Assembly: GCF_026586675.1 (NCBI RefSeq)
Contig: NZ_JAODIX010000064.1
Span: 21,825-85,824, forward strand
Origin: Halorubrum yunnanense
GTDB taxonomy: Archaea > Halobacteriota > Halobacteria > Halobacteriales > Haloferacaceae
Direction of reading: 5' to 3'
DNA: 64,000 nt
The notes beneath the pieces were generated by a model. It worked only from the letters and a program-made list of their open reading frames with translations. It made no database searches and was not told the DNA's origin. Position 1 is the stretch's first letter; each line of letters opens with the position of its first letter. Below, piece after piece: positions 1 through 64,000 of the stretch. Both the position numbers and the translations under genes were made by a program.

Positions 1-172
1 CTGCGCCGCCCTCGCGACTGCCCCTTTGAGTCCCACCCGGCCCCGCACCTCACGCCTCCCCAGCCTCGCGGTTCGCGCTCTCCGAGCGCTCACCGCGTCC
101 CTCGCGCGTGCGACTCGCGCCCTTCCGGGCGCTCGCCGGCACGCGCCACCGCGCCGTTGTTATTTATAAGCA
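1..172 (-). repeat. Dispersed ~358-bp repeat, copy A (cut by window edge)
   Basis: Partial copy of a repeat also present at 15782-17245 and 31790-32147; its sense strand is the minus strand and it runs off the left edge. A TTTATAA-type box lies at 161-171. Hairpin 1 spans 104-146, with outer arms 104-111/139-146 and inner arms 117-122/127-132. Hairpin 2 spans 67-97, with outer arms 67-72/92-97 and inner arms 75-80/84-89. In both hairpins the inner and outer stems are separated by GA opposite GA on the sense strand. The conserved core, rich in GGGGAGGCGTGAGG on the sense strand, follows at about 20-62. No credible protein is encoded. Confidence 0.8.
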
Positions 173-245
173 ATCGTCGCCGTGGCTCTCGTATTTAAAT
201 ACCGTATCGACGACCGTACTCTCGGGTACTCGCTCCCGCCGTCGA

Positions 246-1583
246 TCAGATCGCTTGCCGATACGCCTCCAGCGTCCGTTCGACGTCCTCCTCGGTGTGC
301 GCGTAGGAGGTGAACTGGCACTCGAACTGGTTCGCGGTGAGGAACACCCCCTGCTCTTTCATCGCCTGCCAGAACACCCGCTCCCAGCGGTCGGTGGCCG
401 CGTTGGCGACGTCGGCGCCGGTCTTCGGACAGGAATCGTATCGGGCGCAGTCGGGGTCCTGGCGACAGCCGCCCGGACAGCAGGCGTCCGGGTCGTCGGG
501 GGCGTCCCGGGTGAATATCGTCTTGAACATCGAGTCGGTGCCGACGACGGTGTACTCGGGCGCGCGCTCCGCGCAGATGTCGGCGATCCCCTCGCGGAGC
601 TTCCGGCCGAGGCGGTTAACGTGTTCGTACACGTCGTTCTCGGCGGCGTACTCCAGCCCGGCCTTCCCCGCCGCCATCGTCACCGGGTGCCCGGAGAAGG
701 TGCCGGACTGGAACACGTCGCCCGCGGGCGTGAACCCCTCGATGATCTCCGCTTTCCCGCCGATCGCGCCGACCGGGAAGCCGCCGCCGATGATCTTCCC
801 GAAGGTGGTGACGTCCGGCGTGACGCCGAGCTTCGACTGCGCGCAGCCGAGGCCGCCGACGCGGAACCCGGTGATCACCTCGTCGAAGATCAGGAGCGAA
901 CCGTGACCGTCACACAGCTCGCGGAGCGTCTCGTGGTAGCCGTCGACGGGCATCACGATCCCCGTGTTGGCGAGGATCGGCTCGACGAGGACGCCGGCGA
1001 TCTCGTCGCCGTGCTCCGCGAACACCTCCTTGGCGGCCTCCGTGTCGTTGAACGGGATCGGGAGGGTGTGTTGGGCGAACTCCTCGGGGATCCCCGCCGT
1101 CGACGGGTGTGCGTCCCCGGGTGACCCCTCGACGAGCGTCGACTCCTGTGCGCCGTGGTAGCCGCCCTGCATGACGACGATCTTGTCGCGGCCGGTGTGG
1201 CCACGCGCGAGCCGCACCGCCGAGACCGTCGCCTCCGTCCCCGAGTTGACGAACCGAATCGACTCGACGCTCGGGACGTGTCGCGCCACGAACTCCGCGT
1301 GCTCGACCTCGATCTCGGTCGGCGCGCCGTACATCGGCCCCTCGGCGGCGTGTGACTGGACCGCCGCCTCGACCGGGTCGGGCAGGTCGTGGCCGTACAG
1401 GAGCGGCCCGTACCCCATCACCCAGTCGACGTACCGGTTGCCGTCGGCGTCGATCACGTGGCCGCCGTCGCCGCGCTCGACGAAGAAGGGGTGCGGCATC
1501 GTCGCCCGGACCGAGGAGTTGACCCCGCCCGGCATGACCGACAGCGCGCGGTCGTACAGCGCGCGGGAGCGCTCGTGGTTCAT
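246..1583 (-). CDS. hemL: Glutamate-1-semialdehyde 2,1-aminomutase
   Basis: Converts glutamate-1-semialdehyde to 5-aminolevulinate in the cytosolic C5 pathway of tetrapyrrole (haem, cobamide) synthesis. At 445 aa it is full length for this class III aminotransferase family. Visible landmarks are the N-terminal [12 protein letters not shown], the cofactor-pocket segment NSGTEAT, the aspartate region [12 protein letters not shown] and the PLP-lysine segment [16 protein letters not shown] Cys-rich insertion at about residues 364-387 (DNA 421-490) holds six cysteines in CC, C, C and CPK settings and is unusual for bacterial HemL. It may bind metal, which is inference. The gene stands alone, with no other hem gene adjacent in the window. 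Confidence 0.96.
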
Positions 1584-1762
1584 GTCCGACGGTTGGGCCG
1601 GAGGGATGAAAGTAGTTGCCGACCGCGTCGCGAGCCCGGCGTCGGACCGCCGGTTTCGTCCCGGCCCGTGCCGCGGCTCGCTGCCTCGGAGTCACCGAAA
1701 AAGCGCGCGTCGAGGTCGACCGCTCGATTCGCCTCTCTCCGAGTGCCGGGGCTGACGCCGAC

Positions 1763-3481
1763 TTACACCGCCTCCGGACCGGTCGCGCCGGTGCGGACCT
1801 GCAGCGCGTCCTCGACCGGCATGATGAACACCTTGCCGTCGCCCGGCTCGCCGGTCTTCGCGGCGCCGGCGATCGCCTCCGCGACCTCGTCGGCCGGGAT
1901 ATCGGCGACGACGATTTCGACCTTCACCTTCTGGTGAAGGTCGACCGTGAACTCCTCGCCGCGCCACTGGCCCTTCTTCGCGGGCTGGGAGCCGCGACCG
2001 GAGACGTTCGTCACGGTGAGCGAGGGGGCGTTGACCTCCGCGAGCGCCTGCTTGATGGCCCCGAGCTTGTCGGGGCGGACGACCGCGGTGACCATCTTGA
2101 TCTCCGAGCCGACCTCACTGCCGCCGTCGGCGCGCGGGGAGTCGTCGGTGGTGTCGACGACCGAGGGACCGCCGTCGGTCGCGACGCGGTCGCCGCCGAA
2201 CTCGGGATAGGTCTCGACGCCGTGTTCGGAGATGTCGAGGCCCTCCTGTTCGTGTTCGGGCGTGACGCGAGCCTCGCCGGACAGCTTGAGGACGTACCAG
2301 ACGGCCGCGGTCGCGGTGAGCGTCCAGCCGCCGATGATGACGACGCCGGTCAGCTGGGCGACGAAGTGTGCGCCGACGCCGGCGCTGAGGGTGCCGGGAG
2401 CGGCGACGAACGGGAACAGCAGCGTCCCGAGTACGCCCGCGCTGCCGTGGACCGGGAACACCGCGCAGACGTCGTCGATCTTGAGCGTGTCCGAGACGAA
2501 CTCGAAGACGAGCGGGAGCTGTCCGCCGGCGAGGAGGCCGACGACCAGCGCACCCCACCACGCCGTGGTGTCGGGGATGGCGGTGATGCCGACGAGCCCG
2601 GCCAGCAGGCCGTTGGCGACGTACAGCGTGTCGACCTTCCCGGTGCGGAGCCACACGACGAGCGCGGCGCCGATCCCGCCGGCCGCCATCGCGACCGTCG
2701 TTCCCATCGCGACGAGGTTGACGGTCAGCGTGTTGAACATCCCGCCGCTGACCACGGAGGCCGTCCCGACGTTGAAGCCGTACCAGCCGAACGCGAGGAT
2801 GAGCGTCCCGAGGACGGCGAACGTCAGCGAGTGACCGGGAATAACGTTCGTCGAGCCGTTCTCGGCGTAGCGGTCCATCCGCGGGCCGAGCACGGCCGCC
2901 GCGGTGAGTCCCGCGATACCGCCCATGCCGTGGACGATCATGCCGCCGGCGAAGTCGTGGAACGCGGTGCCAGTCAGCTGCGCGACGAGCCCGTCCCCGG
3001 ACGCCGACCAGGTGAACGCGATGACCATCGGGTAGATGACGGCGGCCAGCAGGAACGTGTAGGTGACGTACGCGCGGAGCTTCGCGCGACCGGCGACCGC
3101 GCCGGACACGATAGTCGCCGCCGTCATGGCGAACACCGCGCCGTAGAGCCAGTTGACGTACGGGCCGACCGTGCCGGCATCGACGGCGAGTTCACCGCCG
3201 GAGAACAGCGTCCCGGCGGCCGAGACGGGCCCCCCGGAGCCGCTCATCACACTGGTGAACGCCGTCCCGATCAGGAAGAACACCGTCACCCCGACGCTCC
3301 ACGTCAGGAGGTTCTTTGTCAGCTGGTTGGCGACGTTCTTCGAGCGAACCTGCCCGGCTTCGAGCATGGCGAAGCCCGCGTGCATGAAGAAGATCAGGAA
3401 CGTCACCATCAGGATCCACGTCCCGTTCACCGCGGACGCGAACGTGCTCGGGTCGACCGTCGCGAGTACGCCGGTCGTCAC
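1763..3481 (-). CDS. amt: Ammonium transporter (Amt) fused to a C-terminal PII domain
   Basis: 572 aa. Residues 1 to about 410 form a multi-spanning Amt/MEP/Rh channel ([35 protein letters not shown]) that conducts ammonium. Residues about 461-572 are a complete 112-residue PII domain, aligning without gaps to the E. coli GlnB length: start [15 protein letters not shown]-loop [19 protein letters not shown]-terminal [14 protein letters not shown]. The GlnB uridylylation tyrosine (position 51) is Phe here and Tyr46 is Trp. Most haloarchaea encode GlnK separately beside amt. No separate glnK lies here, so sensing appears built into the channel. Channel gating in cis is inference. Confidence 0.93.
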
Positions 3482-3984
3482 GCTCTGACCACCTCAACTG
3501 AACATACGTCTCCTAAACAGCGCGTTTCGTCCGTGTTCATGTGTTGAATCACGTTCCGACAAGGAGTAGTGGAAGTACATAAACCTTTGACTTGGGTTTC
3601 ACAAAAAATGGCTTTGATAATGCGGCGTCTGTCAGATATAATGACGGATACATTGTGTATAAGGACGTATGTCCGGCGAAGTTTCCGCAATCCTTGCGAT
3701 CGAATCGAACGAGTGTTTTATACTTATTCTGTCACTACGCGTCGGATCGGACTGTTTCGGGGCCCACGGCGCCGGGCGCGGCCGCTACTGGCGATTTTTG
3801 CCGTCGGATATTCCGGCGATATCTGCGTTATAGCCTCACACGGCCGATCTCGGCCATTTCGGGGGTTTCTCAAGGAAGTTTACGTTCGTCAACCGGATCC
3901 GAGATCCGGTTTTCACTCGGGCGGCGCGCCGCTCGTTCGCGTTTGGATCGATAACTGAGAGCCGATCGAAGGGGGCGGTTCCGG
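3482..3984. other. Intergenic region upstream of amt, no supported gene
   Basis: About 500 bp, more AT-rich than its surroundings, between the start of amt and the stop of radA. It should carry the amt promoter: a minus-strand TTTATG-type box lies near 3577-3585, which would leave a leader of roughly 70 nt. A 9-bp perfect inverted repeat sits at 3891-3911. Plus-strand frames of about 120 codons exist at 3569-3958, but their composition does not look like haloarchaeal protein and I do not call them. Confidence 0.6.
3891..3911. terminator. Hairpin between radA and amt (possible terminator)
   Basis: Perfect inverted repeat: AACCGGATC at 3891-3899, 3-nt loop CGA, GATCCGGTT at 3903-3911, followed on the plus strand by T-rich sequence. 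It lies 74 bp beyond the radA stop codon. It could be a radA terminator or mRNA-end structure, or a protein-binding palindrome; archaeal termination usually depends on T-tracts rather than hairpins, so the role is uncertain. Confidence 0.4.
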
Positions 3985-5016
3985 CTACTCCGGCTTCAGC
4001 CCCTCGCCCTCCACGCGCATCACGGCCTCGCCGTCGGCGAGGTTCGGCGCGTCGACGAGCCGGACGATCCGCTTGTTGCCCTTCGACTTGCGGAGGTAGA
4101 TCCGGAAAGTGGAGGCGTGCCCGAGGATGTTGCCGCCGATCGCCTGCGTCGGATCGCCGAAGTAGGAGTCCGGGTTCGACGCCACCTGGTTGGTGACGAG
4201 GATGGCGGTGTTGTACAGGTCGCCGAGCCGCATCAGGTCGTGGAGGTGCTTGTTGAGCTTCTGCTGTCGCTCGGCGAGCTCGCCCCGCCCGACGTACTCG
4301 GCGCGGAAGTGGGCGGTCAGCGAGTCCACGCAGACGATCCGGATGGGCCACTCCGTCTCCTCGTGTTCACCGGCGAGCTCCTTCGCCTTCTCCGCGAGCA
4401 GGATCTGGTGGTTGGAGTTGAACGCCTTCGCGACGTGGATCTGATCGAGGAAGGCCTCGATGAGCTCCTCCATCGCCGCGTCGTCGCTCGGGGTGCCCTC
4501 GATTTCGCGACGCTCCATCTCGTCGGCGAGGATCTCGTCGTCGAGTCCGCGGACCATGTCGTCGATCCGCTCCGGGCGGAACGTGTCCTCGGAGTCGACG
4601 AAGATACAGCCGCCCTCCAGCCCGCCGTTCTCCTTGGAGAGCTGGACGTTGACGGCCATCTGGTGGGTCACCTGCGACTTCCCGGACCCGAACTCGCCGT
4701 ACACCTCGGTGATCGACTGCGTCTCGATGCCGCCGCCGAGCAGGTCGTCCACCTCGTCGATCTGCCAGGAGAGCTTGCCGATCTCCTCGCGGCGTTCGAG
4801 CACGGCCGCGCCAGTCTCGAAGCCGCCGACGTCGGCGGCCTCGCGGGCGGCGTTGATGATGTCGCTGGCGGACGACTCGCCGATGTCCGCGGTGTTCGAC
4901 ATCTCGCCGGGGCTGGCGACGGCGATCGACTGGTAGCTCTCGAACCCGTTGTCGACGAGCTTGTCCGCGGTGGCGGGGCCGACTCCGGGGAGGTCCTCGA
5001 GTTCGTCTTCAGGCAT
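3985..5016 (-). CDS. radA: DNA repair and recombination protein RadA
   Basis: Archaeal RecA/Rad51 recombinase that forms filaments on single-stranded DNA and catalyses strand exchange in homologous recombination. 343 aa from ATG 5016. The N-terminal helix-hairpin-helix domain begins [15 protein letters not shown]. Walker A is GEFGSGKSQ, Walker B lies in [17 protein letters not shown], and the DNA-binding loop region [15 protein letters not shown] is present. An in-frame GTG at 5022 is possible, but the TATA box at 5042-5050 predicts transcription starting near 5019, making ATG 5016 essentially leaderless and the better start. Confidence 0.97.
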
Positions 5017-5041
5017 GTACACGACCCTTGTTCGCCATCCC

Positions 5042-5050
5042 GTATAAAGA
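5042..5050 (-). promoter_or_regulatory. radA TATA box
   Basis: Minus-strand CTTTATACG-like box. Its centre is about 30 nt upstream of ATG 5016, the spacing expected for a leaderless haloarchaeal transcript. It supports the chosen radA start. Confidence 0.55.
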
Positions 5051-5187
5051 CTGGTTTACACCCAGGTGAAAGTGAAATATCCGGCGGCGGTGCGCTCGGC
5101 CCCCGTAGGTTCCGTATATAAGCGTCCGCGCTGGAGCGGCTCGTCGCTTCGTGGGCGAAACTGGTCGTCAGAAACCGATTCGACCGA

Positions 5188-5688
5188 TCAGAACCCCACG
5201 CGACGGACGTAGCCGAGCTCCCGGATCTCGACGAGCAGCTCTCCGGGTAACTCCGCGTCCGTGATCACGTACAGCTTCGGGTCGTCGGTGAACTCGGGGT
5301 CCTCGCTCAGCACCTGTCGGATCGAAACGTCGTGGTCGGCGAGGATTCCGGTCACCTCGGCCACGATCCCGGCCTCGTCGGCGGCCGCGACTTCGATCGT
5401 GAGGACCGTGAGATCGAGGACCGGCGCCAGGTCCATCAGGCTCGGCACCGACGAGATGTTGGTGAAGATGCGCTTCAGCTCGGGGTCCTCCAAGATGGCG
5501 TCCGTCGTGGAGTCGACCACACGCCGGTCGACGTCGAGTTCGCGCGCGATCCCGGTGTACGGGATCTCGATCCCGCCGGAGACGACGCGGCCCTCCTCGT
5601 TGACGGAGAAGCCGCGCTCTAAGAACAGGCGGATGACGGCCTGCTGGCTCGGTGACCCCTCGAACTTCTCGAGGATCTCGTCGAACAT
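5188..5688 (-). CDS. ACT-domain amino-acid-binding regulator
   Basis: 166 aa. The N-terminal half (to about residue 70) resembles a helical DNA-binding or dimerisation region, with IARELDVDRRVVDSTTDAI reading like a winged-helix segment. The C-terminal half (about 92-166) is an ACT domain: LTIEVAAADEAGIVAEVTGI, then VSIRQVLSEDPEF. This arrangement is typical of haloarchaeal regulators of amino-acid metabolism annotated as ACT-domain proteins. The ligand is unknown. It is the gene immediately upstream of radA on the same strand, but the gap of about 170 bp contains the radA promoter, so they are probably separate units. Confidence 0.8.
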   Translation of the reverse strand: MFDEILEKFEGSPSQQAVIRLFLERGFSVNEEGRVVSGGIEIPYTGIARELDVDRRVVDSTTDAILEDPELKRIFTNISSVPSLMDLAPVLDLTVLTIEVAAADEAGIVAEVTGILADHDVSIRQVLSEDPEFTDDPKLYVITDAELPGELLVEIRELGYVRRVGF

Positions 5689-5765
5689 TCGTTACTACGG
5701 CCGGTGGCGGCGCGTCGGTATAAATGAGGGTGCGTCGGACCCGCGGCGGCCGTCGGCGTCGCCAA

Positions 5766-6245
5766 TCAGTTCGCGAGCGCGCCGTAGGCGCCGCCGAGGA
5801 CGACTCCGTACGCGAGGTGACCGACCGCGCTCATCGCGCTGATGTTGGGCAGGGGCGGGTTCGCCGGCGAGCCGACCGCGGAGAGCCAGATCGGCATCGC
5901 GATCACGGCCAGGGCGACCCAGACCACCAGGCCGTACGCCGCGCCGGCGCCGAGCGACGTCCCGACGCTCTCGCCGACCGAGGGCTTCAGCCCGACCAGG
6001 GCGGCGAAGCCGACGCCGAGGACCGCGCCGTGCGCCATGTGTATCACCCAGCCGACGAACGGCGCCGCCGGCGGTGCGAGCCCGTACATCGACGGGATCA
6101 CGACCTCCAGCAGCGGGGCCGGAATCACGTACGTCATCAGGAGCCCGAAGACCACGCTCCCCGCGAGCCCGCCGGCCACGCCGGCCTTCCAGTCGCCCGT
6201 CGCGGTCGATACCTCGCCCGTCGTCGTCGCCGTTTCGGTTGCCAT
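5766..6245 (-). CDS. Small haloarchaeal multi-pass membrane protein
   Basis: 159 aa from ATG 6245. After a short Thr-rich N-terminus it has about four hydrophobic segments: AGVAGGLAGSVVFGLLMTYV, FVGWVIHMAHGAVLGVGFAA, GAAYGLVVWVALAVIAMPIW and AVGHLAYGVVLGGAYGALA. Conserved-looking histidines in IHMAHG and GHLAYG give it the look of a haloarchaeal integral membrane family. No enzymatic motif is seen and the function is unknown. An in-frame ATG 66 bp further upstream lies inside the AT-rich promoter region and is less likely to be used. Confidence 0.7.
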   Translation of the reverse strand: MATETATTTGEVSTATGDWKAGVAGGLAGSVVFGLLMTYVIPAPLLEVVIPSMYGLAPPAAPFVGWVIHMAHGAVLGVGFAALVGLKPSVGESVGTSLGAGAAYGLVVWVALAVIAMPIWLSAVGSPANPPLPNISAMSAVGHLAYGVVLGGAYGALAN

Positions 6246-6428
6246 GTCGGTTCGCTGTTGGCTCAAGAACCGGTAGTATATGCCGGTATTATGTGTTGCT
6301 TGCGCACACACCCCGAAGCCATATAAATTTCAAAATTAACTGGTAACAAAATTGTAACTCGGGCGGCGCCGGACCACTTCCGCCGCGGCACCCCACCCCT
6401 TTTAGCCGGTGGCGACGAACTCCGTCCC

Positions 6429-8654
6429 GTGTCAGAGTCGCCGCATCTGCGGTTCTTCCCGTACGAGGAGCCGTATCCGAACCAGCGCGAGGCGATGGAC
6501 AGGATCGCCAACGCGCTGGACCGCGGGCAGGACGTGCTGTTCGAGGGCGCGCCCGGGACGGGGAAGACCCTCTCGGCGCTCGTGCCCGCCTTGGAGCACG
6601 CCCGTGAGCACGACCGCACGGTCGTGATCACGACCAACGTCCACCAGCAGATGCGGCAGTTCGTCGAGGACGCCCGCGCGATCACCCGGGAGGAGCCCAT
6701 CCGCGCGGTCGTATTTAAAGGCAAATCGTCGATGTGCCACATCGACGTCGACTACCAGGAGTGTCAGACCCTCCGGGACACCACCCGCGAGCTGGTGGAG
6801 ACGGAGAGCGACGTCCGCGAGCTGGAGGCCCGCCAGCGTGAGCTGCTCGCCGAGAGCCGCGAGGGCGACGCCGGGGCGGCGGAGTCCCGCGAGGCGGTCA
6901 TGGAGGAGCTCGACGAGCTGGAAGACGAGATCGACGAGTACGAGGCCGCGAACGTCTGCGCCCACTACCGCAACAACCTCGTCGAGGACACCGACGAGTT
7001 CTTCCGGTGGCTGTTCGAGGACGTCCGCACCCCGGAAGACGTGTATGCGTACGCGGACGAGCGCGAGCTCTGCGGCTACGAGCTGCTCAAGGAGGGAATG
7101 GAGGGAGTCGATCTGGTGGTGTGTAACTACCACCACCTGCTCGATCCGAACATTCGCGAGCAGTTCTTCCGGTGGATCGACCGCGACCCCTCCGAGATAA
7201 TCACCGTCTTCGACGAGGCCCACAACGTGGAGGACGCCGCCCGCGACCACGCCACCCAAACCCTCACGGAGACCACGCTTGACGCCGCGTTAGAGGAGCT
7301 CGCCGACAGCGACGACTCCCGCGCGGAGGCGGCCGAGAACGTCGTCCGCGCGTTCCGCGACGCCCTGGCCGAGACGTACGACGACGCGCTCGGGTTCGGC
7401 CAGCGCGAGTCGGTCGGCGAGAGCTGGGAGGACCTCTCTATCGCCAACGAGGACCGTCGCGACGACCTCACCCTCGCGTTCCTCCGCAACTACGAGGGGA
7501 ACGGGATCGACACGGAAACGGAGCTCGCCGTGCAGCTCGGGGGCGCCTTAGACGAGGAGTACGAGCGCCGCTACCGCGACGGCGAGACGACGACTCGGAC
7601 CGAGTGTCAGACCCTGCAGGTCGCTCGGTTCGTCTCGACGTGGATGGAGGAGGGCACCGAGCTCGGCCAGTACCCGGTGGTCTCCGTGCGCCGCGACGGC
7701 GCGACCGACGAGGTGTACGGCCGCGCGGAGCTGTACACGTGCATCCCTCGCGAGGTGACCGAGGAGCTGTTCGACGAGGTCGCCGCCTCGGTGCTGATGA
7801 GCGCCACGCTCCGCCCCTTCGACGTCACGAAGGACGTGCTCGGCTTGGCGGACGTGGCGGCGCTCGCGTACGAGATGGGCTACCCCGAGGAGAACCGCCG
7901 GACGTTCGCGGTCGACACGCCGCCGCTGTTCGCCTCGGAGCGAAACGACCCGGAGACCCAGGAGACGGTGTCGTCGGTGCTGCGCGACGCGATCCGATTC
8001 ACCCCGGGAAACACGCTCGCCTTCTTCCCCTCGTACGCCGAGGCCGAGCGCTACCACGAGCGACTCGGCGGGTCCGCGGGGACCGGCGCCGGCGCCGACG
8101 TCGGCTCGGGCGGCGGGCTCGCGGGCGCCGACCTCGGCTCGCTCTACCTCGACGGTCCCGGCGAGGACGAGGAGGACCTGCGCCGGACGTTCGTCGAGAG
8201 CGACGACGCCGCGCTGTTCACCTCGCTGTGGGGCACGCTCGCCGAGGGCGTGAGCTTCGACGACGACGACGCCCGGACGGTCGTGGTCGTCGGCGTCCCG
8301 TACCCGCACCTCTCCGACCGGATGGAGGCGGTCCAGGACGCGTACAACCGGGCGTTCGCCGACCGCGACCGCGCCCGCGACCCCGGGTGGGCGTACGCCG
8401 TCGAGATCCCGACGATCCGCAAGACGCGGCAGGCGATCGGCCGCGTGGTCCGCGGTCCCGACGACTTCGGCGTCCGGATCCTCGCCGACCGCCGGTACAC
8501 GACCGCTGACATGGGGAAGTACTCGGTCCGCGGCGCGTTCCCGCCGGAGGAGCGCGAGGAGCTGCTCGACGTCGACCCCGAGAAGCTGAAGTTCGCGACG
8601 CTGAATTTCTACGCCGACCGCGACGCGTACGACGGGGCGCCGCCGGAGCCCTAA
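6429..8654 (+). CDS. XPD/Rad3-like ATP-dependent DNA helicase
   Basis: 741 aa, starting at GTG 6429. Superfamily 2 helicase of the DEAD_2/XPD-DinG group, likely a 5'-3' helicase in DNA repair. Walker A is GAPGTGKT (residues 40-47) and the DEAH box is in VFDEAHNVED (262-265). Four cysteines at residues 103, 112, 177 and 215 lie between motifs Ia and II, where XPD holds its 4Fe-4S cluster. The region between the second and third is extended by a charged coiled-coil-like segment (about 120-172). The C-terminal helicase half includes SLWGTLAEGVSF and the arginine-finger region AIGRVVRGPDDFG. Confidence 0.9.
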   Translation: MSESPHLRFFPYEEPYPNQREAMDRIANALDRGQDVLFEGAPGTGKTLSALVPALEHAREHDRTVVITTNVHQQMRQFVEDARAITREEPIRAVVFKGKSSMCHIDVDYQECQTLRDTTRELVETESDVRELEARQRELLAESREGDAGAAESREAVMEELDELEDEIDEYEAANVCAHYRNNLVEDTDEFFRWLFEDVRTPEDVYAYADERELCGYELLKEGMEGVDLVVCNYHHLLDPNIREQFFRWIDRDPSEIITVFDEAHNVEDAARDHATQTLTETTLDAALEELADSDDSRAEAAENVVRAFRDALAETYDDALGFGQRESVGESWEDLSIANEDRRDDLTLAFLRNYEGNGIDTETELAVQLGGALDEEYERRYRDGETTTRTECQTLQVARFVSTWMEEGTELGQYPVVSVRRDGATDEVYGRAELYTCIPREVTEELFDEVAASVLMSATLRPFDVTKDVLGLADVAALAYEMGYPEENRRTFAVDTPPLFASERNDPETQETVSSVLRDAIRFTPGNTLAFFPSYAEAERYHERLGGSAGTGAGADVGSGGGLAGADLGSLYLDGPGEDEEDLRRTFVESDDAALFTSLWGTLAEGVSFDDDDARTVVVVGVPYPHLSDRMEAVQDAYNRAFADRDRARDPGWAYAVEIPTIRKTRQAIGRVVRGPDDFGVRILADRRYTTADMGKYSVRGAFPPEEREELLDVDPEKLKFATLNFYADRDAYDGAPPEP

Positions 8655-8656
8655 TC

Positions 8657-9016
8657 TCACCCCGGCATCGTCCCCAGCAGCACCGTGACACCGAACAGCA
8701 CGATGGTGAGAAGCGTCGTGATCACGGCGTGGATCGCCGTCATCGCGATCACGACCCGCCTGGGCTGGTCGTAGCTCCACGCGAACATCGCGCCGTCGAC
8801 GAGGAGCGCGGCCGGGACGAGCAGCGCCCCGGAGACGGAGAACGCTCCGCCGACGATGCCGATCACCGCGGGGAGCGGGCCGACGTAGAGCGCGCGGCGC
8901 GGGTTGACGTCACCGAGAACGTTCCGGGCGGCGAGGTGGGCGGTCACGGAGAGGAACAGCGCGAACAGGAGGGTCGTCCCCAGCACCGTGATCGGCGTCA
9001 CCGTCTGTAGGAGCAT
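8657..9016 (-). CDS. Small haloarchaeal membrane protein
   Basis: 119 aa with about four predicted membrane segments (ITVLGTTLLFALFLSVTAHL, LPAVIGIVGGAFSVSGALLV, LLVDGAMFAWSY, AVITTLLTIVLFGVTVLL). It ends 2 bp from the stop of the convergent helicase gene. No catalytic motif is recognisable. It belongs to the many short conserved membrane proteins of haloarchaea without assigned function. Confidence 0.7.
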   Translation of the reverse strand: MLLQTVTPITVLGTTLLFALFLSVTAHLAARNVLGDVNPRRALYVGPLPAVIGIVGGAFSVSGALLVPAALLVDGAMFAWSYDQPRRVVIAMTAIHAVITTLLTIVLFGVTVLLGTMPG

Positions 9017-9076
9017 ACGCGGGCTACGGGACGGCGGGTAAAAGTGATCGCGGGATCGGGCGAGCGGGCCCGGCGG

Positions 9077-9634
9077 TCAGCCGAGCAGCCCGAGGCCGTT
9101 CAGCTCCTCGACGATCACGTCGACGGCCGCCGCCGCGTCGTCCGGGCTCGTCCCCCCCGTGACGACGAGTTTTCCGCTGCCGAACAAAAGCGCCACGACG
9201 TCCGGCTCGTCGAGCCGGTAGACGAGCCCGGGGAACTGCTCCGGCTCGTACTCGATGTGTTCGAGCCCGAGCCCGATCGCGATCGCGTTGAGGTTGAGGC
9301 TCTCGCCGAGGTCGGCGGACGTGACGATGTTCTGCACCGTGATCTCGGGGTCGTCGATCGGGATCTGGAGCGCGCCCAGCTCCTCGAACACGATCGCGAG
9401 GCTCTCGTGGACGGCGTCGATGGAGTTCGCGCCCGTACACACGATCTTTCCGGACCGGAAGATCAGCGCGGCCGATTTCGGGTCCGTGGTGCGGTAGACG
9501 AGCCCGGGGAACTGCTCGGGGTCGTAGTCGGCGCCTTCCAGATCCATCGCGACGCTCTGGAGATCGAGCTCCTGCCCGATCCCCGTGGAGGCAACGACGT
9601 TCTCTATCGTGATCGTCTCCTTCGGATCGGCCAT
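9077..9634 (-). CDS. tbp: TATA-box-binding protein
   Basis: General transcription factor that binds the archaeal TATA box and recruits TFB and RNA polymerase. 185 aa made of two direct repeats: ENVVASTGIGQELDLQSVA with EQFPGLVYRTTDPKSAALIF, then QNIVTSADLGESLNLNAIA with EQFPGLVYRLDEPDVVALLF. Each repeat carries the FxSGKIVCTG or FGSGKLVVTG strand. The start is ATG 9634 because the TATA box at 9656-9668 places transcription initiation at about 9636; an in-frame upstream codon at 9646 would lie before it. Haloarchaea often have several TBPs; this one resembles the housekeeping form. Confidence 0.97.
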   Translation of the reverse strand: MADPKETITIENVVASTGIGQELDLQSVAMDLEGADYDPEQFPGLVYRTTDPKSAALIFRSGKIVCTGANSIDAVHESLAIVFEELGALQIPIDDPEITVQNIVTSADLGESLNLNAIAIGLGLEHIEYEPEQFPGLVYRLDEPDVVALLFGSGKLVVTGGTSPDDAAAAVDVIVEELNGLGLLG

Positions 9635-9655
9635 CACTACCACCACAATCGCTTG

Positions 9656-9668
9656 AAATATTTAAAAA
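9656..9668 (-). promoter_or_regulatory. tbp TATA box
   Basis: Strong AT-rich TTTTTAAATATTT box on the minus strand, centred about 27 nt upstream of ATG 9634. The predicted mRNA is leaderless. The opposite-strand methyltransferase gene begins only about 55 bp away, so the two promoters may share or overlap this region. Confidence 0.6.
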
Positions 9669-9721
9669 GGTGCGTGGTCGGAACCGCTATCCTCTTGCGA
9701 GCGGCCGCCCGACCCGGGAGC

Positions 9722-10774
9722 GTGTACTGGCTCGAACTCGCCGGGGAGACAGACCCGTTCGCTGCCCGGGAGGCCGCGACCGCGGCGACCGGCGTGGAGC
9801 TGACCGCGCCCGGGGTCGCGAGGGCCGGGAGCGTCGGATCCGGCCGTCACGGGGGGTCGTCCCCTGTCAGCCGGCTCGCCTACACCCGCGCCGCCCACGA
9901 GGCGATCGCCCGGACGGACGCCGACGTTGACGCGGCCGCCGCCGCGCTCGACGCGGCGCCCCTCGACCGCTCCGGAACGGTCGCGGTGCGGGCCCGCAAC
10001 GTCCGGAACACGACCGACGCCTCGACGACCGACGCCGAGCGCGAGCTCGGGAGCGTCCTCGTCGACCGCGGGTTCGACGTCGACCTCGACGACCCCGACC
10101 ACGTCCTGCGCGCGCTGTTCGCCGCGGGCGAGCGCGCCGCCCACGAGGCGGTCCCCGGCGCCGACGGCGGCGACGCGTCGGTCTGCGCGCTCGGCTGGGT
10201 GGCCGCGGAGGCCGCCCGCGATTTCGCCCCGAAGCCGACCGATCGACCGTTCTTCCAGCCGGGGAGCATGGCCCCCGCCGACGCCCGCGCGTACGCCAAC
10301 CTCGCGGGCGCCGCGCCCGGTCGGACGCTGCTCGATCCGATGTGCGGCACCGGCGGGCTCCCGCTCGAAGCCGGGCTCGTCGGAAGCGACGCCGTCGCCT
10401 GCGACGCCCAGCGGAAGATGGTCCGCGGGACGCGGGAGAACCTCCGGGAGTACGTGGACGCCCGTTCCGAGAGCCCCGACTGGCACGTCGCCCGGGGCGA
10501 CGCCACGGCCCTCCCCCTGCGCGACGACGCGGTCGACGGGGTCGCCTTCGACGCGCCGTACGGCCGGCAGTCGAAGGTCGCCACCCACGAGCTCGGAGAC
10601 CTCGTCTCGGGCGCGCTCGCGGAGGCCGCCCGGGTCGCGCCCCGCGCCGTCGTCGTCGCCGACCGCGACTGGCGCGGGCCGGCGCGCGCCGCGGGCTGGA
10701 CCGTCGACGCCGCCTTCGAGCGCCGGGTCCACCGGTCGCTCACCCGGCACGTGCTGGTACTCGACCGGGCGTGA
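9722..10774 (+). CDS. TRM11-type tRNA (guanine-N2) methyltransferase
   Basis: 350 aa from GTG 9722 (YWLELAGETDPFAAREA, the usual N-terminus of the family); an in-frame TTG at 9695 is an alternative. The N-terminal half is the THUMP-containing tRNA-binding region. The C-terminal half is a Rossmann methyltransferase with the SAM motif LLDPMCGTGGLPLEAGL and catalytic motif IV as DAPYGRQS. In archaeal TRM-G10 enzymes this motif is usually DPPYG. The enzyme likely makes N2-methylguanosine at tRNA position 10 from SAM. It is transcribed divergently from tbp. Confidence 0.88.
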   Translation: MYWLELAGETDPFAAREAATAATGVELTAPGVARAGSVGSGRHGGSSPVSRLAYTRAAHEAIARTDADVDAAAAALDAAPLDRSGTVAVRARNVRNTTDASTTDAERELGSVLVDRGFDVDLDDPDHVLRALFAAGERAAHEAVPGADGGDASVCALGWVAAEAARDFAPKPTDRPFFQPGSMAPADARAYANLAGAAPGRTLLDPMCGTGGLPLEAGLVGSDAVACDAQRKMVRGTRENLREYVDARSESPDWHVARGDATALPLRDDAVDGVAFDAPYGRQSKVATHELGDLVSGALAEAARVAPRAVVVADRDWRGPARAAGWTVDAAFERRVHRSLTRHVLVLDRA

Positions 10775-10942
10775 CCGCGGTCGCTCTCGGGGCGCGACAA
10801 GCCTGAATTTGGCGCGATCGCACCGTCCCGAGAGTGAACGACCGGTCGGTGATACTCGGCATCTGAGCGTCGCAGCCGACAAGTTTCAGTTTCACTCTCC
10901 CTCCGGGCAACGGTTAAGTGGACGGCCTCTCGTGGTGTGCAT

Positions 10943-12070
10943 ATGACCGGGGACGCCGGCGGCGACATGCTCTCGTGGGACGAGTCGGTGTTCCGCGACG
11001 AGTCGGTGTTCGAGATCGACCACGTCCCCGAGACGTTCCGCCACCGCGAGAGCCAACTGGAGAGCCTGAAGTACGCGCTCCGCCCCGCGGTGCGCGGCTC
11101 CCGCCCGCTCAACACGATGGTTCGCGGCCCGCCCGGGACCGGGAAGACGACCGCGGTCCAGAAGCTGTTCAGCGAGCTCGGCGCCCGCACCGACGTCCGG
11201 ACGGTCCGGGTCAACTGCCAGGTCGACTCGACCCGCTACGCCGTCTTCTCGCGGCTGTTCGAGAGGATATTCGACTACGAGCCGCCCTCCTCCGGGATCT
11301 CGTTCAAGAAGCTGTTCGGCCAGATCACCGACCGGCTCGTCGAGGCGGACGACGTACTCGTCGTCGCCCTCGACGACGTGAACTACCTCTTCTACGAGAA
11401 CGAGGCGTCCGACACCCTCTACTCGTTGCTCCGCGCGCACGAGGCGCACTCCGGCGCGAAGATCGGCGTCATCGTCGTCTCCTCCGATCTGGGCCTCGAC
11501 GTGATCGACGACCTCGACACCCGCGTGCAGTCGGTGTTCCGCCCGGAGGAGGTGTACTTTCCCGTCTACGACGCGACCGAGATCTACGACATCCTCCTCG
11601 AGCGCGCGAAGCGCGGGTTCCACGACGGGGTCATCGGTGACGCCGAACTGGAGCGGGTCGCCGACCTCACCGCCGAGAGCGGTGACCTCAGGGTCGGGAT
11701 CGACCTGCTCCGCCGCGCCGGCCTGAACGCGGAGATGCGCGCCTCGAAGACGATCGCCGAGGAGGACGTGGAGTCGGCGTACGAGAAGTCCAAACACGTC
11801 CACCTCTCGCGGTCGCTCCGCGGGCTCTCGGAGTCCGAGCGCGCCCTCGTCCGCGTGCTCGCGGAGAACGACGGCGAGCGCGCCGGGGCGGTGTACGAGG
11901 CGTTCCACGACGAGACCGACCTCGGCTACACCCGCTACTCCGAGATCATCAACAAGCTCGATCAGCTCGGCGTGATCGAGGCCGAGTACGCCGACGTGGA
12001 GGGACGCGGCCGCTCCCGCGAGCTCTCTCTAGCGTACGACGCGGAAGCGGTGCTGGACCGGCTGGAGTAG
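10943..12070 (+). CDS. Orc1/Cdc6 family AAA+ replication initiator
   Basis: 375 aa from ATG 10943; an in-frame ATG at 10967 is also plausible. Walker A is RGPPGTGKTTAV, Walker B is VVALDDVNYLF, sensor 1 lies in VIVVSSDLGLDVID and sensor 2 in AESGDLRVGIDLLRRA. The C-terminal winged helix covers about residues 285-370 (SESERALVRVLAENDGERAG, GYTRYSEIINKLDQLG). The family binds origin repeats and loads MCM. I see no origin-recognition-box cluster in the 160 bp upstream or the 120 bp after rpiA, so this may be a paralogue not tied to a local origin. Confidence 0.92.
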   Translation: MTGDAGGDMLSWDESVFRDESVFEIDHVPETFRHRESQLESLKYALRPAVRGSRPLNTMVRGPPGTGKTTAVQKLFSELGARTDVRTVRVNCQVDSTRYAVFSRLFERIFDYEPPSSGISFKKLFGQITDRLVEADDVLVVALDDVNYLFYENEASDTLYSLLRAHEAHSGAKIGVIVVSSDLGLDVIDDLDTRVQSVFRPEEVYFPVYDATEIYDILLERAKRGFHDGVIGDAELERVADLTAESGDLRVGIDLLRRAGLNAEMRASKTIAEEDVESAYEKSKHVHLSRSLRGLSESERALVRVLAENDGERAGAVYEAFHDETDLGYTRYSEIINKLDQLGVIEAEYADVEGRGRSRELSLAYDAEAVLDRLE

Positions 12071-12109
12071 CCCGACGCCTTTTCAGTCTCCCCCCGCCCA
12101 ATCGACGGT

Positions 12110-12835
12110 ATGAAGACGAGCGGCGGGAGCGACGCGGCGAAGCGACGCGCCGGCGAGTCGGCGGCCGGGGCGGTCGACGACGGCGACGTGGTCGGACTCG
12201 GCACAGGCTCGACTGCGGCACACGCGATCCGACGGCTGGGCGACCGGGTTGATGGCGGGCTGAGCGTACGGGGCGTCCCGACTTCCTTCGCGAGCCGCGA
12301 GCTCGCCGCTTCTCGGGGGATCCCCCTGCTCGACCTCGACGAGGCGGTGGGTCCGGACGCGCCCGGGATCGACGTCGCGATCGACGGCGCGGACCAGGTC
12401 GCGGTCGGCGACGGCGACGAGCCGACCGCGGGGGCCCTGATAAAGGGCGGCGGCGCCGCCCACGCCCGCGAGAAGCTGGTGGACGCCACGGCCGACCGCT
12501 TCCTCGTCGTCGCCGACCCCTCGAAGGAAGCCCCGGTGCTCGACCGGGCCGTCCCCGTCGAGGCCCTCCCCGCCGGTCGGTCGGCCGTCGCCCAGGCGGT
12601 CCGCGCGGCCGGCGGCGAGCCGACGCTCCGCGCGGCGGAGCGGAAAGACGGGCCGGTCGTCACCGACAACGGGAACCTCGTGCTCGACTGCGCGTTCGGC
12701 GAGATCGCGGCGCCGTCGGAGCTCGCCGCGACCCTCTCCGCGACGCCGGGCGTCGTCGAACACGGGCTGTTCGTCGACCTCGCCGATGAGGTCCACGTCG
12801 GGACGGAGTCGGGGGTTCGGGTGCTTACGCGCTGA
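12110..12835 (+). CDS. rpiA: Ribose-5-phosphate isomerase A
   Basis: Interconverts ribose-5-phosphate and ribulose-5-phosphate, feeding nucleotide and histidine synthesis. 241 aa, normal length. Family signatures are all visible: phosphate loop GLGTGSTAAHAI, active-site IDGADQV, KGGGAAHAREKLV with the catalytic Glu of the REK segment, VTDNGNLVLDC, and the C-terminal PGVVEHGLFV. The residues following IDGADQV are shortened and Gly/Asp-rich compared with E. coli. The gene starts 39 bp after orc1/cdc6 on the same strand and may be co-transcribed. Confidence 0.96.
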   Translation: MKTSGGSDAAKRRAGESAAGAVDDGDVVGLGTGSTAAHAIRRLGDRVDGGLSVRGVPTSFASRELAASRGIPLLDLDEAVGPDAPGIDVAIDGADQVAVGDGDEPTAGALIKGGGAAHAREKLVDATADRFLVVADPSKEAPVLDRAVPVEALPAGRSAVAQAVRAAGGEPTLRAAERKDGPVVTDNGNLVLDCAFGEIAAPSELAATLSATPGVVEHGLFVDLADEVHVGTESGVRVLTR

Positions 12836-12958
12836 CCGCGCGGGAGTCGGCCACCGAGGACGACCGGGACAGGCGCGTCGCCGCCGAGACGGGCGGACGG
12901 ACGCGTCGCTCGCCGGTCGGCCTGGGATAAAAAAATCGGGTCGAGAGTCGCGTCCGCC

Positions 12959-13126
12959 TTAGAGGTCGCGCGGCTGCACCGTCTTCCGGTCGTTGGCCTC
13001 GGCGCGGCGCGCGGCGTCTTCGAGCAGCTCGTCCACTTCGTCGTCCAGCGCGTCGTAGAAGTCCGAAGCGACGTTCTTGTCGTCCAGCGCTTCCTTGACG
13101 GCCGCTTTGACAATAAGGTCTGCCAT
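12959..13126 (-). CDS. Small DUF1931-type histone-fold protein
   Basis: 55 aa: begins MADLIVKAAVKEAL and ends NDRKTVQPRDL. The helix-strand-helix pattern, with the helix around VDELLEDAARRAEAN followed by KTVQPRDL, is that of half of a histone fold; small haloarchaeal DUF1931 proteins look like this. The ending KTVQPRDL is the region that in histones precedes helix 3. Whether it binds DNA or acts as a dimeric adaptor is not known. A TATA-like GTTAATAAG at 13150-13158 on the plus-strand text lies about 28 nt upstream of the start, giving a near-leaderless mRNA. Confidence 0.85.
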   Translation of the reverse strand: MADLIVKAAVKEALDDKNVASDFYDALDDEVDELLEDAARRAEANDRKTVQPRDL

Positions 13127-13397
13127 GCGATCGGTGGTATCCGTCGATAGTTAATAAGAGTTCCTGAATTCGCCCGCGAGGGGCTCCGTGCGGCCCGTTC
13201 GCGAGGGGTTGCCGGATTGGTGACTTATAAACTTTGTGAGAACGGTCGGCGAGCGAGAACTATCCCGGCGAGATCGACCCGGAATCGACCCGGAGTGGTC
13301 CCGATTTCGCTCCGAACTCGGGTCGAACCGCCCTCGCGGGTCCGCCCGTCCGCCGCGGACCGATAGGTTCGACCCCCTCCGACTCCGACGGGCGTTC

Positions 13398-14183
13398 ATG
13401 CGCGACACGCTCGAGGCGCTCGACGCCGGGGAGATCGGCGTCGCGGAGGCGGAATCGCGGCTCGCGGGCTACGCGACCACGGCGGCCGGTCGCTTCGACG
13501 CCGCCCGCGAGCACCGGCGGGGGATCCCCGAGGCGGTCCTCGCGGAGGGGAAGACGCCGGCCGAGGTCGCGGCGCTGGCGACGACCGCGGTCGAGACGAC
13601 CGGCCGCGCGCTCGTCACCCGGGCCGACGCGGAGGACGCGGCCGCGATCCGGACGGCGGCGGCGGACCTCGATCTCGACGCGGCGGACTCGATCGACCCC
13701 GCCGTCACTCACGACGAGCGGGCCGGGACGGTCGTCGTCCACGCGGCCGACTTCGATCCGCCCGCGTTCGACGCCACGATCGCGGTCGTCGCCGCCGGTA
13801 CCGCGGACGCGGCGGTCGCGGGCGAGGCGGCGGTCGTCGCCGGCGAGGTCGGCGCGGAGATCGATCGCGTCGACGACGTCGGTGTCGCGAACCTCGACCG
13901 GATCTTAGACCAGCGCGACCGGATCCGCGAGGCCGACGTCGTCGTGGTCGCCGCGGGCCGCGAGGGGGCGCTCCCCACGGTCGTCGCGGGGCTCGTCGCG
14001 GCGCCGGTGATCGCGCTCCCGGTCTCCACCGGGTACGGCGTCGGCGGCGAGGGCGTCGCCGCGCTACAGGGCGCGCTCCAGTCCTGCTCGGTGCTCACGA
14101 CCGTGAACGTCGACGCCGGCTTCGTCGCCGGCGCGCAGGCGGGGCTGATCGCCCGCGCGATCGACGCGGGGCGGGGCGAGTGA
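13398..14183 (+). CDS. larB: LarB, nickel-pincer cofactor biosynthesis carboxylase/hydrolase
   Basis: 261 aa from ATG 13398. Related to the PurE (NCAIR mutase) fold. LarB carboxylates nicotinic acid adenine dinucleotide at C5 and hydrolyses the phosphoanhydride, the first step to the nickel-pincer nucleotide used by lactate racemase LarA. Visible features: the N-terminal helical region DTLEALDAGEIGVAEAE, the AIR-carboxylase-like core TIAVVAAGTADAAVAGEAA, VAAGREGALPTVVAGL, and VSTGYGVGGEGVAAL. No larC or larE is adjacent, but a LarA-like gene lies at 55686-57005. Confidence 0.93.
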   Translation: MRDTLEALDAGEIGVAEAESRLAGYATTAAGRFDAAREHRRGIPEAVLAEGKTPAEVAALATTAVETTGRALVTRADAEDAAAIRTAAADLDLDAADSIDPAVTHDERAGTVVVHAADFDPPAFDATIAVVAAGTADAAVAGEAAVVAGEVGAEIDRVDDVGVANLDRILDQRDRIREADVVVVAAGREGALPTVVAGLVAAPVIALPVSTGYGVGGEGVAALQGALQSCSVLTTVNVDAGFVAGAQAGLIARAIDAGRGE

Positions 14184-14308
14184 CCGGCGGTTCGACACCC
14201 GACTTATGACGGGGGTTTATATGCGATTCTCCGGAAGCTGGCGGGGGTGAGAAAGGGTATTTGTTCGTCGAACCCATACAGTAGTACGCCGGTGAACACC
14301 GGTACCGA

Positions 14309-14461
14309 ATGCCACGCTGTGACCACTGCGGGTCGCACGTCTCGGACCGTTTCGCGCGCGTCTTCACGGACGAGTACGGCGACCTGAACGCCTGTCCGGA
14401 CTGTTCCGCGAACGCCGGGATCGCCGAGGTCTCTCGGGAGCGCGCCCGTACCGGAGACTGA
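14309..14461 (+). CDS. Small zinc-ribbon protein
   Basis: 50 aa. Two CxxC pairs, CDHC at residues 4-7 and CPDC at residues 29-32, can bind one zinc ion as a ribbon. The intervening segment [18 protein letters not shown] matches the common haloarchaeal micro-protein layout; such proteins are abundant in haloarchaea and largely uncharacterised. It lies between larB and the GIY-YIG gene on the same strand. A TTTATATG box at about 14215-14222 would give a leader of some 65 nt. Confidence 0.8.
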
Positions 14462-14531
14462 ACCGGTCGAGCCCCCGCGACGCCGGACCGAGACCGCCAG
14501 CTATTCGTCTCGGTCGCGTCGATCCCGCACC

Positions 14532-14804
14532 GTGTCGACGTCGAATCGAGACTCCCGCCACCACGTCTACGTGATCGAGTGCGCGGACGGAACGCTTTAC
14601 ACCGGCTACACCACCGACGTCGAGCGACGCGTCGCCGAGCACGACGCCGGCGAGGGCGCGAAGTACACCCGGGGGCGGACCCCCGTGACGCTCCGGCACG
14701 TCGAGTCGTTCGACTCGCAGTCGGCGGCGATGTCGCGCGAGTACGCGGTCAAGTCGCTCACCCGCGCGGAGAAGGAGGCGCTGATCGGGGCCGAAGACGA
14801 CTGA
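14532..14804 (+). CDS. GIY-YIG domain protein (UPF0213/YhbQ-like)
   Basis: 90 aa from GTG 14532. The GIY-YIG motif appears as [17 protein letters not shown] with the downstream R in [11 protein letters not shown] and an E in [17 protein letters not shown], matching the short single-domain YhbQ-like group. These proteins are thought to be structure-specific nucleases in DNA repair, though the biochemical role is not well settled. It is convergent with hisG, ending 16 bp away. Confidence 0.88.
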
Positions 14805-14820
14805 GAAGGCGGGCTTCCGA

Positions 14821-15711
14821 CTACTCGATCAGCCGCTCGATCTCGGTAACGAGGATCCCGCTGGCGCCGACGGCCTTCAGTTCCGAGATGGTCGCGAACA
14901 CGTCGTGCTCCTCGACGACGGCGTGGACCGCTACCATCCCGTTGCCCTCTTCGTCGGCCTCGACGTCCATCACCGTCGGGCCGCCGAGCCCGGGGATCAC
15001 GTCTTTCACCTCGTCGAGCCGCGCCTTCGGGGCGTTCATCATCAGGTAGCGGCGGCCGTCCGCGGCGAGGACGGACTCGAAGGCGGTCACCACCTGCTCG
15101 ACCTTTGGGTCGTCGACCACGTCGGGGCGGGCGAACAGCCGCACCGAGGAGTCGAGCACGTCGTCGATCACCGCCAGCCGGTTCACCTTCAGCGTCGTCC
15201 CCGTGGAGGTGATGTCGACGATGGCGTCCGCCATGTCGACGTGGGGGGTCAGCTCCGTCGCGCCGGTCACGGTGACCACGTCGGCGTCGACGCCCACCCG
15301 GTCGAGGTAGTCGCGGGTGACCGCCGGGAACTCGGTGGCGATCGTCCCGCCGTCGAGGTCCGAGACGACAGAGATGTCGCCGTCTTCCGGCGCCGCGAGG
15401 ACGAGCTTACAGGAGCCGTACCCCAAATCGAGCAGGTCGACGAGGTCGTCCTCGCCCGCCTCGCTCGCGGAGTCGGGGACGCCGCCGGACTCCGCGGCTT
15501 GGTCGAGGCCCGTGATCCCGAGGTCGGCCGCACCGTCGCGGACGTACTCGGGGATATCGGCCGCGCGCGCGAAGAGGATCGACACGTCGGGGTCGACGGT
15601 GTCGGCGTACAGCTGACGGTCGGCGGTCTCCTCGACGTGAAGCCCCGCGCGCTCCAACAGCGAGAGCGTCGGCTCGTGTAGGCGGCCCTTGTTGGGGACG
15701 GCGATGCGCAT
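14821..15711 (-). CDS. hisG: ATP phosphoribosyltransferase, long form
   Basis: First enzyme of histidine synthesis: condenses ATP with PRPP. 296 aa, the long HisG form. The catalytic domain begins [20 protein letters not shown] and has [12 protein letters not shown] and the PRPP loop [16 protein letters not shown]. The C-terminal regulatory domain (about 220-296, [20 protein letters not shown], ending VTEIERLIE) binds histidine for feedback inhibition in this form, so no HisZ is needed. No other his genes are adjacent. Confidence 0.95.
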
Positions 15712-15865
15712 ACGGAACGCGTCGCGGGGACAGGGGGAAACGTTTTCGTCCGGCGGGCGGAACGGATGTCGACGCGAGATCGCTTATAAATAGTCGCGGT
15801 GGCGCGTGCCGACGAGCGCCCGCAGGGCGCGAGTCGCACGCGCGAGGGAGTCGCTGGCGCCATTA

Positions 15866-16970
15866 CTGGTAGTCATAACTTTTGAAAAGATAAGAAGCGA
15901 TCAACCCACGCTCTCGCAAAGCTGAGGCGATGAGCATATTTACGAAAAATGTCACAGATGAGCGTTCGATACGTTTCTACATCGGGTGCATCAAGCGGCG
16001 ACAGATCGCGTTTTACACTCTTCCAGATCTGTTCGATCGGATTGAGATCTGGTGAATACCGCGGTAATGCTACTCTCGTCAGATCGAGCTGTTCTACTAT
16101 ATTATCGACATACTCAGCAAAATGAGACGAAAAGTTGTCGCAAACGATGATGATCGGTCGCTTAGGATTCTTCTCGCGGATCTTGTGGGAAAAAATCGCC
16201 CACAGATTCCTTGCTTAGATCCGCTTTGCAGTCGACGACACTCGTTCCATTAAGCGCGTAAAATCCGAAGACGACATCGTCAAAATTCTCTGTCGGCGTC
16301 TCCTTTTGGATCGTTGGTTTCTCGAAGGCCCACAACCGCCGGCTGTTGTCCGTCGGTCGAGGCCACGCTTCGTCAAGAAACCCGACGACGACACCGCCGT
16401 CAGTCATCGCGTCGTCATCAAGATCGTCGAGAGCGGCCTCAAGACGTTCTTCGAGCTGCTCTTCAGCATCATCAGGGCGATCCGGAGATTCTGGTCGAGG
16501 GATCGCGTATTTAAGTCCAAGATCTTTGAGAACTCGTGAAAGATGTCGTTGTGAGTAAGATACGTTAAATCCATCTTCGATAAGCCGCTGAACTTCGTGG
16601 GTGGTGAGCGGTTGATGCCGTTCAAGCACCTCTCGAAGTCTTTCGCGCTGGTGCTCGTCAAGTTTTGGCGGACGGCCATCACCGAACTCGGGTCGAAGAC
16701 CGTCGACAGCGCCGTCGTTCCAGCGATCGATCCAGCGGCTCGCGGTCGGCGTCGAGACGCCGACACGCGTCGCCGCTTCGGTGACTGTATCGCCGAGATA
16801 GACGTTTTTAATCAAGCATAATCGCCGGACGAGACGAGGTTCTTCGTCCGATTGAGCTTGATCAATCGTCTCGTCGATCTCCTCTTCAGTGAGATGTTTG
16901 ACGAGCTGCTTCGACGGTCCAGGCATACCTGACGATCTCACGCGAACATTACAAATTTTTCGACTATCAC
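15866..16970 (-). mobile_element. IS630-family insertion sequence
   Basis: About 1105 bp, bounded by TA at 15864-15865 and TA at 16971-16972, the target duplication typical of IS630. Terminal inverted repeats are weak but visible: CTGGTAGTC at the left end against GTGATAGTC read inward from the right end. The single transposase gene is frameshifted (see next entry). The element sits in the loop of a 12-bp stem (15850-15861 with 16975-16986) of the dispersed repeat. Terminus positions follow from TA targeting and repeat comparison and could be off by a few bases. Confidence 0.75.
15873..16926 (-). pseudogene. IS630-family transposase, frame-disrupted
   Basis: From ATG 16926 the first frame runs to a stop at 16162 and encodes two helix-turn-helix regions (VTEAATRVGVSTPTASRWID, then a second at about residues 85-125) and the first catalytic Asp in VVGFLDEAWPRP. 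At a run of six T followed by CCC near 16185-16193 the homology passes to the +1 frame, which continues to a TGA at 15873 with the second Asp in IIIVCDNFSSH and the Glu in YSPDLNPIEQIW. All three DDE residues survive across the two frames. One extra T, or programmed frameshifting, explains it; I favour a recent inactivating mutation. Confidence 0.82.
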
Positions 16971-17283
16971 TATCGGCGCCAGCGACGAGGTTGGGGAGGC
17001 GTGAGGTGCGGGGCGGTGCCGTGCGGGGTGGGACTCAAAGGGGCAGTCGCGAGGCGGGCGCAGGCGACGTAAGCACCGCAACGAAGGAGCGTAAGCGACT
17101 GAGTGAGGAGCACAGCGAGCGTGCGTCCGCCTCGCAGCTGGGGCTTTGGCGGTGTTCGCCGCCGATCTGCTGTCAACCATTTATAAGCGGCCGGCTGGGA
17201 CTTTGGACGCGTTCGACGGCGATCTGCTATCAGCTATTTATAAGCAAGCGGCTGGGATGTCGGAGGAGATCACAGTTGCCGAC

Positions 17284-17721
17284 CTACACGCTCTGGTCTC
17301 GGAACCGACGAACGTCGACCTCGATGGGCAGGTCGTCGAAGTCGTCGTCCGCGCCGGCGACGAGCGTCGCGTCGCGATCACGAGCGAGCGCGACGGCGTA
17401 CGCGTCGGCGAGCGAGATGTTCCCGTGAGCTTTCACCTCGGCCGCCAGTCGCCAGTCCGCCGACTCGATGTCCAATCCTCGCCGCTCAAGCGCGCGGAGG
17501 TCCCGGTCGGCCTCCCGAAGCGAGGCGTCCGTCGGGACGTCGTCGACGCCCTCGAACCGGGAGACGAGGTAGAACACCTCGCCGGCGTTCGTCTCGGCGA
17601 GCGCCCCCGCCGATTCGCCGGCGAACACGTCGTCGAGGAGCGCGGCGACCGCTTCGTGACCGGGTTCTCCGTAAAGGTACGCGACGATCGCCTCGGTGTC
17701 GAAGACGTAGCCGCCGCTCAT
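17284..17721 (-). CDS. vapC: VapC-type PIN-domain toxin
   Basis: 145 aa PIN-domain ribonuclease. Conserved acidic residues: Asp in YVFDTEAIVAYL, Glu in LAETNAGEVFYLV, and Asp pairs in ISLADAYAVALARDRDATLV and GADDDFDDL, which coordinate Mg in the family. It overlaps the antitoxin gene by 4 bp (ATGA), a normal vapBC arrangement. VapC toxins cleave specific RNAs, often tRNAs, when the antitoxin is lost; the target here is unknown. Confidence 0.9.
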   Translation of the reverse strand: MSGGYVFDTEAIVAYLYGEPGHEAVAALLDDVFAGESAGALAETNAGEVFYLVSRFEGVDDVPTDASLREADRDLRALERRGLDIESADWRLAAEVKAHGNISLADAYAVALARDRDATLVAGADDDFDDLPIEVDVRRFRDQSV

Positions 17722-18011
17722 TCGTCCTCGGACGGGCGGAGCCGGTCGGCCCGCTCGGCTTCCCGACGCTTCTCCTCGTCTCGCAGCTCACGGAGCCGCT
17801 CCGTTGCTTCCCCGCGCTCGTGGCCCTCGGCGTGGATCCCGTGGAGTTCGTCCGGCGAGGGGACCGGTTCGACGACGATTCGCCCCTCCTCCTCGTAGAT
17901 GAACACCTCGCCGGGCGCCTCGATCCCGAACTTCTCGCGGAGCCCCTTCGGGATCGTGGCCTGCCCTTTCTGTGAGACACGTACTACCATTGGTTCACTT
18001 GTACTACTCAT
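17718..18011 (-). CDS. vapB: VapB-type antitoxin, AbrB/MazE fold
   Basis: 97 aa. The N-terminal swapped-hairpin DNA-binding domain is MVVRVSQKGQATIPKGLREK (residues 8-27). The C-terminal half is charged and helical (HERGEATERLRELRDEEKRR) and should wrap the toxin. Antitoxins of this kind repress their own promoter. Start 18011 fits the AT-rich box at 18040-18050, which gives a near-leaderless transcript; the internal Met at residue 8 is the classical AbrB start but is less well placed. GTTGTAC/CTTGTAC repeats at 18005-18026 could be operator half-sites. Confidence 0.87.
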   Translation of the reverse strand: MSSTSEPMVVRVSQKGQATIPKGLREKFGIEAPGEVFIYEEEGRIVVEPVPSPDELHGIHAEGHERGEATERLRELRDEEKRREAERADRLRPSEDE

Positions 18012-18039
18012 CTGTCTTAGTTGTACCTACGAGTTCGGT

Positions 18040-18050
18040 ATTACTAAAGG
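18040..18050 (-). promoter_or_regulatory. vapBC TATA-like box
   Basis: Minus-strand CCTTTAGTAAT, centred about 33 nt before the vapB ATG. Nearby TTGTAC repeats overlap the predicted transcription start, where antitoxin autorepression would be expected to act. Confidence 0.4.
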
Positions 18051-18164
18051 CACCGCCGATCGAGTCGCGTACTCTCTCGGTGAACGTCCGCGCGGAACCG
18101 GTTTCGCCGCAGTCACCGACGTAGCCCCGCCGCTCAAGTGTTTCGCCGCCCAACAGGGCGTATC

Positions 18165-20219
18165 GTGAGCGACGCCGACTCCCCCCTCTCCGAGGACCGC
18201 CCCACCGTCGACCGCCCCCTCCGCGTCGACGCCCCGTTCGAGCCCGCGGGCGACCAGCCGGAGGCGATCGAGCAACTGGTCGAGGGGTTCGAGTCGGGCG
18301 CCGACAAGCAGACGCTGCTCGGCGTCACCGGCTCCGGGAAGACGAACACCGTCTCGTGGGTCGCCGAGGAGTTAGACCAGCCGACGCTCGTCTTAGCGCA
18401 CAACAAGACGCTCGCGGCCCAGCTGTACGAGGAGTTCCGCGAGCTGTTCCCGGACAACGCCGTCGAGTACTTCGTCTCCTACTACGACTACTACCAGCCG
18501 GAGGCGTACGTCGAACAGACGGACACGTTCATCGACAAGGAGATGTCGATAAACGAGGAGATCGACCGCCTGCGCCACTCGGCGACGCGCTCGCTGCTGA
18601 CGCGCGACGACGTGATCGTGGTCGCGAGCGTCTCGGCCATCTACGGGCTCGGCGACCCGGGGAACTACCGCGATATGGCGCTCCGCTTGGAGGTCGGCGA
18701 GGCGGTCGGCCGCGAGGAGCTGCTCACCCGGCTCGTCGACCTGAACTACGAGCGCAACGACGTGGACTTCACGCAGGGCACCTTCCGCGTCCGGGGCGAC
18801 ACGGTTGAGATCTACCCGATGTACGGGCGCTACGCGGTGCGAGTCGAGCTGTGGGGCGAGGAGATCGACCGGATCATCAAGGTCGATCCGATGCACGGCG
18901 AGGTCGTGAGCGAGGAGCCCGCGGTGATGCTCCACCCGGCGGAACACTACTCGATCCCCGACGACAAGCTGGAGCAGGCGGTCGCGGAGATCGAGGACCT
19001 GATGGAGAAGCGCGTGAGCTACTTCGAGCGCCAAGGCGATCTCGTGGCGGCCCAGCGCATCGAGGAGCGCACCACCTTCGACATCGAGATGCTCCGGGAG
19101 GCGGGCTACTGTTCCGGGATCGAGAACTACTCGGTCCACATGGACGACCGGGAGTCGGGCGACGCCCCGTACACTCTGATGGACTACTTCCCCGACGACT
19201 TCCTCACCGTGATCGACGAGTCTCATCAGACGATCCCGCAGATCAAAGGACAGTACGAGGGCGACAAGTCGCGGAAGGACTCCTTAGTCGAGAACGGGTT
19301 CCGCCTGCCGACCGCCTACGACAACCGCCCGCTGACGTTCGAGGAGTTCGAGGAGAAGACGGACCGCACGCTCTACGTGTCGGCGACGCCGGCCGACTAC
19401 GAGCGCGAGACCTCCGACCGGATCGTCGAGCAGATTGTCCGCCCGACCCACCTCGTCGACCCCAAGGTGGAGATCGCGGAGGCGACGGGGCAGGTCGAGG
19501 ACCTCCTCGATCGCGTCGACGAGCGGATCGAGCGCGACGAGCGCGTCCTCGTCACGACCCTCACGAAGCGCATGGCCGAGGACCTCACAGAGTACTTCGA
19601 GGAAGCCGGAGTCGACGTCGCGTACATGCACGACGAGACGGACACCCTCGAACGCCACGAGATCATCCGCGACCTCCGGCTCGGCAACATCGACGTGCTC
19701 GTCGGCATTAACCTGCTCCGCGAGGGGCTCGACATCCCGGAGGTGAGCCTCGTCGCCATCCTCGACGCCGACCAGGAGGGGTTCCTGCGCTCCACCACGA
19801 CGCTCGTCCAGACGATGGGGCGAGCCGCCCGCAACGTCAACGGCGAGGTCGTCCTCTACGCCGACCGAACCACCGACTCGATGCAGGAAGCCATCGACGA
19901 GACCCAGCGCCGCCGCGAGATCCAGCTCGAGTACAACGTCGAACACGGCTACGAGGCGACGACCATCGACAAGCCGGTCACCGAGACGAATCTCCCGGGG
20001 TCGAAGACGGACACCTCGAGCGTCAGCGTCGGCGACGTGGAGAGCGAAGCCGAGGCGGAGGCGCAGATCGAGGCGCTCGAAGATCGCATGGACGAGGCCG
20101 CGAGCAACCTGGAGTTCGAGCTGGCGGCCGACATCCGCGACCGGATCGCCGAGCTCCGCCGCGCCTTCGAGCTTGACGCCGACGACGGGGGGGTCCCCGC
20201 GCCGGTGGCCGACGAGTAG
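18165..20219 (+). CDS. uvrB: Excinuclease ABC subunit B
   Basis: 684 aa from GTG 18165. Bacterial-type nucleotide excision repair helicase-like damage verifier, acting with UvrA and UvrC. Walker [12 protein letters not shown], the beta-hairpin region [11 protein letters not shown], the DEAD-like box VIDESHQT, helicase motif [15 protein letters not shown] and a C-terminal UVR motif (about residues 630-665, [20 protein letters not shown]) are all present. Haloarchaea commonly carry uvrABC, acquired from bacteria. The gene stands alone here, divergent from vapBC. Confidence 0.97.
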
Positions 20220-20323
20220 CCGGGCCCGGCGGTCCAGTCGATCGTCCTCGCGTCGGCTCCGATTCTCACTCCCCGACACGCGCGACGACGGGGTTTTTAC
20301 CCGCGAGCCGTGGAGGCTGTCAC

Positions 20324-20854
20324 ATGTATCGCCGCGCGGTCGTGGCCGTCGCCGTCTCCGCCGCCACCGCGGGCTGCGTTGACCGCCTCCACGACCTCGC
20401 GGCGTCGACGCCCCGAGACCTCGCGGTCCGGAGCCGCTACGTCGACGGCAACCCCCTCGCCGACGGGCAGAGCGTCCTCAGCCGTCCCGCGGAGCTCATC
20501 ACTCACGCCGCCTCCTTCCGATCGACCGCGGCGGCGAGGAGCGCTCTCCGTCCCGGCGCCGCGGAGGCGCGAGCGTTCGTCGACGCGACCGCGTTCGTCG
20601 ACGACGGCGGGGAGGCCGTGCTCGTCGCCGCACAGCGCCTCACGGTCCCCGAAGTCGAGCTCCGCCTCGGCGCGATCAGCCGCACCGGCGACCGATCCCT
20701 CCGGATCGCTGTCGACCGCATCGGCGTCCGCGGCGACGTTGAGCCCGACGACCCGGTGGTCAAGACGCTCCTGGTCCGACTGACGGACGAACGGGGGCCG
20801 CCGAAGCGGATCGTCGTCTCGATCGACGGCGACCGCGCCGGCGTGACCGTTTAG
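20324..20854 (+). CDS. Putative secreted lipoprotein, haloarchaeal
   Basis: 176 aa. Short N-terminal signal MYRRAVVAVAVSAATAGC with a lipobox-like AGC and Cys at residue 18. The rest is a soluble, beta-rich region with no recognised motif. It lies about 100 bp after uvrB. Family and function are not recognised. Confidence 0.65.
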   Translation: MYRRAVVAVAVSAATAGCVDRLHDLAASTPRDLAVRSRYVDGNPLADGQSVLSRPAELITHAASFRSTAAARSALRPGAAEARAFVDATAFVDDGGEAVLVAAQRLTVPEVELRLGAISRTGDRSLRIAVDRIGVRGDVEPDDPVVKTLLVRLTDERGPPKRIVVSIDGDRAGVTV

Positions 20855-20922
20855 ATCCCCGCTCGCGATCCCGTCCCCGTCCCGCGATCGTTTTGTGTCT
20901 TGCCGGCCTCTTCGCCGATATA

Positions 20923-21519
20923 ATGTCGCTCCGTCGCCGCCTCCTCGGACTCGCTCTCCTCGCGCTCGCCGCCGTCGCGTTCGCGGGCGCGGCCGCCGTC
21001 GCGCCCGTGGTCGTCCCGAGAACCGGAACCGTCTCCGGCGGCGTCGACCTCGTCGCGCCGTCTCCGGTGTCGCTGCTGGCCGCGCCCGCGCTCCTCGCGG
21101 TCGGCTCAGTGCTGCTGGTCTCCGGCGCCGCCGCGCTCGCCGCCGTCGACCTCTCCGCGCGCGCCGCGCTCTCCGCGCCCGCGCTCGGCGCCGTCGGCGC
21201 GCTGGCGCTCGGCGCGGGAATCGGAACCGACGTCGGGGCGCCCCTCGCCGCCTTCGTCGGGTCGGAGACGCTCGCGGCGCTGCGTTCCGGGCCGCCCGCC
21301 GCGGTCGCGGCCGGCGCCGTCGTCGGCGGCGCCGTGGCGCCCGTCGTGCGCGCGTCGACCACGGAGGACACGGTCGCGCTGCTCGTCGCCGCGGTCCTGC
21401 TGCTCGCGTCGTTCGTCGCGGTCCCTGGCTCCGCGCTCGCGCTCGTCGCCGGCGGCGTCGGCGGCGTCATCGCGGTGAGCGCGCTCTGGGCGGTCGATCC
21501 GGCAAACTGGCGACCGTAG
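20923..21519 (+). CDS. Small Ala-rich membrane protein
   Basis: 198 aa from ATG 20923. About six hydrophobic stretches, beginning LLGLALLALAAVAFAGAAAV and ending VIAVSALWAVDPANW. No functional motif. A degenerate second copy of its 3' end lies at about 21690-21776 (VIAVGLVWVLDAASW-like), beyond a fragment of the stomatin-like gene; this helps define the adjacent inserted block. Confidence 0.65.
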   Translation: MSLRRRLLGLALLALAAVAFAGAAAVAPVVVPRTGTVSGGVDLVAPSPVSLLAAPALLAVGSVLLVSGAAALAAVDLSARAALSAPALGAVGALALGAGIGTDVGAPLAAFVGSETLAALRSGPPAAVAAGAVVGGAVAPVVRASTTEDTVALLVAAVLLLASFVAVPGSALALVAGGVGGVIAVSALWAVDPANWRP

Positions 21520-22069
21520 GTCGGTCGGATTCGTTCGAGGCCGACTCCGACCCTCGTTCACCGGGCGCTCGCTTTCGGCCTCCAGCTTGATGTCGCCGTT
21601 GACCTCGCGGGTCTCGTCCTCCTGCCGGGCGAGGTCGACGTTGTCCGAGTCTCACGTCTCGTCGGTCTCTCGCTCGCGTCCGGCCCCGGGTTCGCGCTTC
21701 TCGCCGAACTGCTCGACGGAGTCATCGCGGTTGGACTAGTGTGGGTGCTTGACGCTGCCAGTTGGGCACTGTAGCGACCACCCGTAGCCGGAGATCACCG
21801 CTCAGTCCCCGTCTCGGCACCGCCCATTTGTGGATCGGAGGAACGACTCCGTCCTTTCAGTGTGAAAGTGAGTTTGTTATACTACAATTTTGTTAGTAAT
21901 ACTTATACCGGCGGAGTCTGTGTGGTCTGATACGGTTCATACGGCTACACTCAGGTTACGCTGTAAGACCGTCTCCCGAGCAACACGACTGCGGTCGGAC
22001 TCACCAGACTGATGCTAGACAGTGGCAGCGGCAATCCAACGCGATCGGTCACGTTCGACATGGGCAACG
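21520..22069. other. Intergenic region with gene-end fragments and the nrdB leader
   Basis: 21566-21668 is homologous to the 3' end of the stomatin-like gene at 24939-26168, in the same orientation but diverged and with a short deletion; 22 bp at 21566-21587 are identical to 24952-24973. 21690-21776 resembles the 3' end of the membrane gene just upstream. 21840-22069 is AT-rich, with a TACTTATACC-type box at about 21900-21909, and should hold the nrdB promoter with a long leader. No intact gene is seen. Confidence 0.7.
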
Positions 22070-23098
22070 ATGAGTGAAAGCGAAGACACAATCACGAACG
22101 CGAGTGCAGGCACAGACGTAGAGACGGACATCTTCTCGGAGCGGAAACAGCTGAAGCCCTACGAATACAGCGACTTTCTCGACTACGTCGAGGCAATCCG
22201 GAACAGCTACTGGGTACACACGGAGTTTAATTTCGACGGAGACGTCCAAGACTTCAAGGTCAACACGACGCCAGCTGAGCAGACCGTTATCAAGCGGACG
22301 ATGTTGGCTATCGCGCAGATCGAGGTGCAGGTGAAGACGTTCTGGTCGGACATCTACGAGGAGATGCCGAAAGCCGAGGTCGGGAACGTGGGTATGACCT
22401 TTGCGGAAAGCGAGGTGCGGCACATGGACGCCTACAGTCACCTACTCGACGTCTTGGGAATCACGGACGATTTTGAGCAGGTGACTGCGGAGCCGGCGAT
22501 GAAAAAGCGGATCGAGTACCTCGACGAGTATCTGGAGAAGAGCGAGAGCGACGACGAGCGGGAGTACGTGATGAGCATCCTGCTGTTCAGTACGTTCGTC
22601 GAACACGTATCGCTATTCAGCCAGTTCCTCATAATGACGAGCTTCGACAAGCACGAAAAGAAGTTCAAGGGAATAGCGAACGCTGTCGAAGCAACCAGCA
22701 AAGAGGAGCAGATTCACGGTCTGTTCGGGATCGAGCTGGTGGAGACGATCAGAGAGGAGAATCCGGACCTCTTCGATGATGACTTCGAGGATGACGTCCA
22801 GGAGGCCTGTCTGCAGGCCTACGAGGCAGAGACCGAAATACTGGATTGGATATTCGCTGACGGCGAGCTGGATTTCCTTCCTCGAACGCACGTCGACGCG
22901 TTTCTGCGAGATCGGTTCAATCAGAGCCTCGAAACTGTCGGCGTGGAACCGATATTCGAGACGGACGACGACCTGCTCGAGGAGACGCGCTGGTTCGACG
23001 AGGACATTATGATGACCAAGGACAACGACTTCTTCAGCAAGCGGTCGACCACGTACAACAAACACACGCAGAGCGTTACCGCCGAGGACATGTTCTAA
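22070..23098 (+). CDS. nrdB: Class I ribonucleotide reductase beta subunit
   Basis: 342 aa from ATG 22070. Ferritin-like radical-generating subunit. Iron ligands are recognisable in AQIEVQVKTFW, ESEVRHMDAY, FVEHVSLFSQF and SKEEQIHGL. The tyrosine in EVRHMDAY sits seven residues after the first Glu of ExxH, the same spacing as E115/H118/Y122 of E. coli NrdB, so a tyrosyl radical is expected. GC content and codon use (AGA, ATA) differ from neighbouring genes, indicating transfer. It is 2 bp from nrdA and must be in the same operon. Confidence 0.94.
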   Translation: MSESEDTITNASAGTDVETDIFSERKQLKPYEYSDFLDYVEAIRNSYWVHTEFNFDGDVQDFKVNTTPAEQTVIKRTMLAIAQIEVQVKTFWSDIYEEMPKAEVGNVGMTFAESEVRHMDAYSHLLDVLGITDDFEQVTAEPAMKKRIEYLDEYLEKSESDDEREYVMSILLFSTFVEHVSLFSQFLIMTSFDKHEKKFKGIANAVEATSKEEQIHGLFGIELVETIREENPDLFDDDFEDDVQEACLQAYEAETEILDWIFADGELDFLPRTHVDAFLRDRFNQSLETVGVEPIFETDDDLLEETRWFDEDIMMTKDNDFFSKRSTTYNKHTQSVTAEDMF

Positions 23099-23100
23099 CA

Positions 23101-24789
23101 ATGGCACAAACAGAACTCGATAGCGTTGCGCAACGGCATAACGAACCGTTCTACTGGCTGAACGAGGACAGCAGAGAGTTCCTCAGAGACGGATACCTCC
23201 TTGAGGGCGTCGAAGCGGAGGAGCGAGTCAGACAGATAGCGGAGCGCGCCGAGGAGATCCTCGGTGAGGAGGGGTTCGCGGACAAGTTCTACGAGTACAT
23301 GAGCCGCGGCTTCTATAGTCTCGCCAGCCCAGTGTGGTCCAACTTCGGACTGGATAGGGGCCTTCCTATCAGCTGCTTCGGTAGCTACATACAGGATAAC
23401 ATCGAGAGCATCCTCCACACCCAAGCCGAGGTGGGTGAGATGACCAAGCAGGGCGGCGGCACGAGCGGGTACTTCGGTGAACTGCGGCCGCGGGGCAGTC
23501 CGATAACGAACAACGGCAAGAGCAACGGGAGTTACAGCTTCACGGAACTGTTCGATACGATCATTAACGTCATCAGCCAGGGCGAAACCCGACGAGGGCA
23601 GTTCGCCGGCTATATCGATGTCGAACACGACGACTTGGACGAATGGCTTAATATCAAAACCGAAGGGGACCCAGTACAGGACATCTACTACGGCGTCATC
23701 ATCGGTGACGACTGGTTTCAGGCGATGATTGACGGCGATGAAGAGAAGCGAGAGACTTGGGCGGATATCATCGAGACCCGAATCAATATCGGCGTTCCGT
23801 ATATAATCTTCCGGGGGAACATGAACGAGGGTAAACCACAGGTCTACAAGGACAAGGACTACCAGATAAACGCGTCCAACCTGTGTACTGAGATAGCGCT
23901 GCCGGCCACGGAAGACGAGAGCTTCGTCTGCTGTCTCTCGAGTATGAACGCTCTCCACTACGACGAATGGAAGGACACCGACGCAGTGGAGACGTTGACG
24001 CGGTTCCTGGACGCGGTGATGGAGGAGTTCATCCAGCGCACGGAGGGCGTACGGTTCATGGAGCGGGCCGTTCGGTTTGCGAAGCGACACAGGGCGATAG
24101 GGATCGGCGTCCTCGGGTGGCACAGCTATCTCCAGCGCAACATGATCCCCTTCGACAGCATGGAGGCGATGGAGAAGAACGGGGAGATATTCCGGACGAT
24201 CAGAGAACGGAGCTACGAGGCGAGTGAAGCGCTCGCCGACGAGTTCGGGGAACCGGAGGTTCTCGAGGGCTACGGCAGGCGAAACACGACGACGATGAGC
24301 GTGGCTCCGACGAAGTCGAGCAGCGTCATTCTGGGCCAAGTCAGTCCGAGTATTGAGCCGCTGAAATCGAACTACTTCGTGCGAGACGGTGCGAAGCTAA
24401 AGTCGACGCAAAAGAACAGATTCCTTCAAGAGATACTGGCGGAACGGGGCAAAGATACGCGCGAAGTCTGGGACAGCATCGCGAACAAAGACGGGAGCGT
24501 TCAACATCTCGACTGTCTGACGGACAAAGAGAAAGAGGTGTTCAAGACCTTCGCCGAGATACCGCAGATGGCGATCATAAACCAGGCGGCACAGAGACAG
24601 ACGTACATCGACCAAGCGCAGAGCGTGAACGTCTCGATCGATCCGAGTGAAGTGAGCGTCAAGGAGATCAATCAGCTCTACATAGAAGCTTGGAAGAAGG
24701 GGGTCAAGAGCCTCTACTATCAGAACAGCGTGAATGCCGCACAGAAATTCAGTCGGGATATTCTCGAGTGTAGAGCCTGTGAGAGCTGA
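23101..24789 (+). CDS. nrdA: Class I ribonucleotide reductase alpha subunit, short form
   Basis: 562 aa, much shorter than the 750+ aa cellular NrdA because the N-terminal ATP-cone is absent. Catalytic elements are complete: first redox Cys in PISCFGSY, active-site N/C/E in NLCTEIALP, second redox Cys in FVCCLSSMN, the radical-transfer tyrosine pair SLYYQNS, and C-terminal thiols in ECRACES. It should reduce ribonucleoside diphosphates with NrdB. Loss of the ATP-cone removes the usual dATP off-switch. Short forms of this kind are frequent in viruses, and together with the atypical base composition this suggests viral or plasmid ancestry (inference). Confidence 0.94.
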   Translation: MAQTELDSVAQRHNEPFYWLNEDSREFLRDGYLLEGVEAEERVRQIAERAEEILGEEGFADKFYEYMSRGFYSLASPVWSNFGLDRGLPISCFGSYIQDNIESILHTQAEVGEMTKQGGGTSGYFGELRPRGSPITNNGKSNGSYSFTELFDTIINVISQGETRRGQFAGYIDVEHDDLDEWLNIKTEGDPVQDIYYGVIIGDDWFQAMIDGDEEKRETWADIIETRINIGVPYIIFRGNMNEGKPQVYKDKDYQINASNLCTEIALPATEDESFVCCLSSMNALHYDEWKDTDAVETLTRFLDAVMEEFIQRTEGVRFMERAVRFAKRHRAIGIGVLGWHSYLQRNMIPFDSMEAMEKNGEIFRTIRERSYEASEALADEFGEPEVLEGYGRRNTTTMSVAPTKSSSVILGQVSPSIEPLKSNYFVRDGAKLKSTQKNRFLQEILAERGKDTREVWDSIANKDGSVQHLDCLTDKEKEVFKTFAEIPQMAIINQAAQRQTYIDQAQSVNVSIDPSEVSVKEINQLYIEAWKKGVKSLYYQNSVNAAQKFSRDILECRACES

Positions 24790-24938
24790 TCGCTACTCGT
24801 AGCGGCTCGCCTCTCGTCTCAATCACTCTGTCTCCGACTCCAGCTCGATGTCCCGGTCCGCCACGGGGTGGACATCTTCGGCTCTGGGAACGTCAGCGAT
24901 CGTCTCCATCGACGATGTGTGGCAGCCGCGAGTCGGGC

Positions 24939-26168
24939 TTACGTCCCCGGCCGCTCGCTTTCGGCCTCCAGCTCGATGTCCCGGTCCGCCTCCCGGGTCT
25001 CCTCCTCCTGCCGGGCGAGGTCGACGTCGTCGACCGCCTCGGCGTCGCGGGTCTCGTCGGTCCGCAGGTCGCTGTCGGCCACCGTGTCGAGCTGCTCGAG
25101 GGCGCTCTCGATGTCCTCCAAGCCGAGCATCTTCTCCGTCTCTTCGTCGAACTCCTTGCTCTCTAACCCCTCCATGTCCTGCACGTCGGAACCGGAGAGG
25201 GCCTTGCCGTAGCGGCCGACGAGGCTGGTGAGCTCCTGCGGGAGGACGAACGTCGTGGACTCGCCTTTCCCGATCTCCTCGAGAGTCTCCATCCCGCGCT
25301 CGATGATGGCGCGCTCGCCCATCGACTCGGCGGAGCGGGCCCGCAGCACCGTCGAGATCGCGTCCCCCTGCGCCTCGAGGATCTGGCTCTGCTTTTCGCC
25401 CTGCGCGCGGATGATGTTCGACTGCTTGTCACCCTCGGCCTGCTCGACCGCGGAGCGGCGTTCCCCCTGCGCTTCGAGGATCATCGCGCGGCGCCGACGC
25501 TCGGCGCCGGTCTGCTGCTCCATCGCGCGCTGGACCTCCTGAGACGGACTCACCTCGCGGACCTCGACGGCCTCGACGCGGATCCCCCACTCGTCGGTCG
25601 GCTCGTCCAGCTCCTCGTTGATCCGGTCGTTGATCTGGTCGCGTCGGGAGAGCGTGTCGTCGAGCTCCATGTCGCCGAGGACGGCCCGGAGGGTCGTCTG
25701 CGCGAGGTTCGAGACGGCGTTTTTGTAGTCGTCGACCTCCAGAAACGCCTTCTTGGCGTCCATCACCTTGATGTAGACGACCGCGTCCGCCGTCACCGGC
25801 GAGTTGTCCCGCGTGATCGCCGACTGGCTCGGCACGTCGATCGTCTGGGTCCGCATGTCGAACGCGTACGTCCGCGAGACGAACGGCGGGACGAGGTGGA
25901 CGCCCGGTTCGAGCAGTTTCCGGAACTCGCCGAACACCGTGAGCGCCTCCTTCTCGTAGGCGTCGACGATCTCGACCGCGCTGACGACCGTGACGGCCGC
26001 CAGCAACACCGCGAGCGCCGCGACGCCGAAGACGAGACTCCGGCTGAGGAGGGCGAATCCGACGAGCAGCGCGGCTCCCAGGGCCGTGTACTGCCAGACG
26101 GAGTCCGGGATGCCGCCCATCGCGTCCTCCAACTCGAGGGTATCGTCGCGCGGACCTTGGGTTCCCAT
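24939..26168 (-). CDS. SPFH/stomatin-like membrane protein
   Basis: 409 aa. N-terminal hydrophobic hairpin (about residues 25-65, TALGAALLVGFALLSRSLVF then VAALAVLLAAVTVVSAV), then the SPFH/band 7 domain (KLLEPGVHLVPPFVSRTYAF; DAVVYIKVMDAKKAF), then a long coiled coil rich in A, E, R and Q (EAQGERRSAVEQAEGDKQSN). The acidic C-terminal tail is unique. Such proteins scaffold membrane domains and protease complexes. The 3' end is partly duplicated at 21566-21668 and 24840-24862. ATG 26168 is used; an in-frame ATG 48 bp inward is possible. Confidence 0.9.
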   Translation of the reverse strand: MGTQGPRDDTLELEDAMGGIPDSVWQYTALGAALLVGFALLSRSLVFGVAALAVLLAAVTVVSAVEIVDAYEKEALTVFGEFRKLLEPGVHLVPPFVSRTYAFDMRTQTIDVPSQSAITRDNSPVTADAVVYIKVMDAKKAFLEVDDYKNAVSNLAQTTLRAVLGDMELDDTLSRRDQINDRINEELDEPTDEWGIRVEAVEVREVSPSQEVQRAMEQQTGAERRRRAMILEAQGERRSAVEQAEGDKQSNIIRAQGEKQSQILEAQGDAISTVLRARSAESMGERAIIERGMETLEEIGKGESTTFVLPQELTSLVGRYGKALSGSDVQDMEGLESKEFDEETEKMLGLEDIESALEQLDTVADSDLRTDETRDAEAVDDVDLARQEEETREADRDIELEAESERPGT

Positions 26169-26335
26169 ACTCGACGTTACGGGCCGACGCTGTTAACGGT
26201 TGTCACGAGAGGGATCGCTCGATCCGGAACCGCCGGCGCGCCGCCGAGATCCGTCCCCAAGCCCCGTCTCCGAGGTACCGGAAACGTCCGCAAGGTCCGG
26301 GCGGGTTTAAGCGCACGGCGCGCCCACGAAAGAGT

Positions 26336-27640
26336 ATGCCAGCCGACGAAGACGACGTCGACCGCGAGTTCCGCACGCGAAGCGTCCACGCGGGGTCAGA
26401 TCCGGACCCGGCGACCGGCGCCCGCGCCACGCCCATCTACCAGACGACCTCCTACGAGTTCGAGGACGCCGACCACGCCGCTCGGCTGTTCGCGCTGGAG
26501 GAGGCGGGCAACGTCTACTCCCGGATCATGAACCCGACGAACGCCGCCCTCGAAGAGCGGATCGCCTCCCTCGAGAATGGCGTCGGCGCGGTCGCCACCT
26601 CGTCGGGGATGGCGTCGCTCGACCTGGCGACGTTCATGCTCGCGTCCGCCGGCGACAACATCGTCTCCTCGTCGGCGCTGTACGGCGGCACGTACACGTA
26701 CTTCACCCACTCCGTCGAGCGGCGCGGGGTCTCGACCCGGTTCGTCGACCCGCTCGACTACGAGGGGTACGCCGACGCGATCGACGAGGACACCGCCTAC
26801 GTCCACCTCGAGACCATCGGGAACCCGGCCCTGGTCACGCCCGACATCGAGCGAATTGCCGACATCGCTCACGAGCACGGTGTCCCCCTGTTCGTCGACA
26901 ACACGTTTGCGACGCCGTACCTGTGCCGCCCGCTCGATCACGGCGCGGACCTCGTCTGGGAGTCGACGACGAAGTGGCTGACCGGTAACGGGACCACCGT
27001 CGGCGGCGTCCTCGTCGACGGCGGCTCCTTCCCGTGGGCCGACTACCCCGAGAAGTTCCCGGAGATCGCGCAGGACAACCCGGCGTACCACGGGATCAAC
27101 TTCGTCGAGGCGTTCGGCGACGCGGCGTTCACCTTCGCCGCGACGACGCGGGGGCTCCGAGACCTGGGCGACCAGCAGTCGCCGTTCGATGCGTGGAACA
27201 CGCTCCAGCAGACGGAGTCGCTCCCGCTCCGGATGGAGCGCCACTGCGAGAACGCCGGCATCGTCGCGGAGTACCTCGAGGAGCACGAAGACGTGGCGTG
27301 GGTGAACTACCCCGGACTGGAGAGCCACGAGACCCACAACGAGGCGAGCGAGTACCTGGAGGGTGGCTACGGCGGCATGATCACCTTCGGGCTGGAGGGC
27401 GGCTACGACGCCGCGAGGGGAACCGTCGAGAACGCCGACCTCGCCTCGCTGCTCGCGAACGTCGGCGACGCGAAGACGCTCATCATCCACCCGGCGTCGA
27501 CGACCCACCAGCAGCTAACGGAGGAAGAACAGGAGGCCGCCGGCGTCACCGGCGACATGGTGCGGCTCTCCGTGGGCATCGAGGACCCGGCCGACATCGT
27601 CGCGGACCTCGAGGCCGCGATCGAGCGCGCGTCGGCGTAG
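26336..27640 (+). CDS. metY: O-acetylhomoserine sulfhydrylase (Cys/Met metabolism PLP enzyme)
   Basis: 434 aa, the usual MetY length; gamma-elimination or replacement enzyme making homocysteine from O-acetylhomoserine and sulfide. Signatures: HAGSDPDPATGARATPIYQT at the N-terminus, RIMNPTNAALEERIASLENG, VDNTFATPYLCRPLDHGADL, and the PLP lysine in ESTTKWLTGNGT. The C-terminus carries VRLSVGIEDPADIVADLE. The adjacent metX often seen in haloarchaea is absent, so another Cys/Met-family activity cannot be excluded. Confidence 0.9.
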   Translation: MPADEDDVDREFRTRSVHAGSDPDPATGARATPIYQTTSYEFEDADHAARLFALEEAGNVYSRIMNPTNAALEERIASLENGVGAVATSSGMASLDLATFMLASAGDNIVSSSALYGGTYTYFTHSVERRGVSTRFVDPLDYEGYADAIDEDTAYVHLETIGNPALVTPDIERIADIAHEHGVPLFVDNTFATPYLCRPLDHGADLVWESTTKWLTGNGTTVGGVLVDGGSFPWADYPEKFPEIAQDNPAYHGINFVEAFGDAAFTFAATTRGLRDLGDQQSPFDAWNTLQQTESLPLRMERHCENAGIVAEYLEEHEDVAWVNYPGLESHETHNEASEYLEGGYGGMITFGLEGGYDAARGTVENADLASLLANVGDAKTLIIHPASTTHQQLTEEEQEAAGVTGDMVRLSVGIEDPADIVADLEAAIERASA

Positions 27641-27665
27641 CCGGTCCCGAGGCGGCCGTTCCCTC

Positions 27666-28496
27666 TTATAAACCGTCGGTGTCGAACTTCCAGAGCCCGA
27701 CCAGCGGCGGCGCGATCGTCCAGAACACGAGCATCGACGCCGCCGAGATCTGCCGGTTGACGGTCTCGCCCGTGAACAGCTGCCCGCCGAGGAACGCGTT
27801 CGACAGGATCTCCACGCCGGTCTTCGGGTTCGACACGCGGAGGAACATCCGGACCTGCTCCGTCGACAGCGGGAGCGGGTCGACGATCCCGCCCGCGGCG
27901 CCGAGGAACTGCCCGGTGACGGCGCCCCACAGCAGCACGAAGAGGACGTAGATCGAGACGCCCCCGATCAGCGCGCGCCGCTGGGTCGACGCGGCGGCCG
28001 AGCACCCGACCGCGATCGCGACGAAGACGACGCCGAGGACCGCGGCGAAGACGGTGAACCCGAAGTACGAGCCGGCGTTGAACGCCGCGATGCCTCCGGT
28101 CTGCGCGAGCACGGCCAACACGGCGGCGGGCAGCAGGAAGCCGGCGAACACCGCGACCGACAGCGCGGCGCCCCGACCGACGACCTTCCCGAAGACGACG
28201 TCGGCCCGCGAGTGCGGCAGCGAGAGGAGCAGCTTCAGGGAGCCGGACTCGCGCTCCCCGCTCACGGCGTTGTAGCCGATCACGACCCCGACGAGCGGGA
28301 CGAGCGTCGTCACGAGGAACGGCCTGACGAAGAAGCGCAAGAGGAGCTCCGTCGCGAACTGCTCTCCCTGTCCGGTCGGTCTGATCACGAACGCGAACAC
28401 GGCCACGAGCAGCGAGAACAGCGCCACGAGGGCGATCATCCCGCGCGAGCGCACCGCGTCCTGGAAGTCCTTCTCCGCGATGGCGACGAGGCTCAT
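27666..28496 (-). CDS. ABC-2 type transporter permease
   Basis: 276 aa with about six membrane segments. The N-terminus VAIAEKDFQDAVRSRGMIAL is typical of ABC-2 exporter permeases of haloarchaea, followed by LVGVVIGYNAVSGERESGSL (the conserved E-R-E-S-G-S loop). It overlaps the ATPase gene by 4 bp. The substrate is unknown; such pairs export drugs, lipids or peptides. Confidence 0.88.
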   Translation of the reverse strand: MSLVAIAEKDFQDAVRSRGMIALVALFSLLVAVFAFVIRPTGQGEQFATELLLRFFVRPFLVTTLVPLVGVVIGYNAVSGERESGSLKLLLSLPHSRADVVFGKVVGRGAALSVAVFAGFLLPAAVLAVLAQTGGIAAFNAGSYFGFTVFAAVLGVVFVAIAVGCSAAASTQRRALIGGVSIYVLFVLLWGAVTGQFLGAAGGIVDPLPLSTEQVRMFLRVSNPKTGVEILSNAFLGGQLFTGETVNRQISAASMLVFWTIAPPLVGLWKFDTDGL

Positions 28497-29491
28497 CGCT
28501 CCACCTCCTCGTCGGCGGCGTCGGCGCCGCCGGTCGACGATCCCTCGTCTGACGCCCCGGTCGTCGGCGCGTCGCCCTCCGTGTACGCCAAGAAGAGGTC
28601 CTCGAGCGACGCCTCCCGGGTGTGGAAGTCGTCGACGGCGACCCCCGCGTCCTCCAGCGCGGCGATGACGCGGGTCTTGGCGCCGTCGGCACAGCTCACG
28701 ACGAGCGCGTCGCCGTCGCGGTCGACGCGGCTGACGCCGTCGACAGCGCGCACCGCTTCGACCCCGGCGTCGCCCGCACCCTCCGTCCCGTCCGCGCCGC
28801 CGACCGCGATCTCCAGCGTCTCCTCGCCGCCGACGGCCTCGCGGAGCCCCTCCACGGAGTCCTCGGCGACGAGCTCGCCCTCCCGGAGGATGCCGACCCG
28901 GTCGCAGACGGCGTCGACCTGTTCGAGGATGTGCGAGGAGAAGAAGACGGTCGCGCCGCGGTCGGCCTCGCGCTCGACGATCTCGCGCATCTCCTTCGCG
29001 CCTGCGGGGTCGAGCCCGGACGAGGGCTCGTCGAGGACGAGCAGGTCCGGGTCGCCGACGAGCGCCATCGCGAGCGCGAGCCGCTGGCGCATCCCCTTCG
29101 AGTAGCCGCCGGCCTTGCGGTCGGCGTCGTCGAGAATTCCCACGCGCTCTAACAGGTCGTCCGGGTCGTCATCGGCCTCCTTCGACCGGACCGCGAACTC
29201 GACGTGTTTCCGGCCGGTGAGACGCTCGTACACCGAGAAGCCGTCCGGGAGCACGCCGGTCCGCTGGCGGATCGCGACCCCGTCGCCGGTGGCGTCTCTC
29301 CCGAGGACGCGCACCGTCCCCGAGGTCGGGCGAACGAGGTCAAGCAGCATGTCGATCGTCGTCGACTTGCCGGCGCCGTTCGGGCCGAGGAACCCGTACA
29401 CCTCGCCCTCCTCGACGGTGAGGTCGAGGTCACGGACGGCCGTGACGTCGCCGAACTCCTTTCGCACGCCACGCAGCTCGATGGCGGTCAT
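28493..29491 (-). CDS. ABC transporter ATP-binding protein
   Basis: 332 aa. Walker A GPNGAGKSTTI, Q-loop region RTGVLPDGFSVYERLTG, signature GYSKGMRQRLALAMAL, Walker B LLVLDEPSSGLDP, then the H-loop FSSHIL. The extra C-terminal 100 residues (from about 225) form the acidic domain found in ABC-2 exporter ATPases. It is translationally coupled to the permease at 27666-28496. Confidence 0.93.
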   Translation of the reverse strand: MTAIELRGVRKEFGDVTAVRDLDLTVEEGEVYGFLGPNGAGKSTTIDMLLDLVRPTSGTVRVLGRDATGDGVAIRQRTGVLPDGFSVYERLTGRKHVEFAVRSKEADDDPDDLLERVGILDDADRKAGGYSKGMRQRLALAMALVGDPDLLVLDEPSSGLDPAGAKEMREIVEREADRGATVFFSSHILEQVDAVCDRVGILREGELVAEDSVEGLREAVGGEETLEIAVGGADGTEGAGDAGVEAVRAVDGVSRVDRDGDALVVSCADGAKTRVIAALEDAGVAVDDFHTREASLEDLFLAYTEGDAPTTGASDEGSSTGGADAADEEVER

Positions 29492-29533
29492 ACCCCTCGT
29501 TCCAGCGTCTCGGGATAAAGGGTTGCGGGTTCG

Positions 29534-32176
<2,643 letters not shown>

Positions 32177-33343
32177 TTATACCATCCGCTCGCCCGCGGC
32201 GAACACCGCCTCGGGCTCCTGCCACGCCTCGACGTCCTCGGTCGGGTCGGCGTCGAGGAGGACGAGGTCGGCTTGGTACCCCTCCTCGATTCGGCCGATG
32301 TCGTCGATTCCGAGCAGGTCGGCGGCGTTGACGGTGGCGGCCTCCAGCGCCGCCTCCGGCGAGAGGCCGTAGTCGACCATGTACGCGAGCTCCTGCGGGA
32401 TCTCCTCGAAGAAGTTGAACGGCGTCCCGGCGTCGGTGCCCATCGCGATCGGGACGCCGGCGTCGAGCGCGTGGTCCCACGCGTCGTCGAAGCGGTCGGC
32501 GGCGTCCTCGGCCTTCGCGACGGCGTCTGCGGGGATCCCGGCCTCGACCCCGTTGTCGACGATGCCCCGGAGCGCGCTCGCGGTCGGGACCCAGTAAGTC
32601 CCCCGCTCGGCCATCATCTCGGCGGCCTCCCGGTCCATGAACGTCCCGTGTTCGACGCTGGAGATCCCGGCCTCGACGGCGTTCTTGATCCCCGCCTCGC
32701 CGTGGGCGTGGGCCGCGGTCGGCGTGTCGGTCGGCGCGGCCGCGTCGGTGAACGCGGCGAGCTCTTCGGGCGTCAGCTCGGGGGCGCCCGTCACCGCGCC
32801 CTCGGTGAGAACGCCGCCGGTCGCCATGCACTTGAGCACGTCAGCGCCCGCCTTCAGCTGCTCGCGGGCCGCCTTCCGGACCTCGGCCGGCCCGTCGGCC
32901 TCCCGGCCGAACCAGTTGCCGTGGCCGCCGGTCATGATCACGTTGCGGCCGCACCCGAGGACCCGCGCGCCGTCGAGGTCGCCGGCGGCGACCGCCTCGC
33001 CCGCGTCGAGCGCGAGCGTCCCGCGGCTCCCGAGGTCGCGGACGGTCGTGACGCCGGCCTCGACCGCGTCCTGAAGGTTCCCCGCGGCCCGGTAGCTCGC
33101 GGCGTAGTCGCTTTCGGAGACCGCGGTGGAGACGTCGGGACGCCCGTCCATCATGACGTGGACGTGCGCGTCGATCAGCCCGGGAGCGACCACCTTGCCG
33201 CCGGCGTCGATCTCCCCGTCGACATCATCGGCGTCGCCCTCGACGTCGTCGCCGACCGCGACGATCTCCCCGTCCGCGATCGCCACGTCGGCCTCACGGA
33301 TTCCCGCGGCGTCGACGACCCGTCCGCCTCTGAGTACGTACAT
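32177..33343 (-). CDS. Imidazolonepropionase-like metal-dependent amidohydrolase
   Basis: 388 aa from ATG 33343 (MYVLRGGRVVDAAG). TIM-barrel amidohydrolase: metal motif LIDAHVHVMMDG, the carboxylated-lysine strand DVLKCMATGGVLTEGA, His in THAHGEAGIKNAV-like and SSVEHGTFM, and the catalytic Asp in AMGTDAGTPFNF. Closest in architecture to the Xaa-Pro dipeptidase/imidazolonepropionase-related group. Substrate not predictable; no pathway neighbours. An earlier in-frame ATG at 33454 would add 37 residues lacking similarity to the family. Confidence 0.88.
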   Translation of the reverse strand: MYVLRGGRVVDAAGIREADVAIADGEIVAVGDDVEGDADDVDGEIDAGGKVVAPGLIDAHVHVMMDGRPDVSTAVSESDYAASYRAAGNLQDAVEAGVTTVRDLGSRGTLALDAGEAVAAGDLDGARVLGCGRNVIMTGGHGNWFGREADGPAEVRKAAREQLKAGADVLKCMATGGVLTEGAVTGAPELTPEELAAFTDAAAPTDTPTAAHAHGEAGIKNAVEAGISSVEHGTFMDREAAEMMAERGTYWVPTASALRGIVDNGVEAGIPADAVAKAEDAADRFDDAWDHALDAGVPIAMGTDAGTPFNFFEEIPQELAYMVDYGLSPEAALEAATVNAADLLGIDDIGRIEEGYQADLVLLDADPTEDVEAWQEPEAVFAAGERMV

Positions 33344-33493
33344 ACTCCAACGAGGGGCGGTTCGACGGGTAAACGCTCGGGTCGCGGTCGTTCGGCCGTC
33401 CGTAGCTGTCATGCTGTCACACACAACCACATATAACAGGCCGGAGAATGTCAAACCACGGAAACGAATGGCGAACCGGACCGAGAGGGCGGG

Positions 33494-33817
33494 GTGTACG
33501 AACGGCGAATTGGCACCCCGACAACGAACGACGAGGCGAACGGCTACTGGCTGTTCGGGTTCGGCGTGCTGCTCGGGCTGCCCGGCGTCGCGTTGTTCTC
33601 CGTCACCGAGTCGGTGACGGTCACTCGCGGTATCGGGTACAGGCTGGCTGCGTTGGCGCCGCCGTTCATCATGCTCGGGGCCGTGATCCGGTTCCCGCTC
33701 CGCCGAGCGGGGACGTACCTCGGGTATCTCGGGACCGCCGTCAGCGTCCTCGGCGTCGTCTGGTTCGTGAGCATCTTCCCCGGCGCGGAGACCGAGACCG
33801 TTGACGCGGACGAGTAG
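33494..33817 (+). CDS. Small haloarchaeal membrane protein
   Basis: 107 aa from GTG 33494. Three hydrophobic segments: YWLFGFGVLLGLPGVALFSV, YRLAALAPPFIMLGAVIRF and LGYLGTAVSVLGVVWFVSIF, with an acidic C-terminus. It is convergent with the glutaredoxin-like gene, 40 bp away. No recognised function. Confidence 0.62.
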   Translation: MYERRIGTPTTNDEANGYWLFGFGVLLGLPGVALFSVTESVTVTRGIGYRLAALAPPFIMLGAVIRFPLRRAGTYLGYLGTAVSVLGVVWFVSIFPGAETETVDADE

Positions 33818-33857
33818 GGGCCCAGACGGTCGACGTCGTTGGCTTTTAAATACCGGA

Positions 33858-34130
33858 TCAGGACGCCGCCAACAGCTTCAGCCGCAGCTCGCGCTCGTCG
33901 ACCTCGTACTTGAACGCCGGGTGGCCGTCGATCAGTACGTAGGGGACCCGCTCGCCGTACTCCTCGGCGAGATCGGGGTCCTCGTCGACGTCGACCATGT
34001 CGAGGTCGATCGCCACGTCGATCCCCCCGGCGGTCTCCTCGATGGTCTCCCGGGCGGCGTCACAGAGGTGGCAGTCCTCGCGGGTGTACACCGTCACAGG
34101 GACCGCGGCCGTCGCGTCGGACTCGCTCAT
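33858..34130 (-). CDS. Glutaredoxin-like thiol-disulfide protein
   Basis: 90 aa from ATG 34130. Thioredoxin-fold protein with redox motif CHLC in VTVYTREDCHLCDAARE, a cis-proline region ERVPYVLIDG and short C-terminal helix. It resembles the DUF836/glutaredoxin-like group. Likely a small cytosolic disulfide reductase; haloarchaea use gamma-glutamylcysteine rather than glutathione. It lies 93 bp from the M50 protease gene on the same strand. Confidence 0.85.
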   Translation of the reverse strand: MSESDATAAVPVTVYTREDCHLCDAARETIEETAGGIDVAIDLDMVDVDEDPDLAEEYGERVPYVLIDGHPAFKYEVDERELRLKLLAAS

Positions 34131-34222
34131 GGTCGCTCGTTCGGTCGGCGGCGAAGAGTGGCTTTCGGTCGCCGCGCCGTCCCCGATTCGGGCCGTCGAC
34201 CCGCACGCGGAGCTCCCTCGGC

Positions 34223-35404
34223 TCAGAACACGTCGGGGTCGTCGCCGACCCGTCGGCGCCCGCTGATGACGCTGGGCGTGCCGCCCGTCTGAATGATGCT
34301 GAACGCGGTCATCAGGTCCGAGCGCGAGATGATCCCGACGAGCTTCTCCTCCCGGTCGACGACCGGCAGGCGGCCGACGCCGTGTTCCTGCATCGTCTCG
34401 AGCGCGGTCACCGCGCCCGCCTCCGGGCCGACCGCGACCACGTTCGTCGCCATCACGTCGTCGACGCGGTAGGCGTCGCGCTCGACCTCGCGGACCGACC
34501 GCGCGTCTTCCAGGGTTACCATCCCGACGAGGTCCTCGCCGTGCAGCACGGGATAGCCCGTGTGGCGCTCCTCGAACATCCGGCTCATCAGCTCCGCGAC
34601 CGAGGTGTCCTCGGCGACGGTGTGGAGGTCCGCGCGGCGGGTCATCACGTCGTCGACGGTGACATCCTCGAAGGCGGCCTTCAACGTCGTCTGCTGGGCC
34701 TCGCCGGAGGCGGCCATGTAGACGAAGAAGGCGAGCACGATCAACAGCAGCTGGAAGGTGAACAGGCCGACGATCCCCATGATGAACGCGAACGCCTTCC
34801 CGACCGCGGCGGCGCGCTGGGTCGCCTGCGCGTGCGGCTGGTTCCGGGCCAGGAGCGCCCGGAGGACGCGCCCCCCGTCCATCGGGAACGCCGGGAGCAT
34901 GTTGAAGGCAGCCAGCACCACGTTCAACAGCGCGAGGTAGCCGAACACGAAGCGGACGGCGTTCGCCCCGGCCGGCGCCAGGGCGAACACCGCGTAACAG
35001 CCGACGCCGACCCCGACGCTGACGAGCGGGCCCGCGACCGCGATCCAGAACTCGTGTTTCCAGTCTTCGGGGAACTCCTCGAAGCTGGCGAGCCCGCCGA
35101 GCAGCCACAGCGTGATCGACTCGATCTCGTAGCCGTACCGCATGGCGACGACCGAGTGGCCGAACTCGTGGAGGAGGACGCCGCCGAACAGTCCCAGCCC
35201 CGCCGCCAGCCCGAGCGCCCACGGCGTGAGCCCCCCGGCCAGCGCGGCCGGGTCGATCCCGGCGCCGAGTGCCCCGTTCATCACCTCGGCGATCATCCCG
35301 ACCTGCGAGCCGATGAGGTAGGCGAAGAGGGGCAACACGATCAGGAACGTCCAGTTGAGCCTGACCGGGATCCCCAGCGCCGTCCCGATCTTGAGTCCAC
35401 GCAT
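34223..35404 (-). CDS. Site-2-protease-like M50 metalloprotease with two CBS domains
   Basis: 393 aa from ATG 35404 (MRGLKIGTALGIPVRLNWTF). Intramembrane zinc protease: HEFGH in FGGVLLHEFGHSVVAMR gives two His ligands and Glu, and NMLPAFPMDGGRVLRALLA supplies the Asp ligand. Residues about 265-375 hold two CBS domains (VDDVMTRRADLHTVAEDTSV, VDDVMATNVVAVGPEAGAV) that bind adenine nucleotides and probably gate activity. SpoIVFB-like group. Substrate unknown. The frame stays open upstream to 35530 but without family similarity. Confidence 0.93.
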   Translation of the reverse strand: MRGLKIGTALGIPVRLNWTFLIVLPLFAYLIGSQVGMIAEVMNGALGAGIDPAALAGGLTPWALGLAAGLGLFGGVLLHEFGHSVVAMRYGYEIESITLWLLGGLASFEEFPEDWKHEFWIAVAGPLVSVGVGVGCYAVFALAPAGANAVRFVFGYLALLNVVLAAFNMLPAFPMDGGRVLRALLARNQPHAQATQRAAAVGKAFAFIMGIVGLFTFQLLLIVLAFFVYMAASGEAQQTTLKAAFEDVTVDDVMTRRADLHTVAEDTSVAELMSRMFEERHTGYPVLHGEDLVGMVTLEDARSVREVERDAYRVDDVMATNVVAVGPEAGAVTALETMQEHGVGRLPVVDREEKLVGIISRSDLMTAFSIIQTGGTPSVISGRRRVGDDPDVF

Positions 35405-35519
35405 ACGGCCGGGTTGGTCCGGTGTCCGTTTAAACATCCGGGCGGCGGCTCCCGGGGCATCCGCCGACGGTTTCGAGGGACGCGCGACGCCGCCTCCTCC
35501 CGTCGCCGCTCGGCCGCCG

Positions 35520-35528
35520 TTTATAAGC
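35520..35528 (+). promoter_or_regulatory. TATA box of the cupin gene
   Basis: TTTATAAGC, centred 27 nt before ATG 35551, so a leaderless transcript is predicted. It has the same sequence as the boxes in the 57-bp repeat units but is not part of that repeat. Confidence 0.6.
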
Positions 35529-35550
35529 ACATCGCCGTCGATCGGTCGGT

Positions 35551-35940
35551 ATGGGCGACACCACTCACGGCGAGGCGGCGGACGGGGTCCTGAAGCGCGC
35601 CGACGGGATCGACTACGAGGCGGTCGACGCCGCCGACGGGCTTCGGAAGGGAGTGCTCCTCGACGAGTCCGACGGCGCCCCGCACTTCGCGATGCGGCGG
35701 TTCGAGCTCGCGCCCGGCGCCGCGGTCCCTCGCCACACCAACGCGGTCGAACACGAGCAGTACGTGCTCGCCGGCGAGTACGTGGTGGGGATCGGCGACG
35801 AGGAACACATCGTCTCCCCCGGCGACGCGCTCCTCGTCCCGGCCGGCGCCGAGCACTGGTACCGGAACGAGGGCGACGAGCCGGGCGCGTTCATCTGCGC
35901 GGTGCCGAACGGCGACGACGAGATCGAACTGGTCGAATAG
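35551..35940 (+). CDS. Cupin-domain protein
   Basis: 129 aa single cupin. Motif 1 is in PGAAVPRHTNAVEHEQYVLA with His and Glu metal ligands, and motif 2 in DALLVPAGAEHWYRNEGDEP with the third His. These small cupins bind a divalent metal and may be isomerases or sensors; the substrate is not known. The gene has its own leaderless promoter and is flanked by unrelated genes. Confidence 0.88.
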   Translation: MGDTTHGEAADGVLKRADGIDYEAVDAADGLRKGVLLDESDGAPHFAMRRFELAPGAAVPRHTNAVEHEQYVLAGEYVVGIGDEEHIVSPGDALLVPAGAEHWYRNEGDEPGAFICAVPNGDDEIELVE

Positions 35941-35980
35941 CCCGTCTCGGCCCGTCGAAAGCTCACCTCAGCCCCGCCGC

Positions 35981-36784
35981 TCACTCGATCGTCCCGACCC
36001 GGTCCGCGACGTAGCCGAACTGGTCGCGGTAGCCGTACGGCGACAGCAACACGGGATAAAAGGGCTCGTCGGCGCGGAGCTGCTCCTCGCCGGCGGCCGC
36101 GAACGCCTCGCCGACCTCCACCCGCTCGAAGTTGCGCGCGAACACCTCGTACGCCTCGGCCTCTGGCTTCGGGATCCGGTCGCGGAGCCGGAACACCTCG
36201 ACGGCGTCGCGGCCGCCGGCGTCGACCGCCTCGTCGGCGCCCGGTGCCCGGAGCGCCCCGGTCGCGGCCAGGAACGCCCGCGTCAGCCAGTAGGCGTTGT
36301 CGGCGGCGCTGTCGGAGCCCTGCAGGCCGGCCTCCACCTCGAGCGTGTGCGGGTGCTCGATGAGCCGCCCCTCGGTGAACGCGTCGGTCTGGATGACCAC
36401 GTCCACCGGGAGGTGGGGAGCGACCGCGCGGGCGACCTCGTCCACGGAGTCGATCACCGCGAACGGCTCGGCGGACGACTGCGTCGAGTGGATCGCGAGG
36501 GTGGTACACTCCTCGACCTCGGCGAGGAGTTCGGCGGCCAGCCGCTCCTCGAGGGCGTCCGAGTCGGGGTCCCCGGGGAACGCCCGATTGAGGTCGGCGT
36601 CGAGGTAGCGCACCCCGGCGTCGAGCGCCGCCTCGTTGGCGACGATCAGCCGCACCGGTCGCTCGACGTCGGGGTCGCTGTCGACGAGCCGTCGAACCGC
36701 CCGGGCGCCGCAGGGCTCGTCGCCGTGGATCGCGCCGACGACCGCGACCTCGGGCTCGCCCTCGCCCAGTTCGTACACGTCCAT
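35981..36784 (-). CDS. Succinylglutamate desuccinylase/aspartoacylase family protein
   Basis: 267 aa. M14-like zinc carboxypeptidase fold: zinc ligands in VVGAIHGDEPCGARAV, the Arg/Asn-containing YLDADLNRAFPGDP, and the third His in TTLAIHSTQSS. Catalytic Glu probably in HTLEVEAGLQGSD. The family removes acyl groups from amino acids such as succinylglutamate or N-acetylaspartate. No arginine-catabolic genes are adjacent, so the substrate is undetermined. Confidence 0.87.
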   Translation of the reverse strand: MDVYELGEGEPEVAVVGAIHGDEPCGARAVRRLVDSDPDVERPVRLIVANEAALDAGVRYLDADLNRAFPGDPDSDALEERLAAELLAEVEECTTLAIHSTQSSAEPFAVIDSVDEVARAVAPHLPVDVVIQTDAFTEGRLIEHPHTLEVEAGLQGSDSAADNAYWLTRAFLAATGALRAPGADEAVDAGGRDAVEVFRLRDRIPKPEAEAYEVFARNFERVEVGEAFAAAGEEQLRADEPFYPVLLSPYGYRDQFGYVADRVGTIE

Positions 36785-36853
36785 ACCCTCTCGACGGGCT
36801 CGGCCGGTAAGTCGCGTTCGGATCGCCGCGGAGCACTCCCCGCTCGATCCGAC

Positions 36854-37405
36854 TCAGTGCGCCTCGTCGATCCGCTCGGCGTACTCGTAGTCGGCCGGGT
36901 ACGCCTCGGGCCGCGCGTCGTCCAGAGCGATCCGCCACCCGTCGAGCGCGGCGGGGTCGCCGAGCGCGGCCCGGAGCGTCGCCCGCACGTCATCGACGTC
37001 GACGCCGTAGAAGTCGTCTGGAATCCCACGGAGGTACTCCAGCGCGGTCTCGAACAGCGACCGCATCCCCGCGTCGCTCTCGAAGTCGGCGCGCTTGTAC
37101 GCGCCCGCCGCGACTTGTACCATTCCATGAAGAAAGGCGCTTTCAGCGGTTCCGCTCCCGTAATTATACCACTCGTCCTCGAAGCAGTCGTGCGATTCGT
37201 GGTACTCGCCGGCGTTGAAGAGCCGGACGCCGTGCTCCGTCGCCCGCCGGAGCGTGGCGTGCTCCCAGTGCCCCCCGGCGACCCGGGCGTCGCCGGGAGA
37301 GCCCCCGGTGTCCCGGTCATCCGTGTCGCCGCCGCCGGCCGCGTGCCACCCGGTCGGGTCCCCGAGCGGCGGGGCGACGCCGGGGTCCCGGGTGTGCTCG
37401 TCCAT
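36854..37405 (-). CDS. DUF309 protein
   Basis: 183 aa from ATG 37405. After a Gly/Asp-rich leader of about 45 residues, the conserved helical DUF309 core is visible: [20 protein letters not shown] and [14 protein letters not shown]. The metal-like E-H-x2-HD-x-E arrangement is characteristic, but no enzymatic activity is established for the family. Next on the strand is the aspartoacylase-family gene, 69 bp away. Confidence 0.85.
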
Positions 37406-37555
37406 GCCAGAGTAACGGGCGGCGGGGGTGCTAACGGTTTCGCGCCGACGTCGGGGGAGCGTCACCGGCCTCGTCGCCTCGTCGCCGGCGCGACACTGAC
37501 GCGTAAGTGTGCGACACGCGCAATATTAATGCCTCTCCAGCGCCTCGATACATCC

Positions 37556-37894
37556 ATGCTCGACAGCGACGAGATGCCGTGTAGCGAGGTCGACGACGGG
37601 TCGAAACGCAAGGTCGGATCGTTGCTCGTGATCGGACAGGGGCTCCTCACCGCGGTCGCCCCCGGGCTCAGCGTGTCGCTCACGCGGAAGCTCCTCGCCA
37701 AGAACTTCGAGAACGCCGACGAGCTCGAAGCGAAGCCGGCGTACCGCAGGCAGCTCCGCGCCGTCGGCATCGGCGCCGCGGCGGCCGGAATCGCCGGCTA
37801 CGCCATGGAGGTCGCGAGCGAGGGCGCCACGGACGAGGTGACGTCTCCGGGCGACGAGACGCCCCCGAACGACGCCGACGAGGCGGCCGCGTAA
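37556..37894 (+). CDS. Haloarchaeal small membrane-associated protein
   Basis: 112 aa from ATG 37556. One or two hydrophobic stretches (VGSLLVIGQGLLTAVAPGLS, AVGIGAAAAGIAGYAME) and an acidic tail. An in-frame ATG at 37529 overlaps the AATATTAAT box, which more likely is the promoter. No recognised function. Confidence 0.65.
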   Translation: MLDSDEMPCSEVDDGSKRKVGSLLVIGQGLLTAVAPGLSVSLTRKLLAKNFENADELEAKPAYRRQLRAVGIGAAAAGIAGYAMEVASEGATDEVTSPGDETPPNDADEAAA

Positions 37895-37958
37895 GCGACC
37901 GCGCACGCGCTCGCCGGGATCGAACCCCTCTTTCCTGCGGCCGACGTTGAGTCGGTCG

Positions 37959-38876
37959 ATGGACTTCGGGCTCCTCTTCGCGATCGGAGCCGCGTTCGTG
38001 TGGGGGAGCTACATTTTCGTATTGAAGCGCTCCTTCTCCGGCTACCCGCCCGCGGGGCTCACGGTGCTCATCAACGCGGCGGCGATCGCGTGGTTCCTCC
38101 CCGTGACCGTCGCGACGAACGACCTCGGCGCGGCGGCGCTCGCAGGCGACCCGCTCGGTGCAGCCGGGACGATCGCGGCGTCGCTGGCGGCCGTCGACCC
38201 CGTCGCGGTCGCGGTCGTCGCCGGTACCGCGACGGCGACCGCGGCCGCGTTCGTGCTCTTCCTTCGGGCGATCGAGGGCGGCGACGTCTCCTACGTCACG
38301 CCGATCAACAAAGTCGTCCCGATGTTCGTGCTCCCGCTGGAGGTGCTGCTGCTCGACCAGGTCCTCGCGCCGATCCAGGTCGCCGGGGTCGTCCTCGCCA
38401 CCGCCGCCGTGTACGTCGCGAACTACGAGCCGGGGAGCCTGCTCGCGCCGCTCGTGAGCGCGGCTCATTCCCGGCCCGCACAGCTCGCCCTGGTGAGCGC
38501 GGCGTGTTACGCCGTCGCCGACCTCGGGAAGCGCGTGGCGCTCCAGGAGCTCGCGATCCCCGGGACGCTCTGGGTCCCCCTCCTCCTTGCCGGGGCCGGA
38601 CTCGTGCTCCTCCCCGCCGCGGTCCGGACCCCGCCCAGCGTCACCCGGCGCGACGCGCCGAAGTTCCTCGCGGCCGGCGCGCTCGTCGCGCTCGGCGAGC
38701 ACCTGACCACCGTCGCGTTCGCGTCGCTCCCGGCGAGCGTCGCCTCCCCGGTGATCAACACGCAGGCGATCGTCGCCGTCGTGCTCGGAGGGATCGTCCT
38801 CGGCGAGCGCTACTTCCGGGTCCGGCTCGTCGCCGCCCTGCTGGCTGTCGTCGGCGTCACGATGATCGCGCTGTGA
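37959..38876 (+). CDS. EamA/DMT superfamily transporter
   Basis: 305 aa from ATG 37959. About ten membrane helices in two EamA repeats: the first begins LLFAIGAAFVWGSYIFVLKR, the second PAQLALVSAACYAVADLGKR. Each ends in the typical SYVTPINKVVPMFVLPLEVL or SVASPVINTQAIVAVVLGGI segment followed by a Gly-Glu turn. Likely a metabolite exporter; substrate unknown. Confidence 0.88.
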   Translation: MDFGLLFAIGAAFVWGSYIFVLKRSFSGYPPAGLTVLINAAAIAWFLPVTVATNDLGAAALAGDPLGAAGTIAASLAAVDPVAVAVVAGTATATAAAFVLFLRAIEGGDVSYVTPINKVVPMFVLPLEVLLLDQVLAPIQVAGVVLATAAVYVANYEPGSLLAPLVSAAHSRPAQLALVSAACYAVADLGKRVALQELAIPGTLWVPLLLAGAGLVLLPAAVRTPPSVTRRDAPKFLAAGALVALGEHLTTVAFASLPASVASPVINTQAIVAVVLGGIVLGERYFRVRLVAALLAVVGVTMIAL

Positions 38877-38948
38877 GGGTCCCGATACCACCTCGGTGGC
38901 GTCCAACCGACGAGATAAAGAGGTGCGGTACCGAACTGCCGGCCGCGT

Positions 38949-39032
38949 GCGAGGGTAGCCAAGCCCGGAAACGGCGGCGGACTCAAGATCCGCTCCTGTA
39001 GAGGTCCGTGGGTTCAAATCCCTCCCCTCGCA
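38949..39032 (+). tRNA. tRNA-Leu(CAA)
   Basis: 84 nt without CCA or intron. Acceptor stem GCGAGGG with CCCTCGC, discriminator A. Anticodon stem GCGGA/TCCGC encloses CTCAAGA, anticodon CAA. The long variable arm TCCTGTAGAGG identifies a class II tRNA. T-loop TTCAAAT. The T-stem GTGGG/CCCTC has a T-T mismatch at its second pair, where an A is expected opposite. A partial copy of the 3' end lies 94 nt downstream. Confidence 0.93.
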
Positions 39033-39060
39033 TGAGCGCGTCCACAACGCGCGAATGCAC

Positions 39061-39126
39061 ACGGGGAGAGAATTTGAGTCAGGGAGCGCCTCTGGCGCGA
39101 CCGTGGTTCAAATCTCTCCCCTCGCA
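39061..39126 (+). repeat. Partial duplication of the tRNA-Leu 3' end
   Basis: 39101-39126 repeats the tRNA 3' end at 39006-39032 with one deletion and one substitution, ending in the same CTCCCCTCGCA. The segment 39063-39078 is an imperfect inverse of 39106-39120, and GCGCC-TCT-GGCGC forms an inner hairpin at 39086-39098. It looks like an attachment-site scar left by an integrated element, or the remains of a second tRNA-Leu. No integrase is nearby, and nothing else is evident between 39127 and 39332. Confidence 0.6.
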
Positions 39127-39332
39127 TCGCCGGGGTCCACCCCCGTGATGCGGAAGACGCTCTCGGAGCGCTCTTCCCTCGCAAAAATTCTCGAACCCGA
39201 CGAGCGACGGCTACGCGTACGCGCCACCGATACTATTTAACCACTCCGCGGCAGACGCCATCCGTCCCGGTGCGGTCGGGACCCCGTACCTCTCCCTAGA
39301 GCGGTCCCGGCCCCGGACGACCGGGTCGGTCG

Positions 39333-39629
39333 TCAGAAGGAGATCCTGGAGTCGCCGTCCGCCTCGGCTCCGAGCGTCGCGCTGCCTCGGTCGTCGTAGT
39401 ATTTGCGGCCGATGAACGTGTCGTCGAGGTTCCCGACGATCGCGGCGTAAAGCGCGTCCGAACTCCGGTAGCCGTCCTCCTCGATCGGGTCCAGTATCTC
39501 TCGAATGGTCATCGAGTCGCCGGAGGGAGACGTGATCTCGGTCGCACCGATCTGTTCGACCACGGCTGTCTGTGTCAGCGGGAACTCGAGCGACTGATCG
39601 ACCATCTGCTCTGTGTCTGTGTATTCCAT
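39333..39629 (-). CDS. DUF5789-type haloarchaeal protein
   Basis: 98 aa from ATG 39629. Soluble, acidic protein with an N-terminal LEFPLTQTAVVEQIGATEIT and a central REILDPIEEDGYRSSDALYA, features of a small haloarchaeal family annotated only by domain number. The pattern suggests a compact helical domain. Function not known. Confidence 0.7.
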   Translation of the reverse strand: MEYTDTEQMVDQSLEFPLTQTAVVEQIGATEITSPSGDSMTIREILDPIEEDGYRSSDALYAAIVGNLDDTFIGRKYYDDRGSATLGAEADGDSRISF

Positions 39630-39904
39630 TTCTGTTGTTTCCGACCGGCATTCCGGTCTCCGTGTCATCCGGCAGGCGACGGAGATGAATCAACCCCGTC
39701 AGTTTTTATCCGACGTGAGTTTTTGATTATCCGTGTCACACGCCTCTCGGCTCTCCCGCCCCTCGCGGCTCCGAGGCGGTCGCGCCGATCGGCCGAGGAC
39801 GTGGCGACCGGCGACGTCCTCGGCGGCCGGTACGGAGGACCGACGGCACGGTCGGTCGCGCCCGAACGCCGTGCCTTTTTGTTCTCACCCGCGAACCGAC
39901 TCCC

Positions 39905-41176
39905 ATGACCGAACGGACACGCCGCGACTGGCTCCGCGCCGCCGGCGGCGTCGGCGTCGCGGGACTCGCCGGGTGTAGCTCGCTCGGCGACGTCTCGCCG
40001 ACCGACGGCGACGACGGCGGACCCGGCTTCGACGGGGGCGCCGACCTCCCGCTGCGCCTCGCCGACCGCCCGCAGTCCCCCGACGGGCTCGCCTCGCAGT
40101 TCCGACAGGGGCTCCGGAACCACGGCCACGTCGACGCGGCGATCCCCGAGACCGTCGAGGTGGAGTGGTCCGTGCCGGCGAACCGCGGCGACCACACCGC
40201 CTCGAAGGGGAGCCCGATGCCGGCCCCGTCTGGCGACGTCCTCCTCGCTGACGACACGGGCCGCGTCCAGTCGATCGCGACCGACGGGGCGGTGAACTGG
40301 TCAACCGACGTCTCCGACGACGACCGCGGGAGCCACGGCACCCCCGCGATCGCCGACGGCACGGCGTACGTCGGGACCTACGACGGCGTCGTCTCCGCGG
40401 TGACCGTCGAGAGCGGCGAGGTGGAGTGGCAGACCGACGTCGGCGACGCGGCCGCCGCCAGCCCGACCTACCGCGAGGGGACGCTGTACGTCGCCGTCGA
40501 GTACGCGACCCCCAGCGGGACCGTCGTCGCGATGGACGCCGAGAGCGGCGAGGTGGAGTGGCGCGACGACCGGCCGACCGACCACCCGCACTCGACGGTC
40601 GCCGTCGACCTGGAGCGCGACCGGTTCCTGTTCGGCTCCAACGACGGGAACGTCTACGCGTGGTCGTTCTCGGACCGGGAGCGCGCGTGGACGTACGACA
40701 CCGGTGGCGACGTCAAGGCCCCGATCGCGGTCAGTCGGGGGATCGCGGTCGTCCCCTCGTGGGCCGAGACGGTCACCGCCGTCGACGTCGCCGACGGCAC
40801 GGCCCTGTGGGAGTTCGAGGCCGACGACATGGTCATGTGCGCGCCCGCCGTCCACGACGGGACTGCCTACGTCGGGAGCCACGACGGCAACGTCTACGCG
40901 ATCGACCTGGCGACCGGCGAGGCGGAGTGGTCCACCCCGGTGAACGGCTGGGCGACGGGCAGCGTGACCGCGACGAACGGCCACGTGCTCGTCGGCTCGT
41001 ACGACACGCACCTCTACGCGCTCGACCGCGAGGACGGCTCGGTGACCTGGTCGGTCGAGGGGAGCGGTGACGTGACCAGTGCCCCGTTCGTCACCGACGA
41101 CGCGATATACTACGCCGAGCGCGCCCCGGAGGACTCCGAGGAGGCCGGGATGTGTTACAAGCTGGTCGGGGCGTGA
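39905..41176 (+). CDS. Secreted PQQ-type beta-propeller lipoprotein
   Basis: 423 aa. Tat signal with twin Arg in TRRDWLRAAGG and lipobox AGC (Cys at 24), so exported folded and lipid-anchored. The body is a run of propeller blades with the repeated pattern GxVYAxDxxxGExxW (EVEWQTDVGDAAAASPTYRE, GNVYAIDLATGEAEWSTPVN, THLYALDREDGSVTWSVEGS), about seven or eight in total. Such domains bind PQQ in dehydrogenases or act as BamB-like scaffolds; no dehydrogenase catalytic Asp/Cys pair is obvious, so the scaffold role is more likely. Confidence 0.88.
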   Translation: MTERTRRDWLRAAGGVGVAGLAGCSSLGDVSPTDGDDGGPGFDGGADLPLRLADRPQSPDGLASQFRQGLRNHGHVDAAIPETVEVEWSVPANRGDHTASKGSPMPAPSGDVLLADDTGRVQSIATDGAVNWSTDVSDDDRGSHGTPAIADGTAYVGTYDGVVSAVTVESGEVEWQTDVGDAAAASPTYREGTLYVAVEYATPSGTVVAMDAESGEVEWRDDRPTDHPHSTVAVDLERDRFLFGSNDGNVYAWSFSDRERAWTYDTGGDVKAPIAVSRGIAVVPSWAETVTAVDVADGTALWEFEADDMVMCAPAVHDGTAYVGSHDGNVYAIDLATGEAEWSTPVNGWATGSVTATNGHVLVGSYDTHLYALDREDGSVTWSVEGSGDVTSAPFVTDDAIYYAERAPEDSEEAGMCYKLVGA

Positions 41177-41292
41177 CGCGGTCGCCTCGCGACTCGGACC
41201 GCCGGCCCGACGCTCCCGGCGGGAACGTCACGAACGTCCGCTCGAAACGGAGGGTCCGAAACGGTTTTGCCGGCCCCTGACGGACGGTCGAT

Positions 41293-42948
41293 ATGCCAAC
41301 GGATCCCGACACAGGGTACGACCCGTCGCTGGGTCGGAAGTTCGTGTTCGTCACCGGCGGCGTCATGTCCGGGCTGGGGAAGGGGATCACCGCCGCCAGC
41401 ACCGGGCGACTCCTCGCGAACGCGGGCTTCGACGTCACCGCGGTGAAGGTTGACCCCTATCTCAACGTCGACGCGGGGACGATGAACCCGTACGAGCACG
41501 GCGAGGTGTACGTCCTCAAGGACGGCGGCGAGGTCGACCTCGACTTGGGCAACTACGAGCGCTTCCTCGGCACCGACATGACGTTCGACCACAACGTCAC
41601 CACGGGGAAGACGTACCAGCACGTCATCGAGCGCGAGCGCGCCGGCGACTACCTCGGCAAGACCGTCCAGATCATCCCGCACGTCACCGATGACATCAAG
41701 CGGCGCATCCGCGAGGCCGCCGAAGGGTCCGACGTCTGTCTCATCGAGATCGGCGGGACGGTCGGCGACATCGAGTCGATGCCCTTCCTCGAGGCGCTCC
41801 GCCAGTTCGCCCACGAGGAGGACGACGAGGACATCCTCTTCACCCACGTCACGCTCGTCCCCTACTCGAAGAACGGCGAGCAGAAGACGAAGCCGACCCA
41901 GCACTCGGTGAAGGAGCTGCGATCTATCGGCCTCCAGCCCGACATCCTCGTTGGCCGCTCCGAGGACCGACTCGACCCGGAGACGAAAGAGAAGATCGCC
42001 CTCTTCTGTGACGTGCCCACCGACGCCGTCTTCTCGAACCCCGACGTCGAGGACATCTACCACGTCCCGCTGATGGTCGAAGACGAGGGGCTCGACGAGC
42101 ACGTGATGGACCGGCTCGGGCTCGCCGACGAGGCGCTCCCGAAGGCCGAGCGGTCGACGGAGTGGCGCGAGCTGGTCACCCGCGACCGCGACCGCGAGCT
42201 CGACGTCGCGCTCGTCGGGAAGTACGCCCTCGAAGACGCCTACATGTCGATCCACGAGGCGCTGAAACACGCCGGGATCCACACCGAGACCGAGGTCAAC
42301 GTGCTCTGGGTCGACGCCGACGAGACCCGCGCCGAGCACGAGGACCGCCTCGCGTCGGCCGACGCGGTCGTCGTCCCCGGCGGCTTCGGCTCCCGCGGGA
42401 CCGACGGGAAGATCGAGGCGGTCCGGTACGCCCGCGAGAACGACGTGCCCTTCCTCGGGCTCTGTCTCGGCTTCCAGATGGCGGTCGTCGAGCACGCGCG
42501 CAACGTGCTCGGGCTGGAGGACGCGCACTCCGCCGAGATCGACCCCGACACCCCCTCCCCCGTCATCGACCTCCTCCCCGACCAGTACGAGACGGAGGAC
42601 ATGGGCGGGACGATGCGGCTCGGCGCCCACGAGACCGACATCGAGCCCGGCACGCTCGCGGCGTCGGTGTACGACGCCGACGCCTGCACCGAGCGCCACC
42701 GCCACCGCTACGAGGTGAACCCCGAGTACATCGACGAGCTGGAGGCCGACGGGCTCGTCTTCTCCGGGCGCGCCGACAACCGGATGGAGATCTTAGAGCG
42801 TCCCGATCACCCGTTCTTCTTCGGCACGCAGGCGCACCCCGAGTTCCGCTCGCGCCCCGACCGCGCGAGCCCGCCGTTCGTCGCCTTGGTGGAGGCGGCG
42901 CTGGGATCGACGGACACAACCGAACGGAACGCGGACGTGACGCTATAG
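41293..42948 (+). CDS. pyrG: CTP synthase
   Basis: 551 aa. Converts UTP to CTP with glutamine and ATP. The synthetase half begins [20 protein letters not shown] and contains [20 protein letters not shown] and [17 protein letters not shown]. The glutaminase half has the nucleophile in [18 protein letters not shown], and His-Glu in [12 protein letters not shown]. Stop codon is followed directly by the GMP synthase start, so the genes are coupled. Confidence 0.98.
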
Positions 42949-43866
42949 ATGGTCGAGACGGAGGCATTCATCGACGAGGCGAAAGCGGAGATCCGGGAGG
43001 CGATCGGCGACGCGAACGCCGTGATCGCCCTCTCCGGCGGGGTCGACTCCTCGGTCGCGGCGACGCTCGCCTACGAGGCGGTCGGCGACCAGCTCACCCC
43101 CGTCTACGTCGACACCGGGCTGATGCGGAAAGGCGAGACCGAGGAGATCCGCGAGACGTTCTCCTTCATGGAGTCGCTGCGGGTGATCGAGGCGCAGGAG
43201 CGCTTCTTTGACCGGCTCGCCGGCGTCACCGACCCCGAGGAGAAGCGCCACGTCATCGGTGAGGGGTTCATCGACGAGTTCGAGAGCGTCGCCAACGACG
43301 TCGGTGCCGACTACCTCGTGCAGGGGACGATCTACCCCGATCGCATCGAGTCGGAGGGGAACATCAAGTCGCACCACAACGTCGGCGGGCTCCCCGAGGT
43401 CGTCGACTTCGAGGGCATCGTCGAGCCCGTCCGCGACCTCTACAAGGACGAGGTCCGAGAGGTCGCCCGCGAGCTCGGCTTGGAGGAGGTCATCTCCGAG
43501 CGCATGCCGTTCCCCGGGCCCGGGCTCGCCGTCCGGATCGTCGGCGAGGTGACCCCGGAGAAGGCCGACGTCGCCCGCGAATCGACCCACGTCGTTGAGG
43601 AGGAGCTCGAGGAGTACGACCCCTGGCAGGCGTTCGCCGCCGTCCTCGGGAAGGCCACCGGCGTCAAAGGCGACAACCGCGTGCACGGCTGGGTCGTCGC
43701 CGTGCGCTCGGTCGAGAGTCGGGACGGGATGACCGCTCGCGCCCAGGAGATCGACTGGAGCACCCTCCAGCGGATCCAGAGCCGCATCACCGGCGAGAAC
43801 GACGACGTCGCCCGCGTCGTCTACGACGTGACCCACAAACCGCCCGCGACGATCGAGTACGAGTGA
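42949..43866 (+). CDS. guaAb: GMP synthase subunit B (ATP pyrophosphatase)
   Basis: 305 aa. PP-loop [20 protein letters not shown] activates XMP with ATP; the glutaminase is a separate subunit in archaea and is not encoded here. C-terminal dimerisation part includes [19 protein letters not shown] and ends [17 protein letters not shown]. Placed directly after pyrG, linking two amidotransfer steps of nucleotide synthesis. Confidence 0.97.
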
Positions 43867-44219
43867 TGACGGACGAACCTATCGCCGTCGTCGCCGGCGC
43901 CGACGAGCACGGGCTCGGCGAGGAACTGGCCGCGCTCGACGTCGATATCCGCCGCATCGAGGGGCCCGTCACCGCCGACGCGCTCTCCGAGGCGGGGATC
44001 GACGAGGCCGACCACTTCGTCCTCACCGACGTTGCGGAGGCGACCGGCATCCCGATCGCCAAGGAGCTGAACCCGGACGCCCTCGCCGTGACGTACGCCG
44101 AGCGGTCGCTGCCGGAGTTCGTCGCCGGCGTCGCCGACCTCGCGATCGACCCGGCCCTCATGGACGCCGCCACCGTCGCCGAGGAGCTGGTCGACGGCGC
44201 CGCAGACCGCGCTGCGTAG
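43866..44219 (+). CDS. Small NAD-binding-like protein of the pyrG-guaA operon
   Basis: 117 aa from ATG 43866, overlapping the guaAb stop by a base. The fold looks like a truncated RCK_N/TrkA-N domain: IAVVAGADEHGLGEELAALD, then EADHFVLTDVAEATGIPIAK. Homologues are commonly placed in this operon in haloarchaea. No enzymatic motif is evident and any link to CTP or GMP synthesis is only positional. Confidence 0.75.
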   Translation: MTDEPIAVVAGADEHGLGEELAALDVDIRRIEGPVTADALSEAGIDEADHFVLTDVAEATGIPIAKELNPDALAVTYAERSLPEFVAGVADLAIDPALMDAATVAEELVDGAADRAA

Positions 44220-44301
44220 CCGGTCGGTCCGTGTCATCTTTTTAAGCGTCCGTTCCGCGAACAGCAGCGTTATTTCGGTCTCTCGCGTAGAGTGATATGG
44301 T

Positions 44302-45609
44302 ATGTCACAACAGAACGTGAGCGAGGAGCTGTACGTCGATCAGTACACGCTGGGGCTTGTCGGTCCGGACCAGGAGTGGGCCGGTACCGTCGCCGACGGC
44401 GGGAGGGTGAAGACGTACACGCCGCCGGGGTGTTGGGGACCGATGGTCACTCCCTCGTTCCGGGGCGGCCACGAGGTGACGCGGCCGATCCGGGTCGAGG
44501 GAGCCGAGGTCGGTGACGCCGTCGCCATCCATATCCGCGACGTGGAGGTGACCAGTATGGCCACCAGTACGGGATCGATGGCCGAGCGCGAGGAGGCGTT
44601 CACCGACGACCCGTTCGTCGACCACCGCTGTCCGGAGTGCGGGACGACATGGCCCGACTCGGTCGTCGAGGGGACCGGTGAGGACGCGATCCGCTGCGCC
44701 GAGTGCGGCGCCAACGCCTCCTCGTTCGGCTTCGAGTACGGCTATACCGTCGCGTTCGACCACGAGAATGCGGTCGGCGTCACCCTCGACGAGGAGGGCG
44801 CCCACGAGCTCGCGACCGACGCCGACGAGGCGATGGACATCCCCGAGAACTCCCGGCAACACCCCATTCTCCTGTACGAGCCCGACGGGATGCCCGGCAC
44901 GCTCGGCCGCCTCCGGCCGTTTATCGGGAACATCGGGACGACGCCGTCGGTGACCATGCCCGACTCGCACAACGCGGGCGACTTCGGGCAGAGCCTCATC
45001 GGCGCCGACCACGACTACGGCGTCGAGACGGAGGAAGACCTCGAGAAGCGCACCGACGGCCACATGGACATCCCCGAGGTCCGGCCGGGGGCCACCCTCA
45101 TCTGCCCTGTCGACGTTGACGGCGGCGGGATCTACGTCGGCGACCTCCACGCGAACCAGGGGGACGGCGAACTCTCCCTCCACACCACCGACGTGAGCGG
45201 CACCGTCACCATGGACGTCGAGGTGATCGAGGGGCTCGAGCTCGACGGGCCCGTGCTGCTCCCGAACGAGGACGACCTCCCCTTCATCAGCGCGCCGTAC
45301 ACCGACGCGGAGCGCGAGGCCGGCCGCGAGCTCGGCGCCGAGCACGGCGTCGAGACGGAGACGGAGATGGCACCGATCCAGGTAGTCGGCTCCGGCGCCA
45401 CCGTCAACGACGCCACGCAGAACGCCTTCGACCGCGCGACGAAGCTGCTGGACATGAGCGAGGGCGAGGTCCGGGGACGCTGCACGTTCACCGGCGGCGT
45501 CCAGATCGGCCGGCTCCCGGGCGTCGTCCAGCTCGACATGCTCGCGCCGCTCGACGTCCTCGAGGAGCGCGGCCTCGATAGGCTGGTCCGGGAGCAGTAC
45601 GACCTGTAG
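44302..45609 (+). CDS. Acetamidase/formamidase family protein
   Basis: 435 aa. Amide hydrolase of the acetamidase/formamidase (FmdA/AmdA) family. Conserved segments: GPMVTPSFRGGHEVTRPIRV, IGNIGTTPSVTMPDSHNAGD, PVDVDGGGIYVGDLHANQGD, and VQIGRLPGVVQLDMLAPLDV. A four-Cys insertion, CPECGTTW with CAECGAN (about residues 110-135), forms a probable zinc ribbon that is not usual in bacterial members. It could release ammonia from short amides; the Amt-PII gene is far away, so no operon link. Confidence 0.9.
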   Translation: MSQQNVSEELYVDQYTLGLVGPDQEWAGTVADGGRVKTYTPPGCWGPMVTPSFRGGHEVTRPIRVEGAEVGDAVAIHIRDVEVTSMATSTGSMAEREEAFTDDPFVDHRCPECGTTWPDSVVEGTGEDAIRCAECGANASSFGFEYGYTVAFDHENAVGVTLDEEGAHELATDADEAMDIPENSRQHPILLYEPDGMPGTLGRLRPFIGNIGTTPSVTMPDSHNAGDFGQSLIGADHDYGVETEEDLEKRTDGHMDIPEVRPGATLICPVDVDGGGIYVGDLHANQGDGELSLHTTDVSGTVTMDVEVIEGLELDGPVLLPNEDDLPFISAPYTDAEREAGRELGAEHGVETETEMAPIQVVGSGATVNDATQNAFDRATKLLDMSEGEVRGRCTFTGGVQIGRLPGVVQLDMLAPLDVLEERGLDRLVREQYDL

Positions 45610-45809
45610 CGCCGACGGCGTCCCTCCGTCCTCGCCGGCGCCCTCGACTGCCCCGAACGACGGGGGTGTCATAGAACTATTCGCAAGGGCTTGATTTCAT
45701 TCAGGATTCGGTGAATCAGCCGTCAGAACGACTCTGCGTGATGAGCGGAGCGAATTGGTGTGATCCACTCAACCACGAATTTCAAGTTAGTGTATAATCA
45801 ATCTATGGT

Positions 45810-46040
45810 ATGGGAATCGTCCGGGACTCCGAACACAGTGACGGTGCGCCGACAATCGAGGAGACGGGAATTCGTGTCAAGGATATCGCCTCGGCGTACG
45901 AACACAGCGGCTACGACCCCGACGAGATTACACAACTGTACCCTGACCTCAGTCTCAGTGACGTCCATCGGGCGCTCGCGTACTACTACGATCATATCGG
46001 CGACTTCCGGTCGGCGTCGTCTGAACCGGCATCCGTATGA
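45810..46040 (+). CDS. DUF433 antitoxin-like protein
   Basis: 76 aa. DUF433 fold, a short winged-helix-like DNA-binding domain: TGIRVKDIASAYEHSGYDPD and ITQLYPDLSLSDVHRALAYY. Overlaps the next gene by 4 bp (ATGA). DUF433 proteins pair with DUF5615 PIN-like proteins as predicted type II antitoxins. Lower GC than surroundings suggests transfer. Confidence 0.85.
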   Translation: MGIVRDSEHSDGAPTIEETGIRVKDIASAYEHSGYDPDEITQLYPDLSLSDVHRALAYYYDHIGDFRSASSEPASV

Positions 46041-46363
46041 CACGGCCGTTATACTGTGACGAGAGTATATGGCTTCCTGTTGCTGACGGACTCAGCAGAC
46101 GCGGATGGACAGTTCACACTGCCCGAAATGAAGGTTCTCTTGGCGACTCAGACCGCGAGCAGTTGAGATACGCGGTCGCAAACGACTGGCTTCTCCTGAC
46201 GTTCGACGATGATTTTCTCTCACTCGTTGAAGGTCAAGAACTCGAACATCGAGGTCTGATCTACGTACAGCAGGCCGGACGGCAAATCGGCGATGTCGTG
46301 AAGGTCGTTGATGAGCACCTACAGAACCGATCCGAAGACGATCAGTCGATTCAGTACTTGTGA
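46037..46363 (+). CDS. DUF5615 PIN-like toxin
   Basis: 108 aa. Mut7-C/PIN-like fold: N-terminal acidic YCDESIWLPVADGLSRRGWT, central VANDWLLLTFDDDFLSL with the Asp cluster, and RGLIYVQQAGRQIGDVVKVV. Predicted RNase toxin partner of the preceding DUF433 protein, with which it is translationally coupled. Activity is inferred from family context. Confidence 0.84.
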   Translation: MTRPLYCDESIWLPVADGLSRRGWTVHTARNEGSLGDSDREQLRYAVANDWLLLTFDDDFLSLVEGQELEHRGLIYVQQAGRQIGDVVKVVDEHLQNRSEDDQSIQYL

Positions 46364-46499
46364 TCTGTCAGCCAGAACTGTTCCGTAGATCCACTGTACT
46401 GAACGATTCACGGGCGGTTACTGAGGTATGTGAACTGTTCTATAACACCCTCCCGAACGGCACCTATATTACACCACTCTCGGATCCGTCGGACGAACA

Positions 46500-47708
46500 A
46501 TGATGCGCCACGACGTCGCCATCGTCGGCGGCGGCTGCGTCGGGCTGTCGGTCGCCAAACACCTCGCCGAGCGCACCGACCTCGACGTCGCCGTCTTAGA
46601 GAAGGAGCACCACCTCGCCTCCCACCAGAGCGGCCGGAACTCCGGCGTGCTCCATCCGGGGTTCAACTACCCGCCGGGCTCGAAGAAGGCGCGGTTCGCC
46701 ACCGAGGGGACCGCCCGCATGAAGGCGTACTGCGAGGAGCACGATATCCCGTGCGAGGAGCTGGGCGTCCTCGTCGTCGCGACGGACGACGAGGAGGAGG
46801 CGCGGCTCGACGAGCTCGCCGAACAGGCCGAGGCCAACGGCGTCGCCTACGAGCTGCTCGACTCGCGCGAGGCGATCCGCGAACACGAGCCGCACGCGGA
46901 GGGCCAGGCCGCCTTCCACGCCCCGGAGGCCGCCTCCGTCGACTCCGAGCAGTACGTGTACGCGCTGGCCCGCGAGGCCCGGGAGCTCGGGGTCACGGTT
47001 TATACCGGCTACGAGGTCTCACAGATCGAGGAGGCGGCCGAGGGGTACCGGCTCGACACCAGCAACGGTCGGTTCGAGGTCCCGTCCCTCGTCAACGCCG
47101 CGGGCCTCCACGCCGACACGCTGGCCCACCAGGTCGGGGTCGGCGAGGAGTACCAGGTGGTCCCGTTCCGCGGCGAGTACTACGAGGTGCGCCCCGAGCG
47201 CGCGCACCTCTGCGAGACGATGATCTACCCGACGCCGAACCCCGAGCTCCCCTTCCTCGGCGTCCACTACACGCGCCGCACCGACGGCAAGGTGATCGTC
47301 GGCCCGAACGCGGTCCTCGCGTTCGGCCGCGAGGCGTACGACAACACAGATATAAACCCCCGCGAGCTGCTGGAGACGCTCACCTACGGCGGCTTCCGGC
47401 GGCTGCTCGCCTCGCCGCTGATGCTCTCGGTCGCGTGGGCGGAGCTGAACAAGTCGTATCGGAAAGGGAAGTTCGCGGCCGCCTCGCAGAAGCTGGTCCC
47501 CGACGTGCGCGCCGAGGACCTCGAAAAGAGCTACGCGGGCATCCGCGCGCAGCTCGTGAGCGCCGACGGCGAGCTGGTGAAAGAGCCGCTGTTCGTCGAG
47601 CGCGAGGACGCCGTTCACGTCCTCAACGCGGTCTCCCCCGGACTCACCTCCTCGCTGCCCTTCGGCGAGCACATCGCCGAGCGGCTCGCGGCGAAGGTCA
47701 CCGTTTAA
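46500..47708 (+). CDS. lhgO: L-2-hydroxyglutarate oxidase
   Basis: 402 aa. FAD-dependent DAO-family oxidase with dinucleotide loop DVAIVGGGCVGLSVAKHLAE and substrate-side HHLASHQSGRNSGVLHPGFN, characteristic of LhgO/L2HGDH. Mid-protein FRGEYYEVRPERAHLCETMI and C-terminal VSPGLTSSLPFGEHIAERL also fit. It should oxidise L-2-hydroxyglutarate to 2-oxoglutarate. Upstream TATA-like CCTATATTA at 46464-46472. The CoA-transferase gene follows 196 bp downstream. Confidence 0.9.
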   Translation: MMRHDVAIVGGGCVGLSVAKHLAERTDLDVAVLEKEHHLASHQSGRNSGVLHPGFNYPPGSKKARFATEGTARMKAYCEEHDIPCEELGVLVVATDDEEEARLDELAEQAEANGVAYELLDSREAIREHEPHAEGQAAFHAPEAASVDSEQYVYALAREARELGVTVYTGYEVSQIEEAAEGYRLDTSNGRFEVPSLVNAAGLHADTLAHQVGVGEEYQVVPFRGEYYEVRPERAHLCETMIYPTPNPELPFLGVHYTRRTDGKVIVGPNAVLAFGREAYDNTDINPRELLETLTYGGFRRLLASPLMLSVAWAELNKSYRKGKFAAASQKLVPDVRAEDLEKSYAGIRAQLVSADGELVKEPLFVEREDAVHVLNAVSPGLTSSLPFGEHIAERLAAKVTV

Positions 47709-47904
47709 GTCTCGACCGGCCGACGTTGGGACCACCGGCCGCGGGACGACGCCGACGGAGCGCTCGCTCCGGTCCGGTGCGTCCCGCTCTCAGGACCATG
47801 ACACCCCACGCGTACCCCTCGACTCGCGGCGGCCCCGTCCGGGTCGCCACCGACGGTCGCACCGCCTCCTCCGAACGTTCCCCCGTCCCGGACCGAGGGG
47901 GCCG

Positions 47905-49377
47905 ATGAGCCGAGGCCCCGATCGGCGGCCGGTCGAGCGCCGGCTCCACGGCGACCTCCCGACCGTCGACGCGGAGGCGGCGGCCGCCGCGCTCGACGCC
48001 GACGCGACGGTGCTCACCAGCGGCTTCGGCAGTGTGGGCTACCCGAAGGCGATCCCGCTCGCGCTGGCGTCGTCGCCCCGCGACCTGTCGCTCACGCTGG
48101 TCGCCAGCGGGAAGGTCGGCGACGAGATCGACACCGAACTCGTCGGCTCGGGACAGGTCGCCCGGCGCTTCTCCTACCAGTCCTCGCGGGTCGCCCGCGA
48201 GAAGACCGACGCCCGCGAGATCGCCTTCAGCGACCGCAACGCCTCCTCGATCGGCGACGAGGTCCAGTACGGCGGGCTCGTCGACCCCGACGTCGCCGTC
48301 GTCGAGGCGGTCGCCGTCGGCGAGGACTGGTTCATCCCGTCTACGTCGCTCGGGCAGGTGCCCGCCTTCGTCGAGGCCGCCGACGAGCTGTACGTCGAGC
48401 TGAACCGCCACCAGCCGCTCGAACTACAGGCGCTCCACGACGTGTACCGGCCGGACGCGCCGCCGGACCGCGAGCCCATCCCGCTGTCTTCCCCCGGCGA
48501 GCGCATCGGGACCGCGCACGTCGGATTCGACTCCGAGAAGCTCGCGGGCGTCGTCGAGACGGAGATCTCCGACTCGACGTACACGTTCCGAGACCCGACC
48601 GACGACGACCTCGCGATCGCCGCCAACCTCGGCTCGTTCCTCCGCGAGGAGCTGGCGCGGTCTCCGGTCTTCGACGACGCGGTCCACCTCCAGTTCGGCG
48701 TCGGCTCGCTCGGCAACGCCCTGATGGGCGAGCTGCAGGCGCTTGACTTCGGCGACCGCGAGGTGGTCTACTTCGGCGAGCTCATCCAAGACGGGCTCTT
48801 CGACATGCTCGATGCCGGTGGGCTGGCGGCCGCGAGCGCGACGTCGCTCGCGCTCACCGACGAGGGCCAAGAGCGGCTCTTCGAGGACGTCGAGCGCTAC
48901 GCTGAGGACGTGGTGCTCCGCCCGGCTGACGTCTCCAACCACCCGGGGCTCATCGACCAGTTCGGCGTGATCGGCGTGAACAGCGCCATCGAGTTCGACC
49001 TCTACGGGAACGTCAACTCCACGCACGTCCGCGGCGAGCGCATGATAAACGGCGTCGGCGGCTCGGCCGACTTCAACCGGAACTCGCTGATCACGGTGTG
49101 TGCGCTCCCCTCGACGCTGAACGACGGCGCGGTCTCGCGGGTCGTCCCGCAGACGTTCCACGTCGACCACACCGAACACGACATCGACGTCTTCGTCACC
49201 GAGCAGGGCGTCGCCGACGTGCGCGGGCTGTCGCCGGTCGAGCGCGCGGAGCTGGTAATCGAGCGCTGCGCGCACCCCGAGTTCGCGCCGGAGCTGCGCT
49301 CGTATCTCGACGACGTCTGCGAGCGGGACTACCACATCCCGCAGGACGTCGAGCGCGCCGCGGAATGGTTCGAGTAG
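47905..49377 (+). CDS. Acetyl-CoA hydrolase/CoA-transferase family protein
   Basis: 490 aa. Two-domain family I CoA-transferase: N-terminal ATVLTSGFGSVGYPKAIPLA, middle LQFGVGSLGNALMGEL with VVYFGELIQDGLFDMLDAGG (catalytic Glu region), C-terminal INGVGGSADFNRNSLITVC and HDIDVFVTEQGVADVRGLSP. It is similar to succinyl-CoA:acetate and 4-hydroxybutyrate CoA-transferases. With LhgO and a glutaryl-CoA dehydrogenase-like gene nearby, a role in C5-dicarboxylate activation is possible but unproved. Confidence 0.87.
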   Translation: MSRGPDRRPVERRLHGDLPTVDAEAAAAALDADATVLTSGFGSVGYPKAIPLALASSPRDLSLTLVASGKVGDEIDTELVGSGQVARRFSYQSSRVAREKTDAREIAFSDRNASSIGDEVQYGGLVDPDVAVVEAVAVGEDWFIPSTSLGQVPAFVEAADELYVELNRHQPLELQALHDVYRPDAPPDREPIPLSSPGERIGTAHVGFDSEKLAGVVETEISDSTYTFRDPTDDDLAIAANLGSFLREELARSPVFDDAVHLQFGVGSLGNALMGELQALDFGDREVVYFGELIQDGLFDMLDAGGLAAASATSLALTDEGQERLFEDVERYAEDVVLRPADVSNHPGLIDQFGVIGVNSAIEFDLYGNVNSTHVRGERMINGVGGSADFNRNSLITVCALPSTLNDGAVSRVVPQTFHVDHTEHDIDVFVTEQGVADVRGLSPVERAELVIERCAHPEFAPELRSYLDDVCERDYHIPQDVERAAEWFE

Positions 49378-49464
49378 CGCTCAGCGAACGACCGTTTCCG
49401 CGGTCGCGTCCATTGCGAGACGCGCCGCGAGCGAGCGGCGAACGGTCGACCGGTCGGACGGCGA

Positions 49465-49707
49465 CTACAGGCTAACGCCGCCGCCGGTGAAGTAGAGTAA
49501 CACCCACCAGCCGTAGCCGACGGCCAGCGCGGTCGCCGTCAGTATCTCCAGGGCCGTGACGTAGGTGTTCCCGTGGGCTCTGCGGAAGTCCTGAATCAGT
49601 TCGATCCGGCGCCAGACCGGCATCAGTGGCTCTGGAATGACTTCTTCGAGGCCGCCCACGTTGGACGTGTCGACCTGGTCTTCGGGGGCTTCTCTGTTCT
49701 GGCTCAT
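49465..49707 (-). CDS. Small one-helix protein of the TRAP operon
   Basis: 80 aa. Soluble N-terminal half (QVDTSNVGGLEEVIPEPLMP), then one or two hydrophobic stretches (TYVTALEILTATALAVGYGW, WVLLYFTGG). Start overlaps the TRAP permease stop by 4 bp, so it is translated with the transporter. Haloarchaeal TAXI-TRAP operons often carry such an extra small subunit; its role is unknown. Confidence 0.78.
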   Translation of the reverse strand: MSQNREAPEDQVDTSNVGGLEEVIPEPLMPVWRRIELIQDFRRAHGNTYVTALEILTATALAVGYGWWVLLYFTGGGVSL

Positions 49708-51695
49708 TGTTTTACCTCTCTGGTGAACGGGCTCTTGAGACCGCGAACCATCACCTTCTCACCGACGAAGACGGCGACGAAGACGGCGATCCCCGCGATC
49801 TTCGCGAGCACCATCGGGTACGTCATGATGAGGACGCCGAGCACCGTGAGCGCACTTCGGGCGAAGATTATGCGCCCGACAGACATCTCGAACGGGTAGT
49901 TCAGCCCGTAGATGATGGCGATAGCGCCCATCACGACCAAGAATCCCGTGAAGAGCGTGTTGAGGCCCGGTGTCATCGAAATCAGGGCGGGGTTGTAGAC
50001 GAACGCGACCGGGAGGACGAACAGCGGCGCGGCGATTTTCAGCGCCGCTCCGCAGGTCCGCCAGAAGTTCGCCTCCGCGATGCCCGCCGCGACGACTGCC
50101 GCCGTCGCCACCGGTGGTGTGATACCCGCGAGGATGGCCGCGTAGAACATCGTGTAGTGGGCGGTGATCTGCGCGACGCCGAACTCGGAGACGAACGTCG
50201 GGACGATGAGGATGGCCACGATGACGTAGGCCGCCACCGTCGGCATCCCGACGCCCATCACGATGGCGACGGCCATCCCGAGCAGCACCGCGAACAGCAG
50301 GACGCCGCCGGAGAGGTTGATCATCAGCAGCGCGATCTTCGCGGGAACGCCGGTCGTCGAGAACAGGTTCACGACGCCGCTGATGACCACGAGGATGATG
50401 GCGATGGGCGCGAGGATGATGGCGCCTCGCCGGAAGCCGTGAATCGTGTTCCTGACCTGCGTGACGAACTCCGAGACCGGCGAGACGTCAGACCCGTCGA
50501 CGAGCCGCTGTACTGGCGGCATCAGGACCCCCGTGAGTATCATCGCGAAGACGGTGTACATCGCCGATGTCATCACCGTGTACTGGGCGAAGCCGAGGTA
50601 GTAGATGAGGACGCCGAACGGGACGCCGAATCGGAGCGACTCGGCGATCTTCTCGTTGCGAGTGAGCTCGTGGTCGAAGAACTCCGAGAACTCCATGTCT
50701 TGGTCGCTGGAGTCACTGATCGCGGTGTAGTGGACCGCAATGGCGATCGACGTGACCAGAATCGCTGCCGGGACGAGCCCGGCGACGACGATGTTGAGGT
50801 ACGCCACGCCGAGGTACGACGCCATCACGAACGCGGACGCCCCCATGACCGGCGGGAGCACCTGCCCCGCGGTCGAGGCGACGGCCTCGATGCCGGCCGC
50901 GCGGTGGCCGGACATCCCGCTCTCTTTCATCGTCGGAATCGTGAACGACCCCGTCATGGCGGCGTTAGCCGTGTACGAACCGTTGATGGAGCCGATGACC
51001 GCCGAGGAGAGCACCGCCGTCTGTGCCACGCCCGAGCGGATGCGACCGGCCGCGACGATGGCGAGCCGGAGAATCAGGTCGAACGCGCCGTACGCGAACA
51101 GCAGCCCGGCGTACAGGAGGAACGGCGCGATCCAGGACGCGGTCAGCTGCGTGAGCGAGCCGTAGAACCCGTACAGGTCCGTGACCGTCGCCTGGAGGAG
51201 CGTCAGCTGTGACATTCCGGCGTGCCCGAGGACGCCGGGGACGGCGTCCCCGAACATCGCGTACATCATCACGCCGATGACGAGTCCGAGGAACAGGTTC
51301 CCGAACTCGCGCCAGGTGAGGTACAGCAGTGAGATGATGATGAGCCGCGCGAGCATGTACTCGTGTTCGCTGGCGAACCCCTGACGCAGGAGATACACCA
51401 TCTCGAAGTTCAGGAAGAAGTAAAACGACGCCGTGATGAGTACGCCCGCCGCCGGAAGCAACACCAAGGCGTCTATCCGGCTGCCTTCTTCGAGCGATTC
51501 GCGGGTTTCGTTGAGGGCGTACACCGTCATGATGCCGCCGACGAACAGCACGGCGTACTTGACCGGCGACCACTGCTGAGTGGACGCCCACCAGAGGACG
51601 GTCACCCAGAACAGGACGGCTGTGAGCGTGACGCTGACGTCGAGGCCTCGTAGCCACCCCGCGGGACCGGTCTGTTGTTCGGATTGTGTATCCAT
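49704..51695 (-). CDS. TRAP transporter fused 4TM/12TM permease, TAXI type
   Basis: 663 aa. DctQ-like small and DctM-like large membrane subunits fused, as in TAXI TRAP systems; at least 14 hydrophobic segments. Large-subunit landmarks: GSINGSYTANAAMTGSFTIP, AAGIEAVASTAGQVLPPVMG, IVMGVGMPTVAAYVIVAILI and AGITPPVATAAVVAAGIAEA. Sodium- or proton-driven uptake with the solute-binding protein encoded 82 bp upstream. Substrate probably an organic acid. Confidence 0.93.
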   Translation of the reverse strand: MDTQSEQQTGPAGWLRGLDVSVTLTAVLFWVTVLWWASTQQWSPVKYAVLFVGGIMTVYALNETRESLEEGSRIDALVLLPAAGVLITASFYFFLNFEMVYLLRQGFASEHEYMLARLIIISLLYLTWREFGNLFLGLVIGVMMYAMFGDAVPGVLGHAGMSQLTLLQATVTDLYGFYGSLTQLTASWIAPFLLYAGLLFAYGAFDLILRLAIVAAGRIRSGVAQTAVLSSAVIGSINGSYTANAAMTGSFTIPTMKESGMSGHRAAGIEAVASTAGQVLPPVMGASAFVMASYLGVAYLNIVVAGLVPAAILVTSIAIAVHYTAISDSSDQDMEFSEFFDHELTRNEKIAESLRFGVPFGVLIYYLGFAQYTVMTSAMYTVFAMILTGVLMPPVQRLVDGSDVSPVSEFVTQVRNTIHGFRRGAIILAPIAIILVVISGVVNLFSTTGVPAKIALLMINLSGGVLLFAVLLGMAVAIVMGVGMPTVAAYVIVAILIVPTFVSEFGVAQITAHYTMFYAAILAGITPPVATAAVVAAGIAEANFWRTCGAALKIAAPLFVLPVAFVYNPALISMTPGLNTLFTGFLVVMGAIAIIYGLNYPFEMSVGRIIFARSALTVLGVLIMTYPMVLAKIAGIAVFVAVFVGEKVMVRGLKSPFTREVKQ

Positions 51696-51777
51696 GTTTG
51701 GGTGTGGGTTTGTTTGTAGTAAAATATTAATATTAGTTGGATTCCGCTTCGCCAGTCGGAATTACGCCAGGGGGAGG

Positions 51778-52929
51778 TTACGCCGTGTCGCCCTCTTGGA
51801 GGCTGTCGTCCCAGGCGTCGTTGTCCTTGTAGTACTGGACTGCGCCGGGGTGGACCGGGATGCTCTCCTGCGCGTAGGCGAGCATCTCCTCGGCGGAGTC
51901 GTAGTCGTTGAACTGCGCCTCCCCGTTGTTGACGACGTCGTTGTGCTCGACGGCGATGCGGCAGAGCTCGTAGACGGCGTCCGGGTTGGCCTCGGGGTTG
52001 AACGTGTAGTTGACCTCGAGGTCCCAGGTGAACACCTCGTCGGTACCGATGTCCGTGTCCGCGATCGGCCACTCGCTGTAGGGCGTTCGGGTCGTGCCGG
52101 CACCCGAGTACGACTCCGCGGACTCGATGAGCGCGTCGGTCGGCTCGACGTAGTGGAGGTCGACGCGGGAGGCCATCTCCTGAACGAAGCCGGTGTACCG
52201 GACCCCCGGCGCGCCGTACGCGATGGACGCGTCGATGCTGCCTTCCTCCATCGCGCCGGGCGCGTCACCGACGCCCATGTTCTGGATGTTCATCTGGTCG
52301 TAGACGTCTGCGGTCGGATCCTGCGACCAGACGTCGAGGGTCGTCGCGCGCGTCGAGTACCCCGGCTCGGCGGGGTAGACGTTCTTCCCGGCGAGGTCGT
52401 CGAACGTCTCGATGTCCGTGCCGTCGCGAGCGACGACGTAGATGCTGTACGGGAACGCGCCGAATCCGTACTGAGGGATTCGGGACACCGACTGCTCGGA
52501 GAATCGGCCGCGGTCGTCGAGCGCCTTGTTGAGGGAGTTGTTGTCGGTGATGCCGGCGTTGAACTGTTCCTGGGCCATCCGGTAGATGGTCCCGATGTAC
52601 CCCGGGCTCTCGATGGTCGAGTAGTCGAGCGTGTCGCTCTCCTGGCTGACGGCGCGCTCGACGGCGAGCCCGACGTCTTGGGTCCCGCCGGCGGACGTGC
52701 CGACACGGAGCGAGAGTTGCTCGCTGCCGCCGTCGTCGCCGTCGGATCCGTCAGATCCGTCGGATCCGTCCATTCCGTCGTCGCCGTCGGATCCGTCAGA
52801 TCCGTCGGATCCGTCGGACCCATCCGACCCGTCCCCACCGTCGCCGCCGCTACAGCCGGCGAGTCCGGTGATGCCTACTGCGCCCGTACCGTATAGGAAC
52901 TTGCGTCGATTAACTGAGTTATCTGCCAT
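51778..52929 (-). CDS. TAXI-family TRAP solute-binding lipoprotein
   Basis: 383 aa from ATG 52929. Tat signal with twin Arg in NRRKFLYGTGAVG and lipobox LAGC at residue 26. A Gly-Ser-Asp linker of about 40 residues follows (DNA about 52740-52855). Mature domain has TAXI features: LRVGTSAGGTQDVGLAVERA, FDDLAGKNVYPAEPGYSTRA, YGAPGVRYTGFVQEM. It captures ligand outside the cell for the permease encoded next. Confidence 0.92.
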   Translation of the reverse strand: MADNSVNRRKFLYGTGAVGITGLAGCSGGDGGDGSDGSDGSDGSDGSDGDDGMDGSDGSDGSDGDDGGSEQLSLRVGTSAGGTQDVGLAVERAVSQESDTLDYSTIESPGYIGTIYRMAQEQFNAGITDNNSLNKALDDRGRFSEQSVSRIPQYGFGAFPYSIYVVARDGTDIETFDDLAGKNVYPAEPGYSTRATTLDVWSQDPTADVYDQMNIQNMGVGDAPGAMEEGSIDASIAYGAPGVRYTGFVQEMASRVDLHYVEPTDALIESAESYSGAGTTRTPYSEWPIADTDIGTDEVFTWDLEVNYTFNPEANPDAVYELCRIAVEHNDVVNNGEAQFNDYDSAEEMLAYAQESIPVHPGAVQYYKDNDAWDDSLQEGDTA

Positions 52930-53131
52930 ACTCAACCGTGACATTACGGCCGATGATTAACAATGTATCTGTTTGTTTCAGTTTAAACAGCGAGAATACT
53001 CCTCGTGACGCCTGTCGAACATGTTATCTGTGTCAATTCACCAATGTTAAAGATGTATCGCCGCCATTTACCAGAATGAAAGGAGAGATTCCCGCGCTTC
53101 AGGACGAGAAGATTGTCACCCGCTGAGAACG

Positions 53132-53560
53132 TCACTCGTCAAGGATGACTGTCACGGGACGGTCGGCCCCCAGGAGCACCGATTGGGTGGTGCTCCCGAA
53201 CAGCATCTTTCCGGTCGGACTCCGGTGCCGCCCGCTCATCGTGATGTTGTCGGCGTCGATCTCCGCGGCGACGTCGACGATCGTGTCGGCGGGCTCGCCG
53301 TGTTCGCGGCGCCGAGTCGTCTCGACCCCGGCCGCAGTCAGCCGGTCCTCGACGGTGTCGACGACCTCGGGGTAGTTCTCCTCGTCCCACACGTCCTCGG
53401 AGTCGACGCGGCCGGCCTCGCCGCTGACCTCGAACCCCTCGTAGACGTTGAGTATCACCACTTCGACCTCTTCGTCGGCGTTCGGCAGCGACGCGACGGA
53501 ATCGACCGCGGCCAGTACGTGCTCGGAATCCCCGCCGACGGGGAGCAGTACGCGGTACAT
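53132..53560 (-). CDS. Universal stress protein (UspA) family
   Basis: 142 aa. Rossmann-like Usp fold: MYRVLLPVGGDSEHVLAAVD, ending with the ATP-binding signature as MSGRHRSPTGKMLFGSTTQS and VLLGADRPVTVI. The G-x2-G-x9-G-S/T-type motif is present, so nucleotide binding is likely. Usp genes commonly accompany TRAP operons, where they may regulate transport. TATA at 53582-53591 predicts a leaderless transcript that could extend into the TRAP genes. Confidence 0.9.
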   Translation of the reverse strand: MYRVLLPVGGDSEHVLAAVDSVASLPNADEEVEVVILNVYEGFEVSGEAGRVDSEDVWDEENYPEVVDTVEDRLTAAGVETTRRREHGEPADTIVDVAAEIDADNITMSGRHRSPTGKMLFGSTTQSVLLGADRPVTVILDE

Positions 53561-53581
53561 ACGGAGACCTAACAGAACACG

Positions 53582-53591
53582 GATAATAAAG
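53582..53591 (-). promoter_or_regulatory. TATA box of the uspA-like gene
   Basis: Minus-strand CTTTATTATC, centred 27 nt upstream of ATG 53560; leaderless start predicted. It separates this gene from the FAH-family gene 60 bp upstream. Confidence 0.55.
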
Positions 53592-53619
53592 GTGGCTGCC
53601 GGTGCCGGAGCTGAACGCC

Positions 53620-54441
53620 TTACCGCGTCACCGGCGCGCCGACGGTCCCGATCGACTCGACGACCGCCCGCACCTCGTCGCCGGGGTCGATGGGCGCCGC
53701 GCCGGGCGTCCCGGTGCTGAACAGGTCGCCGGGCTCCAGCGTCATCACGTCGGAGTGGAACGAGACGATCTCGGCCGGCGGGAACAGCATGTTCCGGATC
53801 TCGTTTTCCGCCCGCACCTCGCCGTTGACCTCGGTCCGCACCGAGAGCCCGCCGAGGTCGAGGGGCCCCTCCGGCACCGCCAGCGCGGCGCCTGGCACGA
53901 GGAACGTGTCGTAGCTCTTCGCCCGCGTGAGGAACCGGGGGTTCCGCTGGAGCACGTCCTCGGCGGTCATGTCGATCACGGGGAGGAAGCCGGCGACCAC
54001 GTCGCCGACGTCCCCCTCGTCGACGTTCCGGCAGGTCCGGCCCGTCACGACCCCTAGCTCCGCCTCGGCGGTCACCCGCTCGCTCTGCGACTCCGGCGGC
54101 AGGCGGATCGGGCCGCCGGGCCCCGTCAGGACCGACGACGGCTTCATGAAGCTGGCCGGCTCCTCCGGGCGCTGCTCGTCGAGGTCGCCGGCGTGCTCCT
54201 CGTAGTTCAGGCCGATCCCCCACAGCTTCCCGAACGACGCCAGGGGCGCGCCGAACGAGATGTCGGCGGCCGGGACGGGCTCCGCGGTTGCGTCGGCGAC
54301 GTCGCCCAGGTCGCCCGCGGCCGCCCGGGGGAGCGCGTCGCGGACGGTCTCGACGCCCGGCTCGACGGCGCTGAGAGGGACGTACCCCTCGCCGCCGCCG
54401 AGCAGGGGATCGCCGGTCGCCGTGCGTGCGAGGTACTTCAT
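53620..54441 (-). CDS. Fumarylacetoacetate hydrolase family protein
   Basis: 273 aa. FAH catalytic fold: GIGLNYEEHAGD, MKPSSVLTGPGGPIRLP, metal-binding Glu/Asp in TAEAELGVVTG and VIDMTAEDVLQR, and the C-terminal LEPGDLFSTGTPGA. The family cleaves or decarboxylates 2,4-diketo acids. With an SDR dehydrogenase and sugar-acid dehydratases alongside, the best guess is a 2,4-diketo-3-deoxy-aldonate hydrolase giving pyruvate and a hydroxy acid. Exact substrate is inference. Confidence 0.88.
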   Translation of the reverse strand: MKYLARTATGDPLLGGGEGYVPLSAVEPGVETVRDALPRAAAGDLGDVADATAEPVPAADISFGAPLASFGKLWGIGLNYEEHAGDLDEQRPEEPASFMKPSSVLTGPGGPIRLPPESQSERVTAEAELGVVTGRTCRNVDEGDVGDVVAGFLPVIDMTAEDVLQRNPRFLTRAKSYDTFLVPGAALAVPEGPLDLGGLSVRTEVNGEVRAENEIRNMLFPPAEIVSFHSDVMTLEPGDLFSTGTPGAAPIDPGDEVRAVVESIGTVGAPVTR

Positions 54442-54489
54442 CGCGGGTTCGCCTCGGTCGCCCTCATCGGGCGTTCGCTCCGTTCATGA

Positions 54490-54837
54490 TCACTCCTCGC
54501 GGTCCGTCCAGAAGTCGAACGAGCGCCCGGGCGCGAACACGTCGAGCCCGACTGCGCGCTCGTCGCCGGTGTTCTCCACTCGGTGGGTCTCGTCGGACTC
54601 CAGGAGGACGGAGTCGTTCTTCCGGAGAGTGACCTCGTCGTCCTCGGTGGCGACCGTGAGCTCGCCCTCCAAGCAGAGACACACCTGCTCGTTCTCGTGG
54701 TCGTGCATCGGCGAGCTGTGGCCCGCCGGCTTCTCGAACCACTCGAAGGAGAACTGGTCGCTGCCCGCCATCGACACGCGCCGCCAGCCCTTGTCCGGCT
54801 CGTACGTCTCCGCCTCGTCGAACGCGACCGGCTTCAT
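54490..54837 (-). CDS. Cupin-domain protein of the sugar-acid cluster
   Basis: 115 aa. Metal motif in KPAGHSSPMHDHENEQVCLC with His/His/Glu, second motif NDSVLLESDETHRVENTGDE with His. N-terminal VAFDEAETYEPDKGWRRVSM. Overlaps the SDR gene stop by 4 bp (54834-54837), so it is co-translated. Could be an isomerase or epimerase, or a sensor, for the pathway; not determinable. Confidence 0.87.
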   Translation of the reverse strand: MKPVAFDEAETYEPDKGWRRVSMAGSDQFSFEWFEKPAGHSSPMHDHENEQVCLCLEGELTVATEDDEVTLRKNDSVLLESDETHRVENTGDERAVGLDVFAPGRSFDFWTDREE

Positions 54838-55622
54838 AGGTTCGCCCCGGTCGAGCCGCCGTCTATCGGGAGCGCAGTCCCGTTGATGTACCCCGACTTC
54901 GGCGACGAGAGGAACGCGACGGTGTTGCCGAGCTCCATCGGGTCGCCGATGCGCCCGAGGGGGTTCTGCGCCCAGTCGTCGAGCCCCTCCTCGTAGGAGT
55001 CGTAGTCGCCGCGCTCGACGGCGGCCTCGACGAGGTCACGGATCCGGCTCGTCTCGTGGGGGCCGGGGAGGACGGCGTTCGCGCGGATCTCCGGGGCGAA
55101 CTCCTTCGAGAGCGTCTTCTCGAGCCCGATGACGCCCATCCGGACGGAGTTGGACAAGACGAGGCTGTCGATGGCCTCCTTCACGCTCCGGGAGGTGATG
55201 TTGACGATGGTGCCGCCGTCGCCCTCCTTGAGGTGCGGGTACGACTCCCGCGCCAGCCGGACGACGCTCATCACGAGCAGGTCGTAGGCGTGCTGCCAGT
55301 CCTCGTCGTCGGTGTCGAGGAAGGAGCCGGACGGCGGGCCGCCCGCGCTCGTCACGAGGTGGTCGATCGTGCCGAACGCGTCGACGGTCGCCTCCACGAG
55401 CGCCGCGACCTCGTCGGCGTCGGTCAGGTCGGCGGAGTGGGCCACGACCTCGCCCGTCGCGACCGCCTCGACCTCCTCTTTCGCGGCCGCCAGTCGCTCC
55501 TCGTCGCGGCCGTTGATGACCACGTTCACGCCCTCTCGGGCCAGCGCTTTCGCCGATGCCTTGCCGAGTCCGCTGGACGACGCCGTGACGAGGGCCGCGT
55601 TCCCGTCGATCTGTAAGTCCAT
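54834..55622 (-). CDS. SDR-family oxidoreductase with altered catalytic residues
   Basis: 262 aa. Rossmann start NAALVTASSSGLGKASAKAL, NAG-equivalent TSAGGPPSGS, ending INGTALPIDGGSTGANL. In place of the usual S-Y-K triad, Ser144 is followed at +13 and +17 by Ser157 and Arg161 (in LVLSNSVRMGVIGLEKTLSK) rather than Tyr and Lys. A divergent SDR subgroup has this pattern. In the cluster it would be the 2-keto-3-deoxy-acid dehydrogenase. Confidence 0.87.
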   Translation of the reverse strand: MDLQIDGNAALVTASSSGLGKASAKALAREGVNVVINGRDEERLAAAKEEVEAVATGEVVAHSADLTDADEVAALVEATVDAFGTIDHLVTSAGGPPSGSFLDTDDEDWQHAYDLLVMSVVRLARESYPHLKEGDGGTIVNITSRSVKEAIDSLVLSNSVRMGVIGLEKTLSKEFAPEIRANAVLPGPHETSRIRDLVEAAVERGDYDSYEEGLDDWAQNPLGRIGDPMELGNTVAFLSSPKSGYINGTALPIDGGSTGANL

Positions 55623-55685
55623 GCCTCATTCATCCCCGGTCCGGCGTGAAAACGTTTCCCTACAGGCAAGCGGACGGGCTCGCCC

Positions 55686-57005
55686 TCACGCGCCCGAATC
55701 GCCCGCCGGTTCCGCCTCGAACCCTGCTGTCCCGTCGTCGAACCCGACCCTCTCGCGGCCGACCACCGTCGCCGCGTCGGGAAGCTCGTCGACCACCGCG
55801 TCGGAGACGCGGAGCTCGCCGAGGTCCTGCGTGTTCCGGACCCAGACGATCCGGACCGTCTCGGGGTCGTAGCCGCCGAGCGCCGCCAGCCCGGTGCGGA
55901 GCGCGAACTCGTCGTCTGGCGCGACCACCGGGAGCTTCGACTTCGAGAGCGACCCGCTCGTGAGCGCGTTCGCGTACGTCTTCTTCAGGTCGAGCCCGTC
56001 GACCGCGGACCGCCGAGTGAGGTCGGCGAGGCCGATCCCGTTGCCGTTCCCCTTGGTCGCCTCCGTGAGCCCGCGGACGTAGATGAGGTCGATGTCGGGG
56101 GTCTCGGGGTCCGGCGCGTTGAGGACGCGGTAGCGGCCGATGACGTTCGTGTCCATCCCCGCGCCCGAGACCTCCTTGCCGATCTCGTCGACGACGAGGA
56201 GGTCGACGTCGTCGACCGGGAGCGTCGGCATCTCCTCGTACGCGCGCTCCAACAGCTCGGGCTCGCGGTCGAGGAACGAGCCGGCGGGGACGGCCTCCAG
56301 GTGACCGATCTCCTCCTCGAAGTTCTCGACGAGCGCGATCCCGCCGATCAGCGGCGTCTCGCGCTCGATGACGTCGAGCGCGGCCGTCAGCGCCTCGACG
56401 TACCCCTCGGCGATCGCCGTCGAGTGGAACGACTTCGCGCCGCGCTGTTTGCCGAGCCCGACGACGGTCATCTTCGCGAGTCCGCTCTCGATCGGCCCGG
56501 TGAAGTTGGTATGTGCCTTCACCCGGTTTATCACGAGGGCGGCGTCGGCCGCGAGCGCCGCCTCCGAGAAGTACACTGGGAGGTCCGCGTCGCCGACCGA
56601 CACGGTCGCCAGCTCCGCGGCCGCCATGCGCGCGTCGATCGGCGCGCCGACCGTCTCTTCGGTGATCCCGAGCGCCTCCAACACCTCGCGCTGTCCCTCG
56701 GGAGTCGCGCCGCCGTGGCTGCCCATGGCCGGCACGACCACGGGGTCGAAGCCGCGCTCGGCGAGCCGGTCGACGACCGCCGCCGCGACCTCGTCGATCC
56801 GGTCTATCCCGCGGCTGCCGACCCCGACGGCCACGGTCGCGCCCGCGGGGAGGGCGTCGAGGTCGAGGGCGTCGAGCGCCTCGCGCGCCGCCCCGACGGG
56901 GTCGTCCAGGCGCTCCGTCTGCGGCTCGTACCGCACTCGCGCGAACCCCGGGAGCGGCTGCGGGTCGATGAGGTGATCCACGTCGGATCGCTCGGGAAAC
57001 TCCAT
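55686..57005 (-). CDS. LarA-like (DUF2088) nickel-pincer racemase/epimerase homologue
   Basis: 439 aa from ATG 57005. N-terminal DUF2088/LarA domain: VAVGVGSRGIDRIDE, VPAMGSHGGATPEGQREVLE, RVKAHTNFTGPIESGLAKMT, GLGKQRGAKSFH. His97, His165, Lys178 and His194 can be matched to LarA His108, His174, Lys184 and His200; the Lys-to-His spacing of 16 is the same. This suggests it could hold the nickel-pincer nucleotide, for which larB is present at 13398. The substrate, perhaps a sugar acid or a lactate-like product, is unknown. TATA at 57026-57035 predicts a leaderless start. Confidence 0.8.
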   Translation of the reverse strand: MEFPERSDVDHLIDPQPLPGFARVRYEPQTERLDDPVGAAREALDALDLDALPAGATVAVGVGSRGIDRIDEVAAAVVDRLAERGFDPVVVPAMGSHGGATPEGQREVLEALGITEETVGAPIDARMAAAELATVSVGDADLPVYFSEAALAADAALVINRVKAHTNFTGPIESGLAKMTVVGLGKQRGAKSFHSTAIAEGYVEALTAALDVIERETPLIGGIALVENFEEEIGHLEAVPAGSFLDREPELLERAYEEMPTLPVDDVDLLVVDEIGKEVSGAGMDTNVIGRYRVLNAPDPETPDIDLIYVRGLTEATKGNGNGIGLADLTRRSAVDGLDLKKTYANALTSGSLSKSKLPVVAPDDEFALRTGLAALGGYDPETVRIVWVRNTQDLGELRVSDAVVDELPDAATVVGRERVGFDDGTAGFEAEPAGDSGA

Positions 57006-57025
57006 GTGGGGTCCCTCGCGGCGGC

Positions 57026-57035
57026 GATACAAAAG
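57026..57035 (-). promoter_or_regulatory. TATA-like box of the LarA-like operon
   Basis: Minus-strand CTTTTGTATC, centred about 26 nt before ATG 57005. It lies in the 116-bp divergent region shared with the dehydratase gene at 57122, where a cluster regulator would be expected to bind. Confidence 0.5.
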
Positions 57036-57121
57036 CTGCGGGTGGCGTCCCGACCGGACGGCCCCGAGAGAGGTTTGCCGATACAGGGGTCTACTTGTAC
57101 CCGTGCGACAGCGGACCACGC

Positions 57122-58231
57122 ATGGAGATAACCGAAGTCGAGTCGTTCCCGATCAAGCTGCCGCTGGAGTCGCCTGTCTCCTTCTCCAACCGGACGCTCA
57201 CCTATCGGGACCACGCGATCACGTACGTGCGGACGGACACCGGCCACGAGGGGGTCGGCTACTCGCTGGGGTACGAGGGGGCCGGCCTCATCGCCGACGC
57301 GGTCGAGTCGATGCTCGAACCGCTGCTCGTCGGCGAGGACCCACGCGACACCGAGCGCCTGTGGCACGAGATGTACGACGGGAACGTCCAGATTGGCCGC
57401 ACCGGCCTCTTCTTGCGTGCTATCTCGACGGTCGACATCGCGCTCTGGGACGTGAAGGCGAAGGCCGCCGAGACCCCCCTCCACAAGCTGCTCGGCGGGC
57501 ACTCGGAGTCGGTGCCGTCGTACGCCAGCGGCGGCTACTACCGCGACGACAAGGGCCACGAGGCGCTCCGCGGCGAGATGCGGCGCTATCTCGACGAGGG
57601 CCACGACACCGTGAAGATGAAGGTCGGCCGCCTGTCGGCCGCCGAAGAGGCCGAGCGCGTCGCCGCGGTGCGCGACGAGATCGGCGACGAGCGAACCCTG
57701 CTTCTCGACGCCAACGGCGTCTGGGAGTCCAGTACGGAAGCGCTCCGCAACTGCCGGGCGTTCGAGCCCCACGACCCGTACTTCATCGAGGAGCCCGTGA
57801 TGATCGACCGCGTCGACACGATGGCCGAGGTGAACGACGGGATCGACTACCCCGTCGCCACCGGCGAACTGGAGGGGACCCGGCACAACTTCGCGCGGCT
57901 CGCCGACACGGGCGCGGCGACGATCCTCCAGCCCGACGTCACCGTCTGCGGCGGGATCACGGAGTGGCTGAAAATCGCCAACCACGCCTCGGCGTACGAC
58001 ATCCCCATCGCCCCCCACTACAACTGGAACCTCCACGCCTCCCTGCTCGGCGCCATCGAGAACGGCCTCTGGGTGGAGTACTTCTACCGCGACATGGACG
58101 TGAAGGCGTTCGACGACGTCGTTGCCGACCCCCTCAAGCCCGGCGACGACGGCATGATAACGCTCCCCGACCGCCCCGGCCACGGCGTCCCGCTCGACAA
58201 GGACGCGCTCGCAAAATTCGCCGACGACTGA
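57122..58231 (+). CDS. Enolase-superfamily dehydratase (mandelate racemase-like) 1
   Basis: 369 aa from ATG 57122. Capping domain then barrel with Lys165/Lys167 (TVKMKVG), metal ligands Asp196 (LLLDANG), Glu223 (YFIEEPV) and Glu249 (VATGELEG), and the Asp272/His299 dyad (QPDVT, IAPHYNWN). This KxK plus D/H set is that of the mandelate racemase subgroup, which includes fuconate and rhamnonate dehydratases. Predicted to dehydrate a sugar acid to its 2-keto-3-deoxy form. Confidence 0.9.
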   Translation: MEITEVESFPIKLPLESPVSFSNRTLTYRDHAITYVRTDTGHEGVGYSLGYEGAGLIADAVESMLEPLLVGEDPRDTERLWHEMYDGNVQIGRTGLFLRAISTVDIALWDVKAKAAETPLHKLLGGHSESVPSYASGGYYRDDKGHEALRGEMRRYLDEGHDTVKMKVGRLSAAEEAERVAAVRDEIGDERTLLLDANGVWESSTEALRNCRAFEPHDPYFIEEPVMIDRVDTMAEVNDGIDYPVATGELEGTRHNFARLADTGAATILQPDVTVCGGITEWLKIANHASAYDIPIAPHYNWNLHASLLGAIENGLWVEYFYRDMDVKAFDDVVADPLKPGDDGMITLPDRPGHGVPLDKDALAKFADD

Positions 58232-58243
58232 TTCCGTATATAA

Positions 58244-59461
58244 ATGAGAGACTACTCAGACCAGATCGACACCCGTGACCCGGACCGAGACGTACAGATC
58301 ACCGGCCTCGACGCCTGCGTCGTCGAGGGGAACTTCGAGTGGAACCTGATCAAAGTGGAGACCGACGCCGGCGTCACCGGCATCGGGGAGGCGTACCGCG
58401 GCGGCGGCGTCCCGGAGCTCGTCGAGTACACGAACCGGTTCCTCGTCGGCGAGAACCCGCTCGACGTCGAGCGGCTGGTGCGCTACGTCTTCCAGGAGAT
58501 GTCGGGCCACGGCGGCACGACCGGGAAGGTCGTCACCGCGGCCTCCGGCATCGAGATCGCCCTCTTGGACGCCGCCGGGAAGATCCTCGGGCTCCCCGTC
58601 TACCAACTGCTCGGCTCGAAGTACCGCGACGAGGTCCGGCTCTACTGCGACTGCCACGCCGGCGAGGCGTACGCGGTAGAAGACGGCGCGACCGACTACG
58701 CCGGGGGCGAGGCGTACACGCCCGAGGCGTACGCCGCCGAGGCCGCCCGCGTCACCGACATGGGATTCGAGGCGCTGAAGTTCGACCTCGACCTCCCCGC
58801 CGACAACGAGAACGACCCGTACAACGGGCGCCTGACGAACGCGGCGATCCGGGAGAAGCGGGAGATCGTCGCCGCCGTGCGCGAGGAGATCGGGGACGAC
58901 GTCGACCTCGCGTTCGACTGTCACTGGGACTACTCCGTCGAGAGCGCGAAGCGGCTCGCCCACGAGCTCGAGGAGTTCGACCTGATGTGGCTCGAGGACC
59001 TGATCCCCCCCGAAAATATGGAGGCGCAAAAGGAGGTGACGAAGGCGACGCGGACTCCGGTTGCGACGGGAGAGAACCGCTTCCGCGTCTTCGAGCTGTC
59101 GGACCTCATCTACGAGCACGGCGTCGACATCGTTACGCCCGACCCCGCGACGGTCGGCGGGCTCACCGAGACGATGCGGATCGCCGACCGCGCCGAGGAG
59201 AACTACATGCCGCTGTCGCCGCACAACGTCTGTAGCCCGGTCGGGACGATGGCCTGCGTCCACCTCGGCGCGGCCACGCCGAACTTCGACCTGCTGGAGT
59301 ACCACGCGCTGGAGGTCGACTGGTGGGACGACCTGCTGGCGCGCGACGACCCGCTGATCGACGACGGCCGCATCGAGGTGCCGGAGGCGCCCGGCCTCGG
59401 CATCGAGCTCGACGACGACGTCGTCGAGGAGCACTTACTCGAGGGAACCGACGAATTCTGA
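58244..59461 (+). CDS. Enolase-superfamily dehydratase (mandelate racemase-like) 2
   Basis: 405 aa, only 12 bp after the first. Different active-site set: Lys179-x-Asp181 (EALKFDLDL), metal ligands Asp225 (LAFDCHWD), Glu251 (LMWLEDLI), Glu277 (VATGENRF), and His327 (LSPHNVC). Aldonate dehydratases such as haloarchaeal gluconate or xylonate dehydratase have this KxD form. Two non-identical dehydratases imply two sugar acids, or stereoisomers interconverted by another enzyme of the cluster. Confidence 0.9.
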   Translation: MRDYSDQIDTRDPDRDVQITGLDACVVEGNFEWNLIKVETDAGVTGIGEAYRGGGVPELVEYTNRFLVGENPLDVERLVRYVFQEMSGHGGTTGKVVTAASGIEIALLDAAGKILGLPVYQLLGSKYRDEVRLYCDCHAGEAYAVEDGATDYAGGEAYTPEAYAAEAARVTDMGFEALKFDLDLPADNENDPYNGRLTNAAIREKREIVAAVREEIGDDVDLAFDCHWDYSVESAKRLAHELEEFDLMWLEDLIPPENMEAQKEVTKATRTPVATGENRFRVFELSDLIYEHGVDIVTPDPATVGGLTETMRIADRAEENYMPLSPHNVCSPVGTMACVHLGAATPNFDLLEYHALEVDWWDDLLARDDPLIDDGRIEVPEAPGLGIELDDDVVEEHLLEGTDEF

Positions 59462-59517
59462 AGCCGGAAGCGCGGCGTCGTCTCGACGTGCGATCTCGGC
59501 GCCCCGAACGGCGAGAG

Positions 59518-59530
59518 TATACTTATTTAT
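59518..59530 (+). promoter_or_regulatory. TATA box of the acyl-CoA dehydrogenase gene
   Basis: TATACTTATTTAT, centred about 27 nt before ATG 59553; predicts a separate, leaderless transcript rather than read-through from the dehydratases. Confidence 0.58.
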
Positions 59531-59552
59531 CCTTGGTATCGCTAGCGGTCGT

Positions 59553-60731
59553 ATGCTCGACTACTTCGACATGGAGTCGACCCTGTCCGAGGAGGAGCGG
59601 ATGCTCGTCGACTCCGCCCGGTCGTTCATCGACGGCGAGGTCGACGACATGGGCGAACACTGGATCGACGGCACGTTCCCCACGGAGCTCATCTCCAAGA
59701 TGGGCGAGATGGGATTCTACGCGCCGAACCTCGAGGGGTACGGCCTGCCGGGCGTCAGCGAGCGAGCCTACGGCCTGCTGATGCGCGAGCTGGAGGCGTG
59801 CGACTCCGGGCTCCGCTCGATGGCGAGCGTGCAGGGCGCGCTGGTGATGTACCCGATCCACGCGTTCGGCAGCGACGAGCAGAAGGAGAAGTGGCTCCCG
59901 AAGCTCGGCACCGGCGAGGCGGTCGGCTGCTTCGGGCTGACGGAGCCGGAGCACGGATCGAACCCCTCCGCGATGGAGACGCGCGCCGAACGTGCTGGCG
60001 GGCACGCGGCCGACGGCGACGATTACGTACTTAACGGCTCCAAGACGTGGATCACGAACTCTCCGATCGCGGACGTCGCCGTCGTCTGGGCGAAGGACCA
60101 CACCGAAGACGGCACCCCCGTCCGCGGCTTCCTCGTCGAGACCGACCGCGACGGCGTCACCACCAACAAGATCGACGAGAAGCTCAGCCTGCGCGCGTCG
60201 ATCACGGGCGAGATCAGCCTGCAGGACGTGCGCCTCCCCGCCGAGAACCGCCTCCCCGACGTCGAGGGGATGAAGGGGCCGCTGTCGTGTCTCACCCAGG
60301 CCCGCTACGGGATCGCGTGGGGCGCGGTCGGGGCGGCGGCGGACTGCTTCGAGGTCGCCCGCGACTACGCCACCGACCGCGAGCAGTTCGGGAAGCCGAT
60401 CGGCGGCTTCCAGATGCAACAGCAGAAGCTCGCGGAGATGGCGACGCAGATCACGCTCGCGCAGCTGCTCGCTCACCGCCTCGCGGACCTCAAGGAGGCG
60501 GGCGAGATGCGCCCGCAGCACGTCTCGATGGCCAAGCGCAACAACGTCCGCACCGCCCGCGATCAGTCGCGGATCGCCCGGGAGATGCTCGGCGGCAACG
60601 GGATCACGGCCGACTACTCGCCCATGCGCCACATGGCGAACATGGAGACGGTGTACACCTACGAGGGCACCCACGACATCCACACGCTGATCCTCGGCGA
60701 GGACATCACCGGGATGCAGGCGTACCAGTAG
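59553..60731 (+). CDS. gcdH: Acyl-CoA dehydrogenase, glutaryl-CoA dehydrogenase-like
   Basis: 392 aa FAD enzyme. Segments closely resemble GCDH: LEACDSGLRSMASVQGALVM with the substrate-binding Arg and Ser, GCFGLTEPEHGSNPSAMETR, LNGSKTWITNSPIADVAVVW, RYGIAWGAVGAAADC, and YEGTHDIHTLILGEDITGMQ with catalytic Glu near residue 371. GCDH oxidises and decarboxylates glutaryl-CoA to crotonyl-CoA. A CoA-transferase at 47905 could activate glutarate. Other acyl-CoA substrates cannot be excluded. Confidence 0.88.
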   Translation: MLDYFDMESTLSEEERMLVDSARSFIDGEVDDMGEHWIDGTFPTELISKMGEMGFYAPNLEGYGLPGVSERAYGLLMRELEACDSGLRSMASVQGALVMYPIHAFGSDEQKEKWLPKLGTGEAVGCFGLTEPEHGSNPSAMETRAERAGGHAADGDDYVLNGSKTWITNSPIADVAVVWAKDHTEDGTPVRGFLVETDRDGVTTNKIDEKLSLRASITGEISLQDVRLPAENRLPDVEGMKGPLSCLTQARYGIAWGAVGAAADCFEVARDYATDREQFGKPIGGFQMQQQKLAEMATQITLAQLLAHRLADLKEAGEMRPQHVSMAKRNNVRTARDQSRIAREMLGGNGITADYSPMRHMANMETVYTYEGTHDIHTLILGEDITGMQAYQ

Positions 60732-60762
60732 CGCGGGGCGCTCCGTTTTTCGACACCGCTTT

Positions 60763-61722
60763 TCAGGCCACCTGATTCTTCAGCCCCTCGTACTCGCCGG
60801 TCTCGGCGACTCGCTCGAGGTTCCCGGCGAGAATATCGGCGCGCCGGTCCCAGTAGTTCGGCGTGTGGCCCGCGACGTGGGGCGTCAGGAAGACGTTCTC
60901 GAACCCCCACAGGTCGTGGTCGCTCGGGAGCGGCTCGGGGTCGGTGACGTCGAGCGCGGCGCCGTGGAGCGCGTTCGACCGCAGCGCGTCCACGAGCGCG
61001 GGCGTGTCGATCACGCCGCCGCGCGCGACGTTGACGACGATCGCGTCCGTCGGCAGCGCGTCGAGCTCGGGCTCACCGATCAGCCCCTCCGTCGTCTCCG
61101 TCAGCGGGCACGCGAGGACGAGCACGTCCGTCCGCGGCAGCACGTCCGGGAGGTCGCCGTACCCGACCACCTCGTCGGTCGGGCCGCCCTTCGCGACGGT
61201 GTGGCGGACCCCGATCGAGTCGACGTCGAACCCCGCGAACCGCTCGACGACCGCCTCACCGATCGACCCCAGCCCGACGACCGTCACGGTGCTGCCGGCG
61301 AGCTCGGTGAACGACTGGAAGCGGCGCCACTCTCGGCGTCGCTGGCGGCGGCGTCCCTCGTCGAGGCGCCGCGCGAACGTCAGCACCCAGCCGAGGACGT
61401 GCTCGGCGACGTTCGGGCCGTGGACCCCGGAGGCGTTCGTCACCGCGACGCCCCGGTCGGCGAGCGCGTCCAGCGGGAGGTGGTCGACGCCGGCGGCGTT
61501 GCACGCGAACAGCCGCAGGTTCTCGGCTGCCGCGACCTCCTGGGCGTCGATGTACTTCCCGGCGACGACCGTCGCCTCCCGCAGGTAGCGGTCGTGTTCG
61601 TCGGGCGTCGCCGCGAGCCGCACCTCGCGGTCGGGGAGGCGTCGGTCGAGCGTCTCCGCGTAGTCGGCCGCCGGGATCCCGTGCGCGTCGTGGTCGAGCA
61701 CCGCGACGTCGATGGTGGACAT
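60763..61722 (-). CDS. D-isomer-specific 2-hydroxyacid dehydrogenase
   Basis: 319 aa from ATG 61722. Rossmann domain TVTVVGLGSIGEAVVERF. Catalytic Arg in IVVNVARGGVIDTPAL, Glu in ALDVTDPEPLPSDHDLW, His in VFLTPHVAGHTPNYWD. Reduces a 2-keto acid or oxidises a D-2-hydroxy acid with NAD(P). It could handle hydroxy-acid products of the neighbouring sugar-acid route. Convergent with the acyl-CoA dehydrogenase gene. Confidence 0.92.
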   Translation of the reverse strand: MSTIDVAVLDHDAHGIPAADYAETLDRRLPDREVRLAATPDEHDRYLREATVVAGKYIDAQEVAAAENLRLFACNAAGVDHLPLDALADRGVAVTNASGVHGPNVAEHVLGWVLTFARRLDEGRRRQRRREWRRFQSFTELAGSTVTVVGLGSIGEAVVERFAGFDVDSIGVRHTVAKGGPTDEVVGYGDLPDVLPRTDVLVLACPLTETTEGLIGEPELDALPTDAIVVNVARGGVIDTPALVDALRSNALHGAALDVTDPEPLPSDHDLWGFENVFLTPHVAGHTPNYWDRRADILAGNLERVAETGEYEGLKNQVA

Positions 61723-61785
61723 GGTCGACGCGTCGCGGTCGGCCGACAAAGTTCTCGGGGTGGCGGCGGTCGAGGCGACTGAGCC

Positions 61786-63048
61786 TTACCCCTCCATCCG
61801 GATCGGCGGTGACGCGCTCATCAGGAGGAGGCAGACGACCCCGACGCCCCCGCCGAGGAGGCCGGTGCCGACGCCGACCGCGCGGACCGCCGTCTCGAAG
61901 CCGAGCGGGCGGGTCGCGGCCGCGACGGCGACGCCCATGAACACCGGAGTCGCCGTCGCCGCCGCGCGCCCGCTCCCCTCGCCGAGGCTGACGAGGCCGC
62001 CGCGCAGGTCCGCGGGCGGGAGCGCCGTGATGACGCTCCGGTAGATGGAGAGCACGAGCCCGAACCCGACCCCCATGAAGACGACGCCGACGGCGGCGAC
62101 CGCGAACGACGGGGCGAGGAAGACGAGCGCGAGGCCGGCGCCCATCGAGGCGTTCGCGGCGACGAGCGGGTAGAGGCGGTCGTCGACGGCGTCGGCGATC
62201 CGGCCGGCCTGCGACGCCGCGAGCGCGTACGTGAGGCTCGCGAGCGCCGCGAGAACCCCCGCCTCCGCCGGCGTGTCGCCGAGCACGTCGACGACGAGGA
62301 TCGAGTTGTACGTGAGGAAGCCGAACCACGCGACGTTCGCGCTCCCCCGCGCGACGACCATGGTCCACGCCCGGCGCTGGGCGACCAGCGCCCGCATGTC
62401 GGCGAGCTGCTCCCGGACCCCTGCACCCGATCCCGCCTCCGACTTCCCGTCGTCCGCCTCGTCGAGCGGCTCTTCGAAGTAGCCGTAGACGACCGCCGCG
62501 ATCGGGAAGGCGACGGCGTACAGCAGGAACGGGTACTGCCACGCCATCCCGACGAGGACACCCGCGGCCAGCGGGAACGCCGTCTGCGAGAGCCCCGAGC
62601 CGGTGAACCGGAGCCCCTGCGCGGTCGCCTCCTTCGTCCCCGCGTACAGGTCGCCGAGGCTGGTGATGATGATCGGCGTGAGCGCGGCGAAGCCGATCCC
62701 CTGGAGCGCGCGCAGGGCGAGCGCCGCGGCGAACGTGGAGACGAAGGCGATGGCGGTGCCGGTGAGCCCGAACCAGACGAGCCCGAAGAGCAGCACCGGG
62801 CGCCGCCCGTACCGGTCGGAGATCACGCCCGCGATCGGGATGACGACGATGGACGGCGCGGTGAACGCCGACATCATCAGCCCGATGTTCGTCGTCGACG
62901 CGCCCAGCGGCTCGACGAGCGAGCCGAGCACCGGCGAGAGGAGCGCGGTGCCGAGCGGCGGGAGCACGTTGATGAGGAGGAGCAGCTGGAAGGGCCGCTC
63001 CCGGACGATCCCCGACTCGGCTCCCGCTATCGACGAGAACGATGCCAC
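61786..63048 (-). CDS. Major facilitator superfamily transporter
   Basis: 420 aa with 12 predicted helices. The MFS loop 2-3 motif is GVISDRYGRRPVLLFGLVWF, and the half-way acidic loop is EEPLDEADDGKSEAG. The second half includes SLTYALAASQAGRIADAVDD. Resembles multidrug or sugar-phosphate efflux members. Located 63 bp from the 2-hydroxyacid dehydrogenase gene on the same strand; co-transcription is possible. Confidence 0.9.
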   Translation of the reverse strand: MASFSSIAGAESGIVRERPFQLLLLINVLPPLGTALLSPVLGSLVEPLGASTTNIGLMMSAFTAPSIVVIPIAGVISDRYGRRPVLLFGLVWFGLTGTAIAFVSTFAAALALRALQGIGFAALTPIIITSLGDLYAGTKEATAQGLRFTGSGLSQTAFPLAAGVLVGMAWQYPFLLYAVAFPIAAVVYGYFEEPLDEADDGKSEAGSGAGVREQLADMRALVAQRRAWTMVVARGSANVAWFGFLTYNSILVVDVLGDTPAEAGVLAALASLTYALAASQAGRIADAVDDRLYPLVAANASMGAGLALVFLAPSFAVAAVGVVFMGVGFGLVLSIYRSVITALPPADLRGGLVSLGEGSGRAAATATPVFMGVAVAAATRPLGFETAVRAVGVGTGLLGGGVGVVCLLLMSASPPIRMEG

Positions 63049-63147
63049 GCCTGGCCGCAGGCGGTCGCCCGGATTAAAGCTACGCGTTGGGGCAGCCGAC
63101 CGCGTCTCGAGGCGGCCACGCGTCGACCGACGGGAAACCGGGTCCAG

Positions 63148-64000
63148 TCAGGCCGTCTCCATCTCGCGCTCGAGGTCGCGGAGCCGCTCGATGCGGTTCT
63201 CGGTCGACGGGTGCGTCGAGGCGAGCTTCCCGACGAACCCCGCCTTGACCGGGATGATGAAGAACGCGTTCATCTCCGCCTCCTCGCGGAGGTCCTCCTT
63301 CGGCACGCGGTCCATCCGGCCGTCGATCGTCATCAGCGCCGACGCGAGCGCGCCGGGCTTCCCCGTGATCAGCGCGGCGCCGCGGTCGGCGGAGTACTCG
63401 CGGTACCGCGAGAGGGCGCGGATCAGCAGGAACGAAATGATCCAGACGAGGATCGACACGAGGATCGCGACGATGACGGGCGCGCCCTGCCGATTGTCGC
63501 CGCTGAACAGCCACCCCCACCGGACGATAAAGAAGGCGATAGTCGAGAGGAACGAGGCGATGGTCATCACCATCACGTCGCGGTTCTTCACGTGCGCGAG
63601 CTCGTGGGCGAGTACGCCGTCGAGCTCGTCGTCGTCCAGCGACCGGAGCAGCCCGGTCGTCACCGCGACGGTCGCGTTCTTCTTGTTCCGGCCGGTCGCG
63701 AACGCGTTCGGCACCTGCGTGTCGGCGACGGCGACGGCCGGCTTCGGGAGGTCGGCCTGCTGGCTCAGACGCTCCACCCGGCGGTGGAGGTCCGGATACT
63801 CCTCGGCGCTCACCTCGCGGGCGCCCATGCTCCGCAGCGCGAGCTTGTCGCTGAAGAAGTACTGGGCGAGCGAGAACAGCCCGAACATCGCGAGCGTGAA
63901 GATGATCCCGACGTTGAACACCTCGATCAGGACGCCGATGAACACGACGTAGAGGGCGAAGAGGAGGAACATCGTGAACCCCATTCGGCCACGCAGTCCC
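63148..64000 (-). CDS. htpX: HtpX-type M48 membrane metalloprotease (5' end outside window)
   Basis: At least 278 aa visible from Met at 63984, but the frame continues to the window edge with GLRGR, the usual residues before the first helix in haloarchaeal HtpX, so the true start is probably outside. Zinc motif in GVLAHELAHVKNRDVMVMTI (HExxH), third ligand Glu in YSADRGAALITGKP or nearby. Four membrane helices. Degrades damaged membrane proteins. Confidence 0.93.
   Translation of the reverse strand, partial: GLRGRMGFTMFLLFALYVVFIGVLIEVFNVGIIFTLAMFGLFSLAQYFFSDKLALRSMGAREVSAEEYPDLHRRVERLSQQADLPKPAVAVADTQVPNAFATGRNKKNATVAVTTGLLRSLDDDELDGVLAHELAHVKNRDVMVMTIASFLSTIAFFIVRWGWLFSGDNRQGAPVIVAILVSILVWIISFLLIRALSRYREYSADRGAALITGKPGALASALMTIDGRMDRVPKEDLREEAEMNAFFIIPVKAGFVGKLASTHPSTENRIERLRDLEREMETA

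Follow-up and report, generated by a model that had tools for sequence, protein, structure and literature searches.

The three non-coding repeats carried by the window, by which we mean the whole 64,000-nucleotide stretch of Halorubrum yunnanense DNA analysed here, probably belong to a set of dispersed, non-autonomous mobile elements of Halobacteriales whose conserved product would be a folded strand, most likely RNA, a reading of sequence comparisons to which we assign a probability of about 0.62. The preliminary description of this DNA had offered a structured RNA gene or a MITE-like element as alternatives; the copies display features of both, combining a covarying fold on one strand with empty orthologous sites and, in some of them, IS6-like ends. 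The putative RNA would measure about 230-260 nt and comprise hairpin P1, an exchangeable hairpin P2, a G-quadruplex-prone linker, a core and hairpin P3, with tandem tail units following it; the core is predicted to close P3, its ACT[C/G]AAAG pairing with CTTT[G/C] and enclosing a GGG/GGG internal loop.

Copies in the window and anatomy of the element

Three copies had been claimed in the window, and all of them lie where the preliminary description placed them, with copy A spanning 1-171. Their parts are as follows.

1..171, minus strand: copy A, truncated by the window edge, with an N gap next in the contig
~162-170, minus strand: box TTTATAAAT of copy A, read from sequence
from GCGGTGGCGCG (142-152) via P1, P2, G-rich linker and core (18-33) into P3, minus strand: body of copy A
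15782..17245, plus strand: copy B, whole, split by an insertion sequence, upstream of hisG (14821-15711, minus strand)
15796..15849, plus strand: hairpin P1 of copy B (GCGGTGGCGCG...ACGCGC) plus GAGGGA, from sequence and P1 covariation
15850..15861, plus strand: P2 5' arm of copy B, GTCGCTGGCGCC, whose complement is the arm at 16975-16986
15862..16974, no strand assigned: insertion sequence in the P2 apical loop of copy B
16162-16941, minus strand: ORF within this insertion sequence, with HTH_32 and HTH_33, an IS630-type transposase-like helix-turn-helix
16975..16986, plus strand: P2 3' arm of copy B, GGCGCCAGCGAC, read from sequence
16987..17033, plus strand: G-rich linker of copy B, GAGGTTGGGGAGGCGTGAGG..(GCGG)n..GGGTGGGA, G-quadruplex-prone
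17031..17046, plus strand: invariant core of copy B, GGACTCAAAGGGGCAG
17044..17149, plus strand: long hairpin P3 of copy B and closing GGGGCTTTGG, from sequence and covariation
17150..17245, plus strand: two tail units of copy B, each ending TTTATAAGC (17180-17188 and 17237-17245)
31790..32147, minus strand: copy C, whole, between an amidohydrolase gene (32177-33454, minus strand) and ligA (minus strand)
32138..32146, minus strand: box TTTATAAAT ahead of the body of copy C
32076..32131, minus strand: body start GCGGTGG and hairpin P1 of copy C, from sequence and covariation
32049..32071, minus strand: hairpin P2 of copy C (CGCGGCGACCGAAGGGAGCCGCG)
31989..32050, minus strand: G-rich linker of copy C (GAGGCTGGGGAGGCGTGAGG...) and core (31989-32004)
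31886..31991, minus strand: hairpin P3 of copy C and GGGGCTTTGG, from sequence and covariation
31790..31885, minus strand: two tail units of copy C

In the window GGACTCAAAGGGGCAG has, at up to 3 mismatches, 3 matches against 0.20 expected, a number reached by none of 100 shuffles, and TTTATAAGC has 7 against 0.01 expected; the window count of GGGGAGGCGTGAGG alone, at up to 2 mismatches, is not significant. A solitary TTTATAAGC at 35520 was considered as a relic of the element and rejected, given that it sits just ahead of a gene start. The earlier judgement that the repeats have no credible coding content was right, as the ORFs overlapping the bodies are mechanical only and the folding evidence accounts for the conservation.

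Comparison of about 240 copies defines a body with a sharp 5' boundary at GCGGTGGCGCG, in which P1, GAGGGA, P2, the G-rich linker, the core, P3 and GGGGCTTTGG follow one another and are succeeded by tail units. Hairpin P2 occurs as discrete alleles, the linker takes the form GAGGCTGGGGAGGYGTGAGG(GCGG)n, the invariant core reads GGGACT[C/G]AAAGGGG (core sequence GGGTGGGACTCAAAGGGGCAG), and P3, usually about 100 nt long, ends in GGGGCTTT. The tail consists of one or more variable tandem units of roughly 55 bp, often ending TTTATAAGC. Tail number and hairpin length vary among copies elsewhere, and the fixed length of 357 or 358 bp that had been proposed dissolves on comparison, the two copies in question happening to share two tail units. 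The TTTATAA boxes, which had been taken for defined ends, could not be upheld in that role either: TTATAAA lies upstream of the body in 90 of 174 copies, copies examined in another genus have no such boxes, and where copies are full-length the boxes are internal to longer inverted repeats, the real ends of well-preserved copies being further out. Around -15 and -47, TATA-like boxes were seen in Halorubrum only, and there in just part of the copies, which counts against the RNA reading.

Smaller modules are nested within some copies. A twin-hairpin module of roughly 48 bp (TCGCCGGCGC..GCGCCGGCTGCCAGAGG..CCTCGCTG) is inserted in loops of the element in both orientations, for example in P3 (L033, L077, L080) and at the P1-P2 junction (L012, L017, L024); a second one (GTTCACGAGAGCG..CGTTCTGATGACG) is also present, and both are REPIN-like mini-elements.

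Copy number and distribution

The draft genome from which the window comes (3.17 Mb) holds 95 matches to GGGACTCAAAGGGGCAG at up to 1 mismatch and 69 exact CTCAAAGGGGCAG cores, with no match to either reversed control. Of 53 Halorubrum genomes, 49 have the core, at 4-185 per carrying genome, and every named record among the matches listed for TGGGACTCAAAGGGGCAG is Halorubrum. Wider searches used R1, a covariance model built on the linker, the core and P3, at E<=0.001, with at most 20 candidates scored per genome and E-values that are rough; of 146 sampled Halobacteriales genomes 97 gave matches, and of their 56 genera 42, with E-values outside the family down to about 1e-20, and a phylum-wide sample gave no R1 match at E<=1e-4 outside the order. 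The supposition of a large family is thus borne out well past Halorubrum, the search of this genome and other haloarchaea with core and covariance model, which the preliminary description had suggested, having returned many further copies across the order. One other genus (g14, genome G065) has 72 copies with a CTGAAAG variant and a tandem tail of its own. One or few copies of the fold are seen in genomes such as G149 and those carrying L217 and L218 (genus g16), and it is perhaps in such low-copy genomes that an ancestral or domesticated locus is best sought.

Rfam 15 gave no gathering match at the copies and nothing meaningful at E<=5. Spread by viruses was rejected, the exact core being absent from viral contigs, as was spread by plasmids, with only 2 weak matches in PLSDB. 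An apparent strand polarity along the complete chromosome G001 was judged to arise from forward matches being listed first and to reflect no biological pattern. A literature search with the core sequence returned a single, unrelated Arabidopsis paper, an absence that is no proof of novelty, and none of the work turned up by a limited search for haloarchaeal repeats, MITEs or structured RNAs describes the element.

A covarying fold on one strand

In P3 (109 sequences), double changes affect 21 of the 28 consensus pairs, and paired cells amount to 97.3%, compared with maxima of 16 pairs and 83.8% over 200 shuffles, and in P1 (128 sequences) the corresponding values are 11 of 15 pairs and 96.9%, with shuffle maxima of 10 and 82.9%, the shuffle tests being inflated by related copies. 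Controls in which P3 partners were slid by 1-3 columns keep the relatedness and agree, pairing falling to 22-42%, with the caveat that the structure came from the same alignment. Covariation, the mark of a structured RNA, supports conserved pairs on one strand. Because about as many A-C as G-U cells would be expected from a DNA cruciform or from mutation by itself, the observed excess of G-U (218 versus 24, about 9:1) argues for selection on the fold of one strand, be it RNA or DNA. The C/G letter of the core in ACT[C/G]AAAG mostly covaries with CTTT[G/C] across genera, the exception being genus g16, in which CTCAAAG faces CTTTCGAG.

The linker has a mean G4Hunter score of 1.34 (minimum 1.04), the flanks a mean of 0.24. 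A G-quadruplex in the linker is a reasonable prediction of the model for cells with molar K+.

Orthologous sites and module exchange

Eight orthologous copies at the ligA site have alignable flanks and differ in their P1, P2 and P3 alleles. Structure has been retained at these sites in eight species, the measured segments of the eight ligA copies and three hisG copies folding more stably than shuffles, with z values of -1.5 to -9.1, most of them below -3. Identical P2 alleles adjoin P3 hairpins that are no more alike than those of random copies, from which it follows that hairpins are swapped between loci. The maintenance of structure is best explained by selection acting together with gene conversion; gene conversion alone might keep it at orthologous sites. 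L233, a copy at the ligA site, has retained the outer stem of P3 but carries the apical part turned round with respect to the orthologous copies, which suggests inversion between the hairpin arms.

Upstream of hisG, a same-orientation copy lies near the gene in four Halorubrum species, including that of the window, and further out in a fifth; two species of g51, a genus of another family, have a divergent pair there. The elements concerned are that at ~15796 in the window, L399, L405, L406, L410 and L425, and they may reflect shared ancestry or a hot spot. Many copies in g51 are divergent inverted P3 pairs around a short hairpin; L385-L390 and L397 have a central hairpin of the GCCGGCTGACCAACCGGC type with matching AGTCCCACCC/GGGTGGGACT arms.

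Mobility and IS6-like ends

At the ligA site, downstream of the amidohydrolase gene, the copy of the window genome lies in one orientation and the corresponding gap is short and empty in many congeners, so that the check for empty sites in relatives, also suggested beforehand, reveals here the empty orthologous sites characteristic of a MITE. Among 29 other species read at this site, eight share an intact insertion opposite in orientation to that of the window genome and one has a deleted remnant.

The best-preserved Halorubrum copies, of about 410-590 bp, lie inside IS6-like inverted repeats. L285, with 588 bp, has exact GGCTCTGTTGAAATCCT...AGGATTTCAACAGAGCC ends on both sides, and its flanking 8-mers TTATAACT/TTATAATT are a near match, as are those of L135 (AATGAGTT/AATTAGGT) and L108 (GACTGAGC/GACCGAGA); degenerate versions of the ends occur in L135, L142, L064, L108, L167 and L313-L316. 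We take these ends to belong to the IS6 family on the strength of their resemblance to IS6 end sequences and of the 8-bp duplication; no IS6 transposase gene was identified in the loci read. Only a minority of the Halorubrum copies have terminal inverted repeats in common with an IS family: out of 203 copies, the control is exceeded by about 7 at the left end and about 12 at the right, and the copies inspected in another genus had no IS6-like ends. Judged from these sequences, IS6-like carriage would explain part of the spread, in one genus, and the IS6-like ends may be a late carrier rather than the ancestral mobiliser.

The same GGCTCTGTTGAAATCCT/AGGATTTCAACAGAGCC repeats also enclose passengers free of transposases in Halorubrum (L289, L291, L304, L309, L310, L303, L190), among them small membrane proteins, a transporter of the Pfam SBF (bile-acid-symporter) family and a lipoprotein-like protein; five of these cassettes have perfect 8-bp duplications (AAGCAGAT, AGCTCTAT, TTGCGATC, GTTCATGT and AAACGATC). 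Taken together, the passengers with IS6-like ends resemble mobile gene cassettes and would form an unexplored set of them.

Alternative explanations

The main rival to an RNA is a single-stranded-DNA mobile element of IS200/IS605- or REPIN-like kind, whose folded strand an HUH transposase acting in trans would excise and join, RNA being irrelevant. Single-stranded DNA recognised in transposition would give the same strand-specific covariation; moreover, one strand only folds, the element is hairpin-rich, devoid of a transposase and high in copy number, the inverted P3 pairs with a central hairpin in g51 resemble REPINs, and IS605-related PATEs are known in Haloquadratum (PMC3119063). We nevertheless regard it as unlikely, since G-U, a mismatch in DNA, is frequent (63/128 at one P1 position), pairing is retained at old orthologous insertions, and full-length Halorubrum copies show inverted repeats and degenerate target duplications that are foreign to IS200/IS605. 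Furthermore, 20 tnpB loci had 2 elements with about 1.8 expected from density. These two, both antisense to tnpB, represent chance level, and a link to TnpB or omega-RNA was rejected on this ground. HEARO RNAs are multi-copy, structured, mobile and ORF-less, and by analogy the element, which has the same four properties, could be imagined as a TnpB/IscB guide-RNA-like relic, an omega-RNA without its nuclease; we give this hardly any credence, considering the missing excess of elements near the 20 tnpB genes, the want of a meaningful Rfam match at E<=5 and the fact that no ORF-bearing version was seen.

Placement relative to genes bears on another alternative, a host-adaptive element, similar to REP/BIME, whose hairpins at convergent junctions would end transcription or protect mRNA 3' ends. 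With genes called by a simple GC3 rule, 44 of 101 gaps with an element are convergent, as opposed to 19.4 expected by length (Fisher p 2.5e-6), and 15 are divergent, as opposed to 31 expected; this enrichment and depletion, together with the folding kept at orthologous sites, speak for such a role. Promoter avoidance, however, accounts for the placement equally well, and the convergent preference fits the loss of promoter-damaging insertions and is no proof of a 3'-end function. Besides, 100 elements are sense and 72 antisense to the upstream gene although one strand is selected to fold, presence varies between species, and the core is far more elaborate than a terminator requires, all of which makes a 3'-end element improbable. 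The best copies, with their IS6-like ends and near 8-bp target duplications, could finally be seen as an ordinary IS6-type MITE, in which non-coding filler lies between IS6 ends and structure is kept since the copies are young. This appears very improbable, as the ends are unrecognisable in most copies whose body is intact, another genus and distant loci carry the body without IS6 ends, the compensatory changes are massive, and the conserved interior would be left unexplained.

Proposed model and comparison with known systems

In the RNA reading, we infer that the folded strand works as RNA and that its fold is required by a recogniser, which would be a transposase supplied in trans or an RNA-binding protein of the host; selection and gene conversion would keep the copies in shape, and insertions disturbing promoters would be removed. 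A more ambitious form, put forward tentatively and with rather less than even confidence, is an RNP-forming RNA found order-wide, maintained individually at dozens to ~185 loci per genome, hitch-hiking on transposases in trans and reshuffling its hairpins; its parts would be the three hairpins, a linker whose G-quadruplex is favoured by potassium at molar concentration, and a protein-binding internal loop.

If a real RNA, the element would rank with the most numerous structured RNAs in any group of archaea, and it occurs in the majority of the genera sampled from a well-studied order while missing from Rfam. It raises the testable question of why an apparently selfish repeat retains its fold copy by copy at old sites, offers a natural test case for G-quadruplex RNA in molar-K+ cells, and could plausibly give rise to gaps in the assembly of Halorubrum genomes and to spurious ORFs in them.

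The single pieces are known, namely MITEs and PATEs, IS-derived cassettes and the large mobile structured RNAs of bacteria; a covarying, modular, order-wide interior was not found in Rfam or in the literature searched. The MITEs, PATEs and SMRs of Haloquadratum walsbyi are, like the element, transposase-less dispersed repeats of a haloarchaeon, and their MITEs share only terminal bases with IS, according to the sections of PMC3119063 at hand; a covarying interior is not described in those sections (PMC3119063), whereas the element has its interior conserved across the order and its ends not. With mobile insertion cassettes or tIS bearing IS6-family ends it shares inverted repeats of the GGCTCTGTTGAAA type, 8-bp duplications and a passenger in place of the transposase, but its passenger is a structured, RNA-like body and its ends are lost in most copies. 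Bacterial REP, BIME and REPIN sequences are likewise numerous intergenic hairpin repeats, some arranged as inverted pairs like those in g51, from which the element differs in being much larger and archaeal and in possessing a G-rich linker next to a core whose sequence is conserved. Stand-alone copies of HEARO and omega-RNAs are large structured mobile RNA repeats, often ORF-less, and the element differs from them in its lack of an Rfam match and of a link to tnpB. By analogy, it may also be set beside the SINE-like retroposons of eukaryotes, with which it would share an internal structured RNA and a variable 3' tail of tandem repeats.
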